DNA from: Nocardioides iriomotensis
GTDB lineage: Bacteria; Actinomycetota; Actinomycetes; Propionibacteriales; Nocardioidaceae
NCBI RefSeq assembly: GCF_004168035.1
Contig: NZ_SDPU01000022.1
Span: forward strand, 186,001 to 250,000
Direction of reading: 5' to 3'
Length of the DNA: 64,000 nt
The notes under the pieces: model-generated
What the model was told of the DNA's origin: nothing
The model's database searches: none
The model's input: only the letters and a program-made list of their open reading frames with translations
Shown here: positions 1 to 64,000 of the stretch, piece by piece
Layout: every line of letters starts with the position of its first letter
Numbering within the stretch: the first letter of the stretch is position 1
Translations under genes and position numbers: made by a program

Positions 1-1145
1 TCCGCCGCCAGGGCGCGCAGCTCCTGCTCGTCGGCGTCGCCGACGTACGCCGCACAGACCCGCTGGCCCCACTCCGCATCCGGCACGCCGAACACCGCCA
101 CCTCGCGCACGCCCGGGTGCGCCGCCAGGACGTGCTCGACCTCGACGGGGTAGACGTTCACCCCGCCGCTGATCACCAGGTCCTCGCGGCGGCCGTCGAG
201 GTACAGGTAGCCGTCGTCGTCGAGCCGGCCGAGGTCGCCCACGGTGAACGCGTCGCCGCGCCACGCGGCCGCGGTCTTCTCCGGCGCGCCCCAGTACTCG
301 AAGCGCGCGTGCTCCGGCACCCCGCACCAGATCGTGCCGTCGCCGTCCACCTTCAGCGCCCGGCCGGGCCGGGCCCGCCCCACCGTGCCGGGACGGTCGA
401 GCTGCTCCTCGCTGCGGCAGGCGGTGACTTGGCCCTCCGTCGAGCCGTAGAACTCCCACGTCGTGCCGATCGGGAACGCCTCGACCAGGCGGCGCTTCAC
501 GTCCGGCGGGCAGGCCGCGCCGGCGTGTGCCACGAGCCGGAACGACGACAGGTCCGGCGGGCCGCCTGTGGCGTCCCAGTGCGCGAACAGCCGCTGCAGG
601 TGCGTCGGTACGACGAACATGGTGGTCGGGCCCTCGGTGACGATCGTCGCGGACAGGGTGGCCGCGTCGAACGGCCCCGGCACCACGACGCGGCCACCCG
701 CGAGCAGCGTGCCCATCGCGAAGCGCAGCGGCGCGGAGTGGTGCAGCGGGCTGACGACGAGGTTCACGTCCTCGGCCGCGAAGCCCCACAGGTCGCGCTC
801 CTCGGCCACCAGCGCCTCGGCCGACGCGACGTCGAGGATGCCGGACCACACGCCCTTCGGCCACCCGGTCGTGCCGCTCGTGACGTGCATCGGGCGGGAC
901 CGGGGGAGACCGACCGGGAACGCCGCGGCCAGGTCGTCGAGCACCGCCGGGTCCTCGACCACCAGCGCCGGCTCGACGTCGCCGAGGATGCCGTCCCGCT
1001 CGTGCGGGGTGAGGCGCGGGTCGAGCGGCACCGACACCACCTCGGCGGCCAGCAGCCCGAGCACCACCTCGACGTACCGCACGGACCCGGGCACCAGCAA
1101 CGCCACCCGGTCGCCGGACGCGAGCCGTGCGAGGGAGGAGGTCAC
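1..1145 (-). CDS. AMP-binding acyl-CoA synthetase, 3' end outside window
   Basis: An adenylate-forming enzyme that would activate a carboxylic acid with ATP and load it on CoA. The minus-strand frame stays open from a GTG at 1145 to the window edge (381 codons). It shows the ATP-binding loop TSGTTGWPKGV near residue 88, the A5 motif EFYGSTEG near 230, and GDLGRLDDDG followed by GRREDLVISGG near 300-320. The C-terminal lysine motif lies outside the window. Only about 85 residues precede the P-loop, where most long-chain ligases have 150 or more, so the N-terminal domain is short. The start is supported by CAGGAT at 1152-1157, six bases upstream, as a leaderless -10 box. It is transcribed divergently from the glycosidase at 1243. 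The substrate cannot be told from this fragment. Confidence 0.85.
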   Translation of the reverse strand, partial: MTSSLARLASGDRVALLVPGSVRYVEVVLGLLAAEVVSVPLDPRLTPHERDGILGDVEPALVVEDPAVLDDLAAAFPVGLPRSRPMHVTSGTTGWPKGVWSGILDVASAEALVAEERDLWGFAAEDVNLVVSPLHHSAPLRFAMGTLLAGGRVVVPGPFDAATLSATIVTEGPTTMFVVPTHLQRLFAHWDATGGPPDLSSFRLVAHAGAACPPDVKRRLVEAFPIGTTWEFYGSTEGQVTACRSEEQLDRPGTVGRARPGRALKVDGDGTIWCGVPEHARFEYWGAPEKTAAAWRGDAFTVGDLGRLDDDGYLYLDGRREDLVISGGVNVYPVEVEHVLAAHPGVREVAVFGVPDAEWGQRVCAAYVGDADEQELRALAA

Positions 1146-1168
1146 CGGAACATCCTGCCGTCCCCCTC

Positions 1169-1214
1169 TTGACGCCGGGCTCGCGGGCCGACAAGGTGTT
1201 TGGTCTAGTCCAAT
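1169..1214 (+). promoter_or_regulatory. Promoter and GntR/DasR-like operator of the GHL10 gene
   Basis: TTGACG (1169-1174), a 17-base spacer and CAAGGT (1192-1197) form a sigma-A-type promoter. TTTGGTCTAGTCCAAT (1199-1214) lies across the expected start site. It matches 12 of 16 bases of the remembered DasR/NagR 'dre' consensus AGTGGTCTAGACCACT. The order TTGACG-N17-CAAG-operator recurs at 3602-3655 in front of the transport operon. Confidence 0.6.
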
Positions 1215-1242
1215 GGTTCACTCATTCTCGGGAGTGTGGTCC

Positions 1243-2802
1243 ATGCGGCGTCACCGCCTGCTGTCCGTCCTCGTCGCCGCGACCGGTCTGGTCGCCGCCG
1301 GCATCGTCACGACCGCCCCGGCCACCGCCGGCGACGGCCCGGCCTGCGTGACCGATCCCGCCGCACCGAAGCGGCAGCTGCGCGCCGACTGGATCGCCAG
1401 CGTCGTCAACATCGACTGGCCCTCGCGCCCCGGCCTGACGGTCGCGCAGCAGAAGGCCGAGCTCGAGCGCTGGTACGACGACGCCGCCGACCGCGGCCTC
1501 AACTCCGTGATCGTGCAGGTCCGGCCGACCGCCGACACGTTCTGGCCCTCCGACCTCGAGCCCTGGTCGCGCTACCTGACCGGCACGCCCGACGGCGACC
1601 CCGGCTACGACCCGATGGCCTTCGCCGTCGAGGAGGCGCACGAGCGCAACCTGGAGTTCCACGCCTGGTTCAACCCCTACCGGGTCGCGATGAACACCGA
1701 CCGCACCCAGCTCGCCCCCGACAGCCCGGCCGCGCAGCACCCCGACTGGGTGATCGCCTACGGCGGCAAGCTCTACTACGACCCGGGCCTGCCGCAGGTC
1801 CGCCGGCTCACCGAGGACGTGATCCTCGAGGTGGTCGAGCGCTACGACGTCGACGGCGTGCACTTCGACGACTACTTCTACCCCTACCCGGTCGCGGGCC
1901 AGACGTTCGCCGACGCCGGCACGTTCGCCGCCCACGGCGACGGTTTCCCGGACGCCCCGCAGGGTCTCGCCGACTGGCGCCGGCACAACACCGACCTGCT
2001 GGTCAGTGAGCTCGACCAGCGCATCCACGACGCGAAGCCGTGGGTGAAGTTCGGCGTCAGCCCGTTCGCCGTCTGGCGCAACGGCGGCACCGACCCCGAG
2101 GGCTCGGCCACCCAGGCCGGCGCGCAGACCTACGACGACCTCTACGCCGATACGCGGAAGTGGGTCCGCGAGGAGTGGCTCGACTACGTCGCGCCGCAGG
2201 TCTACTGGAACATCGGGTTCACCGTCGCCGACTACGCCGTGCTCGTCCCGTGGTGGGCCGAGCAGGTGCGCGGCACCAACGTCCAGCTGTACGTCGGGCA
2301 GGCGACGTACAAGGTCGGCACCTCCACCCAGGCGCCGCAGTGGATGGACCCGGGCGAGATGAGCAAGCACCTCACGTTCAACCGCGACGTGCCCGAGGTC
2401 GACGGCGACATCTACTTCTCCGCCAAGGACGTGCGCGCCGACCGGCTCGACCACTTCGACCTGCTCCAGGCCGAGCACTACGCGCACCCGGCGCTGCTCC
2501 CGGTCACCGCCGACGTGCCGGGCCGCGCCCCGAAGCCGGTCCGCCGGCTCGACGCCGCGCGGGGCGCCGACGGCGTCACGGTCACCTGGGACGGCGGCGG
2601 CACGTCGTACGCCGTGTACCGCGTCGACGGCCCGCGCGTCGGCCGCTGCGACACCGCCGACGCGACGCACCTGGTGGGCACGACGCGCGACGAGCGGTTC
2701 GTCGACACGACCGCGCCGGACGGCCGGGTGACCTACGTCGTGACCGCGCTCGACCGGGCCTACCGGGAGAGCGACGTCGATGACCAGGCCACGGTCCGTT
2801 GA
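1243..2802 (+). CDS. Secreted glycoside hydrolase-like 10 (GHL10/YngK-type) protein
   Basis: A 519-residue exported protein. Residues 1-29 form a Sec signal (RRHR, hydrophobic core, then ATAG). A TIM-barrel GHL10 (DUF187) domain follows at about 45-410, with LRADWIASVVNIDW at its start, FHAWFNPYRV in the middle and GVHFDDYFYPYPV near residue 205. A fibronectin-III-like module occupies about 425-515. Family members are extracellular polysaccharide hydrolases; from memory, Bacillus yngK belongs to the GlcNAc-responsive NagR regulon. Here an operator matching that of the salvage operon precedes the gene, which suggests action on cell-wall or chitin-type glycans that feed the importer. ATG 1243 was chosen for GGGAG nine bases upstream and because the signal peptide begins there; ATG 1213 overlaps the operator. 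The substrate is inferred. Confidence 0.85.
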   Translation: MRRHRLLSVLVAATGLVAAGIVTTAPATAGDGPACVTDPAAPKRQLRADWIASVVNIDWPSRPGLTVAQQKAELERWYDDAADRGLNSVIVQVRPTADTFWPSDLEPWSRYLTGTPDGDPGYDPMAFAVEEAHERNLEFHAWFNPYRVAMNTDRTQLAPDSPAAQHPDWVIAYGGKLYYDPGLPQVRRLTEDVILEVVERYDVDGVHFDDYFYPYPVAGQTFADAGTFAAHGDGFPDAPQGLADWRRHNTDLLVSELDQRIHDAKPWVKFGVSPFAVWRNGGTDPEGSATQAGAQTYDDLYADTRKWVREEWLDYVAPQVYWNIGFTVADYAVLVPWWAEQVRGTNVQLYVGQATYKVGTSTQAPQWMDPGEMSKHLTFNRDVPEVDGDIYFSAKDVRADRLDHFDLLQAEHYAHPALLPVTADVPGRAPKPVRRLDAARGADGVTVTWDGGGTSYAVYRVDGPRVGRCDTADATHLVGTTRDERFVDTTAPDGRVTYVVTALDRAYRESDVDDQATVR

Positions 2803-2814
2803 GGGCGAGGTGAG

Positions 2815-2852
2815 GTGACGCATGCCCGCTCGATCCTGTACCAATGGTCCAT
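2815..2852 (+). promoter_or_regulatory. Possible autoregulated leaderless promoter of the GntR gene
   Basis: GTGACG (2815-2820) and TACCAA (2839-2844), 18 bases apart, would start transcription at about the ATG at 2851. CCAATGGTCCA (2841-2851) matches CCAATGGTTCA (1211-1221), and CCTTTGGTTCA (3649-3659) lies downstream of the transport promoter, so all three share CCWWTGGTYCA. Autoregulation is inferred. The -10 is weak. Confidence 0.35.
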
Positions 2853-3588
2853 GAGCACCGTCCATGAAGGCGCCGCCCCGGGCAAGCAGCAGCAGGTCCG
2901 CGAGCAGCTCGAGACGCTGATCGCCGGCCTGGTCCCGGGCGAGCCGCTGCCCGCCGAGCGTGACCTCGCCCGCGAGCTCGGCGTCGCCCGGATGACGCTG
3001 CGCCGGGTCGTCGACGGCCTCGTCGACGACCAGCGGCTGATCCGCCGACGCGGGGCCGGAACGTTCGTGGCCGGCGCGAAGGTGACCCAGCGGCTGGCGG
3101 CGACGTCGTTCTCCGCCGACATGCGCGCCCGCGGGATGCGCCCCGGCAGTCGCACGATCGAGGCGCGGCGGTTCCCGGCGGGGATGATGCTCGCGGGCCT
3201 GCTCGACGTACCGCCGCAGACCGACGTGCTCTACGTCCGGCGCCTGCGCCTGGCCGACGACGAGCCGATGGCCGTCGAGGACCTGCACGTCCCGGCGACG
3301 GTGGCGCCCGGGCTCACGGGGGAGGACCTCGAGGGCACCTCGTTCTACGACCTGCTCGCCGAGCGCTACGGTGACCCGGTGGTCTCGGGCACCCAGACCG
3401 TCGAGCCCGCCCTGGTCAACCCCGACGTCGCCGACCTGCTCGGCGTCGAGGCCGGCTCGCCGGTGTTCCTGTTCGAGCGCACCTCGCGGGTGCGCAGCGG
3501 CGGCGTCGCCGAGTTCGTCAGGTCGACCTACCGCGGTGACCGGTACCGGATCGTCGTCGACATCTTCCCGCCGGACCCGGCCTCCTGA
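2851..3588 (+). CDS. GntR-family (HutC/UTRA) transcriptional regulator, DasR/NagR-like
   Basis: A 245-residue regulator. An N-terminal winged helix-turn-helix (about 10-75; motif EPLPAERDLARELGVARMTL) binds DNA. A UTRA effector domain (about 90-240; DVLYVRRLRLADDEPMAVE) would bind a small molecule, in characterised relatives usually a phosphorylated amino sugar such as GlcN-6-P or GlcNAc-6-P. The gene lies between the GHL10 gene and the amino-sugar operon, and dre-like sites precede both, so it is the likely regulator of both. ATG 2851 is preferred. A GTG at 2815 would add twelve residues, but these are unlike the family and overlap the shared CCAATGGTYCA element. That it acts as a repressor is inferred from operator position. 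Confidence 0.88.
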   Translation: MSTVHEGAAPGKQQQVREQLETLIAGLVPGEPLPAERDLARELGVARMTLRRVVDGLVDDQRLIRRRGAGTFVAGAKVTQRLAATSFSADMRARGMRPGSRTIEARRFPAGMMLAGLLDVPPQTDVLYVRRLRLADDEPMAVEDLHVPATVAPGLTGEDLEGTSFYDLLAERYGDPVVSGTQTVEPALVNPDVADLLGVEAGSPVFLFERTSRVRSGGVAEFVRSTYRGDRYRIVVDIFPPDPAS

Positions 3589-3601
3589 ACCCACCAGGGT
3601 C

Positions 3602-3655
3602 TTGACGCCCGACGGCGGGACTGGCAAGAATCGACCAGAGGTCTTAGACCTTTGG
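3602..3655 (+). promoter_or_regulatory. Promoter and palindromic operator of the amino-sugar salvage operon
   Basis: TTGACG (3602-3607), a 17-base spacer and CAAGAA(T) (3625-3630) form the promoter. A 21-base inverted repeat (3635-3655) follows: ten-base arms with one mismatch around a single T, core AGGTCT-T-AGACCT. It covers the expected start site, where bound repressor would block RNA polymerase. The same layout occurs at 1169-1214. Confidence 0.6.
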
Positions 3656-3687
3656 TTCATTCGGTCCTTCGGCAAGGTGGTGCAGGG

Positions 3688-5022
3688 ATGAGGAAGTTCG
3701 GCTCGGGCGGGCTGACGAGGACGCGGCGCGGGGCGCTGGGACTCGGTCTCGCCTCGATGGTGCTCGCGACGGCTGCGTGCGGCGGCGACAGCGGCGGCGG
3801 CGAGGAGCTGCAGAACGCCGACGAGGTCTCCGGCGAGGGCAAGTCGCTCAGCGTCTGGATCATGGAAGGCACCAACCCCGACGCCGACCCGTACGTCGAG
3901 GACCTCAAGACCGCCTTCAAGGACGAGACCGGCGCCGACCTCGACGTGCAGTTCGTGCCGTGGGCCGACGCCCACGACAAGTTCGTGAAGTCGATCGCCG
4001 GCGGCACCACCCCCGACGTGGCCGAGGTCGGCACCACCTGGACCCCCGAGTTCGCCGACGCCGGCGCGCTCGCGGACCTCACCGACGTCGTCGACGAGGC
4101 GGGACTCGACGGCGACCTGGTCCCGGGACTGGTCGACGCGGGCACCGTCGACGGCGGCCTCTACGGCATGCCGTGGTACGCCGGCGTCCGCTCGGTCGTC
4201 TACCGCACCGACGTGTTCGAGAAGGCCGGCGTCACCCCGCCGACCAGCTGGGACGAGCTCGTCGCCGCCGGCGAGAAGCTCAAGGCCGCGAACCCGGACA
4301 TGATCACCTTCCCGGTCCCCGGTGACAGCGAGTACGGCGTGTACCCGTTCGTCTGGGGCGCCGGCGGCGAGATCGCCGCGCAGGAGGGCGACACCTGGGC
4401 GAGCGAGATCGACTCGCCCGAGGCGCAGGAGGGCATCAGCTTCTACACCGACCTCGCCAAGGAGCACGGCTTCTCGACCCCGGCCGCGACCACCTGGGAC
4501 GAGGCCGACCTGTCCGACGCCTTCTCGCGCGGCGACGTGGCGATGATGATCGCCGGATCCTGGACCCCGGGCGCCCTGGTCGAGGCCAACCCCGACCTCG
4601 AGGGCAAGATCGGCGCCTTCCCGATCCCCGGTCCCGACGGCGGCGTGTCCCCGTCCTTCCTGGGCGGCTCGCACCTCGGCGTCTTCGAGGCCTCCGAGAA
4701 CAAGGACCTCGCCTGGGCCCTGGTCAAGCTGATGGCCACCGGCGACATGGCCGACGAGTGGAGCCAGCAGTCCGGCTTCTTCCCCGGCACCGAGTCGCTG
4801 CTGCAGAAGGTCCAGGAGGAGGACGACCCGGTCGTCTCGCCGTTCGCGACGCAGATGGTCGACGGCGGCGCCAGCCTCCCGGTCACCCCGCTGTACGGCC
4901 AGGTGCAGGGCAAGAAGACCGTCTCCGCGATGCTCCAGTCCATCCTGTCCGGCGACGCCTCCGTCGCCGACGCGTCGAGCCAGGCGGCCGACGAGATGGA
5001 CGAGATCTTCAACCAGGGCTGA
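3688..5022 (+). CDS. ABC sugar-binding lipoprotein (family 1 solute-binding protein)
   Basis: A 444-residue lipoprotein that captures substrate outside the membrane for the two permeases downstream. The signal sequence ends in a lipobox, LATAAC, with Cys31 as the lipidated residue. A mature SBP family 1 fold follows, with FVPWADAHDKFVKSIAGGTTPDV, GMPWYAG and SFLGGSHLGVF-type segments. It is first in an operon of amino-sugar enzymes, so the ligand is probably GlcNAc, chitobiose, MurNAc or a muropeptide sugar. AAGGTGG seven bases upstream supports ATG 3688; the longer frame from 3652 would run through the operator. No ATPase gene follows, so it probably relies on a shared MsiK-type ATPase encoded elsewhere. 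Confidence 0.9.
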   Translation: MRKFGSGGLTRTRRGALGLGLASMVLATAACGGDSGGGEELQNADEVSGEGKSLSVWIMEGTNPDADPYVEDLKTAFKDETGADLDVQFVPWADAHDKFVKSIAGGTTPDVAEVGTTWTPEFADAGALADLTDVVDEAGLDGDLVPGLVDAGTVDGGLYGMPWYAGVRSVVYRTDVFEKAGVTPPTSWDELVAAGEKLKAANPDMITFPVPGDSEYGVYPFVWGAGGEIAAQEGDTWASEIDSPEAQEGISFYTDLAKEHGFSTPAATTWDEADLSDAFSRGDVAMMIAGSWTPGALVEANPDLEGKIGAFPIPGPDGGVSPSFLGGSHLGVFEASENKDLAWALVKLMATGDMADEWSQQSGFFPGTESLLQKVQEEDDPVVSPFATQMVDGGASLPVTPLYGQVQGKKTVSAMLQSILSGDASVADASSQAADEMDEIFNQG

Positions 5023-5042
5023 CCGCCCGCACCTGTAGGACG

Positions 5043-6059
5043 ATGACCACCTCGCCCGACGTCCAGCCCGGAGTGGCCGTGACCGAGAGCCGGCAGACCC
5101 CTGCCGCGCCCTCCGGTCCGGCCGCCCCGGGCGGTCGGCCGTCGCGCCGCGACCGCGCGGGCAACGGGCTCACCCCGGGCTGGCTGCCCTGGCTGCTCCA
5201 GGCGCCCGCGCTGGTCGTCCTGTTCGGCCTGCTCGTCTACCCGCTGGTGCGGGTCGCGGTGCTGTCGTTCCAGGACTTCGGCCTGCGCGAGCTGGTCACC
5301 GGCGAGTCCAGCTGGGTCGGGCTCGACAACTTCACCGAGGTCCTCACCGACCCGCTGCTGTGGAAGGTCGCGCTGCCCAACACCGCGGTCTTCGCCGCGG
5401 TCAACGTGTTCCTCACCGTCGCCGTCGGTACGGCGGTCGCGCTGCTGCTCGCGAAGCTCGGCCCGTGGGCTCGCGGCATCCTGACCAGCGCGATCATGGT
5501 CGCCTGGGCGATGCCGGCCGTCACCGGCACCTACGTCTGGGTCTACCTCTTCGACGCGCGTGACGGGTTCGTCATGCAGACCCTCGGCTCGCTCGGGCTC
5601 GTCGACCCCGAGACCACCAACTGGTTCACCGAGCGGCTGCCGTTCTTCGCGATCGCCACCGCCAACGTCGTCCACCACGGCTTCCCCTTCGTCGCGGTCA
5701 CGATCCTGGCCGGCCTGATGACCGTGCCGAAGGAGATGCTCGAGGCGGCGGCGCTCGACGGCGCGGGTGCGTGGCGGCGGTTCCGCTACGTCACGATGCC
5801 GCTGCTCAAGCCGGTGTTCGCGGTCGTGACCATCCTGTCGACGATCTGGGACTTCAAGGTGTTCACGCAGATCTACCTGATGCCCGGCGGCTCGGGCACC
5901 AACCGCGAGGTGCTCAACCTCGGCACCTGGTCCTACATCACCGCGATCTCGCAGAACCGCTACGGGCTCGGCGCCGCCATCGCCGTACTCCTCACGCTGC
6001 TGCTGCTCGTCATCACCGCGGTCTACCTCCGTACGCTCTTCAAGCAGGAGGAGTTGTAG
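5043..6059 (+). CDS. ABC sugar transporter permease 1 (MalF-type)
   Basis: A 338-residue inner-membrane permease. A Pro/Arg-rich cytoplasmic N-terminus of about 45 residues precedes six predicted helices, the first being LLQAPALVVLFGLLVYPLV. The cytoplasmic EAA loop (EAAALDGAGAWRRF, about residue 233) contacts the ATPase. It lies 20 bases after the binding-protein gene and two bases before permease 2. ATG 5043 is the first start after the preceding stop; longer readings overlap the binding-protein gene. It would form a heterodimeric channel with the next gene product. Confidence 0.92.
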   Translation: MTTSPDVQPGVAVTESRQTPAAPSGPAAPGGRPSRRDRAGNGLTPGWLPWLLQAPALVVLFGLLVYPLVRVAVLSFQDFGLRELVTGESSWVGLDNFTEVLTDPLLWKVALPNTAVFAAVNVFLTVAVGTAVALLLAKLGPWARGILTSAIMVAWAMPAVTGTYVWVYLFDARDGFVMQTLGSLGLVDPETTNWFTERLPFFAIATANVVHHGFPFVAVTILAGLMTVPKEMLEAAALDGAGAWRRFRYVTMPLLKPVFAVVTILSTIWDFKVFTQIYLMPGGSGTNREVLNLGTWSYITAISQNRYGLGAAIAVLLTLLLLVITAVYLRTLFKQEEL

Positions 6060-6061
6060 CC

Positions 6062-6886
6062 ATGACCCGCACCGCCTCCAGCCGCTTCTGGCTCGCGATC
6101 GGCTTCCTCGTCGTGCTCGGCTTCAGCCTCGGCCCGGTGCTGATCATGCTGTCGACGGCGTTCGACGGTCGCGCCAACGACGGCTCCCGCGGCCTGCTGC
6201 CGACCGAGTGGAGCCTGGAGAACTTCGCGTTCGTGCTCGACGAGGGCGGCTTCGTCACCTACCTGCGCAACTCGCTCGTCGTCGCGCTGGCGACCGTCGT
6301 GATCAGCAGCGCGCTCGCGCTGCTCGCCTCGGTGGCAGTGTCGCGCTTCCGGTTCCGGTTCCGGACCTCGGTCCTGATCATGGTGCTCGTCGTGCAGATG
6401 GTGCCGCTCGAGGCGCTGGTCATCCCACTGTTCATCCAGGCCAAGACCCTCGGGATGCTCAACCACCTCTTCGGCCTCGTCGTCGTGTACGTCGCCTTCA
6501 GCCTGCCGTTCGCGATCTGGACGCTGCGCGGCTTCGTCTCCGCGATCCCGCGTGAGCTCGAGGAGGCGGCGTACGTCGACGGCGCCAGCTGGCCGCGGAT
6601 GTTCTGGTCGATCCTGTTCCCGCTGGTCGCACCCGGCCTCGTCGCGACGAGCGTGTTCTCGTTCATCACCGCCTGGAACGAGTTCGTCTTCGCGATCACG
6701 TTCCTCAACGACCAGGACTCCTACACCGTCGCGGCCGGGCTGCGGCAGTTCTTCACCCAGTACGGCACCGACTGGGGTGCGGTCATGGCCGGCTCCACGC
6801 TGATCACGCTGCCGGTGATGATCTTCTTCGTCATCGTGCAGAAGCGGCTCAGCGACGGCCTCGTCGCGGGGGCGGTGAAGGGATGA
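6062..6886 (+). CDS. ABC sugar transporter permease 2 (MalG-type)
   Basis: A 274-residue permease with six predicted membrane helices. The EAA loop EAAYVDGASWPRMF sits near residue 167, and the C-terminus FFVIVQKRLSDGLVAGAVKG is typical of MalG/DasC/NgcG-type proteins. GGAGG at 6049-6053 lies eight bases before ATG 6062, inside the previous gene's last codons. The last four bases overlap the start of nagZ (ATGA), which ties import to hydrolysis of the imported sugar. Confidence 0.93.
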   Translation: MTRTASSRFWLAIGFLVVLGFSLGPVLIMLSTAFDGRANDGSRGLLPTEWSLENFAFVLDEGGFVTYLRNSLVVALATVVISSALALLASVAVSRFRFRFRTSVLIMVLVVQMVPLEALVIPLFIQAKTLGMLNHLFGLVVVYVAFSLPFAIWTLRGFVSAIPRELEEAAYVDGASWPRMFWSILFPLVAPGLVATSVFSFITAWNEFVFAITFLNDQDSYTVAAGLRQFFTQYGTDWGAVMAGSTLITLPVMIFFVIVQKRLSDGLVAGAVKG

Positions 6887-8343
6887 CCGAACCGGCCCTC
6901 CGGCGCCTCGCGCTGTCCGTCCTGATGCCGGGCTTCACCGGCACCACGCCGCCGCCCTGGCTGCGCCGCACCGTCACCGAAGGCCTCGCCGGCGTCTGCC
7001 TGTTCGGGCACAACGTCGAGGGCGCCGACCAGGTCCGCGCCCTGACCGCGGCGCTGCGCGACGAGCGGCCCGACGTGCTGGTCGCCTCCGACGAGGAGGG
7101 CGGCTCCGTCACCAGGCTTGACGCGGGCCTCGGCTCGCCCTGGCCGGGTGCGGCCACGCTCGGTGCGCTCGACGACCCGCAGGCGACGTACGACGTTGCC
7201 GTCGGCCTCGGCCGGCAGGCCCGCGCCTGCGGGGTCGACCTGGTCCTCGCGCCCGTGGTCGACGTGAACTCCGAGCCCGACAACCCCGTCATCGGGGTCC
7301 GCTCCTTCGGTGCGAGCACCGACCTGGTCAGCCGGCACGGCGCCGCGTTCGTGCGCGGGCTGCAGGACGCCGGTGTCGCCGCCTGCGCCAAGCACTTCCC
7401 GGGGCACGGCGCGACGACCACCGACTCGCACGTCGGGCTGCCCGTGCTCGACGTCAGCCGCTCGGTCTGGAGCGAGCGCGACCTGCCGCCGTTCGCGGCG
7501 GTGGTGGACGCCGGGACGGCCGCGGTCATGACCGCGCACGTCGTCGTCCGCGCGCTCGACGACCAGCCGGCCACCACCAGCGCCGCCGTGCTGCGCATTC
7601 TTCGCGACGAGCTCGGCTTCGACGGCGTGGTCGTCTCCGACGCCCTCGACATGCGGGCGATCGCCGACGCCCCGGGGGGCCGCGCCGCCGGCGCCGCACG
7701 CGCTCTGGCCGCCGGCGTCGACCTGCTGTGCGTCGGGAACCCGACCTTCCCCGACGGCTACGACGAGGTCGCGGTGCTGGAGGAGATCGTCGCCGCGATC
7801 ACCGCAGCCGTCACCGACGGCACGCTGCCGCTCACCCGGCTCGAGGAGGCCTCCCGCCGGGTCGGGCGGCTCGCCGCGCGCCCGGTCTCCGACCCGCTGC
7901 CCGCGCCCGACCGGGACGCCCTGATCGCCGCGGGTACGGCGGTCGCCGCCCGGGCCCTGACCGTCGCCGGCGACATCCGGCTCCGCGACGACGCCGTCGT
8001 CGTCGTGCCCCGCCCGGTCACCGGGTACGCCGCCGGGCGGAAGGCGTCGGCCCTGGTCGCCGAGCTGCAGGCCCGGCGCCCCGGGTGGCGCTTCGCCGAG
8101 TCGCTCGACGACACCGTCCCGGCCGAGGACACCGACGTCCTGGTCGTCGTCGAAGGAGCCGACACCGTCGCGCTCGCGCCCGCGGTCGCGGCGGTCCTCG
8201 ACGTCCGCCCCGACGCCGTCGTGGTCCACGGCGGCCTCCGCCGCGCGGACGACCAGGGCGCGCGCACCATCCACACGCACGGCTCCGGCGCGGCAACCGC
8301 GCGCGCGACAGCCCTGCTCCTGCTCGGGGAGGAAGAGGAATGA
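6883..8343 (+). CDS. nagZ: Cytoplasmic beta-N-acetylglucosaminidase, NagZ-like GH3
   Basis: A 486-residue glycoside hydrolase family 3 enzyme that should remove GlcNAc from GlcNAc-(anhydro)MurNAc or chitobiose. It has the NagZ signature KHFPGHG(ATTT)DSH near residues 169-180, whose His-Asp pair is the distinctive acid/base of NagZ enzymes, and the nucleophile Asp in VVVSDALDMRAI near 250. The C-terminal 140 residues resemble the accessory domain of longer Gram-positive GH3 enzymes. There is no signal peptide, so it acts in the cytoplasm on imported sugar, unlike the secreted Bacillus NagZ. ATGA overlaps occur on both sides. Preference between chitobiose and muropeptide is not visible in the sequence. 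Confidence 0.9.
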   Translation: MTEPALRRLALSVLMPGFTGTTPPPWLRRTVTEGLAGVCLFGHNVEGADQVRALTAALRDERPDVLVASDEEGGSVTRLDAGLGSPWPGAATLGALDDPQATYDVAVGLGRQARACGVDLVLAPVVDVNSEPDNPVIGVRSFGASTDLVSRHGAAFVRGLQDAGVAACAKHFPGHGATTTDSHVGLPVLDVSRSVWSERDLPPFAAVVDAGTAAVMTAHVVVRALDDQPATTSAAVLRILRDELGFDGVVVSDALDMRAIADAPGGRAAGAARALAAGVDLLCVGNPTFPDGYDEVAVLEEIVAAITAAVTDGTLPLTRLEEASRRVGRLAARPVSDPLPAPDRDALIAAGTAVAARALTVAGDIRLRDDAVVVVPRPVTGYAAGRKASALVAELQARRPGWRFAESLDDTVPAEDTDVLVVVEGADTVALAPAVAAVLDVRPDAVVVHGGLRRADDQGARTIHTHGSGAATARATALLLLGEEEE

Positions 8344-10169
8344 TCGTCGGCGTCGACCTCGGCAAGACCGGCTGCCGCGCCGTCCGCACCGACAGCGGCC
8401 GGACGGCGGAGGGTCCGGGTGCACCCGGCCTCGCCGACCCCGGTGGCGTCGACCGCGCCGAGGACCCGGTGCGGTTCGTGCTGGACGCGCTGGCCCTCGA
8501 CGGGCCCGCGGACGTCGCGATCGGGGCCGCGGGCGCCGAGGCAGCACCCGGCGAGGCCGGCGAGCTGGCCCGACGGGTCGCGGCGGCGTACCCGGGCAGC
8601 TCCGTCGCCGTCACCTCCGACGCCGTCACCGCGCACGCGGGCGCGCTCGGCGGCTCCCCGGGCACCGTGCTCGCCGTAGGGACCGGTTCGGTCGCCCTCG
8701 CGCTCGGCGCCGACGGGCGGCGCCGCCAGGTCGACGGCTGGGGACCCTGGCTGGGCGACGACGGCAGCGGGGCCTGGATCGGCCGGGAGGCGCTGCGAGC
8801 GGTGCTCGCCGCCCGCGAGGGACGCGGTCCCGCGACGGCGCTGTCGGCGGCGGCGGTCGCCCGCTTCGGCGACCTCGACCTGCTGCCGCGCCGCATCCAC
8901 GAGTCCGGCAGCGTCGCCAGCACCACCGGCTCCTTCACGCCCGACGTGGTCGCGCTCGCCGAGTCCGGCGACGACGCGGCCGCGCTGATCCTGGACCGCG
9001 CGGTCGCGCACTGGGTCGCCCAGGTGCGGGCTGGCGCCGACGCGGTCGGCGACCCGCGCGTGGCCGTGGTCGGTGGGCTCGCCGCCGTGCCGGCGCTCCA
9101 CGACCGCTTCGTGTCGCTGCTGCCGGGCGACCTCACGCTCGTGGACGAGCCGGGCAGTCCGCTCGACGGCGCCGTGCTCGTCGCGCGCAGCCGCGACCTG
9201 CCCCACGAGTCGTCGGTGCAGCGGGCCACGCCGGCGGTCGCCGCACCCGCGTCCGGCAACGATGTCGACGCGCTCGCCACCGAGCAGGTCCGCGCCGACC
9301 TGCACGACCTCGACACCCGCAGCCCCGACGAGGTCGTCGGCGTGCTGCTCGACGCCGAGGCCACGGTCCCGGCGGCCCTCGCCGCCGCCCGGCCCGCGCT
9401 GGCCGAGGCGGTCCGGCTGGCGGGGGAGGCGCTCGACCGTGGCGGCCGCCTGCTGTACGTCGGGGCCGGCACCCCCGGCCGGCTCGCCGCGCTGGACGCC
9501 GCGGAGTGCCCGCCGACCTTCGGCACCTCGCCCGAACGCGTCGTCGCCGTGCTCGCCGGCGGCCGCGAGGCCGACCGGACCGCCGTCGAGGGCGCCGAGG
9601 ACGACGCGACGGCGGGGGAGAAGGACCTCCTCGCCCTCGACCCCGGCCCCGCCGACCTGGTCGTGGGCATCACCGCGTCCGGCCGCACGCCGTACGTCCT
9701 GAGCGCGCTCGAGGCCGCCCGCCGCGCCGGCGCCCGCAGCGTCGCCATCGTGAACAACCCCGGCAGCGTCGTCGCCGCGGCCGCCGACGTCGCCGTCGAG
9801 CTGCTCACTGGGCCCGAGGTCCTGTCCGGCTCGACCCGGCTCAAGTCCGGCACCGCCCAGAAGATCAGCCTCAACGTGATCTCGACCGGCGCGATGGTGG
9901 CGCACGGCAAGACCTACGGCGCCTGGATGGTCGACGTCGTCGCGTCCAACGAGAAGCTCCGGCGCCGCGCCCGCCGGATCCTGCGCGAGGCCACCGGCAC
10001 CGACGACGCCACCGCGCTCCGGCTGCTCGAGGAGGCCGGCTGGCGCACCAAGCCCGCCCTCGTCGCCCTGCTCGGCGGCGTCGACGTGCCGGCCGCGCAG
10101 GCCGCGCTCGCCGACCACGACGACCGGGTGCGGCCGGCGCTCGACGCGCTCCGCGGAGGTGCCTCGTGA
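8340..10169 (+). CDS. murQ: Fusion: BadF/BadG-type amino-sugar kinase + MurNAc-6-P etherase (MurK-MurQ)
   Basis: A 609-residue two-domain enzyme. Residues 1 to about 290 are an ASKHA sugar kinase of the BadF/BadG/NagK type (VDLGKTGCRAV at the start, AVGTGSVALA near 115, GWGPWLGDDGSGAWIG near 135) that would phosphorylate GlcNAc and/or MurNAc. After an Ala/Pro-rich linker (about 290-305), residues 306-609 are MurQ, which removes lactate from MurNAc-6-P to give GlcNAc-6-P. It has LYVGAGTPGRLAALDAAECP, the active-site region VEGAEDDATAG, and the SIS and C-terminal helical parts. The loop GAGTSGR of E. coli MurQ reads GAGTPGR here. No stop or frameshift separates the halves. ATG overlaps the nagZ stop. 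Product channelling between domains is inferred. Confidence 0.88.
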   Translation: MIVGVDLGKTGCRAVRTDSGRTAEGPGAPGLADPGGVDRAEDPVRFVLDALALDGPADVAIGAAGAEAAPGEAGELARRVAAAYPGSSVAVTSDAVTAHAGALGGSPGTVLAVGTGSVALALGADGRRRQVDGWGPWLGDDGSGAWIGREALRAVLAAREGRGPATALSAAAVARFGDLDLLPRRIHESGSVASTTGSFTPDVVALAESGDDAAALILDRAVAHWVAQVRAGADAVGDPRVAVVGGLAAVPALHDRFVSLLPGDLTLVDEPGSPLDGAVLVARSRDLPHESSVQRATPAVAAPASGNDVDALATEQVRADLHDLDTRSPDEVVGVLLDAEATVPAALAAARPALAEAVRLAGEALDRGGRLLYVGAGTPGRLAALDAAECPPTFGTSPERVVAVLAGGREADRTAVEGAEDDATAGEKDLLALDPGPADLVVGITASGRTPYVLSALEAARRAGARSVAIVNNPGSVVAAAADVAVELLTGPEVLSGSTRLKSGTAQKISLNVISTGAMVAHGKTYGAWMVDVVASNEKLRRRARRILREATGTDDATALRLLEEAGWRTKPALVALLGGVDVPAAQAALADHDDRVRPALDALRGGAS

Positions 10170-11359
10170 TCGTCGTGTCCGTGGCCTCCGGCACGTCGGT
10201 CGACGCGCTCGACGTCGGCGTGGTCGACCTGTCCGTCCGCGACGACGCCGGCACCGTCGAGGTCGAGGTGCTGGCCAGCACCACCGAGCCGTGGCCGCAC
10301 GACCTGCGCGACCGGCTGCTCGCCCTGCTCCCGCCCGCGACCACGACCGCCGCCGAGGTGTGCGCCCTCGACACCGCGGTCGGCCAGGCGGTCGGGGCGG
10401 TAGCCGCCGAGGCCGCCGCCCGGGCCGGTGGTGCCGACCTCGTCGTCTCGCCCGGCCAGACCGTGCACCACGAGATCGACGGCGACCGGTGCCTCGGGAC
10501 CCTGCAGATCGGCCAGCCCGCCTGGGTCGCCGAGGCCACCGGGCTGCCGGTCGTCTCTGACCTGCGCACTCGTGACGTGGCGGCCGGCGGCCACGGCGCC
10601 CCGCTCGCCGGGATCCTCGACAGCCTCTGGCTCGCGGGCGGCGCCGGCCAGCGCGTGGCGCTCAACCTGGGCGGCATCGCCAACGTCTCGGTCGTGCAGC
10701 CCGACGGCACCTCCCTCGCCTGGGACACCGGCCCGGCCAACTGCCTCCTCGACGTCGCCGCCTCCCGCGCGAGCGGCGGCGCGCACGGGCACGACGTCGA
10801 CGGCGCGATGGCCGCCCGCGGCCGGGTGCTGCCCGAGCTGCTCGACCGGCTGCTCGCGCACCCCCACTTCGCCCTCACGCCGCCCGTCTCCACCGGGCGC
10901 GAGACGTTCTCCGCCGCCTACCTCGACAACCTGGTCGGGCCGGATCCCGCCTGGGACGACGTCGCCGCCACCCTCGTCGAGCTCACCGCCCGCACCGTGG
11001 CCGACGCGCTCGCGCCGTACGACGTCACCGAGGTGGTCGCCTCCGGCGGGGGCACCCGCAACCCGTCGCTGATGGCGGCCCTCGCCCGGCACCTGCCCGC
11101 CCCGGTGCGCACCAGCGACGACCTGGGCCTGCCGGTCGACGGCAAGGAAGCGGTGCTGTGGGCACTGCTCGGCTTCCTCACCTGGTACGGCGTGCCGGTG
11201 ACGACCGACCCCGCGTCCGGACGGCCGCCCCGGGTGCTCGGCCGGATCAGCCCCGGAGCCGACCCGCTCGTCCTGCCCCCGCCGCTGACGCCGCCGACCC
11301 GGCTGCGGGTGCGAGCGGCGGCCCACGACCTGCCCACCACGGAGGTCCGCTCCGCATGA
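10166..11359 (+). CDS. anmK: 1,6-anhydro-N-acetylmuramic acid kinase
   Basis: A 397-residue enzyme that opens the 1,6-anhydro ring of anhMurNAc with ATP and yields MurNAc-6-P, the substrate of the MurQ half encoded just upstream. It shows the N-terminal SGTSVDALD signature near residue 9, SPGQTVHHE near 97, LNLGGIANVSV near 168, DTGPANCLLD near 188 and the C-terminal SGGGTRNPSLM. Length is normal (about 370-400). The GTG start overlaps the upstream TGA (GTGA), which implies translational coupling. Its presence shows the pathway handles anhydro-muropeptides, products of lytic transglycosylases. Confidence 0.92.
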   Translation: MIVVSVASGTSVDALDVGVVDLSVRDDAGTVEVEVLASTTEPWPHDLRDRLLALLPPATTTAAEVCALDTAVGQAVGAVAAEAAARAGGADLVVSPGQTVHHEIDGDRCLGTLQIGQPAWVAEATGLPVVSDLRTRDVAAGGHGAPLAGILDSLWLAGGAGQRVALNLGGIANVSVVQPDGTSLAWDTGPANCLLDVAASRASGGAHGHDVDGAMAARGRVLPELLDRLLAHPHFALTPPVSTGRETFSAAYLDNLVGPDPAWDDVAATLVELTARTVADALAPYDVTEVVASGGGTRNPSLMAALARHLPAPVRTSDDLGLPVDGKEAVLWALLGFLTWYGVPVTTDPASGRPPRVLGRISPGADPLVLPPPLTPPTRLRVRAAAHDLPTTEVRSA

Positions 11360-12468
11360 ACGACCAGCCCCGCCGCCTCGGCGTCGCCGCCGCCCTCGTC
11401 GACGGCGCGCTGCTGCCCGGCGACGTCGAGGTCACCGGCGACACCGTCACGGCCGTCGGTCTGCCGCCCGCCACCGGCGGACGGATCGCGGCCCCCGGCT
11501 TCCTCGACCTCCAGGTCAACGGGTTCGCCGAGGTCGACGTGATGAGCGCCGACCTCGAGGGCATCGGCCGGATCGGGACCGCGCTCACCGACCACGGCGT
11601 CACGGCCTGGCTGCCCACCCTGATCACGGCGCCCGCCGCCCGCACGCGTCGCGCGCTGGGCGTCCTCGCCGAGGCGGTCGCGGCCGGTACCCCCGGCGCG
11701 CAGGCCCTCGGCGTGCACCTCGAGGGACCGTTCCTCAGCCCGCAGCGTCTCGGCACCCACCCCGCCGACCACCGCCGCGACCCCGACCCCGCCGAGCTCG
11801 ACGCCTGGCGCGGTCTCGGCCCGGTCGTCGCCGTCACCCTCGCGCCCGAGCTCCCCGGGGCGCTCGAGCTGGTCGCCAAGCTCAGCGCCGACGGGGTGCT
11901 GGTGTCGCTCGGCCACTCCGACGCGACCGCCGAGGAGGCGCACGCCGGGTTCGACGCCGGCGCCCGCACCGCGACCCACCTGTTCAACGCGATGAGCCCG
12001 CTGCGGCACCGGCGGCCCGGCCTGCCCGGCGCCGCGCTCGCGCGGCCCGACGTCACCGTCCAGCTCGTCGTGGACGGCCACCACCTGGCCGACGACGTCG
12101 TGCGCGTCGTCTGGGCCGCCGCCCGCGGGCGCGTCGTCCTGGTGACCGACGCGACCGAGGCGGCCGCCCGTGAGGAGGGCGAGTACGAGATCGCCGGCGT
12201 GCCCGTCGAGGTCCGCGCCGGAGCCGTCCGCAACACCGCCGGCGTGCTCGCCGGCAGCGCCCTCACCCTCGACGCCGCGGTCCGCAACGCCGCCGCGCTC
12301 GGGCTCGACCTCGCCGAGGTGCTCACCGCCGTCACCGCCACCCCGGCCCGGCTGGTCGGCCGCCCGGACCTCGGCGTGCTTACGCCCGGCTCGCGCGCCG
12401 ACCTCGTCGTGCTCGAGGACGACCTCACCGTCGCGGCGACGTACCTCGCCGGGAGGGCGACCCGGTGA
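11356..12468 (+). CDS. nagA: N-acetylglucosamine-6-phosphate deacetylase
   Basis: A 370-residue amidohydrolase that deacetylates GlcNAc-6-P to GlcN-6-P. Visible metal and catalytic motifs are GFLDLQVNG (about 48), [11 protein letters not shown] (about 121), LGHSDAT (about 190), [10 protein letters not shown] (about 210), DGHHL (about 240) and the catalytic Asp in VLVTDAT (about 262). The C-terminal [12 protein letters not shown] is standard for the family. ATG 11356 overlaps the anmK stop. It converts the GlcNAc-6-P produced by the kinase and etherase halves upstream. Confidence 0.94.
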
Positions 12469-13463
12469 CCACCCACCTCGAGCGCGAGATCCGCGAGCAG
12501 CCCGACGTCGCCGCCCGGCTGCTCGACCGGCTGCTCCCGCAGGTCGCCGACCTGCGCGCGCACCTCACCTCGCGCGGCGCCGAGCAGGTGTACCTCGTCG
12601 CCCGCGGCTCCTCCGACAACGCCGCCCGCTACGCCCAGTACCTCTGGCCGGTCCGCGCCGGCGTCACCGTCACCCTCGCCACGCCCTCCCTCGCGACCGT
12701 GTACGGCGTCCCGCCGGACCTGCGACGCCAGGCGGTCGTCGCCGTCTCGCAGTCCGGCCGGTCGCCGGACGTCGTGGCCGTCGTGGAGCAGGCCCGGGAC
12801 GCCGGCCGTCCCACCCTGGCCGTCACCAACGACCCGGCGTCGCCGCTGGCCGAGGCCGCCGACGTGGTGGTCGACCTCGGGGCCGGCGCGGAGCGCTCGG
12901 TCGCGGCCACCAAGACCTACACGTCCTCGCTGCTCGCCCTCGCGGTGCTCGGCGTCGCGCTGGGCGACGCGGCCGGCGGCGACGACCTCCGCAAGGTGCC
13001 CGATGCGCTGGCGGCGGCTGTCACCGGGACGACCGGCACCGAGGAGTCCGCCGCGGTCCTGCAGCGCGCGGACCGTGCCGTGGCGGTGGGCCGCGGCCTG
13101 AACCTCGCCACTGCCCACGAGACCGCGCTCAAGGTCACCGAGCTCACCGGCACGCTCGTCGTGCCGTGGTCGCCGGCCGACCTGATGCACGGGCCGGTCG
13201 CCGCGGTCGGGCCGCACGTGCCCGCGCTCCTCGTCGTACCCGACGAGCCGGCGACGGCCAGCGTCCTCGACGCCGAACCCGAGCTGCGTCGTCGCGGCGC
13301 CCCGGTGGTGCTGCTCGGCCGCGACGGCCCGGAGCTGCCGGGCTGGCTGAGCCCGGTCACCGCGATCGTGCCCGGCCAGCTGCTGGCCTGGCGCCTGGCC
13401 GAGCTGCGCGGCGTCGACGTCGACCACCCGGGCGACCTGTCCAAGGTGACGCTCACCCGCTGA
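12465..13463 (+). CDS. SIS-domain glucosamine-6-phosphate deaminase (NagB-II/AgaS type)
   Basis: A 332-residue protein with two tandem SIS domains, like the isomerase half of GlmS but without the glutaminase half. Features are the N-terminal [15 protein letters not shown], sugar-phosphate-binding [12 protein letters not shown] and [16 protein letters not shown], the [17 protein letters not shown] helix, and a conserved [22 protein letters not shown] region. Family members deaminate GlcN-6-P to fructose-6-P, the last step of the pathway in this operon, where no classical nagB is present. Its GTG overlaps the nagA stop. A sugar-phosphate isomerase role is possible but less likely. Confidence 0.82.
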
Positions 13464-13486
13464 GCCGGGCCTGCCAGACTGCGCGC

Positions 13487-14092
13487 ATGCGCGTCGGACT
13501 GACCGGGGGAGTCGCCTCGGGGAAGAGCACCGTCTCCGCGATCCTCGCCGAGCTCGGCGCCGTGGTGATCGACGCCGACCTCCTCGCCCGCGAGGTGGTC
13601 GCGCCCGGCACCGACGGCCTGGCCAAGATCGTCGAGGCGTTCGGCGAGGACGTGCTGGCGCCGGACGGCTCGCTCGACCGGCCGGCGCTGGGCGCGATCG
13701 TGTTCGGCGACGACGAGAAGCGCCGCACCCTGGAGGGGATCATCCACCCGCGGGTGCGCGCCCGGGGCCGCGAGCTCGAGGAGGCCGCCCCGCCCGGCTC
13801 GGTCGTGGTGCACGACATCCCGCTGCTGGTGGAGACCGGGCAGCCCGCGCTGTTCGACGCGGTGGTCGTCGTCGACGTCCCGGTCGAGACCCAGGTCGAG
13901 CGGATGATGTCGCTGCGCGCGATGAGCCGCGAGGACGCCGAGGCCCGCATCCGGGCGCAGGCCACCCGCGAGCAGCGAATCGCCGCGGCGACGTACGTCA
14001 TCGACAACACCGGGACGCGCGAAGACCTCCGTGACCGGGTCACGGAGGTCTTCCACGAGCTCAGCGCCCGCTCGGGGGAAGGCAGGCGCTGA
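13487..14092 (+). CDS. coaE: Dephospho-CoA kinase
   Basis: A 201-residue P-loop kinase for the last step of CoA synthesis. It has the Walker [13 protein letters not shown] at the N-terminus, the substrate segment [18 protein letters not shown] and [10 protein letters not shown], and the lid region [21 protein letters not shown]. Many actinobacterial CoaE proteins carry a C-terminal UPF0157 domain; this one does not. CAGACT (13475-13480), six bases before ATG, indicates a leaderless transcript separate from the sugar operon. The last codons contain a 33-base perfect palindrome and a second hairpin. Confidence 0.95.
14021..14053. repeat. 33-bp perfect palindrome inside coaE
   Basis: Two 16-base arms (14021-14036 and 14038-14053) are exact reverse complements around one G at 14037. 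The left arm is GAAGACCTCCGTGACC. It encodes [11 protein letters not shown] in coaE and is followed closely by another inverted repeat at 14060-14093. It could be a hairpin in mRNA or a dimeric protein site; neither is shown. Confidence 0.8.
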
Positions 14093-14093
14093 G
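14060..14093 (+). terminator. Hairpin across the coaE stop codon
   Basis: CTCAGCGCC (14060-14068) pairs with GGCGCTGAG (14085-14093) across a 16-base loop. It spans the coaE stop and ends just before the convergent sigma-factor gene. No U-run follows, so termination is inferred from position. Confidence 0.4.
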
Positions 14094-14110
14094 GCTTCTG
14101 ACGGTCGCTG

Positions 14111-15061
14111 TCAGGCGGCCAGGTCGGGGTCGGCCAGCTCCCGCAGCTTCTGCAGGGCCTCCCGCTCGAGCTGGCGCACCCGCTCGGCGGAGATGCCGTG
14201 CTTGGCGCCGATGTCGGCGAGCTTGTGCTGGCGGCCGTCGACGAGGCCGTAGCGCGACCGGATGATGTCGGCCGCCCGGTCGTCGAGCAGCTCGACGAGG
14301 TGACCGAGACGGTCACGCGACTCGACGTCGAGGAACGTGCTGTCCGGACCCGGCGCCGTCTCCTGGGCGATCAGGTCGCCCAGCGAGGTGTCGCCGTCCT
14401 CGTCGACCGGGGTGTCCAGGCTGACGTGCTCGCGGCCCCAGCTGAGCAGGTCGATGACCCGGTCGAGGTCGATGCCGAGCTCGTCGGCGATCTCCTGCGC
14501 CTCCGGCTCGCGGCCGAGCTGGCGCTCGAGGGTCCGGCGCGCGGCGCCGACCTGGTTGAGCTCTTCCACGACGTGCACCGGGAGGCGGACCACGCGGGCC
14601 TGCTGCGCGATGCCGCGGGTGATGGCCTGACGCACCCACCAGGTGGCGTACGTCGAGAACTTGAAGCCCTTGCGGTAGTCGAACTTCTCGACCGCGCGGA
14701 TCAGGCCGGTGTTGCCCTCCTGGACCAGGTCCAGCATCGGCATCTGGCTGCGGCCGTACTTGCGCGCGATCGACACGACCAGACGGAGGTTGGCCTCGAT
14801 GAACCGCTGGACCGCGCGCTCACCCTCCTCGACCATCCACTCGAGCTCTTCCTGGGTGGCGTACTTGGGGGCGCCACCCTTCTTGCGCCCGACCCGACCC
14901 TCGTCGAGCAGGGCCTGGGCGAACAGCCCGGCCTCGATGGACTTGCTCAGCTCCACCTCGGTGACCGCGTCGAGCAGCGGAGTACGCGCGATCTCGTCGA
15001 GGTACAGCCCTACGCTGTCGCGCCCCTCGATCTCGCGTGTGTGCGTGCGACTCGTTGCCAC
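14111..15061 (-). CDS. Group 2 (HrdB-like) sigma-70 factor
   Basis: A 316-residue RNA polymerase sigma factor without region 1.1. Region 1.2 is DSVGLYLDEIARTPLL. Region 2 is [27 protein letters not shown] followed by YATWWVRQAITRGIAQQ. Region 3 contains EELNQVGAARRTLERQLGREP. Region 4.2 ends ISAERVRQLEREALQKLREL. It is closely related to the principal sigma factor at 23753 but lacks its N-terminal extension, as for SigB/HrdA-D-type paralogues used in stress or stationary phase. GTG 15061 was chosen because AAGGGAG lies five bases upstream; readings starting further up lack any site. Upstream sequence may hold a stress-sigma promoter (15099-15123). Its regulon is unknown. Confidence 0.93.
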   Translation of the reverse strand: MATSRTHTREIEGRDSVGLYLDEIARTPLLDAVTEVELSKSIEAGLFAQALLDEGRVGRKKGGAPKYATQEELEWMVEEGERAVQRFIEANLRLVVSIARKYGRSQMPMLDLVQEGNTGLIRAVEKFDYRKGFKFSTYATWWVRQAITRGIAQQARVVRLPVHVVEELNQVGAARRTLERQLGREPEAQEIADELGIDLDRVIDLLSWGREHVSLDTPVDEDGDTSLGDLIAQETAPGPDSTFLDVESRDRLGHLVELLDDRAADIIRSRYGLVDGRQHKLADIGAKHGISAERVRQLEREALQKLRELADPDLAA

Positions 15062-15098
15062 GTGCGCTCCCTTCACAGTGCCCCGGGGACCTCCCGGC

Positions 15099-15123
15099 GT
15101 ACCCACCGGTAGCCCCTGTACTC
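15099..15123 (-). promoter_or_regulatory. Possible SigB/F-type promoter of the group 2 sigma gene
   Basis: On the minus strand GAGT (15120-15123), 15 bases, then GGGTAC (15099-15104) fits the remembered actinobacterial stress-sigma pattern GNNT-N14-16-GGGTAC. It would give a leader of about 30 bases with the AAGGGAG site. The pattern is short and could be chance. Confidence 0.25.
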
Positions 15124-15303
15124 ATCCCAACGGACGAAGGCCCCTGGGGATTCCCGCGGTACGCGAATCCCGGTGATACCTCGGCGACCACCGAACCGTG
15201 TGGCTCTCTTGCCCGGTACGACGTCCGGCAGTCCTGGGAAGTTGCCGGGTGAGACAGAACTCAGGGACTTCTCAGGGACGGGGCTCGCGGAAGGGTTCCC
15301 CGC

Positions 15304-17442
15304 TCAGGCCAGGCCGAAGCGGTCGAGCATCCAGGCGAGCGAGAACGCCCGGTCCTTCCACGCGTTGTAGCGGCCCGAGACACCCCCGTGACCGGCCGTG
15401 ATCTGCGTCTTGAGCAGCACGTCCTCGGGGTTCGCGGCGACCTCGCGGAGCCGCGCGACCCACTTGGCCGGCTCGACGTACAGCACCCGGGTGTCGTGCA
15501 GCGACGTCTCGACCAGCAGCGGCGGGTAGCGCTTGGCCTCGACGTTCTCGTAGGGGGAGTAGGACTTCATGTAGGCGTAGACCTCGGGGTCCTCGAGCGG
15601 GTTGCCCCACTCCTCCCACTCCACGACGGTCAGCGGCAGCGTCGGGTCGAGGATGGTCGTGAGGGGGTCGACGAAGGGCACCTCGGCCACGATCCCGGCG
15701 AACGCCTCGGGCGCCAGGTTGGCGACCGCCCCCATCAGCAGGCCGCCGGCGCTGCCGCCCTCGGCGATGAGCCGGTCCGCCGACGTCCAGCCCTCGGCGG
15801 CGAGGTGCTCGGCGCAGGCGACGAAGTCGGTGAAGGTGTTCCTCTTCCGCAGCAGCTTGCCGTCGTCGTACCAGTGCCGCCCCATCTCGCCGCCGCCGCG
15901 CACGTGCGCGATCGCGAAGCCGACACCGCGGTCGAGCATGGACAGGCGGGCGATCGAGAAGTACGGGTCGATCGAGTCCTCGTAGGAGCCGTAGCCGTAG
16001 AGCAGGAACGGTGTGCTGCCGTCCTGGGGGGTGCCGGCCGGGACGACGAGCGAGATCGGGACCTTCGTGCCGTCGGACGCCGTCGCCCAGGTCCGGTGCT
16101 GCTCGTAGTGCTCGGGGTCGAACGGGCCGCGCACCGGATGGGGGAGGACCGGGGTGGTCTTGCGCAGGTGCAGCGTGCGCGTGGGTACGTCGAAGTCGTA
16201 GACCGACGGGGGCGTCGCCATCGTCGTGTAGCCGAGCCGGATCGTGGGCTGGTGGAACTCCGCGTTACTGCCCGCGCCCACGGTGTAGACCGGCTCGTCG
16301 AAGTGCACGAGGTAGTCGTCACCGAGCCCGTCCGGGCGGGTGTCGTCGAGCTCGATCACGCGCAGCTGGGTGAGGCCGTCGCTGCGCTGGCTGACCACGA
16401 GGTGGCCGGCGAACGCGTCGACGTCCTCCAGCCGCACCGCCGGGTCGTGCCCGATCAGCGGCTGCCACTGTTCGTGGGAGGTCGCGTCGAACGGCGCCCG
16501 GGCCAGCGCGTAGTTCTCGGCGCCCTCGTTGTGCAGCACGAGCAGACAGTCCTCGCCGCCGATGACGGCGTGCTCGATGCCGTACTCGACGCCCTGCCGC
16601 CGCGGCGCGACGACCCGGAACTCGCCGGTCGGGTCCGCGGCGTCCAGGACGCGGTACTCCGTCGTGGTCTTCGACCCGGAGCCGATGACCACCAGCCGGT
16701 CGCTGCGGCTGCGGCCGACCGAGGTCCAGAACCGCTCGTCGGTCTCGTGGTGCACGACGACGTCCTCGCTCACCGGGGTGCCGAGCACGTGCCGCCAGAC
16801 CTTGTCGGGCCGCCAGGACTCGTCGACGGTCGCGTAGAACAGGGTGGTGCCCTTGAGGTCCCAGGTCGCCCCGCCGAGCGTGTCCGGCACCTGGTCGGGC
16901 AGCACCTCGCCCGTGCGCAGGTCCTTGACCCGCAGCAGGAACCGCTCGTTGCCGACCGTGTCGGTGCTGTACGCCAGGAGGTTGCCGTCTGGGCTGACGG
17001 ACGCCGCACCGAGGGAGAAGAAGTCGTGTCCCTCCGCCAGCGCGTTGACGTCGAGCAGCACCTCCTCGCCCGGCACCTCCTCGTCGGCGGTCAGGCTCGG
17101 CGGGGTCCAGTCGTCGAGGCCGTCGGTGTCCCCGGCCGGGCAGCGGCAGCTGATGCCGTACTGCTGGCCCTCGACCGACCGCCCGTAGTACCAGTAGCCG
17201 CCGATCCGCGACGGCACCGACAGGTCGGTCTCCTGGGTGCGGGCCTTGATCTCGCCGAAGATCGCCTCGCGCAGCCCCTCGAGGTGGGCGGTGCGCGCAG
17301 CGGTGTAGTCGTTCTCGGCGGTGAGGTACGCGAGCGTGTCGGGTGACTCCTTGTCGCGCAGCCACTCGTAGTCGTCGACGAAGGTCTCGCCGTGGTGGGT
17401 GCGCTCGGTGGGCACCTTCTTCGCGACCGGGAAGTCAGGCAT
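15304..17442 (-). CDS. ptrB: Prolyl oligopeptidase family (S9A) serine peptidase, oligopeptidase B-like
   Basis: A 712-residue cytoplasmic peptidase that cuts short peptides, probably after basic residues if a true oligopeptidase B. The N-terminal beta-propeller begins DDYEWLRDKESPDTLAYL. The C-terminal alpha/beta hydrolase carries the Ser in AEGGSAGGLLMG (about 561), Asp in SLHDTRVLYVEP (about 648) and His in TAGHGGVSGR (about 683). YGYGSYEDSIDPYFS and HVRGGGEMGRHWYDDGK are typical. There is no signal peptide. TAGGTT (17449-17454), six bases before ATG, indicates a leaderless mRNA. It is a single-gene unit. Confidence 0.93.
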   Translation of the reverse strand: MPDFPVAKKVPTERTHHGETFVDDYEWLRDKESPDTLAYLTAENDYTAARTAHLEGLREAIFGEIKARTQETDLSVPSRIGGYWYYGRSVEGQQYGISCRCPAGDTDGLDDWTPPSLTADEEVPGEEVLLDVNALAEGHDFFSLGAASVSPDGNLLAYSTDTVGNERFLLRVKDLRTGEVLPDQVPDTLGGATWDLKGTTLFYATVDESWRPDKVWRHVLGTPVSEDVVVHHETDERFWTSVGRSRSDRLVVIGSGSKTTTEYRVLDAADPTGEFRVVAPRRQGVEYGIEHAVIGGEDCLLVLHNEGAENYALARAPFDATSHEQWQPLIGHDPAVRLEDVDAFAGHLVVSQRSDGLTQLRVIELDDTRPDGLGDDYLVHFDEPVYTVGAGSNAEFHQPTIRLGYTTMATPPSVYDFDVPTRTLHLRKTTPVLPHPVRGPFDPEHYEQHRTWATASDGTKVPISLVVPAGTPQDGSTPFLLYGYGSYEDSIDPYFSIARLSMLDRGVGFAIAHVRGGGEMGRHWYDDGKLLRKRNTFTDFVACAEHLAAEGWTSADRLIAEGGSAGGLLMGAVANLAPEAFAGIVAEVPFVDPLTTILDPTLPLTVVEWEEWGNPLEDPEVYAYMKSYSPYENVEAKRYPPLLVETSLHDTRVLYVEPAKWVARLREVAANPEDVLLKTQITAGHGGVSGRYNAWKDRAFSLAWMLDRFGLA

Positions 17443-17690
17443 GCGCAGAACCTAACCGGCGGACGGGTACGGCGGGCGGATCGGTCCACCGGCGGTGCCG
17501 GCGCGTGCCGGCACGGGCCGGGACTCGTGCACAGATCGACCCCTCTCGCTGTGGACAAGCTGTGCACGACGCCCAGTTCTCTGTGGGTAGTTCCCGGCCG
17601 TCTGTGGACACACCGGTGTCCGCGAGAAATGCTCGAATCTTCCTGCAGGAAAGGGTTGTGCGGCGGTTCCGGGTGCCGTAGAAATCTCTC
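17443..17690. other. Intergenic region with DnaA-box-like sites
   Basis: No gene is supported here. It contains TGTGGACAA (17550-17558), a perfect reverse copy of the high-GC DnaA box TTGTCCACA, and TGTGGACAC (17603-17611), one mismatch, 53 bases apart in the same orientation. TGTGGGTAG (17582-17590) is a weaker match. Sigma-A-like promoter elements for the RNA downstream lie at 17656-17684. Confidence 0.4.
17656..17684 (+). promoter_or_regulatory. Promoter of candidate small RNA
   Basis: TTGTGC (17656-17661), exactly 17 bases, then TAGAAA(T) (17679-17684) places a start site near 17691. That is directly at the foot of the first hairpin of the candidate RNA. There is no protein start downstream to explain it. 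Confidence 0.5.
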
Positions 17691-17885
17691 ACGCACTCCC
17701 GCAAGGGAGCGCAGGACCGGTAGGACGACAGGTCCACAGGTGCGGGGCAACCCGCATCCGGCAGCCTCGTGACGGGGCCGCCGGGACTGGGAGGACTGCT
17801 GGTCGATCGGGCGTCGTCACCGTGCTTCGCACGAGCCGGATCATCCGTGGGGCCCTTTGGAACTCATACTTCCGAAGGGCCCCAC
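17691..17885 (+). ncRNA. Candidate structured small RNA of about 195 nt
   Basis: Starting where the promoter at 17656-17684 would initiate, the sequence folds into a row of hairpins. Hairpin 1 is CTCCC-GCAA-GGGAG (17696-17709), with two outer pairs. Hairpin 2 is GGACC/GGTCC (17714-17735). Hairpin 3 is TGCGGG-GCAA-CCCGCA (17741-17756). Hairpin 4 is CCGGC/GCCGG (17758-17784). Hairpin 5 is CGTGC-TTC-GCACG (17821-17833). The strong 39-base hairpin at 17847-17885 would end it. Two GNRA (GCAA) tetraloops exist only if the plus strand is transcribed. There is no ORF with a ribosome site. It does not show the conserved cores of RNase P RNA, tmRNA, SRP RNA or 6C RNA as remembered. The family is unknown. 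Confidence 0.4.
17847..17885. terminator. Bidirectional hairpin at the dinB 3' end
   Basis: An 11-base perfect stem (GTGGGGCCCTT with AAGGGCCCCAC) continues through a T/G wobble and GGAA/TTCC to a seven-base loop, giving 16 pairs in 39 bases. The loop contains the dinB stop codon. It would end dinB on the minus strand and the candidate RNA on the plus strand. No U-run follows on either side. Confidence 0.6.
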
Positions 17886-19267
17886 ACCTCTGTCTGCACC
17901 CTCGTCGCCTCCGGTTCCGCCGCCGGGTCCACCACGGCGCGCGGCGACAGCGCCGGGTCGTCGACCAGGAACGTCCGCACCGGCCCGGGCGGTGTCTGCG
18001 CGGTCTCGAACCGCACGGTGACCCGGCCGCGTCCGGATCCCCACACCCAGCCCGGCCCGTGCTCCTCGTGCTGCACGTCCTGGCCCGGTGACCAGCGCCG
18101 GTCGCGGCCGAGCCGGGACAGGTCCACCGCGGGCAGCTCCTCGGCGGGCTCGCGCTCCTCGTCCTCAGCGAGCGTGCCGTCGATCTCGAAGAGGTCCTCC
18201 TGGATCCAGTCGGCCAGCCCGGACACACCGACGCCGAGCAGCCGGACGCCGCCCGAGGTGTCGACCTCGGCGAGCAGGGCGCGGGCCAGCCGCGACACCG
18301 TCCGGGTGCGGTCGGTCGGGGACGGCAGGGTGGTCGACCGGGTGTGGGTGCTGAAGTCGTGCAGCCGCACCTTCAGCGTGATCGTGCGTCCGGACAACCG
18401 GGCCTTCTGCAGCCGCTCCGTGACCCGGGTGGCGTACCGGTCGATCAGCGCCTCCAGCAGCCGGCGGTCGACCAGGTCGGTGTCGTAGGTGTCCTCGACG
18501 CTGACGGACTTGGCCTCCCGCTCCGCCACGACCGGCCGGTCGTCCTGGGCGCGGCACAGGTGGTAGAGCGACGTGCCGTGCGCCTGCCCGACCAGCCGCA
18601 CCAGCTCGTCCTGGGACAGCGCCTCGAGGTCGGCGACGGTGTGCACGCCGACCCGGCGCAGCCGCTCGGCCGTCGCCGGTCCGACACCGGGGATGACCGA
18701 CACCTTCATCGGGCGGATCAGCTCCTGCTCGGTGCCGGCCGGGACGACGCAGAGCCCGTCGGGCTTGTCGAGCTCGCTGGCGACCTTGGCCATGAACTTC
18801 GACGTCGCGACCCCCACCGACCCGGTCAGTCCGCCGGTCGCCTCGCGCACCCCGTCCTTGAGCGTCTGCGCGATCTCGGTGACGCCGGCGACCGAGAAGT
18901 CCGTGTGCCCCGAGGCCGCGAGGTCGACGAACGCCTCGTCGAGCGACAGCGGCTCCACCAGCGGCGACAGGTCGCGCAGCAGCGACATGACCGCCCGGCT
19001 CGCCTGCCGGTAGGCGTCGAACCTGCCGCTGAGGTACGCCGCGTGCGGGCAGCGCGACCGCGCCTCCGCCGTCGACATCGCGGAGCGGACGCCGTACAGC
19101 CGGGCCTCGTAGGACGCCGTCGACACCACGCCCCGCCCGCCGACGCCACCGACGACGACCGGCTTGCCCCGGAGGGAGGGCTTGTCGCGCTGCTCCACGG
19201 CCGCGAAGAACGCGTCGAGGTCGACGTGCAGGATCGTCGGCTCCGCGCGTGGCCTGGGAGGTCGCAC
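17864..19267 (-). CDS. dinB: DNA polymerase IV (Y-family)
   Basis: A 467-residue translesion polymerase. It has the catalytic DLDAFFAAVEQ near the N-terminus, SYEARLYGVRSAM, PLSLDEAFVDL near residue 110, the little-finger region and helix-hairpin-helix IPGVGPATAERLRRVGVHTV. Beyond the usual 360-400 residues is an acidic linker (EIDGTLAEDEEREPAEELP) and a small C-terminal domain, HGPGWVWGSGRGRVTVRFE, resembling an SH3/Tudor-like fold found on some actinobacterial Pol IV proteins. It contains no typical clamp-binding QxxLF at the extreme C-terminus. GTG 19267 is chosen because CATGAT lies six bases upstream as a leaderless -10; longer readings start with low-complexity Arg/Ala/Gly sequence. Confidence 0.9.
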   Translation of the reverse strand: MRPPRPRAEPTILHVDLDAFFAAVEQRDKPSLRGKPVVVGGVGGRGVVSTASYEARLYGVRSAMSTAEARSRCPHAAYLSGRFDAYRQASRAVMSLLRDLSPLVEPLSLDEAFVDLAASGHTDFSVAGVTEIAQTLKDGVREATGGLTGSVGVATSKFMAKVASELDKPDGLCVVPAGTEQELIRPMKVSVIPGVGPATAERLRRVGVHTVADLEALSQDELVRLVGQAHGTSLYHLCRAQDDRPVVAEREAKSVSVEDTYDTDLVDRRLLEALIDRYATRVTERLQKARLSGRTITLKVRLHDFSTHTRSTTLPSPTDRTRTVSRLARALLAEVDTSGGVRLLGVGVSGLADWIQEDLFEIDGTLAEDEEREPAEELPAVDLSRLGRDRRWSPGQDVQHEEHGPGWVWGSGRGRVTVRFETAQTPPGPVRTFLVDDPALSPRAVVDPAAEPEATRVQTEVWGPSEV

Positions 19268-19413
19268 GCGCCCATCATGCAACGGAGCACCGACGGTCCC
19301 GGCGGCACCGGCCCCGCGCCCGGTTGCGTCCCCAGCCGCCCGCTGCCGCCCCTTGTCCACCGTCGCCGCGCACACCGGTCGTCGCGGTGCCCGCACCGGC
19401 GGACAGTCCTCCC

Positions 19414-20478
19414 ATGACCGCACCCGCGCACCGCACCATCCGGGCGACCGGCCCCGACGACCTGCTCGCGATGGTCCCGTTCCTGCTCGGCTTCCATCCC
19501 GAGCGCTCGCTCGTCCTCATGACCATCGGCCGGGCCCGCACCCCCGTGCACGCACGCCAGGACCTGCCCGACGACCCCGCCGAGGTTCCCGAGCTCGTCA
19601 CCGAGCTCGTGACCGTCGCGCGCCGCTCGGGTCTCGCCCGGGCCGCCGTCGTCGCCTACTCCGACGACCCGGCCGGCTCCGACGCCGTCGCCCGCGCCCT
19701 CGTCGAGGGCCTGACCGGCGCCGGGATCGAGGTCCCGGTCGCGCTGCGTGCCGACGGCGCGAGGTGGTTCTGCCTCGGAGACTCCGACGCGTCGTGCCCT
19801 CACGCGTGCCCGCCGGACGGCACGCCGTACGACATCAGCCGGCACCCGCTCACCATCGAGGCGCTCGTCGAGGGCCGCGTCGTCCACGCCAGCCGGACTG
19901 CGCTGCGCGACTCCCTCGTGGCCGACGACCTCGCCGAGGTCGACCGGGTCGGCGACGCCGTCGAGGTCGCGGGCGACCGGCTGCTCGCGGCCTGCGTCCC
20001 CGCCTCCGACCCTGCGGCGCCTCCCGATCCCGGTCTCGGTCGTGCGCACCTCGTGTCCGAGGGCCGCTGGCTGCAGCACCGCGTCCGCCGGTTCGTGGCC
20101 GACGGGCTGCGCCTCGACAGCCACGACGTCGGTCGGCTCCTCGTGGCGGTGGCCGCGGTCGAGGTCCGCGACGTCGCGTGGGCGGAGATCACCCACCAGG
20201 GAGCCCACCGGCACGTCGACCTCTGGCGCGACGTCGTGCGCCGTGCGCCGCACGAGACGAGCGCAGCGCCGGCCGCGCTGCTCGCCTTCGCCGCCTGGCT
20301 CTCCGGCGACGGTGCGCTCGCCGCCTGTGCGCTCGACGTCTGCCAGGACGCCGAGCCGGGTTACTCCCTGGCCGGCCTGCTCACCCAGGCGCTCGCCGCG
20401 GGACTGCCGCCCGACAGCTGGCAACCGATGCCCGAGTCGGCGCTCACCCTCTTCCGCGGCGACCGGAGCGGCGCGTGA
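19414..20478 (+). CDS. DUF4192 domain protein
   Basis: A 354-residue protein of a family widespread in actinobacteria with no established function. Characteristic segments are the N-terminal TGPDDLLAMVPFLLGFHPERS, then RWFCLGDSDASCPHACPPDG near residue 115 and a C-terminal helical part ending AALLAFAAWLSGDGALAACALD. It has no signal peptide or membrane segment. It starts divergently from dinB, 146 bases away, and is followed by the GCS2-like gene. Whether it shares a transcript with the next gene is unclear because that gene has its own TACTGT box. Confidence 0.85.
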   Translation: MTAPAHRTIRATGPDDLLAMVPFLLGFHPERSLVLMTIGRARTPVHARQDLPDDPAEVPELVTELVTVARRSGLARAAVVAYSDDPAGSDAVARALVEGLTGAGIEVPVALRADGARWFCLGDSDASCPHACPPDGTPYDISRHPLTIEALVEGRVVHASRTALRDSLVADDLAEVDRVGDAVEVAGDRLLAACVPASDPAAPPDPGLGRAHLVSEGRWLQHRVRRFVADGLRLDSHDVGRLLVAVAAVEVRDVAWAEITHQGAHRHVDLWRDVVRRAPHETSAAPAALLAFAAWLSGDGALAACALDVCQDAEPGYSLAGLLTQALAAGLPPDSWQPMPESALTLFRGDRSGA

Positions 20479-20538
20479 CGGCGACCCGCCTCGCCGCGAT
20501 GAGTGCCGCGAGGTGGCTGCGGGCACTACTGTCACGCC

Positions 20539-22011
20539 ATGGGCGAAGAGGTCGCACAGCAGGAGTTCTCACGCGAGGACCGCACCCGCTACCGCGAGAA
20601 GGTGCGGCGCTGCCTCGACGTGTTCGCCCGCATGCTGCGGGAATCGCGGTTCGACGCCGACTACCCGATGACCGGGCTCGAGATCGAGCTCAACCTCGTC
20701 GACGATGCCGGCGACCCGGCGCTGAAGAACCTCGAGGCGCTCGAGGCGATCGCCGACCCCGACTTCCAGACCGAGCTCGGCCAGTTCAACCTCGAGATCA
20801 ACGTCCCGCCGAAGCAGCTCAAGGACCGCGGCTTCACCGAGTTCGAGCAAGGCGTGCGGCACAGCCTCAACGACGCCGAGTCCAAGGCGGCCCAGGTCGG
20901 CGCCCACATGGTGATGATCGGCATCCTGCCGACGCTCTCCGCCGGCCACATGAGCCCCGCTTCGCTGAGCCCCAACCCGCGCTACCAGCTGCTCAGCGAC
21001 CAGATCCTGGCCTCGCGCGGCGAGGACATCGTGATCGACATCGGCGGACCCGAGCGCCTCCGCACGACGGCCGACTCGATCATCCCCGAGGCGGCCTGCA
21101 CCAGCACCCAGCTTCACATCCAGGTCAGCCCGGAGGACTTCGCCGGCTACTGGAACGCCTCCCAGGCGATCTCGGGTGTGCAGCTCGCGATCGGGGCGAA
21201 CTCCCCGTTCCTGCTCGGGCGCGAGCTCTGGCGGGAGACCCGGATCGCGTTGTTCGAGCAGGCCACCGACACCCGCAGCGAGGAGCTGAAGACGCAAGGC
21301 GTCCGCCCGCGCGTGTGGTTCGGCGAGCGCTGGATCAACTCGATCTTCGACCTCTTCGAGGAGAACGTCCGCTACTTCCCGGCGCTGCTACCGATCATCG
21401 AGGACGAGGACCCCCTCGAGCAGCTCGAGGCGGGGCACACCCCGGCCCTGGCGGAGCTGCGCCTGCACAACGGCACGATCTACCGCTGGAACCGCCCGGT
21501 GTACGACGTCGTCGACGGCACCCCGCACCTGCGGGTCGAGAACCGCGTCCTGCCGGCCGGGCCCACCGTCGCGGACACGATGGCCAACGCGGCCTTCTAC
21601 TTCGGGCTGGTGCGCACCCTGGCCGAGCACGAGCGGCCGCTGTGGTCGCAGATGTCGTTCAGCGCCGCCGAGGAGAACTTCCACGTCGCGGCACGGCAGG
21701 GCATCGACGCGCACCTGTACTGGCCCGGTCTCGGCCAGGTGCCCGCCACCGAGCTGGTGCTGCGCCGGCTGCTCCCGATGGCGCGGGCAGGCCTGGACTC
21801 GTGGGGCGTGCTCTCCGAGGAGAGCGACCGGCTGCTCGGGATCATCGAGCAGCGCTGCCTGGCCGGGCAGAACGGTGCGTCGTGGTTCGTCGACCGGTTC
21901 CACGAGCGGGCGGGCGAGGGCGACTCCGACCGTCTGGCCGCGCTGCGCGACACGTTGAACGAGTACCGCGCGCACATGCACACCAACGACCCCGTGCACA
22001 GCTGGGAGTAG
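20539..22011 (+). CDS. Glutamate-cysteine ligase family 2-type (GCS2) ATP-dependent ligase
   Basis: A 490-residue carboxylate-amine ligase family protein. It shows TGLEIELNLVDD near residue 48 (the GxExE ATP/metal motif), LGQFNLEINVPP near 88, CTSTQLHIQVSPEDFA near 190, GANSPFLLGRELWRETR near 220 and RPRVWFGERW near 255. Relatives join an amino acid to glutamate's gamma-carboxyl, but actinobacteria use mycothiol rather than glutathione, so glutathione synthesis should not be assumed. Length fits the actinobacterial subgroup (480-510). TACTGT (20527-20532), six bases before ATG, suggests a leaderless start. The substrate is unknown. Confidence 0.82.
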   Translation: MGEEVAQQEFSREDRTRYREKVRRCLDVFARMLRESRFDADYPMTGLEIELNLVDDAGDPALKNLEALEAIADPDFQTELGQFNLEINVPPKQLKDRGFTEFEQGVRHSLNDAESKAAQVGAHMVMIGILPTLSAGHMSPASLSPNPRYQLLSDQILASRGEDIVIDIGGPERLRTTADSIIPEAACTSTQLHIQVSPEDFAGYWNASQAISGVQLAIGANSPFLLGRELWRETRIALFEQATDTRSEELKTQGVRPRVWFGERWINSIFDLFEENVRYFPALLPIIEDEDPLEQLEAGHTPALAELRLHNGTIYRWNRPVYDVVDGTPHLRVENRVLPAGPTVADTMANAAFYFGLVRTLAEHERPLWSQMSFSAAEENFHVAARQGIDAHLYWPGLGQVPATELVLRRLLPMARAGLDSWGVLSEESDRLLGIIEQRCLAGQNGASWFVDRFHERAGEGDSDRLAALRDTLNEYRAHMHTNDPVHSWE

Positions 22012-22060
22012 CGCCCGACGGGGCGGATCCCACGCGGCGCCCCGTCGTCTTGGGCGCGGG

Positions 22061-22456
22061 TCAGAGCCGCAGCCGCTGCCAGGAGCGCGACTCGCCCGTG
22101 CGCACGTCGCGCCAGCCGTACCGCGTCACGGCGTAGCAGTCGCCGACGGCGCGTCCGTGCTGCGCGAACGCGGTGGTCGCCGCCGCCAGCCACGCGAGGT
22201 CCTCGTCGTAGGCCTCCGGGCGGCCGGACCGGGTCAGCCACACCGTGTCGCTCAGGCCCGCGGTCCGTTCGAGCAGGGCGGACACGACGTCGGTGCGCAG
22301 CGCCGCGTCGACGACCGGGGCGTCCGCGCGGCGTGACACCCACGAGTCGTGGGTGCCGCCGAGCGTGCCGACGTGGACGGCGGTGTCGAAGACGCGCCGC
22401 GACTCGCGCTGCCGGAGCAGCCCGACCTCGGTGCGCAGGAGCTGGGTGACGTCCAC
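22061..22456 (-). CDS. Conserved hypothetical protein
   Basis: A 131-residue soluble protein not assigned to a family. It begins VDVTQLLRTEVGLLRQRES, carries GTLGGTHDSWVSRRADAPVVDAAL in two adjoining parts near residues 30-55, and ends YGWRDVRTGESRSWQRLRL. Charged residues are evenly spread and there is no signal or membrane segment. GTG 22456 is preferred because the reading further upstream is low-complexity and overlaps the divergent promoter region of the stress-protein gene. GATGCT six bases upstream is a weak -10 candidate. A 19-base palindrome lies within it at 22337-22355. Confidence 0.6.
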   Translation of the reverse strand: MDVTQLLRTEVGLLRQRESRRVFDTAVHVGTLGGTHDSWVSRRADAPVVDAALRTDVVSALLERTAGLSDTVWLTRSGRPEAYDEDLAWLAAATTAFAQHGRAVGDCYAVTRYGWRDVRTGESRSWQRLRL

Positions 22457-22640
22457 CCGCCCAGCATCGCGTGATCGTCCCGGCCGCGTTCGGGCTCGTC
22501 CACAGGGCCGAACGGGTGGCGCGGGCGCGCCGGGGGTGGATAGGTTCGCCCCGAGACCTCGCGGGTACACGCCGTGCAGTCGTGAGGTCGTGAACGCAGC
22601 CGACCCGGGTTCGCACCGGGTACGAAGAGGAGGACGGTCA

Positions 22641-23060
22641 ATGGGGACCATCGTCGTGGGTTACGTGCCCAAGCCCGAGGGGCGGGCCGCGCTCCGCCGC
22701 GCCGCCGAGGAGGCCAGGCTGCGCGGCATGCGCCTGGTCGTCGTGAACTCCCACCGGGGCGGTCGTGAGTTCGACCGCGACGACGCGATCGAGTCCGAGG
22801 CCCAGCTCGACGAGGTGCGTTCCACGTTGCAGGAGGCGGGCGTCGAGCACGAGGTGCGCCAGCTGGTGCGCGGCCTCGACCCGGCCGACGACCTGGTCAA
22901 CGTGGCCAACGAGGTCGGCGCCGACATCATCGTGATCGGCCTCCGCCGGCGCTCGCCGGTCGGCAAGCTCATCCTCGGCAGCAACGCCCAGCGGGTGCTG
23001 CTCGACGCCCCGTGCCCGGTGCTGGCGGTCAAGGCCGGCGAGGACGAGCCGGTCGAGTGA
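22641..23060 (+). CDS. Universal stress protein (UspA family)
   Basis: A 139-residue single-domain USP. It starts MGTIVVGYVPKPEGRAALRRA and ends with the nucleotide-binding GLRRRSPVGKLILGSNAQRVL followed by CPVLAV, close to the G-2x-G-9x-G-S/T-x ATP motif, so it may bind ATP. A strong Shine-Dalgarno, GAGGAGGA, precedes ATG 22641. TAGGTT about 100 bases upstream (in 22530-22545) is a possible -10. The GTGA overlap with the next gene indicates coupled expression with a DNA-repair-like protein. Confidence 0.9.
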   Translation: MGTIVVGYVPKPEGRAALRRAAEEARLRGMRLVVVNSHRGGREFDRDDAIESEAQLDEVRSTLQEAGVEHEVRQLVRGLDPADDLVNVANEVGADIIVIGLRRRSPVGKLILGSNAQRVLLDAPCPVLAVKAGEDEPVE

Positions 23061-23623
23061 CGTCGATCCGGATCGCGCAGGACGCGCATGCCGACGAGGT
23101 GCTGAGCGCGAGCTCCTTCGCGCTGCTGGTCGGCATGCTGCTCGACCAGCAGTACCCGATGGAGCACGCGTTCCGCGGTCCGGCCAAGATCCTCGACCGC
23201 TTCGGCTCCCTCGACCCGGCGGCGGTCGCGAGCGCCGACCCCGAGGAGTTCGCGGCGCTGTGCTCGACACCGCCGGCGATCCACCGCTATCCCGGCTCGA
23301 TGGCCGCGCGCGTGCAGGCGCTCGCCGCCGTCGTGGTCGAGGAGTACGACGGTCACGCCGAGCGCCTCTGGGAGGAGGCCGGGTCCGGCAAGGAGCTGAT
23401 GCGGCGGCTCCAGGCGCTGCCCGGCTACGGCAAGCAGAAGGCGCAGATCTTCACCGCGCTGGTCGGCAAGCAGCTCGGGGTCCGGCCCGATGGCTGGGAG
23501 CAGGCAGCGGGGGACTACGCGGAGACCGGCTCCTACCGGTCGGTGGCCGACGTCGTCGACGGGACGTCCCTGGAGAGGGTGCGGTCGTTCAAGAAGGAGA
23601 AGAAGGCCGCGGCCAAGGCCTGA
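23057..23623 (+). CDS. HhH-GPD-type base-excision repair protein
   Basis: A 188-residue protein of the helix-hairpin-helix DNA glycosylase superfamily, in the short actinobacterial branch. It shows SSFALLVGMLLDQQYPMEHAF near residue 20, an HhH LQALPGYGKQKAQIFTAL near 120 and a Lys-rich tail KKEKKAAAKA. It lacks the four-Cys FeS cluster of EndoIII/MutY. The position of a catalytic Asp after the HhH is uncertain, so enzymatic activity is unproven. The GTG start overlaps the stress-protein stop. Confidence 0.8.
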   Translation: MTSIRIAQDAHADEVLSASSFALLVGMLLDQQYPMEHAFRGPAKILDRFGSLDPAAVASADPEEFAALCSTPPAIHRYPGSMAARVQALAAVVVEEYDGHAERLWEEAGSGKELMRRLQALPGYGKQKAQIFTALVGKQLGVRPDGWEQAAGDYAETGSYRSVADVVDGTSLERVRSFKKEKKAAAKA

Positions 23624-23659
23624 GCCGGTCCGGCCGTCCCGCATCGGCGGGGTCCTGGC

Positions 23660-23687
23660 TTGGATCGCCCCGGGGACGTGTCACAAT
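23660..23687 (+). promoter_or_regulatory. Likely promoter of the principal sigma gene
   Basis: TTGGAT (23660-23665), 16 bases, then CACAAT (23682-23687) would start transcription near 23694 and give a leader of about 60 bases carrying the GAGAGG ribosome site. The -10 is non-ideal; assignment is tentative. Confidence 0.35.
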
Positions 23688-23752
23688 GGGAGAGCGGCTC
23701 TTGACGTGTACGGGCTTTGCCGCGCCCGACATCCGCTGTACGAGAGGTATTC

Positions 23753-25252
<1,500 letters not shown>

Positions 25253-25291
25253 GGTCCGCCGCCGCACGTCGTCCGCGACCCAGTGTCGCTC

Positions 25292-25336
25292 CGGCGCCCG
25301 CTTCCCGAGCAGGGGAGCGGGCGCCGTGCCTTTTCC
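25292..25336 (+). terminator. Rho-independent terminator after the sigma factor gene
   Basis: The arms at 25292-25306 and 25312-25326 (CGGCGCCCGCT... with ...AGCGGGCGCCG) pair almost fully around GAGCA, followed by TGCCTTTTCC. It is the most canonical terminator in the window. Confidence 0.85.
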
Positions 25337-25441
25337 GGCGCGGATGCAACCCGGCCGGAGGAAGTTGCGTCTTGGCTGCAGTGAGGGCCTCGCAGGGAGG
25401 TGCTCGACCGCCGTCCGGCGGACCATTCCAGGAGAACAGCC

Positions 25442-26008
25442 ATGACCAGCATCGCCAGCACCAAGCGCGCGACCCTGGCGGCCGCGGGCCTCGCCCTCGC
25501 CGCCTTCGTCGGCACCGCCGCCCCGGCGCTCGCCGCCACCGCCACCTTCCAGGACGCCAAGGGCGACGTGGCCCACGGGGTCGACCTCGAGTCGGTGAAG
25601 GTGGTGAACGAGAAGAGCGTCCGCATCACGGTCCAGCACGCGGACATCGTCAAGTCCTGGCGCAGCGGCGCCAGCCAGACGGTCTTCCTCGACACCGACC
25701 CGTCGAGGCCGGGCCCGGAGTTCGCGTTCCCGTCCGTCGCCTACCAGGGTGGCGACTACGCCCTCATCAAGACGCGGGGTGACGGCTGGGGCTTCGGCCG
25801 CCGTGCGGTGCCGCTGACCTGCGGCTACGAGCTCCGCCTCGACTTCGCGCGCGACGTCAGCACCATGCGCATCGACCCCGCGTGCCTCGGCAACCCCGGC
25901 GAGATCCGTGTCGCGGTCAAGGCGGCCGGCACCCAGGCCGACGGTGACGTCGTCACCGACTGGCTCGGCGGCCGCCGTCAGCTGACCGAATGGGTCGCCA
26001 AGGGCTGA
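25442..26008 (+). CDS. Secreted protein of unknown function
   Basis: A 188-residue exported protein. A Sec signal covers residues 1-31 (TKRATLAAAGLALAAFVGTAAPALAA). The mature part looks all-beta, with FQDAKGDVAHGVDLESVKV, FLDTDPSRPGPEF and TCGYELRLDFARDVSTMRID, and one Cys pair (C at about 127 and 145) that could form a disulfide. Similar secreted actinobacterial proteins of about 190 residues exist without assigned function. AGGAGA precedes ATG 25442. It is a single-gene unit, convergent with the transporter at 26075. Confidence 0.82.
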   Translation: MTSIASTKRATLAAAGLALAAFVGTAAPALAATATFQDAKGDVAHGVDLESVKVVNEKSVRITVQHADIVKSWRSGASQTVFLDTDPSRPGPEFAFPSVAYQGGDYALIKTRGDGWGFGRRAVPLTCGYELRLDFARDVSTMRIDPACLGNPGEIRVAVKAAGTQADGDVVTDWLGGRRQLTEWVAKG

Positions 26009-26074
26009 ATCGCCCAGGTCCGCGCATGGCTCCACGTTCCGTCCGGGCTGGCCCGGGTGAAGCGACAGGTGGGG

Positions 26075-26917
26075 TCAACCGGCGGCCACCAGCGCGACCG
26101 CCACAGCGCAGAGCCCAAGGCCCACGCCTTGGGCTCTGTGCACGCGCTCGTGCAGCACCAGCGCGGCGAGCAGGACCGTGGTCGCCGGGTACAGCGAGGC
26201 GAGGATCCCCGAGATCGTCAGGTAACCGAGCTGGGTCGAGACCAGGAACGACCACGTGGCGAGCGCGCCGAGGAGTCCGGCGAGCACGGCCCAGCGCACC
26301 GGCCGCTCGCGCGGCACCCAGGAGCCGCGCAGCAGCAGAGCCAGCACGACAACGGTCGGGACCGAGACACCCTGGGCCGCGGCGAGCGGCCACAACCCCG
26401 CGCCGTCGGGCACCTGTCCGAGCGCGGCGAAGAGAACGCCGAAGCCCAGCCCGGCGAGCAGCCCGTCCACCAGCCCCTCGGCGAGGCTGGCCCGCGGGCC
26501 GGTGCGGTGCTCCTCGGGAACGCTGGCGACCAGCCAGATGCCCGGCAGGGCGGCGGCGATGCCGAACCACACGAGCGGCGCGAAGCGCTCGCCGCCGACG
26601 GCGCCGGCCAGGACCGGCACCACCGCCGCGCCGACGGCCGAGATCGGGGCGACCACGCTCATCCGGCCGGAGGCGAAGCCTCGGTAGAGGAACCCCGTGC
26701 CGAGGCCGGTCGCCACCCCGGCAAGGGCGGCCCAGGCGAAGTCGCGGCCCGAGGGGTCGCCCGGCACGGCGAGCGCGACCAGGGCCACGCAGACGGTCGC
26801 GGAGGTGTTGCCGACCACAGCGACGGACCAGGCGGACACCCGCCGGGACACGATCCCGCCGATGAAGTCGGAGACGCCGTACGCCATCGCGGAGACCAGC
26901 GCCAGGAGGATCGCCAT
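26075..26917 (-). CDS. EamA/DMT-family transporter
   Basis: A 280-residue membrane protein with ten predicted helices in two EamA repeats (about 1-125 and 145-280). Motifs include SAMAYGVSDFIGGIVSRR, GFASGRMSVVAPISAVGAAVVPVL and GYLTISGILASLYPATTVLLA. The family moves metabolites, amino acids or drugs; the substrate is unknown. Its ATG overlaps the stop of the DUF456 gene (ATGA), so the two are translated together. Confidence 0.9.
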   Translation of the reverse strand: MAILLALVSAMAYGVSDFIGGIVSRRVSAWSVAVVGNTSATVCVALVALAVPGDPSGRDFAWAALAGVATGLGTGFLYRGFASGRMSVVAPISAVGAAVVPVLAGAVGGERFAPLVWFGIAAALPGIWLVASVPEEHRTGPRASLAEGLVDGLLAGLGFGVLFAALGQVPDGAGLWPLAAAQGVSVPTVVVLALLLRGSWVPRERPVRWAVLAGLLGALATWSFLVSTQLGYLTISGILASLYPATTVLLAALVLHERVHRAQGVGLGLCAVAVALVAAG

Positions 26918-27393
26918 CAGGTCAGGGTGGCGCCGACGAAGTACGTCGCGGCGGCGAGTCCCGCCGCGACGAGCTCGATCAGCACCGAGAGGCCGGCCGC
27001 CTTCAACGCATGCTTCGTGGACGGCCAGGCGTCGTCACGGCCGACCCGCTGCAGCTCGGCGAGGTACACGCCCAGCACGAACCCGATCAGCAGCCCGACC
27101 ACGGGGACCACGAAGAACCCGACGAGCCCGAGCAGGCCGCCGACCATGAGGGTGCGGTTGGGCACACCGGCGTTCTTGAGGTTCCGCCCGGGTACGGCGT
27201 ACTTGACGACTGTGCCCACCGCCAGCAGCACGACCACGACGGAGAACACCGTCCACGCCGTGGCGGTGCCGTCCAGGGCGGCCCAGACGAGCACCGCGGC
27301 GAGGATCAGCACGCTGCCGGGCAGCACCGGCACCAGCACGCCCAGCAGGCCGACGAGCACCGCCAGCCCGACGATCACCTCGGTCGCGTCCAC
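26917..27393 (-). CDS. DUF456 membrane protein
   Basis: A 158-residue membrane protein with about five helices and the family's pattern of Gly-rich pairs: LGVLVPVLPGSVLILAAVL, VGGLLGLVGFFVVPVVGLLIG and a C-terminal TKHALKAAGLSVLIELVAAG. The function is unknown. TAGGCT (on the minus strand, 27400-27405), six bases before the GTG start at 27393, suggests a leaderless two-gene transcript with the EamA transporter. Confidence 0.88.
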   Translation of the reverse strand: MDATEVIVGLAVLVGLLGVLVPVLPGSVLILAAVLVWAALDGTATAWTVFSVVVVLLAVGTVVKYAVPGRNLKNAGVPNRTLMVGGLLGLVGFFVVPVVGLLIGFVLGVYLAELQRVGRDDAWPSTKHALKAAGLSVLIELVAAGLAAATYFVGATLT

Positions 27394-27428
27394 GGGAGCA
27401 GCCTAGGGGGCGGACCGACCCGGAGACG

Positions 27429-27462
27429 CGACGAGCCCCGGCCGTGCGGCCGGGGCTCGTCG
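27429..27462 (-). terminator. Hairpin after the DUF7455 gene
   Basis: A 15-base perfect stem (CGACGAGCCCCGGCC, loop GTGC, then its complement) lies between two minus-strand genes. The U-run is poor. Its position suits termination of the upstream DUF7455 gene. Confidence 0.65.
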
Positions 27463-27486
27463 AAGCTCTGGAGAGTCGGGAAGCGG

Positions 27487-27717
27487 TCAGCGCTCACTCT
27501 CGGACGCGGTGGCCGGAGTGTCGGACAGCTTCTCGGTCTCGTCGTGGACGTGGATAGCGATCTCGCGCAGCCTGTCGCCGTGCTCACGCGCGTGGTGCGC
27601 GCAGAACAGGAGCTCTCCACCACCGGCGAGCTCGACGCGGAGGTAGGCCTGCGCGCCGCAACGGTCGCAGCGGTCAAGAGCCGAGAGCGGCGTGCTCGGG
27701 GCAACTGCAGTGGTCAC
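27487..27717 (-). CDS. Small zinc-ribbon-like protein (DUF7455)
   Basis: A 76-residue protein. CDRCGAQAYLRVELAGGGELLFCAHH carries two CxxC/CxxH-like ligand pairs (C17, C20, C39, H42 approximately) that should bind zinc, as in a family common in actinobacteria next to parE or the principal sigma gene. The function is unknown. GAAAGAGG upstream of the GTG start provides a ribosome site. It is divergent from parE. Confidence 0.85.
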   Translation of the reverse strand: MTTAVAPSTPLSALDRCDRCGAQAYLRVELAGGGELLFCAHHAREHGDRLREIAIHVHDETEKLSDTPATASESER

Positions 27718-28148
27718 TTGAGGCCTCTTTCCTTCCTGGTGTCCGGTTCAACGTAGCGCGGGCGGCCAATGTTCCTCGGGTACCCGTCTCGCCTCATCGG
27801 ACACAACATCCAATCACGCCTAGTGCTTCCCACCGGTGGGTGGTATCTCCCCGTGAGACCGGGTGACCTCTCCCACATATGTTCGTGCGGCCTGCTCCTC
27901 ACCTGAGGACTTCCGTCCCCGGGTCCTCCCTGGCCGGACCTCGTCGTCCGTCCCGTGCAGATGGTTCGTTCTCAAGTGTGACGCGGCTTGGCACCTGTTC
28001 GTTGCCAATCGCGCGTTCCTTGAAACTTCCGTGGCCGCATCGTGACACTCGCGACGGTCGTACGTCGGTAGGCGTGGCGCGACGGAGCGCCCGGCGTGTC
28101 GCGGGTAGATTTGCCGGGCAGCCCCCGCCCAGGCATGAAGGAGCCGAG
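27718..28148. other. 431-base divergent intergenic region before parE
   Basis: No coding region is supported. It contains a 12-base perfect palindrome, CCCACCGGTGGG (27829-27840). A likely parE -10 box, TAGATT (28106-28111), gives a leader of about 31 bases with GAAGGAG five bases before the TTG start. The ATG at 28135 lies in another frame and leads only into a shadow reading. Confidence 0.5.
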
Positions 28149-30239
28149 TTGCCGCCCCGCACCGCCGGAGGAACCACGATCGACAACACGTACAACGCCC
28201 ACCACCTCCTCGTCCTCGAGGGGCTGGAGGCCGTCCGCAAGCGGCCCGGCATGTACATCGGCTCCACCGACACCCGCGGCCTCATGCACTGCCTGTGGGA
28301 GATCATCGACAACGGCGTCGACGAGGCGCTGGCCGGCGCGGCGAGCCGGGTCGAGGTCGTCCTCCACCCCGACGACTCCGTCGAGGTGCACGACGACGGT
28401 CGCGGCATCCCGACCGACAAGGAGCCCAAGACCGGGCTCCCCGGCGTCGAGGTCGTCGCGACCAAGCTGCACGCCGGCGGCAAGTTCGGCGGCTCGTCGT
28501 ACGTCGCCACCGGCGGCCTGCACGGCGTGGGCCTCTCCGTCGTCAACGCGCTGTCGGCGCGGATGGACATCGACGTCGAGCGGTCCCCGTCGGTCCAGGG
28601 CATGTCGTTCCAGCGCGGCAACCCGGGCGTCTTCGACGGTGAGGGACCGAAGGCTGCGTTCTCGCCGCAGTCCGGCCTGACCCGCAAGGGCGGCCGGGTC
28701 AAGAAGGGCGTCACCGGCACCCGCATCCAGTTCTGGGCCGACCGGCAGATCTTCACCAAGGACGCGACCTTCGTCTACGACGAGCTGGTGACCCGCGCGC
28801 GGCAGACGTCGTTCATCGTGCCGGGCCTCGAGATCCTGATCCGCGACCTGCGCGGTGACGAGCCCGTCGAGGAGAGCTTCAAGCACGACGGCGGCATCTC
28901 GGAGTTCTGCGAGTTCCTCGCCGCCGACGAGGCCGTCACCGACGTGCTCCGCCTGCAGGGCGAGGAGCGGTTCACCGAGACGGTCCCGCTGCTCGACGAC
29001 CAGGGCCACATGACGCCGCAGGACGTCGAGCGCGACCTGGTCGTCGACGTCGCCCTCCGCTGGGGCACCGGCTACGAGACCGAGCTGCGGTCCTTCGTCA
29101 ACGTGATCGCCACGCCCAAGGGCGGCACCCACGTCGGCGGGTTCGAGGCCGCGCTCACCAAGACGTTCAACGACGTGCTCCGCGCGACCAAGACGCTGAA
29201 GACCGCCGAGGCCGACGTCGTCAAGGACGACGTTCTCGAGGGCCTCACCGCCGTCGTCACCGCCCGGCTCGCGGAGCCGCAGTTCGAGGGCCAGACCAAG
29301 GAGGTGCTCGGCACGCCGGCCGCCCGCACGATCGTGCGCAAGGTCGTCGCCGCCGAGCTGAAGAAGTTCCTCACCTCGACCAAGCGCGCCGAGAAGGCGC
29401 AGGCCAAGCTGGTGCTGGAGAAGGTGGCCAACGCCTCCCGCACCCGGATCGCCGCGCGCACCCACCGCGAGACGCAGCGCCGCAAGAACGCCCTCGAGTC
29501 CAGCGCGCTCCCGTCGAAGCTCGCCGACTGCCGGTCCAACGACATGGACCGCAGCGAGCTCTTCATCGTCGAGGGTGACTCCGCCCTCGGTACGGCGAAG
29601 CTCGCGCGCAACTCCGAGTTCCAGGCGCTGCTGCCGATCCGCGGCAAGATCCTCAACGTGCAGAAGGCATCGGTCGGCGACATGCTGAAAAACACCGAGT
29701 GCGCCTCGATCATCCAGGTGGTCGGCGCGGGCTCGGGCCGCACGTTCGACATCGACGCACGCCGCTACGGCCGGATCATCTTCATGGCCGACGCCGACTC
29801 CGACGGCGCGCACATCCGCTGCCTGCTCACGACGCTCTTCTTCAAGTACATGCCCGAGCTGATCAAGGAAGGCCGCGTCTACACCGCGGTCCCGCCGCTG
29901 CACCGGATCGAGCTGTCCAACCCCAAGAAGGGGATGGACAAGTACGTCTACACCTACTCCGACCCCGACCTGCAGCGGAAGCTCGCCGAGCTGACCAAGA
30001 AGGGCGTGCGCTGGAAGGAGCCGGTGCAGCGCTACAAGGGCCTCGGTGAGATGGACGCCGACCAGCTGGCCGAGACGACGATGGACCCGATGCACCGCAC
30101 CCTGCGGCGCATCACCTTCGACGACGCCGAGGTCGCCTCCGAGGTGTTCGAGCTGCTGATGGGGTCCGAGGTCGCGCCGCGCAAGGACTTCATCATCCAA
30201 GGCGCCTACGAAGTGGACGCGGACACGTTGGACGCGTAG
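28149..30239 (+). CDS. parE: DNA topoisomerase IV subunit B
   Basis: A 696-residue type IIA topoisomerase ATPase subunit. GHKL motifs are EVRKRPGMYIG-like VRKRPGMYIGSTDTRGL, EIIDNGVDEALAG and GGLHGVGLSVVNALS. The TOPRIM metal motifs EGDSALG (about 475) and MADADSDGAHI (about 545) and a C-terminal RYKGLGEMDADQL follow. With ParC (35195) it would decatenate chromosomes. TTG 28149 is chosen because GAAGGAG lies five bases upstream and the reading matches usual ParE length; longer readings begin in the intergenic region. A separate gyrA/gyrB pair is expected elsewhere. Confidence 0.93.
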   Translation: MPPRTAGGTTIDNTYNAHHLLVLEGLEAVRKRPGMYIGSTDTRGLMHCLWEIIDNGVDEALAGAASRVEVVLHPDDSVEVHDDGRGIPTDKEPKTGLPGVEVVATKLHAGGKFGGSSYVATGGLHGVGLSVVNALSARMDIDVERSPSVQGMSFQRGNPGVFDGEGPKAAFSPQSGLTRKGGRVKKGVTGTRIQFWADRQIFTKDATFVYDELVTRARQTSFIVPGLEILIRDLRGDEPVEESFKHDGGISEFCEFLAADEAVTDVLRLQGEERFTETVPLLDDQGHMTPQDVERDLVVDVALRWGTGYETELRSFVNVIATPKGGTHVGGFEAALTKTFNDVLRATKTLKTAEADVVKDDVLEGLTAVVTARLAEPQFEGQTKEVLGTPAARTIVRKVVAAELKKFLTSTKRAEKAQAKLVLEKVANASRTRIAARTHRETQRRKNALESSALPSKLADCRSNDMDRSELFIVEGDSALGTAKLARNSEFQALLPIRGKILNVQKASVGDMLKNTECASIIQVVGAGSGRTFDIDARRYGRIIFMADADSDGAHIRCLLTTLFFKYMPELIKEGRVYTAVPPLHRIELSNPKKGMDKYVYTYSDPDLQRKLAELTKKGVRWKEPVQRYKGLGEMDADQLAETTMDPMHRTLRRITFDDAEVASEVFELLMGSEVAPRKDFIIQGAYEVDADTLDA

Positions 30240-30242
30240 CCC

Positions 30243-30914
30243 TCAGGCGTCGCGCCTGAGCACGGCCGACCACAACGGCCACTGCCCGTCGGAGGAGGCG
30301 TGGCGGTCCAGCGACACCAGCCGCACGTCGTCGCCGGCGAGCGCGCGCATCTCGGCCTCGTCGAGCGGCCACGGCGGCTCTTCCGGGTACGGCGCGCCGT
30401 CGGGCCGGATGACCTGCACCGCGACCATCTCCCCGCCCGGACGCAGCAGCGCCCGCAGCCCGGCGCCCGCCTCGGAGCGGACCACGGGCGGCATCGCCTG
30501 CACCGTGAACACCTCGACCACGAGGTCGAACGCCCCGCGCAGGTCCTCCGGGAGGTCGAGCAGGTCCGCGACGCGGAACTCGACCGGGCTGTCCGGGTAG
30601 CGGGCGGTCACGAGCCGGATCGCGCTGGGGGAGATGTCGAAAGCGGTGGTGGCCCAGCCGTGCGCCGCGGTGGCCTGCGCGTCGGCGCCGAGGCCGACCC
30701 CGACGACCACCGCGCGGCGACCCTCACCGGGGCCGAGCGCGGCGAGGTGCTGCGCGACCAGCGGCATCGGGTCGGTCCGAGGCCACGGTGTGTCGACCTC
30801 GTCGCGCACAGCCGCGGACCACAGCTCCTCGAACCATCGGGTGGGCTCGCCGTCGCGGGCTGCCGCCGTGCCCAGCCGGTCGGCGGCGCGGGCCCAGCTC
30901 CGTTCGTCGGTCAC
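30243..30914 (-). CDS. Class I SAM-dependent methyltransferase
   Basis: A 223-residue methyltransferase-fold protein. Motif I is VVVGVGLGADAQATA (about 70), the acidic post-I is TAFDISPSAI, motif III is FDLVVEVFTVQAMP (about 130) and then LRPGGEMVAVQVI. It resembles the thiopurine-methyltransferase-like/UbiE group; the substrate is unknown. TACCGT (on the minus strand, 30922-30927), seven bases before the GTG, indicates leaderless transcription. It is convergent with parE, with a gap of only three bases. Confidence 0.82.
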   Translation of the reverse strand: MTDERSWARAADRLGTAAARDGEPTRWFEELWSAAVRDEVDTPWPRTDPMPLVAQHLAALGPGEGRRAVVVGVGLGADAQATAAHGWATTAFDISPSAIRLVTARYPDSPVEFRVADLLDLPEDLRGAFDLVVEVFTVQAMPPVVRSEAGAGLRALLRPGGEMVAVQVIRPDGAPYPEEPPWPLDEAEMRALAGDDVRLVSLDRHASSDGQWPLWSAVLRRDA

Positions 30915-30949
30915 GGACGCGACGGTAGCCGGGCTGGCAGCATGGCGCC

Positions 30950-31330
30950 ATGCTCGATCACGACGCCGTCAGCCACTGGGTCACCCGCTACGAGGAGGTC
31001 TGGCGCACGCCCGGGGTCGACGGCGTCGCGTCGCTCTTCACCGACGACGCGACGTACCTGACCTCGCCGTGGGCCGACCCGGTTACGGGCCTCGCCGACA
31101 TCGGCGCCTTCTGGGACGCCGAGCGTGACGGGCCCGACGAGCCGTTCACGATGACCAGCGAGGTCGTGGCGGTCGACGCGCACGCGGCGGTGGTCCGGGT
31201 CGAGGTGCACTACACCGGCGACGAACCTCAGGCCTGGCGCGACCTGTGGGTGCTGCGGTTCGCGGCCGACGGGCGGTGCAGCCACTTCGAGGAGTGGCCG
31301 ATCGCGCCGCCTCGGGGCACAGCCGGCTAG
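30950..31330 (+). CDS. SnoaL/NTF2-like fold protein
   Basis: A 126-residue cone-shaped alpha/beta-barrel protein: HWVTRYEEVWRTPGVDGVASLFTDDATYLTSPWA at the N-terminus (in the order typical of SnoaL-like proteins) and RDLWVLRFAADGRCSHFEEWPI at the end. Such proteins are ketosteroid-isomerase-like enzymes or binding proteins; no catalytic pair is clear. CAGCAT (30938-30943), six bases before ATG, suggests a leaderless start. Its stop overlaps the stop of the convergent carbonic anhydrase gene. Confidence 0.82.
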   Translation: MLDHDAVSHWVTRYEEVWRTPGVDGVASLFTDDATYLTSPWADPVTGLADIGAFWDAERDGPDEPFTMTSEVVAVDAHAAVVRVEVHYTGDEPQAWRDLWVLRFAADGRCSHFEEWPIAPPRGTAG

Positions 31331-31824
31331 ACCTTCTGGTCGAGCAGCCCGCTGTCGACGTCGTAGAGGAAGCCGCCGACCTCGACCGTGTCGGGGATCA
31401 GCGGGTGGCTGCGGACCTTGCGCACGTCGTCCTCCAGCGCGGCGACCTGGTCGGTCACGACGCCGAACGTCTGCCAGGAGGCGTCCTGGCCGGCCGACTC
31501 GCCGACCCGCTCGCGCAGCTGCTCCAGCGTCGAGCTCGCCATCGCGCAGCGGGTGTGCGGCACGACGAGCACCCGCTTGACGTTGAGCAGGTGCGCCCCG
31601 AGCACGAGCGCCTCGAGCGCCGCGTCCGTGACGCGGCCGCCGGGGTTGCGGAAGATCTTGGCGTCGCCGGGGGAGAGGCCGAGCATGCGCAGCGGGTCGA
31701 TCCGCGAGTCCATGCAGGTCACGATGGCGATGCCGGCGTGGGCGATGCCGTCGAAGCCGCTCAGGTCGAACGTCTCCGCGTAGGCACGGTTGGCGGCCAG
31801 GAGGTCCTCGAACGCGTCGGTCAC
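31327..31824 (-). CDS. Beta-class carbonic anhydrase
   Basis: A 165-residue enzyme interconverting CO2 and bicarbonate. Zinc ligands are in TCMDSRIDP (Cys near 37, with the Asp-Arg dyad) and HTRCAM (His and Cys near 90-93). FRNPGGRVTD is family-typical. It belongs to the short Rv1284-like class rather than the long plant-like class. TAGGTT (on the minus strand, 31832-31837), seven bases before GTG 31824, suggests its own leaderless transcript, although the preceding Suc/Fer gene ends only ten bases upstream. Confidence 0.93.
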   Translation of the reverse strand: MTDAFEDLLAANRAYAETFDLSGFDGIAHAGIAIVTCMDSRIDPLRMLGLSPGDAKIFRNPGGRVTDAALEALVLGAHLLNVKRVLVVPHTRCAMASSTLEQLRERVGESAGQDASWQTFGVVTDQVAALEDDVRKVRSHPLIPDTVEVGGFLYDVDSGLLDQKV

Positions 31825-31834
31825 GCGTCGGAAC

Positions 31835-32776
31835 CTACCGGAGTGCCGACTCCGTCACGGCGGCCGTCCACCGCCGCAGCCCGACCGGACCCTTGAGGCA
31901 CGACTCCCGGCGCTCGACGTCGGTCGGCTCCGAGACGACGCGCACCTGCCAGCGCCGGCCGTCGGCGTGCGTGACGGTGGCGGTCCAGGCCTGGTCGCCG
32001 TCCGTCTCGCACGCGGGTACGGCGAGGGCGTCGAGGGAAACCTCGGCGGTGGCCTCGCGCACGAGGAGCTCGGCCACCTGCGCGGGCCCGGACCAGGTGG
32101 ACCGGCCGCGGCTGCCGGACACGACCGTCTCGCCGCGGTCGGCCGCGGCGAGCAGTGCGCTGGCACCGTCGACGTCGAGCCGTCCGTGCAGCGTGCCCGC
32201 GGGAAGCAGCACGGCCGTGGGCGCGAACCGGTGGCCGGAGGTGTGCGTGACCTCCCAGACCCGCCCGGTGTGCGCGGCGGCGGCGCCGATGGCGACCGGC
32301 CGGCCCTCGACGGCGCAGCAGACGTCGCGGGTCCCGTTGGTGCACACCAGGAGCTGCGCGCGGTCGACGGGCACGAGCGAGGGGAGCGATCGGCGTACCG
32401 CCTCCTGGTCGCCGTCGCGGACCGCGGCCCAGTCGAGCGCGAGCACGTCCTCGGGCGCGGCGATCGTCCCGGAGAGCAGCCACGTGGCACCCGGACGGGT
32501 GTGCGCGACGAGGAGACGGCGGGCGTCGTGGTCGTGGTCGACGTGCTCGTCCGCGTGCCGCCCCGGCCGCCGGACCAGCACGGGACGGACGTCGTGCTCG
32601 GCGGCGACGGCCTCGATGGCGCGGCCCAGCTCGGGGTCGAGGTGGCTGGCGGTGAACGCCTTCGCGCCCCACGGTCCGCTCTGCTCCAGCGCCACCCAGC
32701 CGAGCGCCTGCGGGGCGGAGCCCGCGAGCTGCTCGCCGACGAGGGCGGAGTCGGCCGAGCAGGACGAGCCGGTCAC
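31835..32776 (-). CDS. Sucrase/ferredoxin-like (Suc_Fer) family protein
   Basis: A 313-residue protein with two thioredoxin-like-ferredoxin modules. Cys-containing segments are SSCSADSALVGEQLAG at the N-terminus, LVCTNGTRDVCCAVEGRPVA near 150 and HTSGHRFAPTAVLLPAG near 180, the last two resembling the C-x(n)-C...HTSGHRFA pattern of the family, which may bind a [2Fe-2S] cluster. The function is uncertain. GTG 32776 overlaps the stop of the upstream exporter gene (GTGA), so it is co-translated with parC-lprG-p55. Confidence 0.82.
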   Translation of the reverse strand: MTGSSCSADSALVGEQLAGSAPQALGWVALEQSGPWGAKAFTASHLDPELGRAIEAVAAEHDVRPVLVRRPGRHADEHVDHDHDARRLLVAHTRPGATWLLSGTIAAPEDVLALDWAAVRDGDQEAVRRSLPSLVPVDRAQLLVCTNGTRDVCCAVEGRPVAIGAAAAHTGRVWEVTHTSGHRFAPTAVLLPAGTLHGRLDVDGASALLAAADRGETVVSGSRGRSTWSGPAQVAELLVREATAEVSLDALAVPACETDGDQAWTATVTHADGRRWQVRVVSEPTDVERRESCLKGPVGLRRWTAAVTESALR

Positions 32777-34503
32777 ACCGCACCCCGCACGGTCTCGCCG
32801 GGGGAGAGGGCGCGGGTGGCCGCACCACGGAACGTGACCACGGCGACGACGGCGGCGACCGCCGCGCACACCGCGGCGCCCCAGAACACCGTCTGCAGCT
32901 GGGCGAGCCCGGCCTCCTTGAGCAGCCGGGTGTACTCCGCGCACTGGGTGCCGGAGGCGCAGACCTCGGTGGGCGTGGGCAGGTCGACCTGGACGGCGTA
33001 GTAGCGGCGCAGGCCGATCGTGGTGAGCGCGCTGATCCCGACGAGCATGCCCACCATCCTGGCGACCACGAGCAAGGCGCTGGTGACGCCGTGCACGGCG
33101 TCGTCGGTCGCGGCCAGCAGCGCGGCGTTGACCGGTGCGAGCGCGAGTCCGAAGCCGAGCCCGGCCATCACCAGCGGGACGGTCGCGACCGGGTGCTCCA
33201 GGCTGGTCAGCCCCCACTGCGCCATCCACACGAAGCCACCCGCGGCGAGCAGCATCCCGACGGCGGTCACGAGTCCGGCCGGGACCCGGCGGGTGAGGAA
33301 CCCGCCGAGCAGGGCGCCGACCGGCAGCGCGACGAGCATCCGCACCAGCACGAGCGCGGCGAGCAGCTGGGAGTCGCGGTAGACCGTGATGCGGGCGAAG
33401 ATCGGGATGTCGACGAGCGCCGCGATCAGCGCGGCGCCGACGAACAGGCTCACGACCAGCGCGCCCCAGGCCGGGGTCGCGCGCAGCGCGCGGTGCGGGA
33501 CGAGCGGATGGCGGCTGACCCGGTTGCGCCACACGAAACCGGCGGCGGCGACGGCGGACCCGGCCAGGAGCCACGGGCCGGCGGGGGAGAACACCGAGAC
33601 CTCGGGGTCGGCGGTCGCGAACGCGAGGATCACCCCGGACAGGGCGAGGCCGAGCAGGGCGGCGCCGAGGACGTCGATCTCGGCGGCGGTACGGCGCCAG
33701 CCGCGCAGGTCGACGAGCGGGGACGCCGCGGTGACGCACCGCACCGCGAGCAGCACGACGAGCACCAGCAGGGCCAGGCCGGCCGGGGACAGCAGCCGGC
33801 TGTCGCCGGTCACCGGCACGAACATCAGCCCCCAGGTCACGTCGCGCGCGATCGCCGGTGGCTCGAGCATCACCAGCGTGAGCGCGGCCGCGGCGAGCAG
33901 GGCGAGGAGTGCCCCGAGCCGGTCCAGCGGGCGGTGCGGCCCGAGCCGGCGGATCACGACGGCCAGCAGGACGCCGACGAGCAGGTTGAGCGCGAAGATC
34001 GCGTGCCAGCTGCTCACCGCGAGCACCAGCGCGCCGTACAGCGGGCCGACGACGCTGCCGAGCTCCTGCACCGCCCCCACGACGCCGAGCGGGACGCCGC
34101 GGCGCTGCGGCGGGTAGAGGTCGGCGACCAGCGCCAGCGTGGCCGGCACCAGGCCACCTCCGCCGACGCCCTGGAGGAACCGGCCGGCGACCATCGTCTC
34201 CAGGTCGAAGGCCGCGGCGGTGACCAGCGAGCCGAGCGCGAACACGACGAGCGAGCCGACCAGCACCGGCAGCCGTCCGCGCAGGTCGGCGATCCGCCCG
34301 ATCAGCGGCAGGACGGCGACGTACCCGAGCAGGAACCCGGAGACGATCGGGGCCGCGCGCTGCAGCTCGTCGATGGCCAGGCCGACCCCGGTCATCATGT
34401 CCGGGAGGGCGAGCACCACGACGTAGGTGTCGGCGGCCGCGAAGCCGACCGCCGCCGCGGCGAGGACGAGCAGGGTCCGCTCGGCCCGGCCGGTGCCGGT
34501 CAC
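32773..34503 (-). CDS. MFS exporter, DHA2/P55 (Rv1410c)-like
   Basis: A 576-residue major facilitator with 14 predicted helices. Motif A is GRIADLRGRLPVLVGSLVVF after helix 2, and GRFLQGVGGGGLVPATLALVADLYPP is motif C-like. A periplasmic loop near residues 500-530 holds CASGTQCAEYTRLLKEAGL. Lying directly downstream of an LprG/LppX-type lipoprotein gene (four-base overlap), it matches the mycobacterial lprG-rv1410c (p55) unit, which exports triacylglycerol and lipoglycans to the envelope. The same partnership is inferred here, although Nocardioides-type cells lack a mycomembrane, so the lipid cargo is uncertain. Confidence 0.85.
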   Translation of the reverse strand: MTGTGRAERTLLVLAAAAVGFAAADTYVVVLALPDMMTGVGLAIDELQRAAPIVSGFLLGYVAVLPLIGRIADLRGRLPVLVGSLVVFALGSLVTAAAFDLETMVAGRFLQGVGGGGLVPATLALVADLYPPQRRGVPLGVVGAVQELGSVVGPLYGALVLAVSSWHAIFALNLLVGVLLAVVIRRLGPHRPLDRLGALLALLAAAALTLVMLEPPAIARDVTWGLMFVPVTGDSRLLSPAGLALLVLVVLLAVRCVTAASPLVDLRGWRRTAAEIDVLGAALLGLALSGVILAFATADPEVSVFSPAGPWLLAGSAVAAAGFVWRNRVSRHPLVPHRALRATPAWGALVVSLFVGAALIAALVDIPIFARITVYRDSQLLAALVLVRMLVALPVGALLGGFLTRRVPAGLVTAVGMLLAAGGFVWMAQWGLTSLEHPVATVPLVMAGLGFGLALAPVNAALLAATDDAVHGVTSALLVVARMVGMLVGISALTTIGLRRYYAVQVDLPTPTEVCASGTQCAEYTRLLKEAGLAQLQTVFWGAAVCAAVAAVVAVVTFRGAATRALSPGETVRGAV

Positions 34504-35198
34504 GGCGCGGTGATCTCCTTCTCGACGCCGTACTCGGAGAACCGGATCGTGTAGGTCACGTCGGCGGCCTTCGGGTAGAACGGCCCGGTCATCGTGACCT
34601 CGGAGAGCTGGTTGCCGTCGTCGAGGGTGAAGGTCGCGTCGAAGTCGGCGTCGGCCTGGGCGCTCGGGATGACCGACGCGACCGCGTCGCCGGGGAGCGT
34701 GCCGGTGATCTCGGTGAGGACCTCCTCGCCCTCGCGGACCTGCTCGCCCTCCTCCACGGAGTCGGCGGCGGTGAGCAGCGACGACAGGCCGCCGTCGGCG
34801 GCCATCAGCGCGGCCGGGTCGGGCGCGGAGTAGTCAGCGGGGTCGATCGGGGCGTAGTCGGTGGTGAACGGCAGCACGGCCCACACCTTGCCGTCCACCG
34901 CGATCACCTTGGCCTTGGCGGTGAGCCCGCTCGCGGAGACCTGGATGTCGCCCTCGAAGGCCGGCGCGTGGGTGCCGACCCCGTCGGCGGTGAGCAGGCC
35001 GTTGACCGAGGGCGGCAGCTCGTCGGCCTTCAGCGCGATCCGCACGCCCTCGGTCTCGTCGAGGGTGGTCTTGGCCGCGGCGAGCCGTTCCTCGGGGGTC
35101 AGCTCGGGGGTCTCGTCGTCGCCGCCGCAGGCCGCGAGCGTGCCGGACCCGAGCAGCGCGAGCGCGGCGAGCGCCGCGAAGGCGCGGGGACGCGTCAT
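34500..35198 (-). CDS. LprG/LppX-family lipid-carrier lipoprotein
   Basis: A 232-residue lipoprotein. The signal peptide ends in LGSGTLAAC, with Cys at about 24 lipidated. The mature half-barrel has [25 protein letters not shown] and [21 protein letters not shown], typical of LppX_LprAFG proteins that hold acylated lipids in a hydrophobic pocket. Its ATG overlaps the parC stop (ATGA) and its stop overlaps the exporter start, so three unrelated-looking genes are coupled. ATG 35198 starts exactly at the signal peptide. Confidence 0.87.
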
Positions 35199-37654
35199 GC
35201 GGGCAAGCCTCCCACGGGGCCGGCGACGGCGAGGATCGGCTGCGACCCCGCGGTGCCGGACCCGTCCCGGCGCCCGACGGGCTCGGGCAGCTCGACCGGG
35301 GCGCCGCTGGCGGCCGCGGCCCGCGCCGGGCCGTTGCCGGCCCACGCCAGCACGAGCGTGTCCTCGCCCTTGAGGAACCGGTGGCAGCGGACGCCGCCGG
35401 TGCCGCGGCCCTTGCCGGGGTACTCCGACCAGGGCGTGACCTTGAGCGCCCCGGCCTCGGTGCCGGGGAGCGCCGACGACGACCCGGACGCGGTGACGAC
35501 GACGGCGTCGTCGCCGGGCGTGAACGCGCCGAAGAACACCACGCGCTGCTTGGGGGCCAGCCGGACCCCGGCCATACCGCCGCCGGAGCGGCCCTGGGGG
35601 CGGACACCGGAGGCGGGGAAGTGCAGCAGCTGGGCGTCGCTGGTGACGAAGCAGAGCTCCTCCTCGCCCGTGGTGAGGGGCAGCGCGCCGACCACCTCGT
35701 CGCCGTCGTTGAGCCGGATGACCTCCCAGGTGTCCTTGTTCGAGAGCACCTCGGGGTTGACCCGCTTCACCACGCCGAGCCGGGTGCCGATCGCGAGCCC
35801 GGGGCCCTCGTCGGTGAGGGGCGCGAGCGCGAGCACCCGCTCACCGCCCTCCAACGACAGGAACTCGCTCACCGGTGCCCCGCCCTGCAGGTGCGGCGCG
35901 TTGGCGGTCGCGGGCAGGCCGGGGAGGTCGAGCACGTCGAGGCGCACCAGCCGGCCGAGGGTCGTGAGCGCGCCGACCTGCCCGCGCGCGGTCGTGCGTA
36001 CGGCGGAGACCACGACGTCGTGCTTCGCCCGGCCGCCGCCCTCGCCCGGAGGCTCGGTGTCGGAGGTGCGGGCGAGCAGGCCGCTCGAGGACAGGTAGAC
36101 GAAGCACGGGTCGTCGGCCACCTCGAGCGGCACCGCGGCCGACACGGCCTGGCCCGCGGACTCCAGCAGGACCGTCCGCCGGGGCGTGCCGTAGGTCTTG
36201 GCGACCTCGGCCAGCTCGTCGGAGACGACCTTCCGCAGCCGCGTGTCGTCGCCGAGGATCTCGTCGAGCTCGGCGATCGTCTGCAGCAGCTCGGACTGCT
36301 CCTTCTCCAGCTCGATCCGGGAGAACTTCGTGAGCCGGCGCAGCGGCATGTCGAGGATGTAGTTGGCCTGGAGCTCGGTGAGGTCGAAGACGCCCATCAG
36401 CCGCTCGCGGGCCTGCTCCGCGTTGTCGCTCGAGCGGATCAGCTGGATGACCTCGTCGATGTCGAGGATCGCGATGAGCAGGCCCTCGACGAGGTGCAGC
36501 CGGTCGGCGGCCTTGCCGCGGCGGAACGCCGAGCGGCGGCGTACGACGTCGAAGCGGTGCCCGAGGAAGACCTCGAGCATCTCCTTCAGGCCCAGGGTGC
36601 GCGGCTGCCCCTCGACGAGCGCCACGGCGTTGATGCCGAAGGAGTCCTCCATCGGGGTCTGCTTGTAGAGCTGCTCGAGCAGCGCCTCCGGGTGGAAGCC
36701 GTTCTTGACCTCGATCACCAGGCGGAGGCCCTTCTCCCGGTCGGTGAGGTCCTTGACGTCGGCGATGCCCTGGAGCTTCTTGGCCTGGACGAGCGACTTG
36801 ATCCGCTCGATGACCTTCTCGGTGCCCACGCCGTACGGCAGCTCGGTGACGACGATGCCCTTGCGTCGCGGCGTGACGCTCTCGACCCGGGCGGTCGCCC
36901 GCATCCGGAACGAGCCCTTGCCGGTCTCGTAGGCGTCGCGGATGCCGTCGAGGCCGACGATCTTGCCGCCGGTGGGCAGGTCGGGGCCGGGGATGAAACG
37001 CATGAGCGCCTCGAGGTCGGCCTGCGGGTGGGTGATCAGGTGCCGCAGCGCCTGCACGACCTCGACGAGGTTGTGCGGGGCCATGTTGGTCGCCATGCCG
37101 ACCGCGATGCCGGCGGCGCCGTTGACGACGAGGTTGGGGATCGCCGACGGCAGCACCGACGGCTCGAGCTCGCGGGAGTCGTAGTTGGGCTTGAAGTCGA
37201 CGGTGTCCTCGTCGATCGAGCCGGTCATCGCGAGCGCGGGCGCGGCCATCCGGCACTCGGTGTAGCGCATCGCGGCCGGCGGGTCGTCGGGCGAGCCGAA
37301 GTTGCCGTGGCCGTCGATCAGCGGCACGCGCAGCGACCAGGGTTGCACCATCCGGACCAGCGCGTCGTAGATCGCACCGTCGCCGTGCGGGTGCAGCCGG
37401 CCCATCACCTCGCCGACGACGCGGGCGCTCTTGACGTGGCCGCGGTCGGGCCGGAGGTTCATGTCGGCCATCGTGTAGAGGATCCGGCGCTGCACCGGCT
37501 TGAGGCCGTCGCGGGCGTCGGGCAGGGCACGGCTGTAGATCACCGAGTAGGCGTACTCGAGGAAGCTGGTGCGCATCTCGTCGCCGACGTCGATGTCGAG
37601 GATGTGCTCCTCGAAGTCGTCCGGCGGAAGGGTGCTCTTGGAACGGCGTGCCAT
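35195..37654 (-). CDS. parC: DNA topoisomerase IV subunit A
   Basis: An 819-residue type IIA DNA-cleaving subunit. The quinolone-resistance region is [15 protein letters not shown] and the catalytic Tyr lies in AMRYTE (about 120). It also has [12 protein letters not shown] and [14 protein letters not shown]. The C-terminal 300 residues form beta-pinwheel repeats that are degenerate, without the GyrA-box QRRGGKG of gyrase, which supports ParC. ATG 37654 starts the conserved [20 protein letters not shown]; upstream readings are not conserved. It is first in a run with the lipoprotein and exporter genes. ParE is at 28149, on the opposite strand. Confidence 0.93.
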
Positions 37655-37713
37655 GCAGGCATTCTCGCCTGTGCCACGGACCGGCCCGGACGGGGCACGC
37701 TGGCGGGAGCCGA

Positions 37714-37719
37714 TAGATT
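37714..37719 (+). promoter_or_regulatory. Leaderless -10 box of the acetyltransferase-synthetase gene
   Basis: TAGATT ends six bases before the GTG at 37726, and there is no Shine-Dalgarno. This is a clear example of the pattern seen throughout the window. Confidence 0.55.
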
Positions 37720-37725
37720 CCTCAC

Positions 37726-40431
37726 GTGAGCGAGACATCGGGCTACCCGCGGCACTGGGAGGCCGACGTCCTGCTGCGCGACGGCCAGTCCGCGCACCTG
37801 CGGCCGATCGCGCCGGACGACCGCGAGCTGCTCGTCGACTTCTACGAGCAGGTGTCGGCCGAGTCGAAGTACCTCCGCTTCTTCGCCCCGATGCCGCACC
37901 TGTCGGAGCGCGACATCCAGCGGTTCACCGACGTGGACCACCACGAGCGGGTGGCGTTCGTGCTCACCGTCGCGCAGAAGATGATCGCCGTCGGCCGGTT
38001 CGACACGCTGCCGCACGAGGCCGGCGAGCCGGTCGTCGCCGAGGTGGCCTTCCTGGTGCAGGACGCCCACCAGGGTCGCGGCATCGCGCAGCTCCTGCTC
38101 GAGCACCTCGCCCAGGCCGGGCGCGAGCGCGGGGTCGACAAGTTCGAGGCCGAGGTGCTGCCCGAGAACGTGCGGATGATCCAGATCTTCCGCGAGGCCG
38201 GCTACCAGGTCGCCGGCGGCTACGAGGACGGCGTGATGCGCCTGGTCTTCCCGATCGACGCCACCGACACCTCCGTCAACGTGATGCAGGCGCGCGAGCA
38301 CCGCGCCGAGGCCGCCTCGATCCAGAACTTCTTCAACGCCCGCTCCGTCGCCGTGATCGGCGCGTCCCGCCGCCAGGACACCATCGGCCAGACCCTCGTC
38401 CGTAACCTCGTGCTCGGCGACTACCAGGGCCGCGTGTACGTCGTGAACCCGGCGGCCACGTCGGTGGCCGGCCTGCCGGCGTACCCCGCGGTGGGCGACA
38501 TCCCCGACGATGTCGACATCGCGATCGTCGCCGTGCCGTCCGACGCGGTCCCCGACGTCGTGCTCGACTGCGCGGCCAAGGGCGTGCACGGACTGGTCGT
38601 GGTGTCGTCCGGCTTCGCCGAGACCGGCGACGAGGGACGGCAGCGCCAGCGGCGTCTCGTGGGGCTCGCGCGCAGCTACGGCCTGCGGCTGATCGGGCCC
38701 AACTGCCTGGGCATCATCAACACGGCGGGTCAGTACTCCCTCAACGCCTCGCTCGCCCCGGTGATGCCGCCGCGCGGCCGGGCCGGGTTCTTCTGCCAGT
38801 CCGGTGCGCTCGGCGTCGCGATCCTGGAGAAGGTCGGCCGCCGCGGGCTCGGCCTCTCCACGTTCGTCAGCGCCGGCAACCGCGCCGACGTCTCCGGCAA
38901 CGACCTGCTGCAGTACTGGGAGGAGGACGACTCCACCGAGGTGGTCCTGCTCTACCTGGAGTCGATCGGCAACCCGCGCAAGTTCTCCCGCGTCGCTCGA
39001 CGGGTCTCGCGGCGCAAGCCGGTGATCGCCGTGAAGTCCGGCCGCAGCACCCAGGGCGTGCCGATGGGTCACGCCGTCCGCTCGATGCAGGCGCCGCAGG
39101 CCGCGGTCGACGCGATGTTCCGGCAGGCCGGCGTGATCCAGGTCGACACCCTCGACGAGATGTTCGACGTCGCCCAGCTCGTCGCCCACCAGCCGCTGCC
39201 GCGCGGCCGCCGGGTCGCGGTCGTCGGCAACTCCGACGCCCTCGGCCTGCTCGCCGCCGACGCCGCCGCGTCGGTCGGCCTGGTCGCCAAGGAGCCGGTC
39301 GCCCTGGGGGCGGACGCCAGCGCCGAGGACTTCGAGGAGGCGCTCGACGCCGCGATCGACGACCCCGAGGTCGACTCCGTGGTCGCGGTGTTCATCCCGC
39401 CGCTCAACACGTCCGGCGCCGAGGTCGCGCACGTGCTCGCGGCCGTGGGGGAGCAGTCCGACAAGCCGCTCGTGTCGTCGTTCCTCGGCGTCGAGGGCAT
39501 CCCCGAGCTGCTCCGCGTCCCCGACGTCGCCGGCTCCACCGCGGGCCGCGGCTCCGTCCCGTCGTACCCCGCGGTCGAGGCCGCCGTCCGCGCGCTCGCC
39601 CGGGTCGTCGACTACGCCGAGTGGAAGCGCAAGCCCGAGGGCGACCTGGTCCAGCCCGACGAGGTCGACATCGGACGCGCCCGCAGCCTGGTCAACCGGG
39701 TGCTGGTGGAGCGGCCCGAGGGCCGCGAGCTCGGCTTCACCGAGCTGCGCGACCTGCTCGATGCCTACGGGATCAGCATGTGGGAGCGGCACGAGGTCGC
39801 CACCGAGCAGGAGGCGGTCGACGCCGCCGAGAAGCTCGGGTACGACGTCGTGCTCAAGGCCACGGCCGAGCACCTGCGGCAGCGGCCCGACCTGGCCCAC
39901 GTGTGGCGCAACATCGACACCGAGGCCGAGATGCGCGACGCCTGGCAGACCATGCACGGGCTGATCGACCACCCCGAGGCCGCCGGCTTCATCGTGCAGA
40001 AGGTCGCCGAGCCGGGCGTCCCGGTGTCGATCGCCGGCATGGAGGACCCGCTGTTCGGGCCGGTCGTGTCGTTCGGCGTCTCCGGGGCCGCGACCGAGCT
40101 GCTCGGCGACCGGTCGTACCGGATCCCGCCGATGCACGGCGGCGAGGCGGCCGAGATGGTCCGCGAGATCAAGGCGGCGCCGCTGCTGTTCGGCTACCGC
40201 GGCAGCGAGAAGGTCGACGTCGACGCGGTCGAGTGGCTGCTGCTGCGGATCGCCCAGCTGAAGAACGACCTGCCCCAGGTCCGGGCGGTCGACCTCAACC
40301 TCGTGCTGGTCGGCGCCGACGGCGCCACCGTGCTGAACGCCGTCGGCCGGGTCGAGCCGGTCGCCGACGCGCGCTCCGACTGGTTCACCCGCCGGATGAG
40401 CGCGGTCACCGGGGACACCCTCCACGGCTGA
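37726..40431 (+). CDS. GNAT acetyltransferase fused to NDP-forming acyl-CoA synthetase (Pat-like)
   Basis: A 901-residue protein. The N-terminal GNAT domain (about 10-185) has the acetyl-CoA loop [19 protein letters not shown] CoA-binding Rossmann domain (about 200-330; [22 protein letters not shown]), ligase domains (about 335-660) and a C-terminal ATP-grasp (about 680-900) follow. Related proteins acetylate Lys of enzymes such as acetyl-CoA synthetase. Here GNAT is N-terminal, the actinobacterial order, whereas enterobacterial Pat has it C-terminal. In the ligase part the usual phospho-His context SHTG reads GHAVRSM, so ligase activity may be lost and the domain may sense acyl-CoA. The GTG start is leaderless by TAGATT. 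Confidence 0.88.
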
Positions 40432-40466
40432 CCCACGGCCCCGCGCGCGGGACTAGGGTCGAGGGC

Positions 40467-41129
40467 ATGGCCAACCGCACGATCGGCATCTCCGACGACC
40501 TGGCCGGCTACGTCCGCCGGGTCGGCACCCGCGAGCCCGAGGTCCTCGCGCAGCTCCGCGCGGAGACGGCGGCGCTTCCGCAGCACGCCATGCAGGTCGC
40601 CCCCGAGGAGGGCGCCTTCCTCGCCATGCTGGTCGAGCTGACACGCGCGCGGCGCTGCGTCGAGGTCGGCACGTTCACCGGCTACTCGTCCACGGCGATC
40701 GCGCTCGCGCTCCCCGACGACGGCCGGCTGGTGTGCTGTGACGTCTCGGAGGAGTGGACGACGATCGCGCGGCGCGCCTGGGTCGAGGCGGGCGTCGACC
40801 ACAAGATCACCCTCGAGATCGCGCCGGCGACCCAGACGCTCGACCGGCTCATCGCAGAGGACGGCGAGTCGACGTACGACTTCGCGTTCATCGACGCCGA
40901 CAAGAGCGGGTACGACGCCTACTACGAGCGCTGCCTCCGGCTGGTCCGTCCCGGTGGGCTGATCGCCGTGGACAACGTGCTGTGGGGCGGCCGGGTCGTC
41001 GACGACGAGACCGACGACGAGGACACGCGGTCGATCCAGGCGCTCAACGCCAAGATCGTGGCGGACGACCGGGTGTCGATGGTGCTGCTGCCGGTGGCCG
41101 ACGGGGTCACGCTGGCCCGCGTCCGCTGA
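40467..41129 (+). CDS. SAM-dependent O-methyltransferase (CCoAMT-like)
   Basis: A 220-residue class I methyltransferase of the caffeoyl-CoA/catechol O-methyltransferase family. It has VEVGTFTGYSSTAIALAL (about 68), the acidic CCDVSEEW, the metal and SAM site FAFIDADKSGYDAYYERCL (about 140) and the VDNVLWGGRVVD segment. It requires a divalent metal in characterised relatives. The substrate is unknown. TAGGGT (40454-40459), seven bases before ATG, suggests a leaderless start. Confidence 0.9.
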   Translation: MANRTIGISDDLAGYVRRVGTREPEVLAQLRAETAALPQHAMQVAPEEGAFLAMLVELTRARRCVEVGTFTGYSSTAIALALPDDGRLVCCDVSEEWTTIARRAWVEAGVDHKITLEIAPATQTLDRLIAEDGESTYDFAFIDADKSGYDAYYERCLRLVRPGGLIAVDNVLWGGRVVDDETDDEDTRSIQALNAKIVADDRVSMVLLPVADGVTLARVR

Positions 41130-41149
41130 GGACGACCCCGGCCCGCGTG

Positions 41150-41584
41150 TCAGGCGCGGGCGACCTCGCGGCGGCGGACCAGGGTCCAGACGTTCTGGTC
41201 GTCGGTGAACTCGTGCCGCAGCTCGTCCAGTGCTGCCTCGGCGAGCGCGAGACCGCGGCCGCTCTCGGCCATCAGGTCGTCGGGCATCTCCGGGTCGTCG
41301 GCGACCTCGACCTCCGGGCCGGAGTGGGACAGCACGCCCACGAGCCGGTCGTCGTGGACGTCGAGGACGAAGGTGTAGACGACCGTCAGGCCCGGCGGTG
41401 CGTGCTGGACGACGTTGCCTGCGATCTCGATGATCGCCATCTCGATCATCGACATGTCGCCCTCGCTCAGCGAGGGGTGGTCGGCGCGTGCTTCGGCGAG
41501 GACGTCGTGGAGCAGCTCGATCGACTCGGGCACGGCGAGCCCGCTGACGGTGTACTCGGCAGGGGCCGGGACCTCACCAGCCAT
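41150..41584 (-). CDS. RsbW/SpoIIAB-like anti-sigma kinase (HATPase)
   Basis: A 144-residue GHKL ATPase-fold protein. The N-box is EMAIIEIAGNVVQHA (about 47-61) and the G-box is DDLMAESGRGLALAEAALDEL (in two parts, about 102-122). It should bind its STAS partner encoded immediately upstream, overlapping by 11 bases, phosphorylate it with ATP, and hold an unknown client when the partner is phosphorylated. It is last in the operon with the SpoIIE phosphatase and glycosyltransferase genes. No sigma gene is adjacent, so the client could be a remote sigma factor or the glycosyltransferase itself. Confidence 0.88.
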   Translation of the reverse strand: MAGEVPAPAEYTVSGLAVPESIELLHDVLAEARADHPSLSEGDMSMIEMAIIEIAGNVVQHAPPGLTVVYTFVLDVHDDRLVGVLSHSGPEVEVADDPEMPDDLMAESGRGLALAEAALDELRHEFTDDQNVWTLVRRREVARA

Positions 41585-41909
41585 CGGCGGCCGCCTCGAC
41601 CGACTCGAACGGGCGCAGCACCCGGTCGAGGTTGGTCAGCTTCAGCACGGTGGCGACCTGCTCGTTGACCCCCGCGATGCGCAGGTCGCCCTGCGCCTGA
41701 CGCGCCTTCTTCAGCGCCGCGATGAGGGCGCCGAGGCCGGACGAGTCCATGAAGGTGACCGCGGTGAGGTCGACGACGACGTGCGTGCCGCCGTGGTCGA
41801 CCAGGTCCTCGATCGCGCCCTTCAGGCGTGGTGCGGCGACCATGTTGAGCCGTCCGTCGAGCCGGACGACCGCCACCTTGCCGCGGACGTCGCTCGTGTC
41901 GATCTCCAT
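41574..41909 (-). CDS. STAS anti-anti-sigma factor (RsbV/SpoIIAA-like)
   Basis: A 111-residue STAS protein. VVVDLTAVTFMDSSGLGAL contains the serine pair (residues 56-57), one of which is the phospho-acceptor in the family. When dephosphorylated it would bind the RsbW-like kinase encoded next. It starts two bases after the glycosyltransferase stop, with the AGGAGCAGGC stretch inside the upstream gene as ribosome site. It is the switch between the operon's phosphatase and kinase. Confidence 0.92.
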   Translation of the reverse strand: MEIDTSDVRGKVAVVRLDGRLNMVAAPRLKGAIEDLVDHGGTHVVVDLTAVTFMDSSGLGALIAALKKARQAQGDLRIAGVNEQVATVLKLTNLDRVLRPFESVEAAADGW

Positions 41910-41910
41910 G

Positions 41911-43971
41911 TCAGGCCTGCTCCTGCCTCGCGTTCGTGGGTGCGTCGTCGTGCGCCGGGTCGGTCTCGACGTCGTCGTCCGGGGCGCGGAAGGCCGCGGC
42001 CCGGAAGATCACGCTGAGGATCAGCAGGTCGTAGGCGACCCACAGCACGTTGACGAACGTACCGATCGGAGCCTGCGACGCGCCGGTCCACAGCCGCAAC
42101 ACGCCGATGAGGGTGGCCAGGACGAGCACCGCGACCGCGACGGTCTGCGGGATGATCAGCCGCCACGGGAACGGCTGCCGGGCCTGCCGGGTCTTGGGCG
42201 TCACCACGAAGCCGAGCGGCCGGCCGAGGAACACGTTGGCCGCGGCGGTCCAGCACGCGCGGATCCACAACGGGAACAGGGCCATGGAGTACTGCTGGCC
42301 GCGCCAGGTCTTCACGCCGTACCCGACGACGAAGAACAGCAGCTGGTTGGCGACCATGAACGGCACGAAGTGGATCAGGAACTCGAGGCCGAACGCCTTC
42401 ACCGGCAGGATCCCGAAGCACAGGTAGATGACCGGCGCGGCGATGAAGACGACCGCGGCGAAGCCGGACAGGTAGCTCCACATGGTCGCGAAGTACATGA
42501 GCCGCTGGCCGAGGGTGAGGCCCTTCTGCACGAGGGGGTTCTCCCGCAGCATCACCTGGATGGTGCCCTGGGCCCAGCGCAGCCGCTGCTGCAGCATCGT
42601 GCGCAGGTCCTCCGGCGCGAGGCCGTGGGCGAGCTGCTCGTGGTGGTAGACCGACTTCCAGCCCAGCGTGTGCAGCCGCATGCAGGTGGCCATGTCCTCG
42701 GTGACCGAGACGGTGGCCAGCGGCATCATCGGCTGGGCCTCGTCGTCGCGGTCGACGTCGACGGCCTTGACCAGCTCGCGCACCGACTCGATGGCGCCGA
42801 GCGGCGACCAGTCGCGCTCGGCGAGCCGGTCGAGGGCGTCCTCGTCGACGACCACGACGCCGAGCTCGGCGTCGATGTCCACGCCGAGCTCCTCGATCGC
42901 CTTCAGGTCGTCCTCGATCGCGCGCATGTCCTTCGCCACCATCGAGCGGGCGGCGGCATCGACCCGCTGCTGGAAGGCGTAGGTGACGTCGGCGACGGGC
43001 GCGCCCGCGCTCAGCCGCTGCCGCGCCTCGCGGACTGCGGTCTCGACGGCGGCCAGGGTGCCCAGGCTCGGGTCGGAGGTACGGCGAGCCTCCCGCACGA
43101 CCCGGGACATCAGGCGGGCCGCGGTGGCGAGCGCGTCGCGCACGGCCTCCTCGGTGGCCTTGACGTAGCCGACGATGCCGAGCTGCATCAGCGCCTCGCG
43201 CCGCAGCACGGCGTTGGAGCCGCAGAAGAACGCGGCGTTCCAGCCGTCCTTGCCCTGCTGGATCGGCCCGTAGAACAAGGGCGCCTGGCTGCCGAGCGGG
43301 TCGGACTCGGTGACGTTGACGAAGAACTGCGGCGTCTGGACGAGCGCGACCTTGGGGTCCTCGAACCAGCCGAGGGTGCGGTCGAGGATGCGGGGATCGG
43401 GCACCTGGTCGGCGTCGAGGATCAGCATGTACTCGCCCTGCGTCTGGAACAGCGCGTTGTTCAGGTTGCCGGCCTTGGCGTGCCGCGGCCGGTCGGTCCA
43501 GTCGTCGGAGCGCGTGATGTAGCCGATGCCGTGCTCGGCGGCGGCCGCGCGCATGTCGGGCCGGTCGCCGTCGTCGAGGATCCAGGTCTCGTGGGGGAAC
43601 TCGATCCGCTTCGCCGCCCGGGCCGTGGCCAGGACGAGCTCGACCGGCTCGTTGTAGGTGCACACGAACACGTCGACGGTGGCGTCCGGCGGCGGCAGCG
43701 GCGGCTCGCCGCGCTCCTTGACGCGCCACATCGTGAGGCCGAACAGGTAGGCGTCGACCAGCGCGTACGTCTCCGCCACGACGAGGGGGACCGCGATCCA
43801 CCAGTTGGCCCAGTTGACGGAGAAGAGCCAGCGCCAGCCGACGTACCAGGTGCCCAGCGTCAGCGTGAGCACCACGAGCACCCGGATCAGCAGGTGCTTG
43901 CCGGGGTAGCTCTTCACGAGCCGGAACTCCGGGATCCCGGTGACGTCCGCCGCCCCCGTCGGCCGGGTCAC
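41911..43971 (-). CDS. Cellulose-synthase-like GT2 with internal helical insertion
   Basis: A 686-residue processive family 2 glycosyltransferase. Two N-terminal helices (about 27-80) are followed by the UDP-sugar motifs DDGD (133-136) and DAD (186-188), the acceptor motif TED (424-426) and QRLRW (462-466). Five or so C-terminal helices (about 490-660) and an acidic tail follow. There is no PilZ domain, unlike c-di-GMP-controlled BcsA. Between FFCGSNAVLRREAL (about 248-261) and the TED strand lies an insertion of about 145 residues (270-416), Ala/Arg/Glu-rich and mainly helical; classical BcsA has a few residues there. GTG 43971 overlaps the phosphatase stop. The product is probably a beta-linked exopolysaccharide; the sugar is unknown. 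Confidence 0.9.
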   Translation of the reverse strand: MTRPTGAADVTGIPEFRLVKSYPGKHLLIRVLVVLTLTLGTWYVGWRWLFSVNWANWWIAVPLVVAETYALVDAYLFGLTMWRVKERGEPPLPPPDATVDVFVCTYNEPVELVLATARAAKRIEFPHETWILDDGDRPDMRAAAAEHGIGYITRSDDWTDRPRHAKAGNLNNALFQTQGEYMLILDADQVPDPRILDRTLGWFEDPKVALVQTPQFFVNVTESDPLGSQAPLFYGPIQQGKDGWNAAFFCGSNAVLRREALMQLGIVGYVKATEEAVRDALATAARLMSRVVREARRTSDPSLGTLAAVETAVREARQRLSAGAPVADVTYAFQQRVDAAARSMVAKDMRAIEDDLKAIEELGVDIDAELGVVVVDEDALDRLAERDWSPLGAIESVRELVKAVDVDRDDEAQPMMPLATVSVTEDMATCMRLHTLGWKSVYHHEQLAHGLAPEDLRTMLQQRLRWAQGTIQVMLRENPLVQKGLTLGQRLMYFATMWSYLSGFAAVVFIAAPVIYLCFGILPVKAFGLEFLIHFVPFMVANQLLFFVVGYGVKTWRGQQYSMALFPLWIRACWTAAANVFLGRPLGFVVTPKTRQARQPFPWRLIIPQTVAVAVLVLATLIGVLRLWTGASQAPIGTFVNVLWVAYDLLILSVIFRAAAFRAPDDDVETDPAHDDAPTNARQEQA

Positions 43972-45164
43972 AGCTGGTCCCGCCGGACCACGATGCAGGT
44001 GATGTCGTCGGTGGCGACGTGGTCGCGGGCGTACTCCTCGACGATCTTCACCGCCTCGGCAGGGTCGGGGTAGTTGACGACGGTGATCCGCGCCGCCTCG
44101 ACGGCCTCCTCGATGCTGTCGAAGAGGTCGAGCAGGCCGTCGCTGAGGCAGATGAAGGTGTCGCCGGGGGCGAGCTGCACGGCGCGGGCCTCGCGGCGGA
44201 AGTCGAGCAGGCCGATCGGCATCGAGTCGGACACGAACCGCAGGGCGGTGCCGTCGGCGCGGACGATGCCGGCGATGCCGTGCCCGCAGTCGATGTAGCT
44301 CAGCACGTGGGAGCGGTAGTCGAGCCGGGCCACGAACATCGTGATGAAGCTGGAGATCTCCTCGAGGTCGTCGGCCATCGAGACGTCCGTGCGGTGCAGC
44401 GACGTCTCCACGTCGTTGAACTGCGAGGTGCCGCGCAGGACGGCCCGCGCGCCGGCGCCGACGAGCGCGGCCGCCATGCCCTTGCCCATCACGTCGGCGA
44501 CGACGAACTGGTAGCCGTCCTGGGCCGGGAACCAGTCGTAGAAGTCGCCGCCGACCGCCAGGGCGGGCACGCAGGTGCCGGCGACGGTGTAGCCGGGCAG
44601 CTCGGGCACCCGGCGCGGCAGCAGCCGGCGCTGGACGTCGCCCGCGCGGTTGAGCTCGTCGGTCAGCGCGAGCTCGGCCTCGGCGATGTCCGCGAGCTGG
44701 CGCAGCATGTCGAGCTGGTCGTCGGTGAGGTGCCGGGCCTTGTCGTCGGCGATGCAGAGCGAGCCGACGGGCACGCCGTTGGGCGCCTTGAGCGGCTGGC
44801 CGGCATAGAAGCGGAGACCGTCGGCGACCAGGGCGTTGTCCACGAAGCGTGGGTCGTGCGCGGCGTCCTCGACGACGAACGGCGTGTCGTCGAGGACGGT
44901 GTAGCGGCAGAACGAGTCGCCGATCGGCATCTCGTCCTTGCCGACCCCCACCTCGGCCTTGTTGTACTGCCGGCGCTCGTCGATCAGGGAGACGACGACG
45001 GTGGGGACGTCGAACATCCGCTGGGTCAGCCGGACGATGCGGTCGAAGCGTTCCTCGCGGGGCGTGTCGAGGAGGCGGAGTGCGGCCAGGGACTGCAGCC
45101 GCGTCTCGTTGTGGGTGTCTGCCTCGACGGCGTCGAGACTGCGCGAGTCGGGTGCGGCGCTCAC
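43968..45164 (-). CDS. GAF-SpoIIE (PP2C) phosphatase
   Basis: A 398-residue cytoplasmic phosphatase of the RsbU/SpoIIE class. A GAF sensor (about 30-165; DVPTVVVSLIDERRQYNKAEVG and a C-containing FCRYTVLDDTPFVVEDA), a short coiled linker (ELNRAGDVQRRLLPRRVPEL) and the PP2C core with metal ligands VGGDFYDWF, VADVMGKGMAAAL, CLSDGLLDLFD and DDITCIVV. It would dephosphorylate the STAS protein and so release the RsbW-like client. The GAF ligand is unknown. TATCTT (on the minus strand, 45172-45177), seven bases before GTG 45164, gives a leaderless start for the four-gene operon. Confidence 0.9.
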   Translation of the reverse strand: MSAAPDSRSLDAVEADTHNETRLQSLAALRLLDTPREERFDRIVRLTQRMFDVPTVVVSLIDERRQYNKAEVGVGKDEMPIGDSFCRYTVLDDTPFVVEDAAHDPRFVDNALVADGLRFYAGQPLKAPNGVPVGSLCIADDKARHLTDDQLDMLRQLADIAEAELALTDELNRAGDVQRRLLPRRVPELPGYTVAGTCVPALAVGGDFYDWFPAQDGYQFVVADVMGKGMAAALVGAGARAVLRGTSQFNDVETSLHRTDVSMADDLEEISSFITMFVARLDYRSHVLSYIDCGHGIAGIVRADGTALRFVSDSMPIGLLDFRREARAVQLAPGDTFICLSDGLLDLFDSIEEAVEAARITVVNYPDPAEAVKIVEEYARDHVATDDITCIVVRRDQL

Positions 45165-45272
45165 AAACGTAAAGATATCGGACTCCCATCGCCGAGTGCG
45201 TGGTCCTCCCGTTCGGATGATCGGCAGGTCCCTGCCACGGCATGAGTGCGCGCGGGTGACAGACTTGACGCT

Positions 45273-45869
45273 ATGACCGACCGCACCTCCGACCTGCGCG
45301 ACGCCATCGAGAAGTCGGGCTACTACCCCGACGTGGTGTCGCACGCGGTCGACGCAGCCGTGGCGGGGGAGGCGGTGCTGTGCTTCCTCGTGCACCACGA
45401 GCCGACCATCGACGAGCGGGACGAGGTGCGACGGCACATGAGCGTGCTGGTGCTGACGGCCTCGCGGCTGATCCTGGCGCACACCGACGAGCACCCGCCG
45501 GACGACCTGCTGCCGGCGCCGTACACCTCGTCCTCGACGGAGGCCGTCGCGATCAGCGCGATCCGCTCGGTCGTGGTCAACCGGATGGTCGCCAACCCGG
45601 CGTCGTACGCCGGCAAGCCGATCCCGCCGCCGGGGGCCAACGAGGCCGTGCTGACGATCGGCTGGGGCGCGGTGGGGCGCGTCGACCTCGAGCCCGCAGG
45701 CTGCGCCGACCCGGAGTGCGACGCCGACCACGGCTACACCGGCGTGGTGACCGCCGACGACTTCTCGCTCCGGGTGAGCGCCGCGGCCGAGGGGCCGCAG
45801 GCGGTGGCCGACCTGCTCGAGTTCGCCGACGCGCTCTCGGCCAGCACCGGCACCGTCGCCACCCGGTGA
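45273..45869 (+). CDS. DUF5998 family protein
   Basis: A 198-residue conserved actinobacterial protein of unknown function. Segments recognised are RDAIEKSGYYPDVVSHAVDAA, RHMSVLVLTASRLILAHTDEH and GCADPECDADHGYTGVVTADDF, which resembles a PH-like or nucleotide-related fold without clear catalytic residues. The gene and the phosphodiesterase gene that follows eight bases later are neighbours in many actinobacteria. CAGACT (45260-45265), seven bases before ATG, suggests leaderless expression. Confidence 0.83.
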   Translation: MTDRTSDLRDAIEKSGYYPDVVSHAVDAAVAGEAVLCFLVHHEPTIDERDEVRRHMSVLVLTASRLILAHTDEHPPDDLLPAPYTSSSTEAVAISAIRSVVVNRMVANPASYAGKPIPPPGANEAVLTIGWGAVGRVDLEPAGCADPECDADHGYTGVVTADDFSLRVSAAAEGPQAVADLLEFADALSASTGTVATR

Positions 45870-45876
45870 CCGGGCG

Positions 45877-46989
45877 GTGACGGACTTCGTCGGTCCCGAC
45901 TACGGGCACCGGTCACTGGGCGACGTCCTGCCGGCGGTGAGCCGTGCGCTGGGGGTCGACGCCGGCCTGCCCGACCCCGGGCTCGGCCTGCCCGAGGCCG
46001 GGTCGTACGTCGTGTTCCTCATCGACGGGCTCGGCTACGAGCTGCTGCGCGACCACGCCGAGGAGGCGCCGTTCCTGTCCGCCCAGCTCGGTGACCCGGC
46101 CACGGTGGGCGTGCCGACGACGACCGCGACCAGCCTGACGTCGTTCGGCACCGGCCTCGTCCCAGGGAGCCACGGCGTCGTCGGGTTCACCACCCGGATC
46201 CCCGGCACCGACGACCTGCTCAACGCCCTGATGTGGAGCAGCAAGGTCGACCCGCACGAGTGGCAGCCGCACCCGACCGCGTTCGCGCGGATGGCGGCGG
46301 CGGGCGTGCACACCACCGTCGTCAACAAGCGCGACTTCCGGACCTCCGGGCTGACCCTCGCCGGCAGCCGCGGCGCCGAGTTCGTCGGCGCCGACCGGGT
46401 CGGCGAGCGGCTCGCCGCAGTCCAGGCGGCGGCGGGACGGCAGCCGTCGCTGACCTACATGTACGACGGCGACCTCGACTGGACGGGTCACCGGTACGGC
46501 GTCGCCTCGGCGCAGTGGGAGCAGCAGCTGTCGATGATCGACGCGGCGGCCGAGCACCTGCGCGACACGCTGCCGCCCGAGGTGGTCGTCGTCGTGGTCG
46601 CCGACCACGGCATGGTCGACTCCCCGCCGGAGTCCCGGGTGGACACCGACGACGAGCCGAGCCTGCTCGACGGCGTCTCGCTGCTCGGCGGCGAGGCCCG
46701 GCTCCGGCACGTCTACTGCCGATCCGGGGCCGTCGACGACGTGGTCGCCACCTGGCGAGGCGTCCTCGGCGAGCGCGCCGACGTGCTCACCCGCCAGGAG
46801 GCGATCGGGCTGGGCTGGTTCGGCGCCGTCGACCCCGGCGTCCGGCCGCGGCTGGGGGACGTCGTCGTGGCCGCCCGCGGCGACCACTCGGTGATGTCGT
46901 CGACCGCGTTCCCCTACGAGGCCACGCTGGTCGGGCTGCACGGCTCGCTGACGTCCGCCGAGATGCTCATCCCGCTGATCGTCCTGTAG
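45877..46989 (+). CDS. Alkaline phosphatase-superfamily / nucleotide pyrophosphatase-like protein
   Basis: A 370-residue cytoplasmic type I phosphodiesterase-like enzyme. VVFLIDGLGYELL holds the first metal Asp, VPTTTATSLTSFGTG the nucleophile Thr region, YDGDLDWTGHRYG the second metal set and VADHGMVDSPP the third, as in nucleotide pyrophosphatase/phosphodiesterases. There is no signal peptide. The GTG start follows the DUF5998 stop by seven bases. The substrate is unknown. Confidence 0.88.
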   Translation: MTDFVGPDYGHRSLGDVLPAVSRALGVDAGLPDPGLGLPEAGSYVVFLIDGLGYELLRDHAEEAPFLSAQLGDPATVGVPTTTATSLTSFGTGLVPGSHGVVGFTTRIPGTDDLLNALMWSSKVDPHEWQPHPTAFARMAAAGVHTTVVNKRDFRTSGLTLAGSRGAEFVGADRVGERLAAVQAAAGRQPSLTYMYDGDLDWTGHRYGVASAQWEQQLSMIDAAAEHLRDTLPPEVVVVVVADHGMVDSPPESRVDTDDEPSLLDGVSLLGGEARLRHVYCRSGAVDDVVATWRGVLGERADVLTRQEAIGLGWFGAVDPGVRPRLGDVVVAARGDHSVMSSTAFPYEATLVGLHGSLTSAEMLIPLIVL

Positions 46990-47036
46990 GAGGTCGGGCC
47001 ACGCCGGGCCGGCCGCCCGTGGCAGGATTGCCGCCC

Positions 47037-47702
47037 GTGGCCGAACTGCAGTTCTTCACCGGGACGATGGACTCCGGCAAGTCGACCCTCGCCCTCCAGA
47101 CCAACCACAACCACGCGGCGCGCGGACGGTCCGGACGCATCTTCACCAGCCACGACCGGGCCGGCGCTGCCACGCTGTCGAGCCGTCTCGGCCTCCAGCA
47201 CGAGGCGATCGAGGTGCCGGAGGACTTCGACTTCTGGAAGTACGTCGTCGGGGCGCTGACCCGCGGCGGGAGGGTCGACTACCTCATCTGCGACGAGGCG
47301 CAGTTCTACACGCCGGCGCAGATCGAGCAGCTCGCCCGGATCGTCGACGAGCTGCAGATCGACGTGTTCGCGTTCGGCATCCTCACCGACTTCCGGTCTC
47401 TCATGTTCCCCGGCTCGGCCCGGCTGGTCGAGCTGGCCGACCGGATGAACGTGCTGCAGGTCGAGGCGCTCTGCTGGTGCGGCAAGCGCGCGACCCACAA
47501 CGCGCGCACGGTGAACGGCGTCATGGTCACCGAGGGCGAGGTGATCGTCGTCGGCGACGTGGAGCAGCAGGGCGAGGAGCCGCCCGACGTCGGCTACGAG
47601 GTGCTCTGCCGGCAGCACCACCGGCGCGGGCTCACCGCCGGCCGCGCCCGGGCGGTGTCGATGATCGGCGAGCCGCTGCCGTTCGGGGACAGCCGGCTGT
47701 GA
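47037..47702 (+). CDS. tdk: Thymidine kinase (type II)
   Basis: A 221-residue kinase for thymidine salvage. It has the P-loop GTMDSGKST near the N-terminus, the catalytic Glu in ICDEAQFYTPAQIEQLA (about 84), the lasso with CWCGKRATHNAR and the second zinc ligand pair in LCRQHH, giving a four-ligand zinc site. CAGGAT (47023-47028), eight bases before GTG 47037, suggests a leaderless start. The stop overlaps the rhodanese start (GTGA). Confidence 0.93.
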   Translation: MAELQFFTGTMDSGKSTLALQTNHNHAARGRSGRIFTSHDRAGAATLSSRLGLQHEAIEVPEDFDFWKYVVGALTRGGRVDYLICDEAQFYTPAQIEQLARIVDELQIDVFAFGILTDFRSLMFPGSARLVELADRMNVLQVEALCWCGKRATHNARTVNGVMVTEGEVIVVGDVEQQGEEPPDVGYEVLCRQHHRRGLTAGRARAVSMIGEPLPFGDSRL

Positions 47703-48532
47703 CCGACCCGGTCGTCCGCACCGAGGACGCGGTCGCGCTCGCCGCGGCGGGAGGGACGACGTTCCTCGACGTCCGCTGGCAGCTCGGCCGCACCGACGGG
47801 TTCGAGCAGTACCTCGCCGGCCACGTCCCCGGCGCGGCCTTCGTCGACCTCAACACCGACCTCGCCGCCCCCGTCGGTGACGGCTCGCGCGGGCGGCACC
47901 CGCTGCCCGACCCGGAGCTGTTCGCGGCGGCGATGCGCCGCGCCGGGGTGCGGCACGACCGGCCCGTCGTGGTCTACGACGACGTGTCCGGCACCTCGGC
48001 GGCCCGGGCCTGGTGGCTGCTCGAGCACCACGGCCACCCCGACGTGCGCGTGCTCGACGGCGGCTGGTCCGCGTACGTCGCCGCCGGCGGGCCGATGGCG
48101 ACGGGGGAGGAGCAGCCCGAGGAGGGCGACGTCGTCGCCGGCCCCGGCGTGCTACCAGTCCTCGACGCGGACGGCGCCGCGCGGGTGGCTCGTGACGGCG
48201 TGCTGGTCGACGCCCGCGCCGGTGAACGGTTCCGCGGCGAGACCGAGCCGGTCGACCCGGTCGCCGGTCACGTGCCCGGCGCGCGCAGCGTCCCGACCGC
48301 CGAGAACCTCCGCGACGGCCGGTTCGCGCCGCTCGACGCGCTGCGGGCGACGTACCAGGCGACGGGCGCCCTCGAACCCGGCGTCGAGGTCGGCGCCTAC
48401 TGCGGGTCGGGCGTCACCGCCGCCCACGACGTGCTCGCGCTGCGCCGGCTCGGGGTGGACGCGGCGCTGTACGCCGGCTCGTGGAGCGAGTGGGTGCAGG
48501 ACCCGGCGAGACCGGTGGCCACCGGCCCGTGA
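47699..48532 (+). CDS. Two-domain sulfurtransferase (rhodanese/MST-like)
   Basis: A 277-residue tandem rhodanese. The N-terminal inactive domain has TFLDVRWQLGRTDGFEQYLAG in parts and HVPGAAFVDLNTDLA; the C-terminal active domain has the persulfide Cys in AYCGSGVTAAHDVLALR (about 235). Relatives transfer sulfur from thiosulfate or 3-mercaptopyruvate. It is coupled to thymidine kinase by the GTGA overlap. Confidence 0.92.
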   Translation: MTDPVVRTEDAVALAAAGGTTFLDVRWQLGRTDGFEQYLAGHVPGAAFVDLNTDLAAPVGDGSRGRHPLPDPELFAAAMRRAGVRHDRPVVVYDDVSGTSAARAWWLLEHHGHPDVRVLDGGWSAYVAAGGPMATGEEQPEEGDVVAGPGVLPVLDADGAARVARDGVLVDARAGERFRGETEPVDPVAGHVPGARSVPTAENLRDGRFAPLDALRATYQATGALEPGVEVGAYCGSGVTAAHDVLALRRLGVDAALYAGSWSEWVQDPARPVATGP

Positions 48533-48539
48533 CCTCCGT

Positions 48540-48577
48540 CTGCCCGGCTCGTTGAACAGTGTCCCGAGGCCGGGCAG
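48540..48577 (+). terminator. Inverted repeat after the sulfurtransferase gene
   Basis: CTGCCCGGC (48540-48548) and GCCGGGCAG (48569-48577) are exact complements, separated by 20 bases, just after the stop codon. No U-run follows. Confidence 0.4.
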
Positions 48578-48673
48578 CCCGTCCCATGTCGCCGTCCCGA
48601 CGGACCGGCGCCCGGCCTCGGTCTCGGGTCGGGGGCCGGTGCAGTCCCAGGGGCCCGGCCCCCGGCCCTTCGC

Positions 48674-49090
48674 TCAGGCGACGTCCGCGGCGCGCCCGTC
48701 GAGCTCGTGCCGCAGCTCGGCGAACAGCTCCGCCGCCGTCGGTACGTCGAGCAGGCCGGCCTCGAAGCCGGTCCAGCCGAACAGCGCGGCACCGTCGAGG
48801 ACGACCTCGTCGACCGGGACGGCGCCCGGCGTCAGCACGGTGCGGCTGCCCGCCCCGGCGGTGCGGTGCTCCTCGCAGTCGCACTCGCTGCGCAGCACCA
48901 GCGTGGTCAGGTCGGTCGCGGCGTACCGGCGCAGCGTCACGGTGGTGCCGCGGGCCAGGAAGTGCAGCACCGACCCGTAGTCGCCCGGCTCGCGCAGCCA
49001 GAGCTGGATCGGGACGGCGTGGCTGGCCGCGAGGACGCCGTGGCCACGGGCGGAGAGGTCGGCCACCCAGGTGGCGAAGGTGAGCTTCAT
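48674..49090 (-). CDS. Hypothetical protein
   Basis: A 138-residue protein that was not recognised. It begins MKLTFATWVADLSARGHGVLAASH, has a compact acidic-Cys segment SECDCEEHRTAG near 70 and GAALFGWTGFEAGLLDVPTA near 105. There is no signal or membrane segment. The two Cys with a nearby His could bind a metal, but only three ligands are apparent. It is convergent with the sulfurtransferase gene and follows the acyl reductase gene by 121 bases on the same strand. CDS status rests on frame and composition. Confidence 0.65.
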   Translation of the reverse strand: MKLTFATWVADLSARGHGVLAASHAVPIQLWLREPGDYGSVLHFLARGTTVTLRRYAATDLTTLVLRSECDCEEHRTAGAGSRTVLTPGAVPVDEVVLDGAALFGWTGFEAGLLDVPTAAELFAELRHELDGRAADVA

Positions 49091-49211
49091 GCGAGGAGGT
49101 CCTGTGTGCTGGTGTCGGCTGGGCGTGCGGAGGGCACCAGCCGGGCGGCTGGTGTCAGCGGCAGCGACAACACAGGTGATGCATGGTGGGTCGAGGGTAG
49201 CGGCAAACCGC

Positions 49212-51236
49212 TTACCAGTGCACGCCTTTCAGCAGACGGGACAGCAGCAGCTGCTGCGGGCTCTCCTGCTCGGGGACGTCCGCGGCGTCGGCGTGCGCCT
49301 TCGCGGCCGCCGAGTCGGGGAACACCTGGTACGCCAGGTGCAGCACCCGGAACGACGTCTTCGGCGCGACGGTGTGGGCGACCGCGCCGATCGAGCCGAG
49401 CACGGTGTTGATCTCGTGCGGCCGGTCGGCGAGGGCGTCGAGCACCATGTCGGCGGCCTGCGCCGGGGTGATCGTCGGGAACCGGTCGTAGAGCCGGGTC
49501 GGCGCGATCATCGGCGTCCGCACGAGTGGCATGTGGATCGTGGTGAACGAGACGCCGTCGCCGACCAGCTCGGAGCTGACCACGTTCGACCAGGAGTCCA
49601 GCGCGGCCTTGGAGGCGACGTACGCCGAGAAGCGCGGCGGGTTGGTCTGCACGCCGATCGAGCTGACGTTGACGACGTGGCCGCGGCCCTGCTCGCGCAT
49701 CGCCGGGAGCAGCCCCATCACCAGTCGGATGGCGCCGAAGTAGTTGAGCTGCATGGTGCGCTCGAAGTCGTGGAACCGGTCGTGGCTCAGCGCCAGCGAG
49801 CGGCGGATCGAGCGGCCGGCGTTGTTGACGACGAAGTCGACCGTGTCGAGGTCGGCGAGGATCTGCTTGCACAGCTCGTCGATCGCGTCGAGGTCGGAGA
49901 GGTCGCACGCGTAGACGTGGGCGGTGCCGCCGGCGTCCTCGATGTCGGCCTTCGTCGCCTCGAGCTGGTCCTTGCCGCGCGCGACCAGGACCGGCACGCC
50001 GCCGGCCTGGGCGACCTTGAGCGCCGTCACCCGGCCGATGCCGGACGAGGCGCCGGTGATGACGACGGTGCGGCCTTCCAGCGCCTTGCGCAGGCCGGCG
50101 TCGCGGGCGGTGTCGGTGTCGAGGTGCTCCTCCCACCAGCCCCACAGCCGGTCGGCGTACGTATCGAGCTCGGGCACCGAGATGCCGGAGCCGTCGAGCA
50201 GCCGCTCGGTGCGGGCGGCGCCGTACACCGTCGGGAAGGACACGTGCTCGAGCACCTCGGGCGGGATGCCGAGCCGGCCGACCGTGCCGCGCAGCGCGAG
50301 CTGCACCGGGGCGGCGTGCAGCAGGTTGCTGACCAGGTTCCCCGGCCGCAGCGCCCGGGGGAGCAGGCCCGGCAGCACGCCGGTGACCCGGCGGTCGACG
50401 GGTACGGCGAAGCGCGGGGCCTTGGCCGCGGCGGCGAGCGTGTTGACCACGTCGATGGTCTGCTGCGGCCGCGGGTCGACGAGGTGGAACGTCTCGCCGT
50501 CGTGGTCGGGCAGGTGCGCGAGGTGGTCCATCGCGGCGGCGACGAAGTCGACGGGCACGACGTTGGTGTCGCCGAGGTCGATGCCGACGAGCGGCACCCA
50601 CGACGGGAGCAGGTCGCGCATCCGCTTGAACAGCGGGAAGAAGTAGTAGGGCCCGTCGATCTTGTCCATCGCGCCGGTCTCGGAGTGGCCGACGACGACG
50701 GCCGGCCGGTAGACGCGGAACGGCACCGTCGACTCCTCGCGGACGATCCGCTCGGACTCGAACTTCGTGCGGTGGTACGGCGACGGGAGGCCCTGCCCGA
50801 CGTCGAACATCGTCTCGTCGAACGTGCCGTGGTAGTCACCGGACGCGGCGATCGAGGAGACCTGGTGGAACGTGCCGGTGGCCAGCGCCCCGGCGAGCTC
50901 GAGGGCAGCGCGGGTGCCACCGACGTTGAGCCGCTCGTTCAGCTCGGAGCTCGCGGTCATGTCGTAGATCGCGGCCAGGTGGAAGAAGTGCTCGATCTCG
51001 CCCTTGTGCTCACGGATCCAAGCGCGGCTCACCCCGAGCCGGGGCTTGGTGAGGTCGCCCTCGACGGGCACGACCCGGTCCTCGGCAGCCGGACCCCACC
51101 GCCGGACCAGGGAGGCGAGACGGTCGCGCGAACCCGGGCGGACGAGCACGTGGATCGTGCCCTCGCGCCGCTCGAGCAGCTCGCCGACGAGGTGCCGCCC
51201 GATGAACCCGGTCGCGCCGGTGACGAAGTAGGCCAT
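49212..51236 (-). CDS. Two-domain fatty acyl-CoA reductase-like SDR (AcrA1-type)
   Basis: A 674-residue fusion. Residues 1 to about 370 are an extended SDR (VTGATGFIGRHL, YHRTKFESE active-site Tyr/Lys, then VGIDLGDTNVVPVDFVAAAM), like the male-sterility/FAR family. About 390-640 is a classical SDR (VVITGASSGIGRVTALKVAQ, NNAGRSIRRSL, FSAYVASKAALDSW). The same arrangement occurs in mycobacterial AcrA1, which reduces fatty acyl-CoA to aldehyde or alcohol for wax esters; that role is inferred. TAATAA six bases before ATG makes it leaderless, and a TetR-type palindrome overlaps the promoter. Confidence 0.87.
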   Translation of the reverse strand: MAYFVTGATGFIGRHLVGELLERREGTIHVLVRPGSRDRLASLVRRWGPAAEDRVVPVEGDLTKPRLGVSRAWIREHKGEIEHFFHLAAIYDMTASSELNERLNVGGTRAALELAGALATGTFHQVSSIAASGDYHGTFDETMFDVGQGLPSPYHRTKFESERIVREESTVPFRVYRPAVVVGHSETGAMDKIDGPYYFFPLFKRMRDLLPSWVPLVGIDLGDTNVVPVDFVAAAMDHLAHLPDHDGETFHLVDPRPQQTIDVVNTLAAAAKAPRFAVPVDRRVTGVLPGLLPRALRPGNLVSNLLHAAPVQLALRGTVGRLGIPPEVLEHVSFPTVYGAARTERLLDGSGISVPELDTYADRLWGWWEEHLDTDTARDAGLRKALEGRTVVITGASSGIGRVTALKVAQAGGVPVLVARGKDQLEATKADIEDAGGTAHVYACDLSDLDAIDELCKQILADLDTVDFVVNNAGRSIRRSLALSHDRFHDFERTMQLNYFGAIRLVMGLLPAMREQGRGHVVNVSSIGVQTNPPRFSAYVASKAALDSWSNVVSSELVGDGVSFTTIHMPLVRTPMIAPTRLYDRFPTITPAQAADMVLDALADRPHEINTVLGSIGAVAHTVAPKTSFRVLHLAYQVFPDSAAAKAHADAADVPEQESPQQLLLSRLLKGVHW

Positions 51237-51242
51237 GTCGGA

Positions 51243-51271
51243 TTATTACCGGCCGGTAACCAAACCGTCCA
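51243..51271 (-). promoter_or_regulatory. Promoter with embedded palindromic operator of the acyl reductase gene
   Basis: On the minus strand TGGACG (51266-51271), 17 bases, then TAATAA (51243-51248). The 14-base perfect palindrome TTACCGGCCGGTAA (51246-51259) fills most of the spacer and overlaps the -10, so a bound dimer would block polymerase. TetR-family lipid regulators use sites of this shape. No regulator gene is adjacent. Confidence 0.6.
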
Positions 51272-51444
51272 GGCCTGCGCGCTGCGACGGCAGTCACGCC
51301 GCGCCGCCCCAGCCCCCTGAGCCGCCGTCCGGACCGGGTCAGGGACGAAGTCAGGGCAGCTCCTGATGTGCGCGGCCCCCGCCGCGACGCACAGTAGGTG
51401 ACAGGTCGACGACCGCCGACCAGATATCCACCGGAGGAACCACC

Positions 51445-51705
51445 ATGAACGACGTCCACCAGACCTTCGCCCGCCAGGGACTCGTCCGTCCGCGCGGCAG
51501 CCGTGTCCTCGGTGGTGTCTGCGCCGGGCTCGGACAGCGCTTCGGCATCGGCCCGTGGGCGGCCCGCCTGCTCTTCGTGCTGGTCCTCATGGTCATCCCG
51601 GGCAGCCAGCTGCTGATCTACCCGGTGCTCTGGATCCTGATGCCGTCGGAGGAGTCCACCTACGGCTACACGCCCGGGACGCCGCCGGCCAACACCGTCG
51701 CCTGA
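51445..51705 (+). CDS. PspC-domain membrane protein
   Basis: An 86-residue protein with a PspC domain: RPRGSRVLGGVCAGLGQRFGIGPW at the N-terminus (in the family order) and one or two hydrophobic segments (about 43-66, LLFVLVLMVIPGSQLLIYPVL in part). In other bacteria PspC senses envelope stress or is a simple membrane protein. The CCGGAGGAACC region supplies a strong ribosome site before ATG 51445. It is a single-gene unit ending at a bidirectional terminator. Confidence 0.88.
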   Translation: MNDVHQTFARQGLVRPRGSRVLGGVCAGLGQRFGIGPWAARLLFVLVLMVIPGSQLLIYPVLWILMPSEESTYGYTPGTPPANTVA

Positions 51706-51717
51706 CCCGAGCGCCAC

Positions 51718-51749
51718 GGACCCGACGCCCCTCCTGGGGCGGCGGGTCC
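51718..51749. terminator. Bidirectional terminator between pspC-like and NUDIX genes
   Basis: GGACCCGACGCCCC and GGGGCGGCGGGTCC pair, with one mismatch, around TCCT, forming a 14-base stem between convergent genes. Confidence 0.7.
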
Positions 51750-51772
51750 TCTGCTGTGCGGGGGCGTCCGCG

Positions 51773-52267
51773 TCAGCGTGCGGCGCCGGGGACGAACGGG
51801 TCCAGCCGCGTGGGCCCGCCGTCGTGCTCGACGGCGTGGACGATCCGCTGCCGCAGCAGCGCGTCCATCGGAGGCAGCGCCTCCACCGGGAACCAGCCGA
51901 CGTCGACCGACTCGTCGTCGCCGACCGCGGCCTCGCCGGCGACGTACCGGCAGCGGAAGGCGTGGTCGACGTACTGCGACCGGTCGCCGTTGGGGTACTC
52001 GATCGGCGGCGTCACGTTGACCCACGCCAGGGCCTCGACCTCGGCGGTCACGAGCGTCTCCTCGAGCGTCTCGCGCACGGCCGCCTCGGCCGGGTGCTCG
52101 CCCGGGTCGACGATGCCGGTGACCGGCGTCCAAGCGCCGTTGTCGGAGCGGCGCACTAGCAGCACCTCACGCTCGTCGCGGAGGACAACCGCGGTCACGC
52201 CGACCAGCCAGAGCGGGTCGTGCCCGACCTTCGAGCGGAGCTGGACGATGAAGTCGGGGATCGGCAC
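51773..52267 (-). CDS. NUDIX hydrolase
   Basis: A 164-residue NUDIX protein that would hydrolyse a nucleoside diphosphate-linked substrate. The Nudix box is GIVDPGEHPAEAAVRETLEE followed by T instead of the usual Gly after EE. The substrate is unknown. TAGGGT (52275-52280 on the minus strand) lies seven bases before GTG 52267, which is therefore preferred over the GTG at 52276 nine bases upstream, which overlaps that box. Confidence 0.88.
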   Translation of the reverse strand: MPIPDFIVQLRSKVGHDPLWLVGVTAVVLRDEREVLLVRRSDNGAWTPVTGIVDPGEHPAEAAVRETLEETLVTAEVEALAWVNVTPPIEYPNGDRSQYVDHAFRCRYVAGEAAVGDDESVDVGWFPVEALPPMDALLRQRIVHAVEHDGGPTRLDPFVPGAAR

Positions 52268-52315
52268 CCGGCCCACCCTACGGAGCCGGTCGGTGCGAGC
52301 TGGCGGCGGGCGCGG

Positions 52316-53287
52316 TCAGTCGCCCTTGCCGCCGCCGAACATGATCTCGTCCCACGACGGGACCGACGCCCGGCCGCGGCGGCCCTTCTTCTTGGGCTCG
52401 GCCGGCTGCTCCTCCTCCGCCTCGGGCTCGGGCTCCGGCTCGGGGATCAGCTCGTCGCGGGGCTTGCGCGGCGCCGGCCGCTCGCTGGCCTGGGTCGCGA
52501 TCCAGTCGGCCTGGTCGGTGTGCACGGACTCCGGCCGCTCGTCCGGGGCCGCGGCGGCGGGCTCGTCGCGCACCATCCCGAGGGCGTCCTCGCCGAGGGG
52601 CAGCTGGTCGTCGGAGGGTACGGCGGACAGCCGGCGCTGCTGGCCGGTGGCGCCGCCCGCGGCGGCGGGGGAGGAGGTGGCCTGCGGGGCAGCCGGCGGC
52701 GCGGCGTCGACCTGCTCGCCGACCAGGCGGCGGGCGTCGTCGTCCTCGGGCACGACGTAGCGGCCGGCGGCGTCGAACACGAACTCGGCGTGCTGGCCCG
52801 AGCCGTTCAGGCGGTAGTCGGCGACCAGCGTCCAGCGGCCGTCCTCACGGCGCCAGGAGTCCCAGGCGACGGTCTCCGGGTCGACGTTCTGCGCGCGCAG
52901 GTGCGCCGCGACGGCGTCGCCGAGCAGCCGCGACGACCCCTCGCCGGCCTTGCGGCGCACGGACGCGCGCTGGGCGCGCTCGGCGATGTGGGCGCGCTCG
53001 GCGAGCACCGGGGTGGCGTACCCCATGATCCGCTCGAGGCTCGTCGACGCGGCCGCGGCGACGCTCTCGGGTGTCTCACCGGCACGGATCCGGGCCTGGA
53101 TGTCGCGGGGTCGCAGGGCGCTCTCCATGGTGATCTCCAACTGGCCGAGGCGGGCGTGGTCACCGCGAAGTGCGGCCCGGAGCTTGTTGTCGGCGGCGAG
53201 CCGGAACTCGGTGCCCGAGTCGCTGACCAGGACCAGGTGGGTCCTGTCGTCGGTCAGCCCCACGAGCGTGAGGTCCTGCTGCTCCAT
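52316..53287 (-). CDS. sepH: Septation protein SepH (DUF3071)
   Basis: A 323-residue cell-division regulator. The conserved N-terminal DUF3071 domain has LRPRDIQARIRAGETPESVA with a helix-turn-helix-like segment (about 60-90), needed in Streptomyces to bind and stimulate FtsZ assembly. After residue 180 it is disordered, Ala/Pro/Glu-rich, ending in the conserved basic-acidic tail KKKGRRGRASVPSWDEIMFG. Length is typical (300-345). It stands alone, divergent from the TRIC-family gene. Confidence 0.92.
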   Translation of the reverse strand: MEQQDLTLVGLTDDRTHLVLVSDSGTEFRLAADNKLRAALRGDHARLGQLEITMESALRPRDIQARIRAGETPESVAAAASTSLERIMGYATPVLAERAHIAERAQRASVRRKAGEGSSRLLGDAVAAHLRAQNVDPETVAWDSWRREDGRWTLVADYRLNGSGQHAEFVFDAAGRYVVPEDDDARRLVGEQVDAAPPAAPQATSSPAAAGGATGQQRRLSAVPSDDQLPLGEDALGMVRDEPAAAAPDERPESVHTDQADWIATQASERPAPRKPRDELIPEPEPEPEAEEEQPAEPKKKGRRGRASVPSWDEIMFGGGKGD

Positions 53288-53441
53288 CGTCGGCGCGTGC
53301 TCCGTCGTCCGTGTCGTTGGTCGTGGTGGTGGTGCTCGGTCGTTCCGCCGAGCCTACTTCAGCGTCCTCGCAGGCCACGGCCACGCGCCGGTGTCGTCAC
53401 CGGAATCTGAGGCGTGAACACTGCCACCTAGACTGCGCCGC

Positions 53442-54056
53442 ATGCTGCTGACCGTCCTCGACCTGGTCGGCATCTTCGTGTTCGCGCTGTCGGGCGGGCT
53501 CGTCGCCGTCCGCAAGGACCTCGACCTGTTCGGCGTCCTGGTGCTCGCCGGGATCACCGGCCTCGGCGGCGGCTTCATGCGCGACGTGCTCATCGGGGCG
53601 CTGCCGCCGGCCGCGCTGGCGGACTGGCGCTACCTGCTGGTGCCGGTCACGGCGGGCCTGGCAACGTTCTGGTTCCACCCGGCGCTCGGCCGGATGGAGC
53701 GGCTGGTCAACGTGTTCGACGCCGCCGGGCTCGCGCTGTTCTGCGTGGTGGGCGGGTTGAAGGCGCTGGAGTCCGGCCTCGGCCCGGTGCCCTCGGCCTT
53801 GATGGGGCTGGTGACCGCGATCGGTGGCGGCATGCTCCGCGACGTGCTCGCGGGGCGGGTGCCGGTGGTGCTGCGCGGCGAGCTCTACGCGACACCGGCC
53901 CTGGTCGGCGGGACCATCGCCGTGCTCGGCGTGTGGGCCGGGGTCGACGAGGTGCTGGTCGCGGTGCCGGGTGCCGCGGTCTGCCTGGTGTGGCGGCTGC
54001 TGGCGATGCGGCGCGGCTGGGCCGCGCCCCGCCCGTCCGGCGCGGCCAGCACCTGA
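53442..54056 (+). CDS. TRIC/UPF0126-family membrane protein
   Basis: A 204-residue membrane protein with seven predicted helices in two repeats, each with a Gly-rich signature: GITGLGGGFMRDVLIG (about 38-53) and AIGGGMLRDVLAG (about 125-138). Bacterial TRIC proteins form trimeric cation channels; others are annotated YicG or glycine transporters. TAGACT (53429-53434), seven bases before ATG, suggests a leaderless start. Its stop codon is the first triplet of the left inverted repeat of the cassette. Confidence 0.9.
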   Translation: MLLTVLDLVGIFVFALSGGLVAVRKDLDLFGVLVLAGITGLGGGFMRDVLIGALPPAALADWRYLLVPVTAGLATFWFHPALGRMERLVNVFDAAGLALFCVVGGLKALESGLGPVPSALMGLVTAIGGGMLRDVLAGRVPVVLRGELYATPALVGGTIAVLGVWAGVDEVLVAVPGAAVCLVWRLLAMRRGWAAPRPSGAAST

Positions 54057-54074
54057 CTGGGTGTGTCCCTATTG
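54054..54074. repeat. Left inverted repeat of methyltransferase cassette
   Basis: A 21-base repeat matching the reverse complement of 54995-55015 at 19 positions. The central 16 bases ACTGGGTGTGTCCCTA are exact. It begins on the stop codon of the TRIC-family gene. Confidence 0.85.
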
Positions 54075-54165
54075 CGGCGGCGGCGCTGGTCGTCACTGTG
54101 CGGGGCATGTCAGCACGGCTGCACTGACCGGCTGCTTAGCGTGACGCAGCGGTCCAGCGAGCGGC

Positions 54166-54915
54166 CTACCGCTGAGCTTCGATGAGGTGCCGCGTCGAGT
54201 GTGCCACGAACGCCCCCCGGTGCCGGATCAGGTCGTCCAGCTCCAAGAGCTTGGCCCGATACCGGTCGACCGAGAAGTCAGGGACCCACCAGACGCACTT
54301 GCGCAGCACCCAGACGACCGCACCGACGTCGAGGAACTCCATGCGACAGCGGGCCGTGCGGAGGTCTGTGACGGTCAGTCCCGCCTGCTCAGCCTGTGCG
54401 ACCTCACGACGGGGGTCTCGGCCCTGCCGATGCTCGGGAAGTGGGCCGAGGAAGAACTCGATCAGCTCGAACGCGGAGGCCGGGCCGACGTGCTGGGCGA
54501 AGTAGTGGCCGCCTGGCTCGAGCACGCGCCGGATCTCTGACCAGTCCGGGCTCACCGGGTGCCGCGCCGTCACCAGGTCGAACGACTCGTCAGGGAAGGG
54601 CAGGGGCTGGTCCTGCTTCGTCTCGTGCACCTCGACGCCTCGCGGGCCCAATACCTCACGCGCCCGTTGCGCGTTCGGCGGCCATGCCTCGGTGACGCTC
54701 ATCCGCTCCGGCAGCACGGACGCCTCCGAGACCACCTCACCGCCAGCAGTGTCGATGTCCAGGGCGGACGCGGCCCGTGCCAGCCGGTCGGCGAGCAGAC
54801 GCGAGTATCCCCAAGGTGGACGTTGCTCCGTGGCGCGACCATCGAGCCACGCGAAGCCCCAGCCTGTGATGTCCGCCGATTCGGCCTCGGCGATCAGTTC
54901 ATCGAAGGTCCGCAT
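54166..54915 (-). CDS. SAM-dependent methyltransferase in repeat-flanked cassette
   Basis: A 249-residue class I methyltransferase-like protein. Recognisable parts are LPFPDESFDLVTARHPVSPDW (in pieces, motif III region), RRVLEPGGHYFAQHV (motif IV) and a C-terminal half with VVWVLRKCVWWVPDF. A clear motif I GxGxG is missing: the corresponding region reads DTAGGEVVSEASVLP, so cofactor binding may be altered. The four lines from 54181 to 54420 average about 68% GC, against 75-78% in flanking genes, indicating separate origin. CAGGAT (on the minus strand, 54922-54927) lies six bases before ATG. The target is unknown. Confidence 0.83.
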   Translation of the reverse strand: MRTFDELIAEAESADITGWGFAWLDGRATEQRPPWGYSRLLADRLARAASALDIDTAGGEVVSEASVLPERMSVTEAWPPNAQRAREVLGPRGVEVHETKQDQPLPFPDESFDLVTARHPVSPDWSEIRRVLEPGGHYFAQHVGPASAFELIEFFLGPLPEHRQGRDPRREVAQAEQAGLTVTDLRTARCRMEFLDVGAVVWVLRKCVWWVPDFSVDRYRAKLLELDDLIRHRGAFVAHSTRHLIEAQR

Positions 54916-54994
54916 GGGCTCATCCTGCCCGCCGCCCTCTATGCAGCAGTGCCCGCGTATCCGCTCGTCCAGTCGGCCGAGCGCTTTCGCACGT

Positions 54995-55015
54995 CACTAG
55001 GGACACACCCAGTGA
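54995..55015. repeat. Right inverted repeat of methyltransferase cassette
   Basis: Partner of 54054-54074 in inverted orientation, with exact core TAGGGACACACCCAGT (54998-55013). It can also fold on itself (CACT/AGTG and GGG/CCC around ACACA). It lies 15 bases before the end of the DUF427 gene. Confidence 0.85.
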
Positions 55016-55029
55016 GCGCGAGCCCCCGG

Positions 55030-55527
55030 TCACCAGCCGGTGCTGCCGGGACCGCCCTTGAACGGGCCGACGACGTCGGCGGTGACCCAGCCGCCGTAGA
55101 AGCCGCCGGGCTGCGGCAGGACCACCTCGCCGTCGACCGTGCAGCGCTCCATCGCGCCGGGGTAGACCGCGACGTGGTCGAGGAGCGCCCGGAAGCCGGG
55201 GGTCGGGTCCGGGTAGCCCCACGCCGCCCGGGACGCCACGACACCGCCGGCGACGACGTCGAAGTAGCGCGCGGCGCCCTTCCACTCGCACCACGACGAG
55301 CCCGCGGCCGGCCGGAGGGCGCCGTCGGCGAACGCCTCGACCGGGAGGTACCAGGTCGGCGGGTGGCTGGTCTCCAGTACGCGCAGCGCCGACCGGGTGG
55401 ACGCGACGACGGTGCCGCCGAGCCGGATCTCGACGTGCCGGGTCGACGGCTCCACCCGCGGCGGGCGGGGGTAGTCCCAGACGGACTCCTGCCCGGGGCC
55501 GACCGGGTCGCGCGTCGGGTGCCTCAC
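55030..55527 (-). CDS. DUF427 domain protein
   Basis: A 165-residue protein of the DUF427 (beta-barrel) family of unknown function: STRHVEIRLGGTVVASTRSALRVLE, SHPPTWYLPVEAF, SSWCEWKGAARYFDV and AWGYPDPTPGFRALLDHVAVYPG, each a recognised family segment. GTG 55527 overlaps the stop of the lactone oxidase gene (GTGA), so the two form an operon. Confidence 0.9.
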   Translation of the reverse strand: MRHPTRDPVGPGQESVWDYPRPPRVEPSTRHVEIRLGGTVVASTRSALRVLETSHPPTWYLPVEAFADGALRPAAGSSWCEWKGAARYFDVVAGGVVASRAAWGYPDPTPGFRALLDHVAVYPGAMERCTVDGEVVLPQPGGFYGGWVTADVVGPFKGGPGSTGW

Positions 55528-56819
55528 CGGCCCAGCACCCGGTCGAGGTAGCGGTTGGTGAACGCGCGGTCGGGGTCGACCCGGTCGCGGACCGCGAGGA
55601 CGTCGGCCCAGCGCGGGTACGCCGCCGACAGGTCGTGCGCGGTGCGGGTGTGCAGCTTGCCCCAGTGCGGCCGGCCGCCGTGGTCGCGCAGGACCGCCTC
55701 GACGGCGCGGAAGAACGCGACGTGGTCGGTCTGGGCGTTCACGTGGAACGCGAGGTAGACGGTGTCGCGGCCGTGCGCGGTGGACAGCCACGGCTCCTCG
55801 GCGCGGGCGTAGCGGATCTCGACCGGGAAGCTGACCGGCCAGCGGCCGCGGTCGATCACGCGCCGCGCGTCGATCAGCGCGTCCATGCCCACCTCGGCCG
55901 GGACGGCGTACTCCATCTCCTTGAACCGCACCTTGCGCCGGGCCACGAACACCGTGTGCGCCAGGTCGGTGTAGGTGCGCGAGGTCAGCGCGCGCGAGCT
56001 GATCCGGTTGAGGGGGACGACGGTGCGCGGGACCCGGTTGCCAAGCCGCTGGGTGAGCGCGAAGACCTGGTTGGCGAGCAGCTCGTCGTCGACGTACGCC
56101 CGGGTCCGGGACAGCGGCGCCGGGTCGTCGAGCGTGCGGTCGTTGCGCTTGACCAGGGCGTGGTTGCTGTAGGGGAACCAGTGCACGTCGACGTGGTGGT
56201 GGGTGGCGACCAGCTCGTCGAAGGTGCGCACCAGCTGCGCGAAGGTGAGCGGCCCCTCCTTCGCCTCGAGCAGGAAGGCGGGCTCGACCCGGAAGGTGAT
56301 CGCGGTCAGCACCCCGAGGGCGCCCAGGCCCACCCGGGCGGCCTGGAAGAGCTCCGGGTCGTGGTCGGCGTCGACCTGCACCACCGCCCCGTCCGCGGTG
56401 ACCAGCTCCAGCCCCGTGACCTGGCTCGACAGCGACGCCCAGCGGCCGGAGCCGTGCGTGCCGGTGGAGATCGCGCCCGCCAGGGTCTGCCGGTCGATGT
56501 CGCCCATGTTGTGCAGGGAGAGGCCGTGCCCGGCGAGCTCGGCGTTCACCTGGTGCAGGGGCGTGCCGGCGCGGGCGGTCACGGTCATGGCGTCGCGGTC
56601 AACGTGCGTCACGCCGGCCAGCCGGCTCGGTCGCAGCATCACGCCGTCGGCAGCGGCGACGTCGGTGAAGGAGTGGCCGGAGCCGACCATCTTCACGGTC
56701 AGCCCCTGGTGCCGGGCCGCGAGGACGGCGTCGGCGACCTGCTCGGCGCTGGTCGGCGAGAGCACCTGCGCCGGGTGGGCGGTGGTCAGTCCCGACCAGC
56801 TCTGCCACGCACGCGCCAT
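55524..56819 (-). CDS. D-arabinono-1,4-lactone oxidase-like FAD enzyme
   Basis: A 431-residue FAD-linked aldonolactone oxidase. The VAO-type FAD domain has MVGSGHSFTDVAAADGVML, where the His is the usual covalent FAD attachment site, and GAISTGTHGSGR. The C-terminal ALO domain ends with RPHWGKLHTRTAHDL, the conserved HWGK. Relatives oxidise sugar-1,4-lactones to ascorbate-like products or H2O2. TACTGT (on the minus strand, 56826-56831), six bases before ATG, indicates leaderless expression. Confidence 0.92.
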   Translation of the reverse strand: MARAWQSWSGLTTAHPAQVLSPTSAEQVADAVLAARHQGLTVKMVGSGHSFTDVAAADGVMLRPSRLAGVTHVDRDAMTVTARAGTPLHQVNAELAGHGLSLHNMGDIDRQTLAGAISTGTHGSGRWASLSSQVTGLELVTADGAVVQVDADHDPELFQAARVGLGALGVLTAITFRVEPAFLLEAKEGPLTFAQLVRTFDELVATHHHVDVHWFPYSNHALVKRNDRTLDDPAPLSRTRAYVDDELLANQVFALTQRLGNRVPRTVVPLNRISSRALTSRTYTDLAHTVFVARRKVRFKEMEYAVPAEVGMDALIDARRVIDRGRWPVSFPVEIRYARAEEPWLSTAHGRDTVYLAFHVNAQTDHVAFFRAVEAVLRDHGGRPHWGKLHTRTAHDLSAAYPRWADVLAVRDRVDPDRAFTNRYLDRVLGR

Positions 56820-56878
56820 GGCGCGACAGTAGCCGAGGCCGGGCCACGCGCTGGGGCTGCCGCGTCATACTCGGAGTC

Positions 56879-57748
56879 GTGCTGTCCGGAGTGCGCGAGG
56901 AGATGGGGCGCCGGCTGTTCGCGCGGGTCGCGGGGCCGGAGGGTCCCAAGCGGCGCGAGCGCGTGCACGGGACGCCGGGCGAGCGCTGGTTCGCCGAGGG
57001 CACGGCCATCCAGCGCGTGCACGGCGACGCCTCGATGTTCACCGGCGGGATCCGCGCGCTGCTCCTCCAGTCCCTGCACCCGCTGGCGATGGCCGGTGTC
57101 GCCGACCACTCCGGCTTCGAGGGAGACCCCTGGGGACGGTTGCAGCGCACCTCCTACTTCCTGGCGGTGACGACCTTCGGCACAGCCGCTGACGCGGAGA
57201 AGATGGTCGCCGCGATCCGCCGCGTGCACGAGGGGGTGGTCGGCACGGCGCCGGACGGACGTCCCTACGCCGCCTCCGACCCGCACCTGCTGGAGTGGGT
57301 GCACGTCGCCGAGGTCGACTCCTTCCTCACCGCGCACCAGCGGTACGGCGACCGCCCGCTCGACCAGGCCGGCCGCGACGCCTACGTCGCCGAGACCGCG
57401 CGCGTCGCGGAGGCGCTCGGCGTCACCGACCCGCCGCGCAGCGAGGCGCAGCTCGCGGCGCGGCTCGAGGCGTTCCGCCCCGAGCTGGCCGGGACTCCGG
57501 CGGCGCGGGCGACGGCGCGGTTCCTGCTGCTGCACCCGCCGTTGCCGCTCCTCGCCCGCACGCCGTACGGCGTGCTGGCGGCGACCGCGGTGAGCATGAT
57601 GCCGCGGTGGGCCCGTCGCGAGCTGCGGCTGCCCTACCTCCCGGTGACCGAGGCGGTCGCCGTCAGGACGGCCGGGACGCTGGCGACGCGGGCGATCCGG
57701 TGGGCGATGGCGGCGCCTCAGGCCCCGGCGCCGTCGCCGCAGCGATGA
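56879..57748 (+). CDS. MpaB-family oxygenase (DUF2236)
   Basis: A 289-residue helical haem-binding-type protein. [27 protein letters not shown] (in part) and the conserved [21 protein letters not shown] are typical of DUF2236/latex-clearing-protein relatives, where His residues hold haem b. CATACT (56866-56871), seven bases before the GTG, gives a leaderless start. Its last 86 bases overlap the 3' end of the convergent MFS gene on the other strand. Confidence 0.88.
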
Positions 57749-58901
57749 ACGCGGCGGCGACGCCGAGCACGCCCGCGGCGACCGGCACCCAGTAGGACGC
57801 GCCCGGCCCGACCCGGTCGATGACCTGGCCCGCCGCGGCCGCGCCCGGCGCGATGCCGGCGGCCATCCCGGTGTGCACGATCGACATGCCCTCGGTGAGC
57901 CGGCTCGGTGGGACGACCTGCTCGGTCAGCCCCATCAGCGCGATGAGCGTCGGCGAGATCGCGAAGCCGGCGACGAACAGCACGCCGGCCATGGCCCCGA
58001 GGCTGCCCAGGAACGGCAGCGGCAGCACCGAGACCGCGAGCGCGACCATGCCCCAGCGGAACCGCACCGCCGTGGTGGCCTTCCAGTGGATCGCCCCGGT
58101 GGCGATCCCGGACAGCAGGGAGCCCAGCGCCCAGGTCGCCAGCAGCGCGCCGCTCAGCTCCTTGCGGCCGAGCTCCCCGGTGAACGCCACGGTGGCGACC
58201 TCGACGGAGCCGAAGATCGCGCCCATCGCGGCCGAGCCCGCCACCATCGGCACGAGGACCCGCCACGGCATCCGCGGCCGGGCCGACCGGTCACGGTCCC
58301 GCGGCTGCGGCGGCGGCGCGGTGCCGCGCTGCGCCGCGAGCAGCAGCGTGCCGACGATGCCCGCGCCGATCGCGGCGCCGAGCCCGGCCAGCGGGTGCAC
58401 CGCCGTCGCCAGGACCGTCACCAGGGTCGGGCCGACCATGAACACGACCTCGTCCATCACCGCCTCGTAGGCGAACGCGGTCTGCAGGGTGCGCTTCTCG
58501 GGGACCAGCAGCACCCAGCGGGCGCGGACGGCCGCGCCCACGACGGGGATCGTGGCGCCGGCGGCGAACGCCGCGGCGTGGGTGATCAGTGGGGCCTGGT
58601 CGGTCTCGACCGACCACATCAGCAGGCCGAGCGCCAAGGAGTTGCCCAGCGCGCCGATCGGCAGCACCCGGGTCTGGCCGAACCGGTCGGTCAGCCGGCC
58701 CTGCAGCACCGCGACGGTCGCGTTCGCGACGATGTAGGCCGCCGACACCGAGCCCGCCAGGGAGTACGACCCGGTCCGCTCCGACACCAGCAGCACGATC
58801 CCGAGGCTGATCATGGAGATCGGCAGCCGCCCGAGGAGGCCGCTCAGCGAGAAGGCGAGCGCGCCGGGCAAGGAGAGCACCCGGCGATAGGTCTCGAGCA
58901 T
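57663..58901 (-). CDS. MFS transporter
   Basis: A 412-residue membrane protein with about 12 helices: [21 protein letters not shown] near the start, the loop [17 protein letters not shown] (motif A-like) and [20 protein letters not shown] later. It resembles a group of actinobacterial MFS proteins of unknown substrate. ATG 58901 is seven bases from TAGGAT, whose complement is shared with the ferrochelatase promoter. Readings upstream of this start are shadows of the haem gene. The C-terminus overlaps the MpaB-family gene by 86 bases antisense. Confidence 0.9.
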
Positions 58902-58908
58902 CGTGCGA

Positions 58909-58918
58909 ATCCTAGGAT
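58909..58918. promoter_or_regulatory. Palindromic shared -10 of two divergent leaderless genes
   Basis: ATCCTAGGAT contains TAGGAT on each strand. On the plus strand it is seven bases from the ferrochelatase ATG at 58926, and on the minus strand seven bases from the MFS ATG at 58901. The two polymerases could not bind at once. Confidence 0.6.
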
Positions 58919-58925
58919 GGTGGCC

Positions 58926-60035
58926 ATGCCCCCCGTGATCGCGCCGTACGACGCGCTCCTGCTCGTCTCGTTCGGCGGCCCGGAGAGGCCCGAGGACGTC
59001 GTCCCGTTCCTCGAGAACGTCACCCGTGGCCGCGGCATTCCGCGCGAGCGGCTCGAGGAGGTCGGCGAGCACTACTTCCAGTTCGGCGGCCGCAGCCCGA
59101 TCAACGACCAGAACCGCGAGCTGCTCGCGGCGATCGAGGAGGACCTCCGGTCGTCGGGCATCGACGTGCCCGTCTACTGGGGCAACCGCAACTGGGACCC
59201 CTACCTCGCCGACACCATCCGGCGGATGCGTGACGACGGCGTGCAGCGCGCCGCCGCGATCGTGACCAGCGCGTACTCGTCGTACTCCGGGTGCCGGCAG
59301 TACCGCGAGAACCTCGCCGACGCGGTCGCCGAGGTCGCGGCCGACGGGAACGGCGAGGCTCCCCGGATCGACCGGCTGCGGCACTACTTCAACCACCCCG
59401 GCTTCGTCGAGCCGATGGTGGACGCGACCCTGTCGGCGCTCGCGGACCTGCCCGACGCCCTCCGCCACGACGCCCACGTGCTGTTCGTGACGCACTCCAT
59501 CCCCACCGCGATGGACGACCGCAGCGGACCCCCCGTCCTGGGTGGCGGCTTCTACGTCCGCCAGCACCGCAGCGTGATGGACGAGATCGTCGAGCGGGTG
59601 CGGCAGGAGACCGGCCACCGGTACGCCGCCGAGCTCGTCTACTGCTCGCGGTCCGGCCCGCCGCACGTGCCCTGGCTGGAGCCCGACGTCAACGACCGGA
59701 TGGAGGAGCTCAAGCGGGCCGGCGTGCGCGCCGTCGTGCTGGTGCCCATCGGGTTCGTGTCCGACCACATGGAGGTCGTCTACGACCTCGACACCGAGGC
59801 CGCGGCGACCGCCGAGAAGCTCGACCTGGCCTTCGCCCGCGCCGCCACCGCCGGGGTGGACCCACGCTTCGTCCGGATGGTCCGCGACCTGCTCGTCGAG
59901 CGGGCCGCCGTCGAACGCGGGGTGGAGGCCGAGCGCGCGTCGGTCGGCTCCCTCCCGCCGTCCCACGACGTCTGCCCGGCGGGCTGCTGCGCCAACCTGC
60001 GCGGGCCCCGGCCCGCGCTCTGCGGGAAGGACTGA
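58926..60035 (+). CDS. cpfC: Coproporphyrin III ferrochelatase (Fe-S type)
   Basis: A 369-residue enzyme that inserts Fe(II) into coproporphyrin III in the actinobacterial haem pathway (formerly hemH). [14 protein letters not shown] begins it; catalytic His lies in [10 protein letters not shown] (about 182) and Glu in [17 protein letters not shown] (about 280). The C-terminal [18 protein letters not shown] supplies the Cys of the [2Fe-2S] cluster known in actinobacterial ferrochelatases. It begins leaderless by TAGGAT (58913-58918) and is followed one base later by the inositol-phosphatase-like gene. Confidence 0.95.
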
Positions 60036-60036
60036 C

Positions 60037-60828
60037 ATGACCGACCACGCCGACCTCCTGGAGCTGGCGGTGGAGGTGGCCCGCGAGGCCGCCGCCCTGG
60101 TCACCGAGCGTCGCCGCGCGGGCGTCGAGGTCGCCGACACCAAGACCAGCCCGACCGACGTGGTCACCGAGGTCGACCACGCGGCCGAGGAGCTGATCCG
60201 CGACCGGCTGCTCGCCGCCCGCCCCGACGACGGGATCGTGGGGGAGGAGGGCGACGACACCCCGTCGACCAGCGGGGTCACCTGGGTCGTCGACCCGATC
60301 GACGGCACCGTCAACTTCCTCTACGGCATCCCGCAGTACGCCATCTCCATCGCCGCCAAGGAGGGCGACGAGGTGGTCGCGGGGGTCGTGCTCGACGTGA
60401 CCAAGGGCGAGGCGTTCACGGCCACCCGCGGCGGCGGCGCCCACCTCGACGGCCGCCCGGTCCGGGTCCGCGACGTCGTGCCGCTGGAGCACCGGCTGGT
60501 GATCACCGGCTTCAGCTACCAGCGCGAGACCCGGGTGAAGCAGGCGGCCGCGATCGCCCGGCTGCTCGGGCGGGTGCGCGACGTACGGCGTCTCGGCTCG
60601 GCCGCGCTCGACCTCTGCTACGTCGCCTGCGGACGCGCCGACGCCTACGTCGAGGAGGGCCTCAACGAGTGGGACCTCGCGGCCGGCGGGCTGGTCGTGG
60701 AGGAGGCCGGGGGCCGCTGGGCCCAGCGGCCCGGCGTCGGCGGCAAGCGCCTGGTGCTCGCCTCGCCGGCCGGCGGCTTCGACGACTTCGTCGCAGCGGT
60801 CGAGGGGTGCGGTTTCACCGCTTCCTGA
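60037..60828 (+). CDS. Inositol-1-monophosphatase family protein
   Basis: A 263-residue Mg-dependent phosphatase fold: VGEEG (metal Glu, about 68), WVVDPIDGTVNFLYG (about 87-101) and the last ligand NEWDLAAGGLVVEEAGG (about 210). Such enzymes act on inositol phosphates (needed for mycothiol and phosphatidylinositol), histidinol phosphate or FBP; the specific substrate cannot be told. Start ATG 60037 lies one base after the ferrochelatase stop. Confidence 0.92.
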   Translation: MTDHADLLELAVEVAREAAALVTERRRAGVEVADTKTSPTDVVTEVDHAAEELIRDRLLAARPDDGIVGEEGDDTPSTSGVTWVVDPIDGTVNFLYGIPQYAISIAAKEGDEVVAGVVLDVTKGEAFTATRGGGAHLDGRPVRVRDVVPLEHRLVITGFSYQRETRVKQAAAIARLLGRVRDVRRLGSAALDLCYVACGRADAYVEEGLNEWDLAAGGLVVEEAGGRWAQRPGVGGKRLVLASPAGGFDDFVAAVEGCGFTAS

Positions 60829-61075
60829 CGCCGGGGGAGACGCCGGCGGACCGCCGGGAATACCTAGGCGGCGTGGTCTGTTCGGACCCGAGCGACCGGT
60901 TCAACCGGGCCACGTCCTGTGACCCTGGTGACATTCCGGCGCCAACAAGCGGACACAGTGCCTTTTGGCCGTGCAAAGAGTGGGTCCGATGGTGCACAAT
61001 CCGCCACGCGACGATGCGCACGGACGGCCAGGACGGCCTACAGACACACCCACGGGGCCAGGAGATTGACGAGAG

Positions 61076-61366
61076 ATGGCAACTGACTACGACGCCCCTC
61101 GGAAGACCGAGGAGGACCAGAGCGAGGAGAGCCTCGAGGAGCTCAAGGCTCGGCGCCACGACAAGAACTCCGGCAAGGTCGACGAGGACGAGGCCGAGGC
61201 CGCCGAGTCGTTCGAGCTGCCGGGTGCGGACCTGTCGCACGAGGAGCTCGCGGTGGAGGTGCGTCCCCGACAGGACGACGAGTTCACCTGCATGAGCTGC
61301 TTCCTCGTCCACCACCGCAGCCAGCTCGCGGACGCCAAGAAGATGATCTGCCGCGACTGCGCCTGA
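61076..61366 (+). CDS. DUF4193 zinc-finger-like protein
   Basis: A 96-residue acidic protein of a family universal in actinobacteria. The C-terminal FTCMSCFLVHHRSQLAD and ICRDCA give two CxxC pairs, a probable zinc site. The N-terminal part is Glu/Asp-rich (KTEEDQSEESLEELKARR). The function is unknown. GACGAGAG precedes ATG 61076. The preceding 247-base gap holds no gene; CACAAT near 60994 is a possible -10. Confidence 0.9.
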   Translation: MATDYDAPRKTEEDQSEESLEELKARRHDKNSGKVDEDEAEAAESFELPGADLSHEELAVEVRPRQDDEFTCMSCFLVHHRSQLADAKKMICRDCA

Positions 61367-61392
61367 TCACCACGCTTGATCACCACGACGCA

Positions 61393-61426
61393 CGAAGGCC
61401 GGGCCCCCTGGGGGACCCGGCCTTCG
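61393..61426. terminator. Bidirectional hairpin between DUF4193 and DUF4235 genes
   Basis: CGAAGGCCGGG (61393-61403) and CCCGGCCTTCG (61416-61426) form a perfect 11-base stem between convergent genes. Confidence 0.7.
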
Positions 61427-61443
61427 CCGTGTGCTGGGTGCCG

Positions 61444-61734
61444 TCAGACCTCGACGTCGTCGAGGTTGGGCGGCAGGTGCCCGGTCGACCGGCGGTAGTA
61501 GTCGGCCGCCTTGCGCGAGGCGAACATCCGCGCGAGCCCGACGGCGACGCCGCTGACCGTCGCCCACGCGACCGCCTCGGCGAGCGACACGTCGGGGTGG
61601 GCGGGGTTCTGCGGTGGCTGCTTCCCGGTGGCCACCTTCCACGTCGTGGTCAACGCCTTGCGGGCGGCGAACGTGGCGCCGACGGTGGCCCCCAGGCCCA
61701 TCAACGACCACATCTTCGATCCGGCCACGGTCAC
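61444..61734 (-). CDS. DUF4235 membrane protein
   Basis: A 96-residue protein with two short hydrophobic segments ([20 protein letters not shown] and [20 protein letters not shown]) typical of DUF4235; the function is unknown. GTG 61734 overlaps the DUF3093 stop (GTGA). An in-frame GTG at 61728 has a better-spaced AAGGAGA and may be the true start, shortening it by two residues. Confidence 0.85.
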
Positions 61735-62228
61735 TCTCCTTCGTCGGGGTGGTCGAGGTGCGCGCCCTCAACCCTACGACCGGACGGTGCCCCGGCCGCG
61801 ACGAGAGCATGCACGACCCGGTCGGGGTGCCGGGTCGAGACCAGCCAGTACGGCGTGGGGTCGGCCGGGTCGTCCACCGGCACCTGCACCGACCGCGGGA
61901 TGTAGGGCCGCAGCAGCAGGTAGGCCCGCGCGTCCGCATCGACGCCGGCCAGCCGTCGGCTCGCGGCCGCGTCGTGCGCCACCGGGACGCCGAGCTGGTC
62001 GACCGGGATTCGCGCGCTGCCGGCGGTGAACAGCCCGCCCTCGACGGTGACGCGCGCCCCGCCGTACGAGAGGAACACGGCGACGACCGCCGCCAGCATG
62101 AGCCCGGTCGCGGCGAACGCCACCCACGCGGGCGTGGCCACGAGGAAGGCCAGGAGCACGGTGGCGAGGAACATCGTGGCCAGCGCCCACCAGCGCAGAG
62201 GCACGTGCAGGCGCTCGGCGTAGTTCAT
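61731..62228 (-). CDS. DUF3093 membrane protein
   Basis: A 165-residue protein. Two N-terminal helices (about 12-55; [20 protein letters not shown]) are followed by a soluble domain with [27 protein letters not shown] and [12 protein letters not shown], both conserved in the family. The function is unknown. It is divergent from dut, and that pairing is common in actinobacteria. GGGAGGA lies upstream of ATG 62228. Confidence 0.9.
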
Positions 62229-62282
62229 GTCGCGCACATCCTCCCAGTGGGGCACCGGCCCGGGCTGGGTAGGGTCCCCGCC

Positions 62283-62771
62283 ATGGTCGAGATCCTGGTG
62301 CAGCGCCTGGACGACGAGGTTCCGCTGCCGTCGTACGCCCATCCCGGCGACGCCGGCGCCGACCTCACCACCACCGTCGACGTCCGGCTGGAGCCGGGGG
62401 AGCGGGCGATGGTGCCGACCGGCATCGCGATCTCCCTGCCCGCCGGGTACGTCGCGTTGGTGCACCCACGGTCGGGGCTGGCCGCCCGGTTCGGCCTGTC
62501 GATCGTGAACAGTCCGGGCACGGTCGACGCGGGCTATCGCGGCGAGATCAAGGTGATGCTGGTGAACCTCGACCCGCGCTCGCCGGTCGAGCTGCGCAGG
62601 GGCGACCGGATCGCGCAGCTGGTGATCCAGCAGGTGGAGCACGCGCGGTTCGTCGCGGTCGAGCGCCTGCCCGACTCGGTGCGCGGCGACGGCGGGTACG
62701 GTTCGACGGGTGGGTTCCTGACGGTGGTGCCCGACCCTGAGCCCGAGCCGTCACCGTCCCCGAAGGAGTAG
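62283..62771 (+). CDS. dut: dUTP diphosphatase (trimeric)
   Basis: A 162-residue dUTPase that removes dUTP and supplies dUMP for dTMP synthesis. The five motifs are present: [39 protein letters not shown] and the C-terminal P-loop-like [12 protein letters not shown]. The tail [12 protein letters not shown] is extra and acidic. TAGGGT (62270-62275), seven bases before ATG, suggests a leaderless start. It begins a run of four plus-strand genes to the window end. Confidence 0.96.
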
Positions 62772-62773
62772 CA

Positions 62774-63469
62774 GTGAAGTTCCGCCGGAAGCAGTCGGAG
62801 CCCGACGTCGAGGCCGCCGACGCGTCGTCGGAGCCGGCCCTCGAGGTCACCGGCGTCCGCGCCCGCGGTCCCTGGGATGCCGACGAGGTGACCCTCGACG
62901 AGGACGACCCCGGCAAGCTCGACCTCGGCAGCCTGGTCGTGACGCCGCGCGAGGGCCTCGACCTCCAGCTGCAGGTCGACGAGCAGACCGGCCAGGTCGT
63001 CGCGGTCGTCCTGGCCGGCCAGGAGGGTGCCCTGGAGCTGCGCGCCTTCGCTGCCCCGCGCAACGGTGACATCTGGCCGGACGTGCGCAAGCAGATCGCG
63101 TCCGAGATCACCCGCCGCGGCGGCACCGCCACCGAGGCCGAGGGCCCCTACGGCCCCGAGCTCCGCGTGGTCCTCAACGTCACCGCGCCAGACGGCCGCA
63201 CCGGGCAGCAGCCGTCCCGCGTCTTCGGTATCACCGGCCCCCGCTGGCTGCTGCGCGCCACGCTGTTCGGCCAGCCGGCGCTCGACCCGTCCGACGACGG
63301 ACTCGTCGAGTCCGCCCTGCGCGACGTGGTCGTCCGCCGCGGCGGCGAGCCGCACGCCCCCGGCGAGGCGCTCCCGCTGACCGTCCCGCACGCCGTCGCG
63401 CAGCAGATGCAGGCGGCGCAGCAGCAGGCGCGTGAACAGGCCGACGCGCGCCGTACGATGGACTCGTGA
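62774..63469 (+). CDS. DUF3710 protein
   Basis: A 231-residue soluble protein of unknown function found beside dut in most actinobacteria. It has a basic-acidic N-terminus (KFRRKQSEPDVE), a central beta-rich domain (LRAFAAPRNGDIWPDVRKQI; FGITGPRWLLRATLFG) and a Gln/Ala-rich C-terminal helix. The GTG start lies two bases after the dut stop, with GAAGGAG in the last dut codons. The stop overlaps the next start (GTGA). Confidence 0.9.
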   Translation: MKFRRKQSEPDVEAADASSEPALEVTGVRARGPWDADEVTLDEDDPGKLDLGSLVVTPREGLDLQLQVDEQTGQVVAVVLAGQEGALELRAFAAPRNGDIWPDVRKQIASEITRRGGTATEAEGPYGPELRVVLNVTAPDGRTGQQPSRVFGITGPRWLLRATLFGQPALDPSDDGLVESALRDVVVRRGGEPHAPGEALPLTVPHAVAQQMQAAQQQAREQADARRTMDS

Positions 63470-63828
63470 CCGAGGTGACCAGCAGGCTGCGCCGCAGCCT
63501 GAGCCGTTGGGCGAACGCCCCCGAGCAGGAGGCCGTCGAGCTCCAGAAGGACGTCCACAAGGCGGGTTGCTGCCCGATCAGCGACGCCCAGGACCGACAG
63601 ATGGCCGACCTGCAGGGCAGCCTGCGCACGGTGACCCTCCGGCCGCGCGGCGGAGTGCCCGCGCTCGAGGCCGAGCTCTACGACGGCTCCGGCACGATCA
63701 CCGTGGTGTGGCTGGGCCGTCGGCGGATCGCCGGGATCGAGCCCGGCAAGCAGATCCGCGTGGTCGGCCGGATCGGCGTGCACGACAACCAGCGGCTGAT
63801 GTTCAACCCGCGCTACGAGCTGCGGTGA
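63466..63828 (+). CDS. OB-fold nucleic-acid-binding protein
   Basis: A 120-residue protein with an N-terminal helical part and an OB-fold (about 48-120): GSLRTVTLRPRGGVPALEAEL (in order), GSGTITVVWLGRRRIAGIEPG and GVHDNQRLMFNPRYEL. It has a CC pair in HKAGCCPISD. The role in DNA or RNA binding is inferred from the fold. It is translationally coupled to DUF3710 and DUF3159 through GTGA overlaps. Confidence 0.9.
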   Translation: MTEVTSRLRRSLSRWANAPEQEAVELQKDVHKAGCCPISDAQDRQMADLQGSLRTVTLRPRGGVPALEAELYDGSGTITVVWLGRRRIAGIEPGKQIRVVGRIGVHDNQRLMFNPRYELR

Positions 63829-64000
63829 CCTCTCCCGCACCGAGCGGACCGGTCGGCGCCGACACGGTCGAGGCGGTCGTCCGCTCCCAGTTGTCCAAGG
63901 CGCTCGGTGGCAAGCGCGGCATGCTCGAGGCCGCCGTACCCACCATCGCGTTCACGGTGACCTTCCTGACCACCGACTCCCTGCGCAACGCGCTGGTGCT
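63825..64000 (+). CDS. DUF3159 membrane protein, 5' part only
   Basis: A frame open from GTG 63825 to the window end (58 codons): VTSPAPSGPVGADTVEAVV, then KALGGKRGMLEAAVPTIAFT and a hydrophobic beginning of helix 1. That start and its place after an OB-fold gene match DUF3159 proteins, multi-helix membrane proteins of unknown function. The C-terminal part lies outside the window. Confidence 0.8.
   Translation, partial: MTSPAPSGPVGADTVEAVVRSQLSKALGGKRGMLEAAVPTIAFTVTFLTTDSLRNALV

Follow-up and report, generated by a model that had tools for sequence, protein, structure and literature searches.

Organization of the cassette

The window, meaning the whole 64,000-nucleotide stretch of Nocardioides iriomotensis DNA that was analysed, consists of high-GC actinobacterial DNA, and the host genome comprises 4.7 Mb in 47 contigs, with the cassette located at C15:227150-231164. 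Four genes follow one another on the minus strand of the window from position 45164 to 41150, encoding a GAF-SpoIIE phosphatase (PHOS), a BcsA-type GT2 synthase, a STAS protein and an RsbW/SpoIIAB-like kinase (KIN). Open reading frames and domain matches agree on this order, and the junctions correspond to those described in the sequence-only reading, with PHOS and GT2 overlapping by 4 bases, GT2 and STAS separated by one base, and STAS and KIN overlapping by 11 bases. The same reading had placed no sigma gene in or beside the operon, which was borne out, the nearest sigma70-type genes being more than 15 kb away, at approximately 14.1-15.1 kb (minus strand) and 23.7-25.2 kb (plus strand) of the window. 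A missed sigma gene near the cassette was also considered and rejected, since a search with an HMM derived from the sigma factors of this genome returned only distant or control matches.

A consensus promoter was sought upstream of the operon and none was found. The short stretch upstream of the phosphatase start carries no obvious Shine-Dalgarno sequence, which is compatible with a possibly leaderless operon; the phosphatase frame is open further upstream, so the start is itself a prediction. The divergent neighbour, at 45246-45869 on the plus strand, encodes a DUF5998 protein (2e-67) and begins 81 bp from the phosphatase start.

The synthase and its helical arm

The GT2 gene (41911..43971, minus strand) encodes 686 residues, with Pfam/NCBIfam matches to Cellulose_synt, to Glyco_trans_2_3 and, below threshold, to CelA, the score against the CelA equivalog TIGR03030 being 358 bits for a cut-off of 699. 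An AF2 model (pLDDT 83.8) found its closest solved folds in BcsA (9b8v/4p00) and then in plant CesA. The motifs DDG, DAD, TED, QRLRW and FxVTPK are invariant in 54 sequences, and so are the gating-loop residues F588, V590, T591 and K593, although PilZ is gone. In BcsA, the gating loop is the element released by c-di-GMP/PilZ, and for BcsA-type synthases c-di-GMP binding to PilZ is the textbook mode of regulation. The window GT2 has the catalytic motifs, membrane topology and FxVTxK gating loop of BcsA without the C-terminal PilZ, for which a Pfam scan gave no match, whereas control BcsAs did give PilZ, in accordance with what had been claimed from the sequence. PilZ was present in the canonical BcsAs of the broad set and of other actinobacterial families and absent from the window GT2, from L061 and L090, and from the cyanobacterial fusions described below; its absence alone is not diagnostic, since L032 has neither PilZ nor a switch. 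The PilZ-free clade spans Chloroflexota, Spirochaetota, Cyanobacteria and Actinomycetota, the last with, among others, Nocardioides, Arthrobacter, Gordonia and environmental mycobacteria. BcsB (PF03170) had no match in the window's genome, and the product of the GT2 is probably beta-glucan-like.

A predicted helical arm of about 155 residues (approximately residues 266-420; 42712..43176, minus strand) is inserted in the catalytic domain, where it separates the FFCGSNA/RREAL segment from the TED motif. Its length is 154-163 residues in all 30 family orthologues, and its helices are predicted at 258-298, 303-321 and 326-361. The arm is missing from canonical, PilZ-bearing BcsAs and from BcsA-like paralogues in related genomes; cyanobacterial GT2 relatives also have no arm and carry a different insertion, after the first DDG motif, instead. 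In Microbacterium rhizomatis (L088, 6004-8138), the arm is approximately 70 residues shorter, no kinase or phosphatase adjoins the gene and the STAS site reads DWSG in place of DSSG, a single case in which arm and kinase were possibly lost together.

In many relatives, an OpgC_C acyltransferase gene follows the kinase (L031, 5255-8008; L063, L068, L062, L039 and others), and the N-terminal region of its product appears glycosidase-like (GH26-like) by eye, with no Pfam match there. The window locus has no OpgC_C gene, and a homologue of the N-terminal part is found elsewhere in the genome (G000:C1:29928-31085). This neighbour would fit a role in envelope glucan.

The switch proteins

The phosphatase gene (43968..45164, minus strand; 398 aa) encodes a GAF domain at residues 36-165 and a SpoIIE domain of the PPM phosphatase type at 216-395 (PF07228, 4e-29), and it has orthologues in 29 family loci. 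Its metal-binding motifs GGDFYD, ADVMGKG, LSDGL and TDDIT are all present in the translation, and its predicted role would be to receive the signal and to act as the STAS phosphatase. The sensor part varies by lineage (GAF, response-regulator receiver (REC), PAS-GAF, REC-PAS-GAF or a weak MASE1-like match) while the core is constant, and phosphatase and kinase form one protein in one Spirochaetales genome (L090, 3773-5992) and in one Anaerolineae genome (L091, 246-1910). Cassettes with two SpoIIE phosphatases, in tandem or flanking both sides, were also observed (L037, 5726-8244; L048, 4805-9870). The STAS gene (41574..41909, minus strand; 111 aa) encodes an anti-anti-sigma-type protein that matches TIGR00377 above the cut-off and carries the phospho-acceptor motif D55-S56-S57-G-L-G, and a DSSGL-type motif is kept in nearly all relatives. 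As in Rsb/SpoIIA modules, a phosphatase with sensor and intact motifs is therefore found together with a STAS protein with a DSSG site.

The kinase gene (41150..41584, minus strand; 144 aa) encodes a HATPase_c_2 protein (PF13581, 4e-9, above the gathering threshold), which belongs to the GHKL fold family and has intact N and G2 boxes, with the aspartate of the G1 box replaced by histidine. In a motif census, this aspartate was present in 70 of 79 relatives, and it was lost repeatedly, with N-box and G2 box kept, in the window and in L061, L079, L049, L056, L059, L060 and L092, Micrococcaceae included. In SpoIIAB-type kinases, the G1 aspartate contacts adenine. Its loss makes ATP use by the window kinase doubtful, and this copy may bind without phosphorylating; the pattern of losses looks as if binding were sometimes kept and ATP use not. 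With a window kinase that is possibly impaired in ATP use, the full phospho-switch cycle that had been assumed for this locus becomes less certain.

Conservation of the gene set

Within the host's family, 150 genomes were searched and 31 full-length GT2 orthologues recovered, window included, with 58-72% identity and a wide gap to the next matches. The neighbourhood search that had been suggested as a check on conserved gene order was carried out on 30 family loci and gave the same order, PHOS-GT2-STAS-KIN, in 26, the permuted order GT2-STAS-KIN-PHOS in three and GT2 alone in one, so that all four genes occur together in 29/30. Junctions in the family are mostly short overlaps, which indicates that translational coupling is general, and in actinobacteria the junction that varies least is the one joining GT2 and STAS.

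A scan of a broad named genome collection yielded 80 loci. Among the 51 arm-bearing loci with a flank of at least 2 kb on each side, all three partners were found within 4 kb in 40, the remaining 11 consisting of six with kinase only (Curtobacterium), two with STAS only and three with no partner. Arm-bearing GT2s without partners occur at L009, L044, L053 and L072, and those with STAS only at L075 and L088. In Curtobacterium (L062, L064, L066, L067, L069, L070 and L071), the kinase directly follows the GT2, with STAS and phosphatase not nearby, and STAS homologues (approximately 52-55%) were found elsewhere in the genome in the four genomes checked. The gene set, which occurs in at least four phyla, recurs with permuted order in Chloroflexota (L082, L091), Spirochaetota (PHOS-KIN-GT2-STAS in L090) and Cyanobacteria, and Acidimicrobiales show PHOS-STAS-KIN-GT2 (L097). 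In Arthrobacter sp. ISL-30, a remnant cassette comprising phosphatase, a C-terminal GT2 fragment, STAS and kinase (L056, 1485-3187) lies a few kb upstream of a GT2-STAS-KIN set, and the same strain has a further partnerless GT2 (L044).

As a control, about 20 loci of BcsA-like paralogues without the insertion in related genomes showed no STAS, kinase or phosphatase gene of these types within the several kb examined; HMM blindness is a poor explanation for this result, since the models used did find the far more distant cyanobacterial partners. Chance clustering is ruled out by the contrast between 29/30 family loci and none of the ~20 paralogue loci, with the reservation that locus counts take related genomes separately and are not independent events. 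In a phylum-wide scan of approximately 400 genomes at a strict threshold, one full-length orthologue was recovered beyond that of the window, indicating that the module is patchy. Spread on known plasmids was considered and discarded, no match being obtained at 1e-60.

Kinase-synthase fusions in Cyanobacteria

At five of 32 cyanobacterial loci (L098, L108, L110, L112 and L209), a single open reading frame of approximately 790-810 aa carries an RsbW/SpoIIAB-type kinase domain that follows the DDG motif and interrupts, in the same frame, the catalytic domain of the GT2. Nineteen further loci are unfused with a separate kinase, five have no kinase in range and three are at a contig end. The inserted domain was identified as HATPase_c_2 in the three fusions tested (Pfam, 1e-18 to 9e-15), and the four fusions aligned all have intact N, G1 and G2 boxes; a STAS gene lies downstream of the fused GT2, and no separate kinase gene was found at the five fused loci in the stretches examined. 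When the fused domain was searched against four unfused genomes, its best stand-alone match was the kinase at the GT2 locus. An AF2 model of a fusion (pLDDT 82.5) matched BcsA/CesA overall, and in a fold search its kinase part matched SpoIIAB, RsbW and UsfX over approximately 135 residues, with TM scores by target of 0.72-0.82; a sequence search of the kinase domain against PDB sequences gave no match. Two changes on the GT2 tree are required to account for the fused state. An assembly artefact is an unlikely source of the fusions, as the five loci belong to separate records and two pairs fall in different tree branches.

Where a protein is encoded beside another in some genomes and forms a domain of it in others, this is a classical sign of functional, usually physical, partnership. 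Such "Rosetta stone" fusions provide strong evidence for the GT2 as the kinase's partner.

A synthase as the probable client of a partner switch

Taken together, these results favour, with a probability of roughly 0.65, the reading of the four genes as a partner-switching module that has the BcsA-type GT2, rather than a sigma factor, as its client. In the proposed mechanism, the kinase would dock on the GT2 from the cytoplasmic side, with the helical arm near the TED motif and gating loop as the most likely site, and would hold the enzyme in one activity state, which by analogy with RsbW and SpoIIAB would be the inactive one. Once a signal is sensed by the GAF domain, STAS would be dephosphorylated by the SpoIIE phosphatase and would then capture the kinase, so that the GT2 is freed to make a beta-glucan-like polymer until re-phosphorylation of STAS resets the switch. 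The partner switch would thereby take the place of PilZ/c-di-GMP control. The kinase is favoured as the element touching the GT2 because it is the kinase that fuses and that Curtobacterium keeps, while docking on the arm is extrapolated, as the fusions belong to a sub-branch with its insertion at another site and without the actinobacterial arm. Gating by protein contact, as originally proposed, gained support from the cross-phylum gene set, the module-specific arm and the cyanobacterial fusions; the contact itself in the window proteins, the surface used, the polarity (inhibition or activation), the signal and the identity of the polymer are what we infer. In broader terms, the balance tips slightly towards a widespread class of processive polysaccharide synthases being switched by an RsbW-type kinase that binds them directly, with the kinase built in as a domain in some cyanobacteria.

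The main rival to kinase contact is that dephosphorylated STAS binds and activates the synthase, in the way that SiaC acts on the cyclase SiaD, the kinase serving only to inactivate STAS, which we regard as unlikely but worth serious consideration. A STAS-type protein is the usual output of non-sigma switches (SiaC-SiaD, HsbA, BgrV; PMC8457831), and the same has been proposed for SypA (PMC8256260) and HmpV (PMC6495340). The constancy of the GT2-STAS junction in actinobacteria and the loci that have only GT2 and STAS (L075, L088, L109, L111 and L113) point in the same direction. However, the domain inserted in the cyanobacterial GT2 is the kinase rather than STAS, and Curtobacterium retains GT2 and kinase without STAS, although the fusion could merely serve to gather kinase and STAS at the enzyme. 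A different objection concerns the window rather than the family: its module could be decaying or simplified, with a kinase that no longer phosphorylates STAS and is at most a binding protein. The change of the G1 aspartate to histidine, with similar losses in L061, L079 and Micrococcaceae, makes this a possibility to be kept in mind, if not the expected outcome, given that all four genes have uninterrupted, closely coupled frames and that the N-box, G2 box, phosphatase and STAS motifs are preserved. Decay of the window module is compatible with the synthase being the client in the family at large.

Two further readings are disfavoured. An ordinary sigma switch, in which the GT2 would be a co-transcribed passenger or regulon member and the kinase would have as its client a SigB/F/G-type factor encoded elsewhere, draws on the fact that kinase, STAS and phosphatase belong to Rsb families; about six such factors are encoded elsewhere in the genome and could likewise be bound by the kinase, and the genome has many further HATPase_c_2 and STAS genes. 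This explanation is nevertheless very improbable, since no SigB/F/G-type gene accompanies the operon or is embedded in any cassette of the approximately 108 loci scanned, since the fourth member stays the GT2 from phylum to phylum even as gene order varies, and considering the kinase-GT2 fusions and the module-specific GT2 insertion. More improbable still is a c-di-GMP relay, whereby the switch would regulate a diguanylate cyclase whose product acts on the GT2 through a separate PilZ protein. Such an arrangement has a precedent in BgrSTUWV-BgrR of Sinorhizobium meliloti, where, according to Baena et al. as cited in PMC8457831, a partner switch controls mixed-linkage beta-glucan synthesis indirectly via c-di-GMP, and the window's genome gave 21 GGDEF matches. 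Against it, the GT2 has no PilZ, a regex scan found a GGDEF motif in just 1/57 broad-set loci, and the kinase-GT2 fusion leaves a cyclase no place. The synthase as direct client remains the preferred reading.

If this reading is true, BcsA-type enzymes would have a second, independent gating route beside c-di-GMP/PilZ, and partner switching would gain, besides the cyclases, another enzyme as a direct client. It would also offer a concrete test case for the targets of non-sigma switches such as SypA and HmpV, and with the fused cyanobacterial protein the question could be reduced to one purified polypeptide plus STAS.

Comparison with known systems

The control mode had been presented as one not known for such enzymes, which is correct in part: partner switches that bind enzymes directly are already known (SiaC-SiaD, HsbA-HsbD and BgrV-BgrR; PMC8457831), while a synthase as direct client seems unreported. 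In the open-access literature, to which the search was confined, no partner switch directly tied to a GT2 synthase and no module with a kinase-synthase fusion were found. What seems new is a module in which the synthase itself is conserved and, in some genomes, fused to the kinase. SiaABCD, HsbR/HsbA/HsbD and BgrSTUWV of Pseudomonas and Sinorhizobium share with it a direct enzyme client and a link to biofilm or exopolysaccharide (PMC8457831), but their client is a diguanylate cyclase and polysaccharide is affected via c-di-GMP, whereas here the clustered enzyme is the synthase. SypA/SypE of Vibrio fischeri and HmpU/V/W of Nostoc punctiforme control biofilm or hormogonium formation through a putative non-sigma target (PMC8256260, PMC6495340); no kinase-synthase fusion was found reported for either, and HmpV is encoded apart from HmpU/W, unlike the arrangement at the cyanobacterial GT2 loci.

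As regards the enzyme, BcsA is the best fold match and has catalytic motifs, transmembrane layout and FxVTxK gating loop in common with the window GT2, which differs from it in having no PilZ, no BcsB in the genome and a helical arm before TED. The class-specific region of plant CesA likewise interrupts the GT2 catalytic domain before the TED motif; it is comparable to the arm in position and is used in plants without a partner switch. As regards the switch, RsbU/RsbV/RsbW and SpoIIE/SpoIIAA/SpoIIAB comprise the same three families (sensor-SpoIIE phosphatase, DSSG STAS and GHKL kinase), and the fused cyanobacterial kinase domain folds like SpoIIAB and RsbW. In contrast to those systems, the cassette has no sigma factor, and its fourth member is a GT2 that in some cyanobacteria is fused to the kinase.
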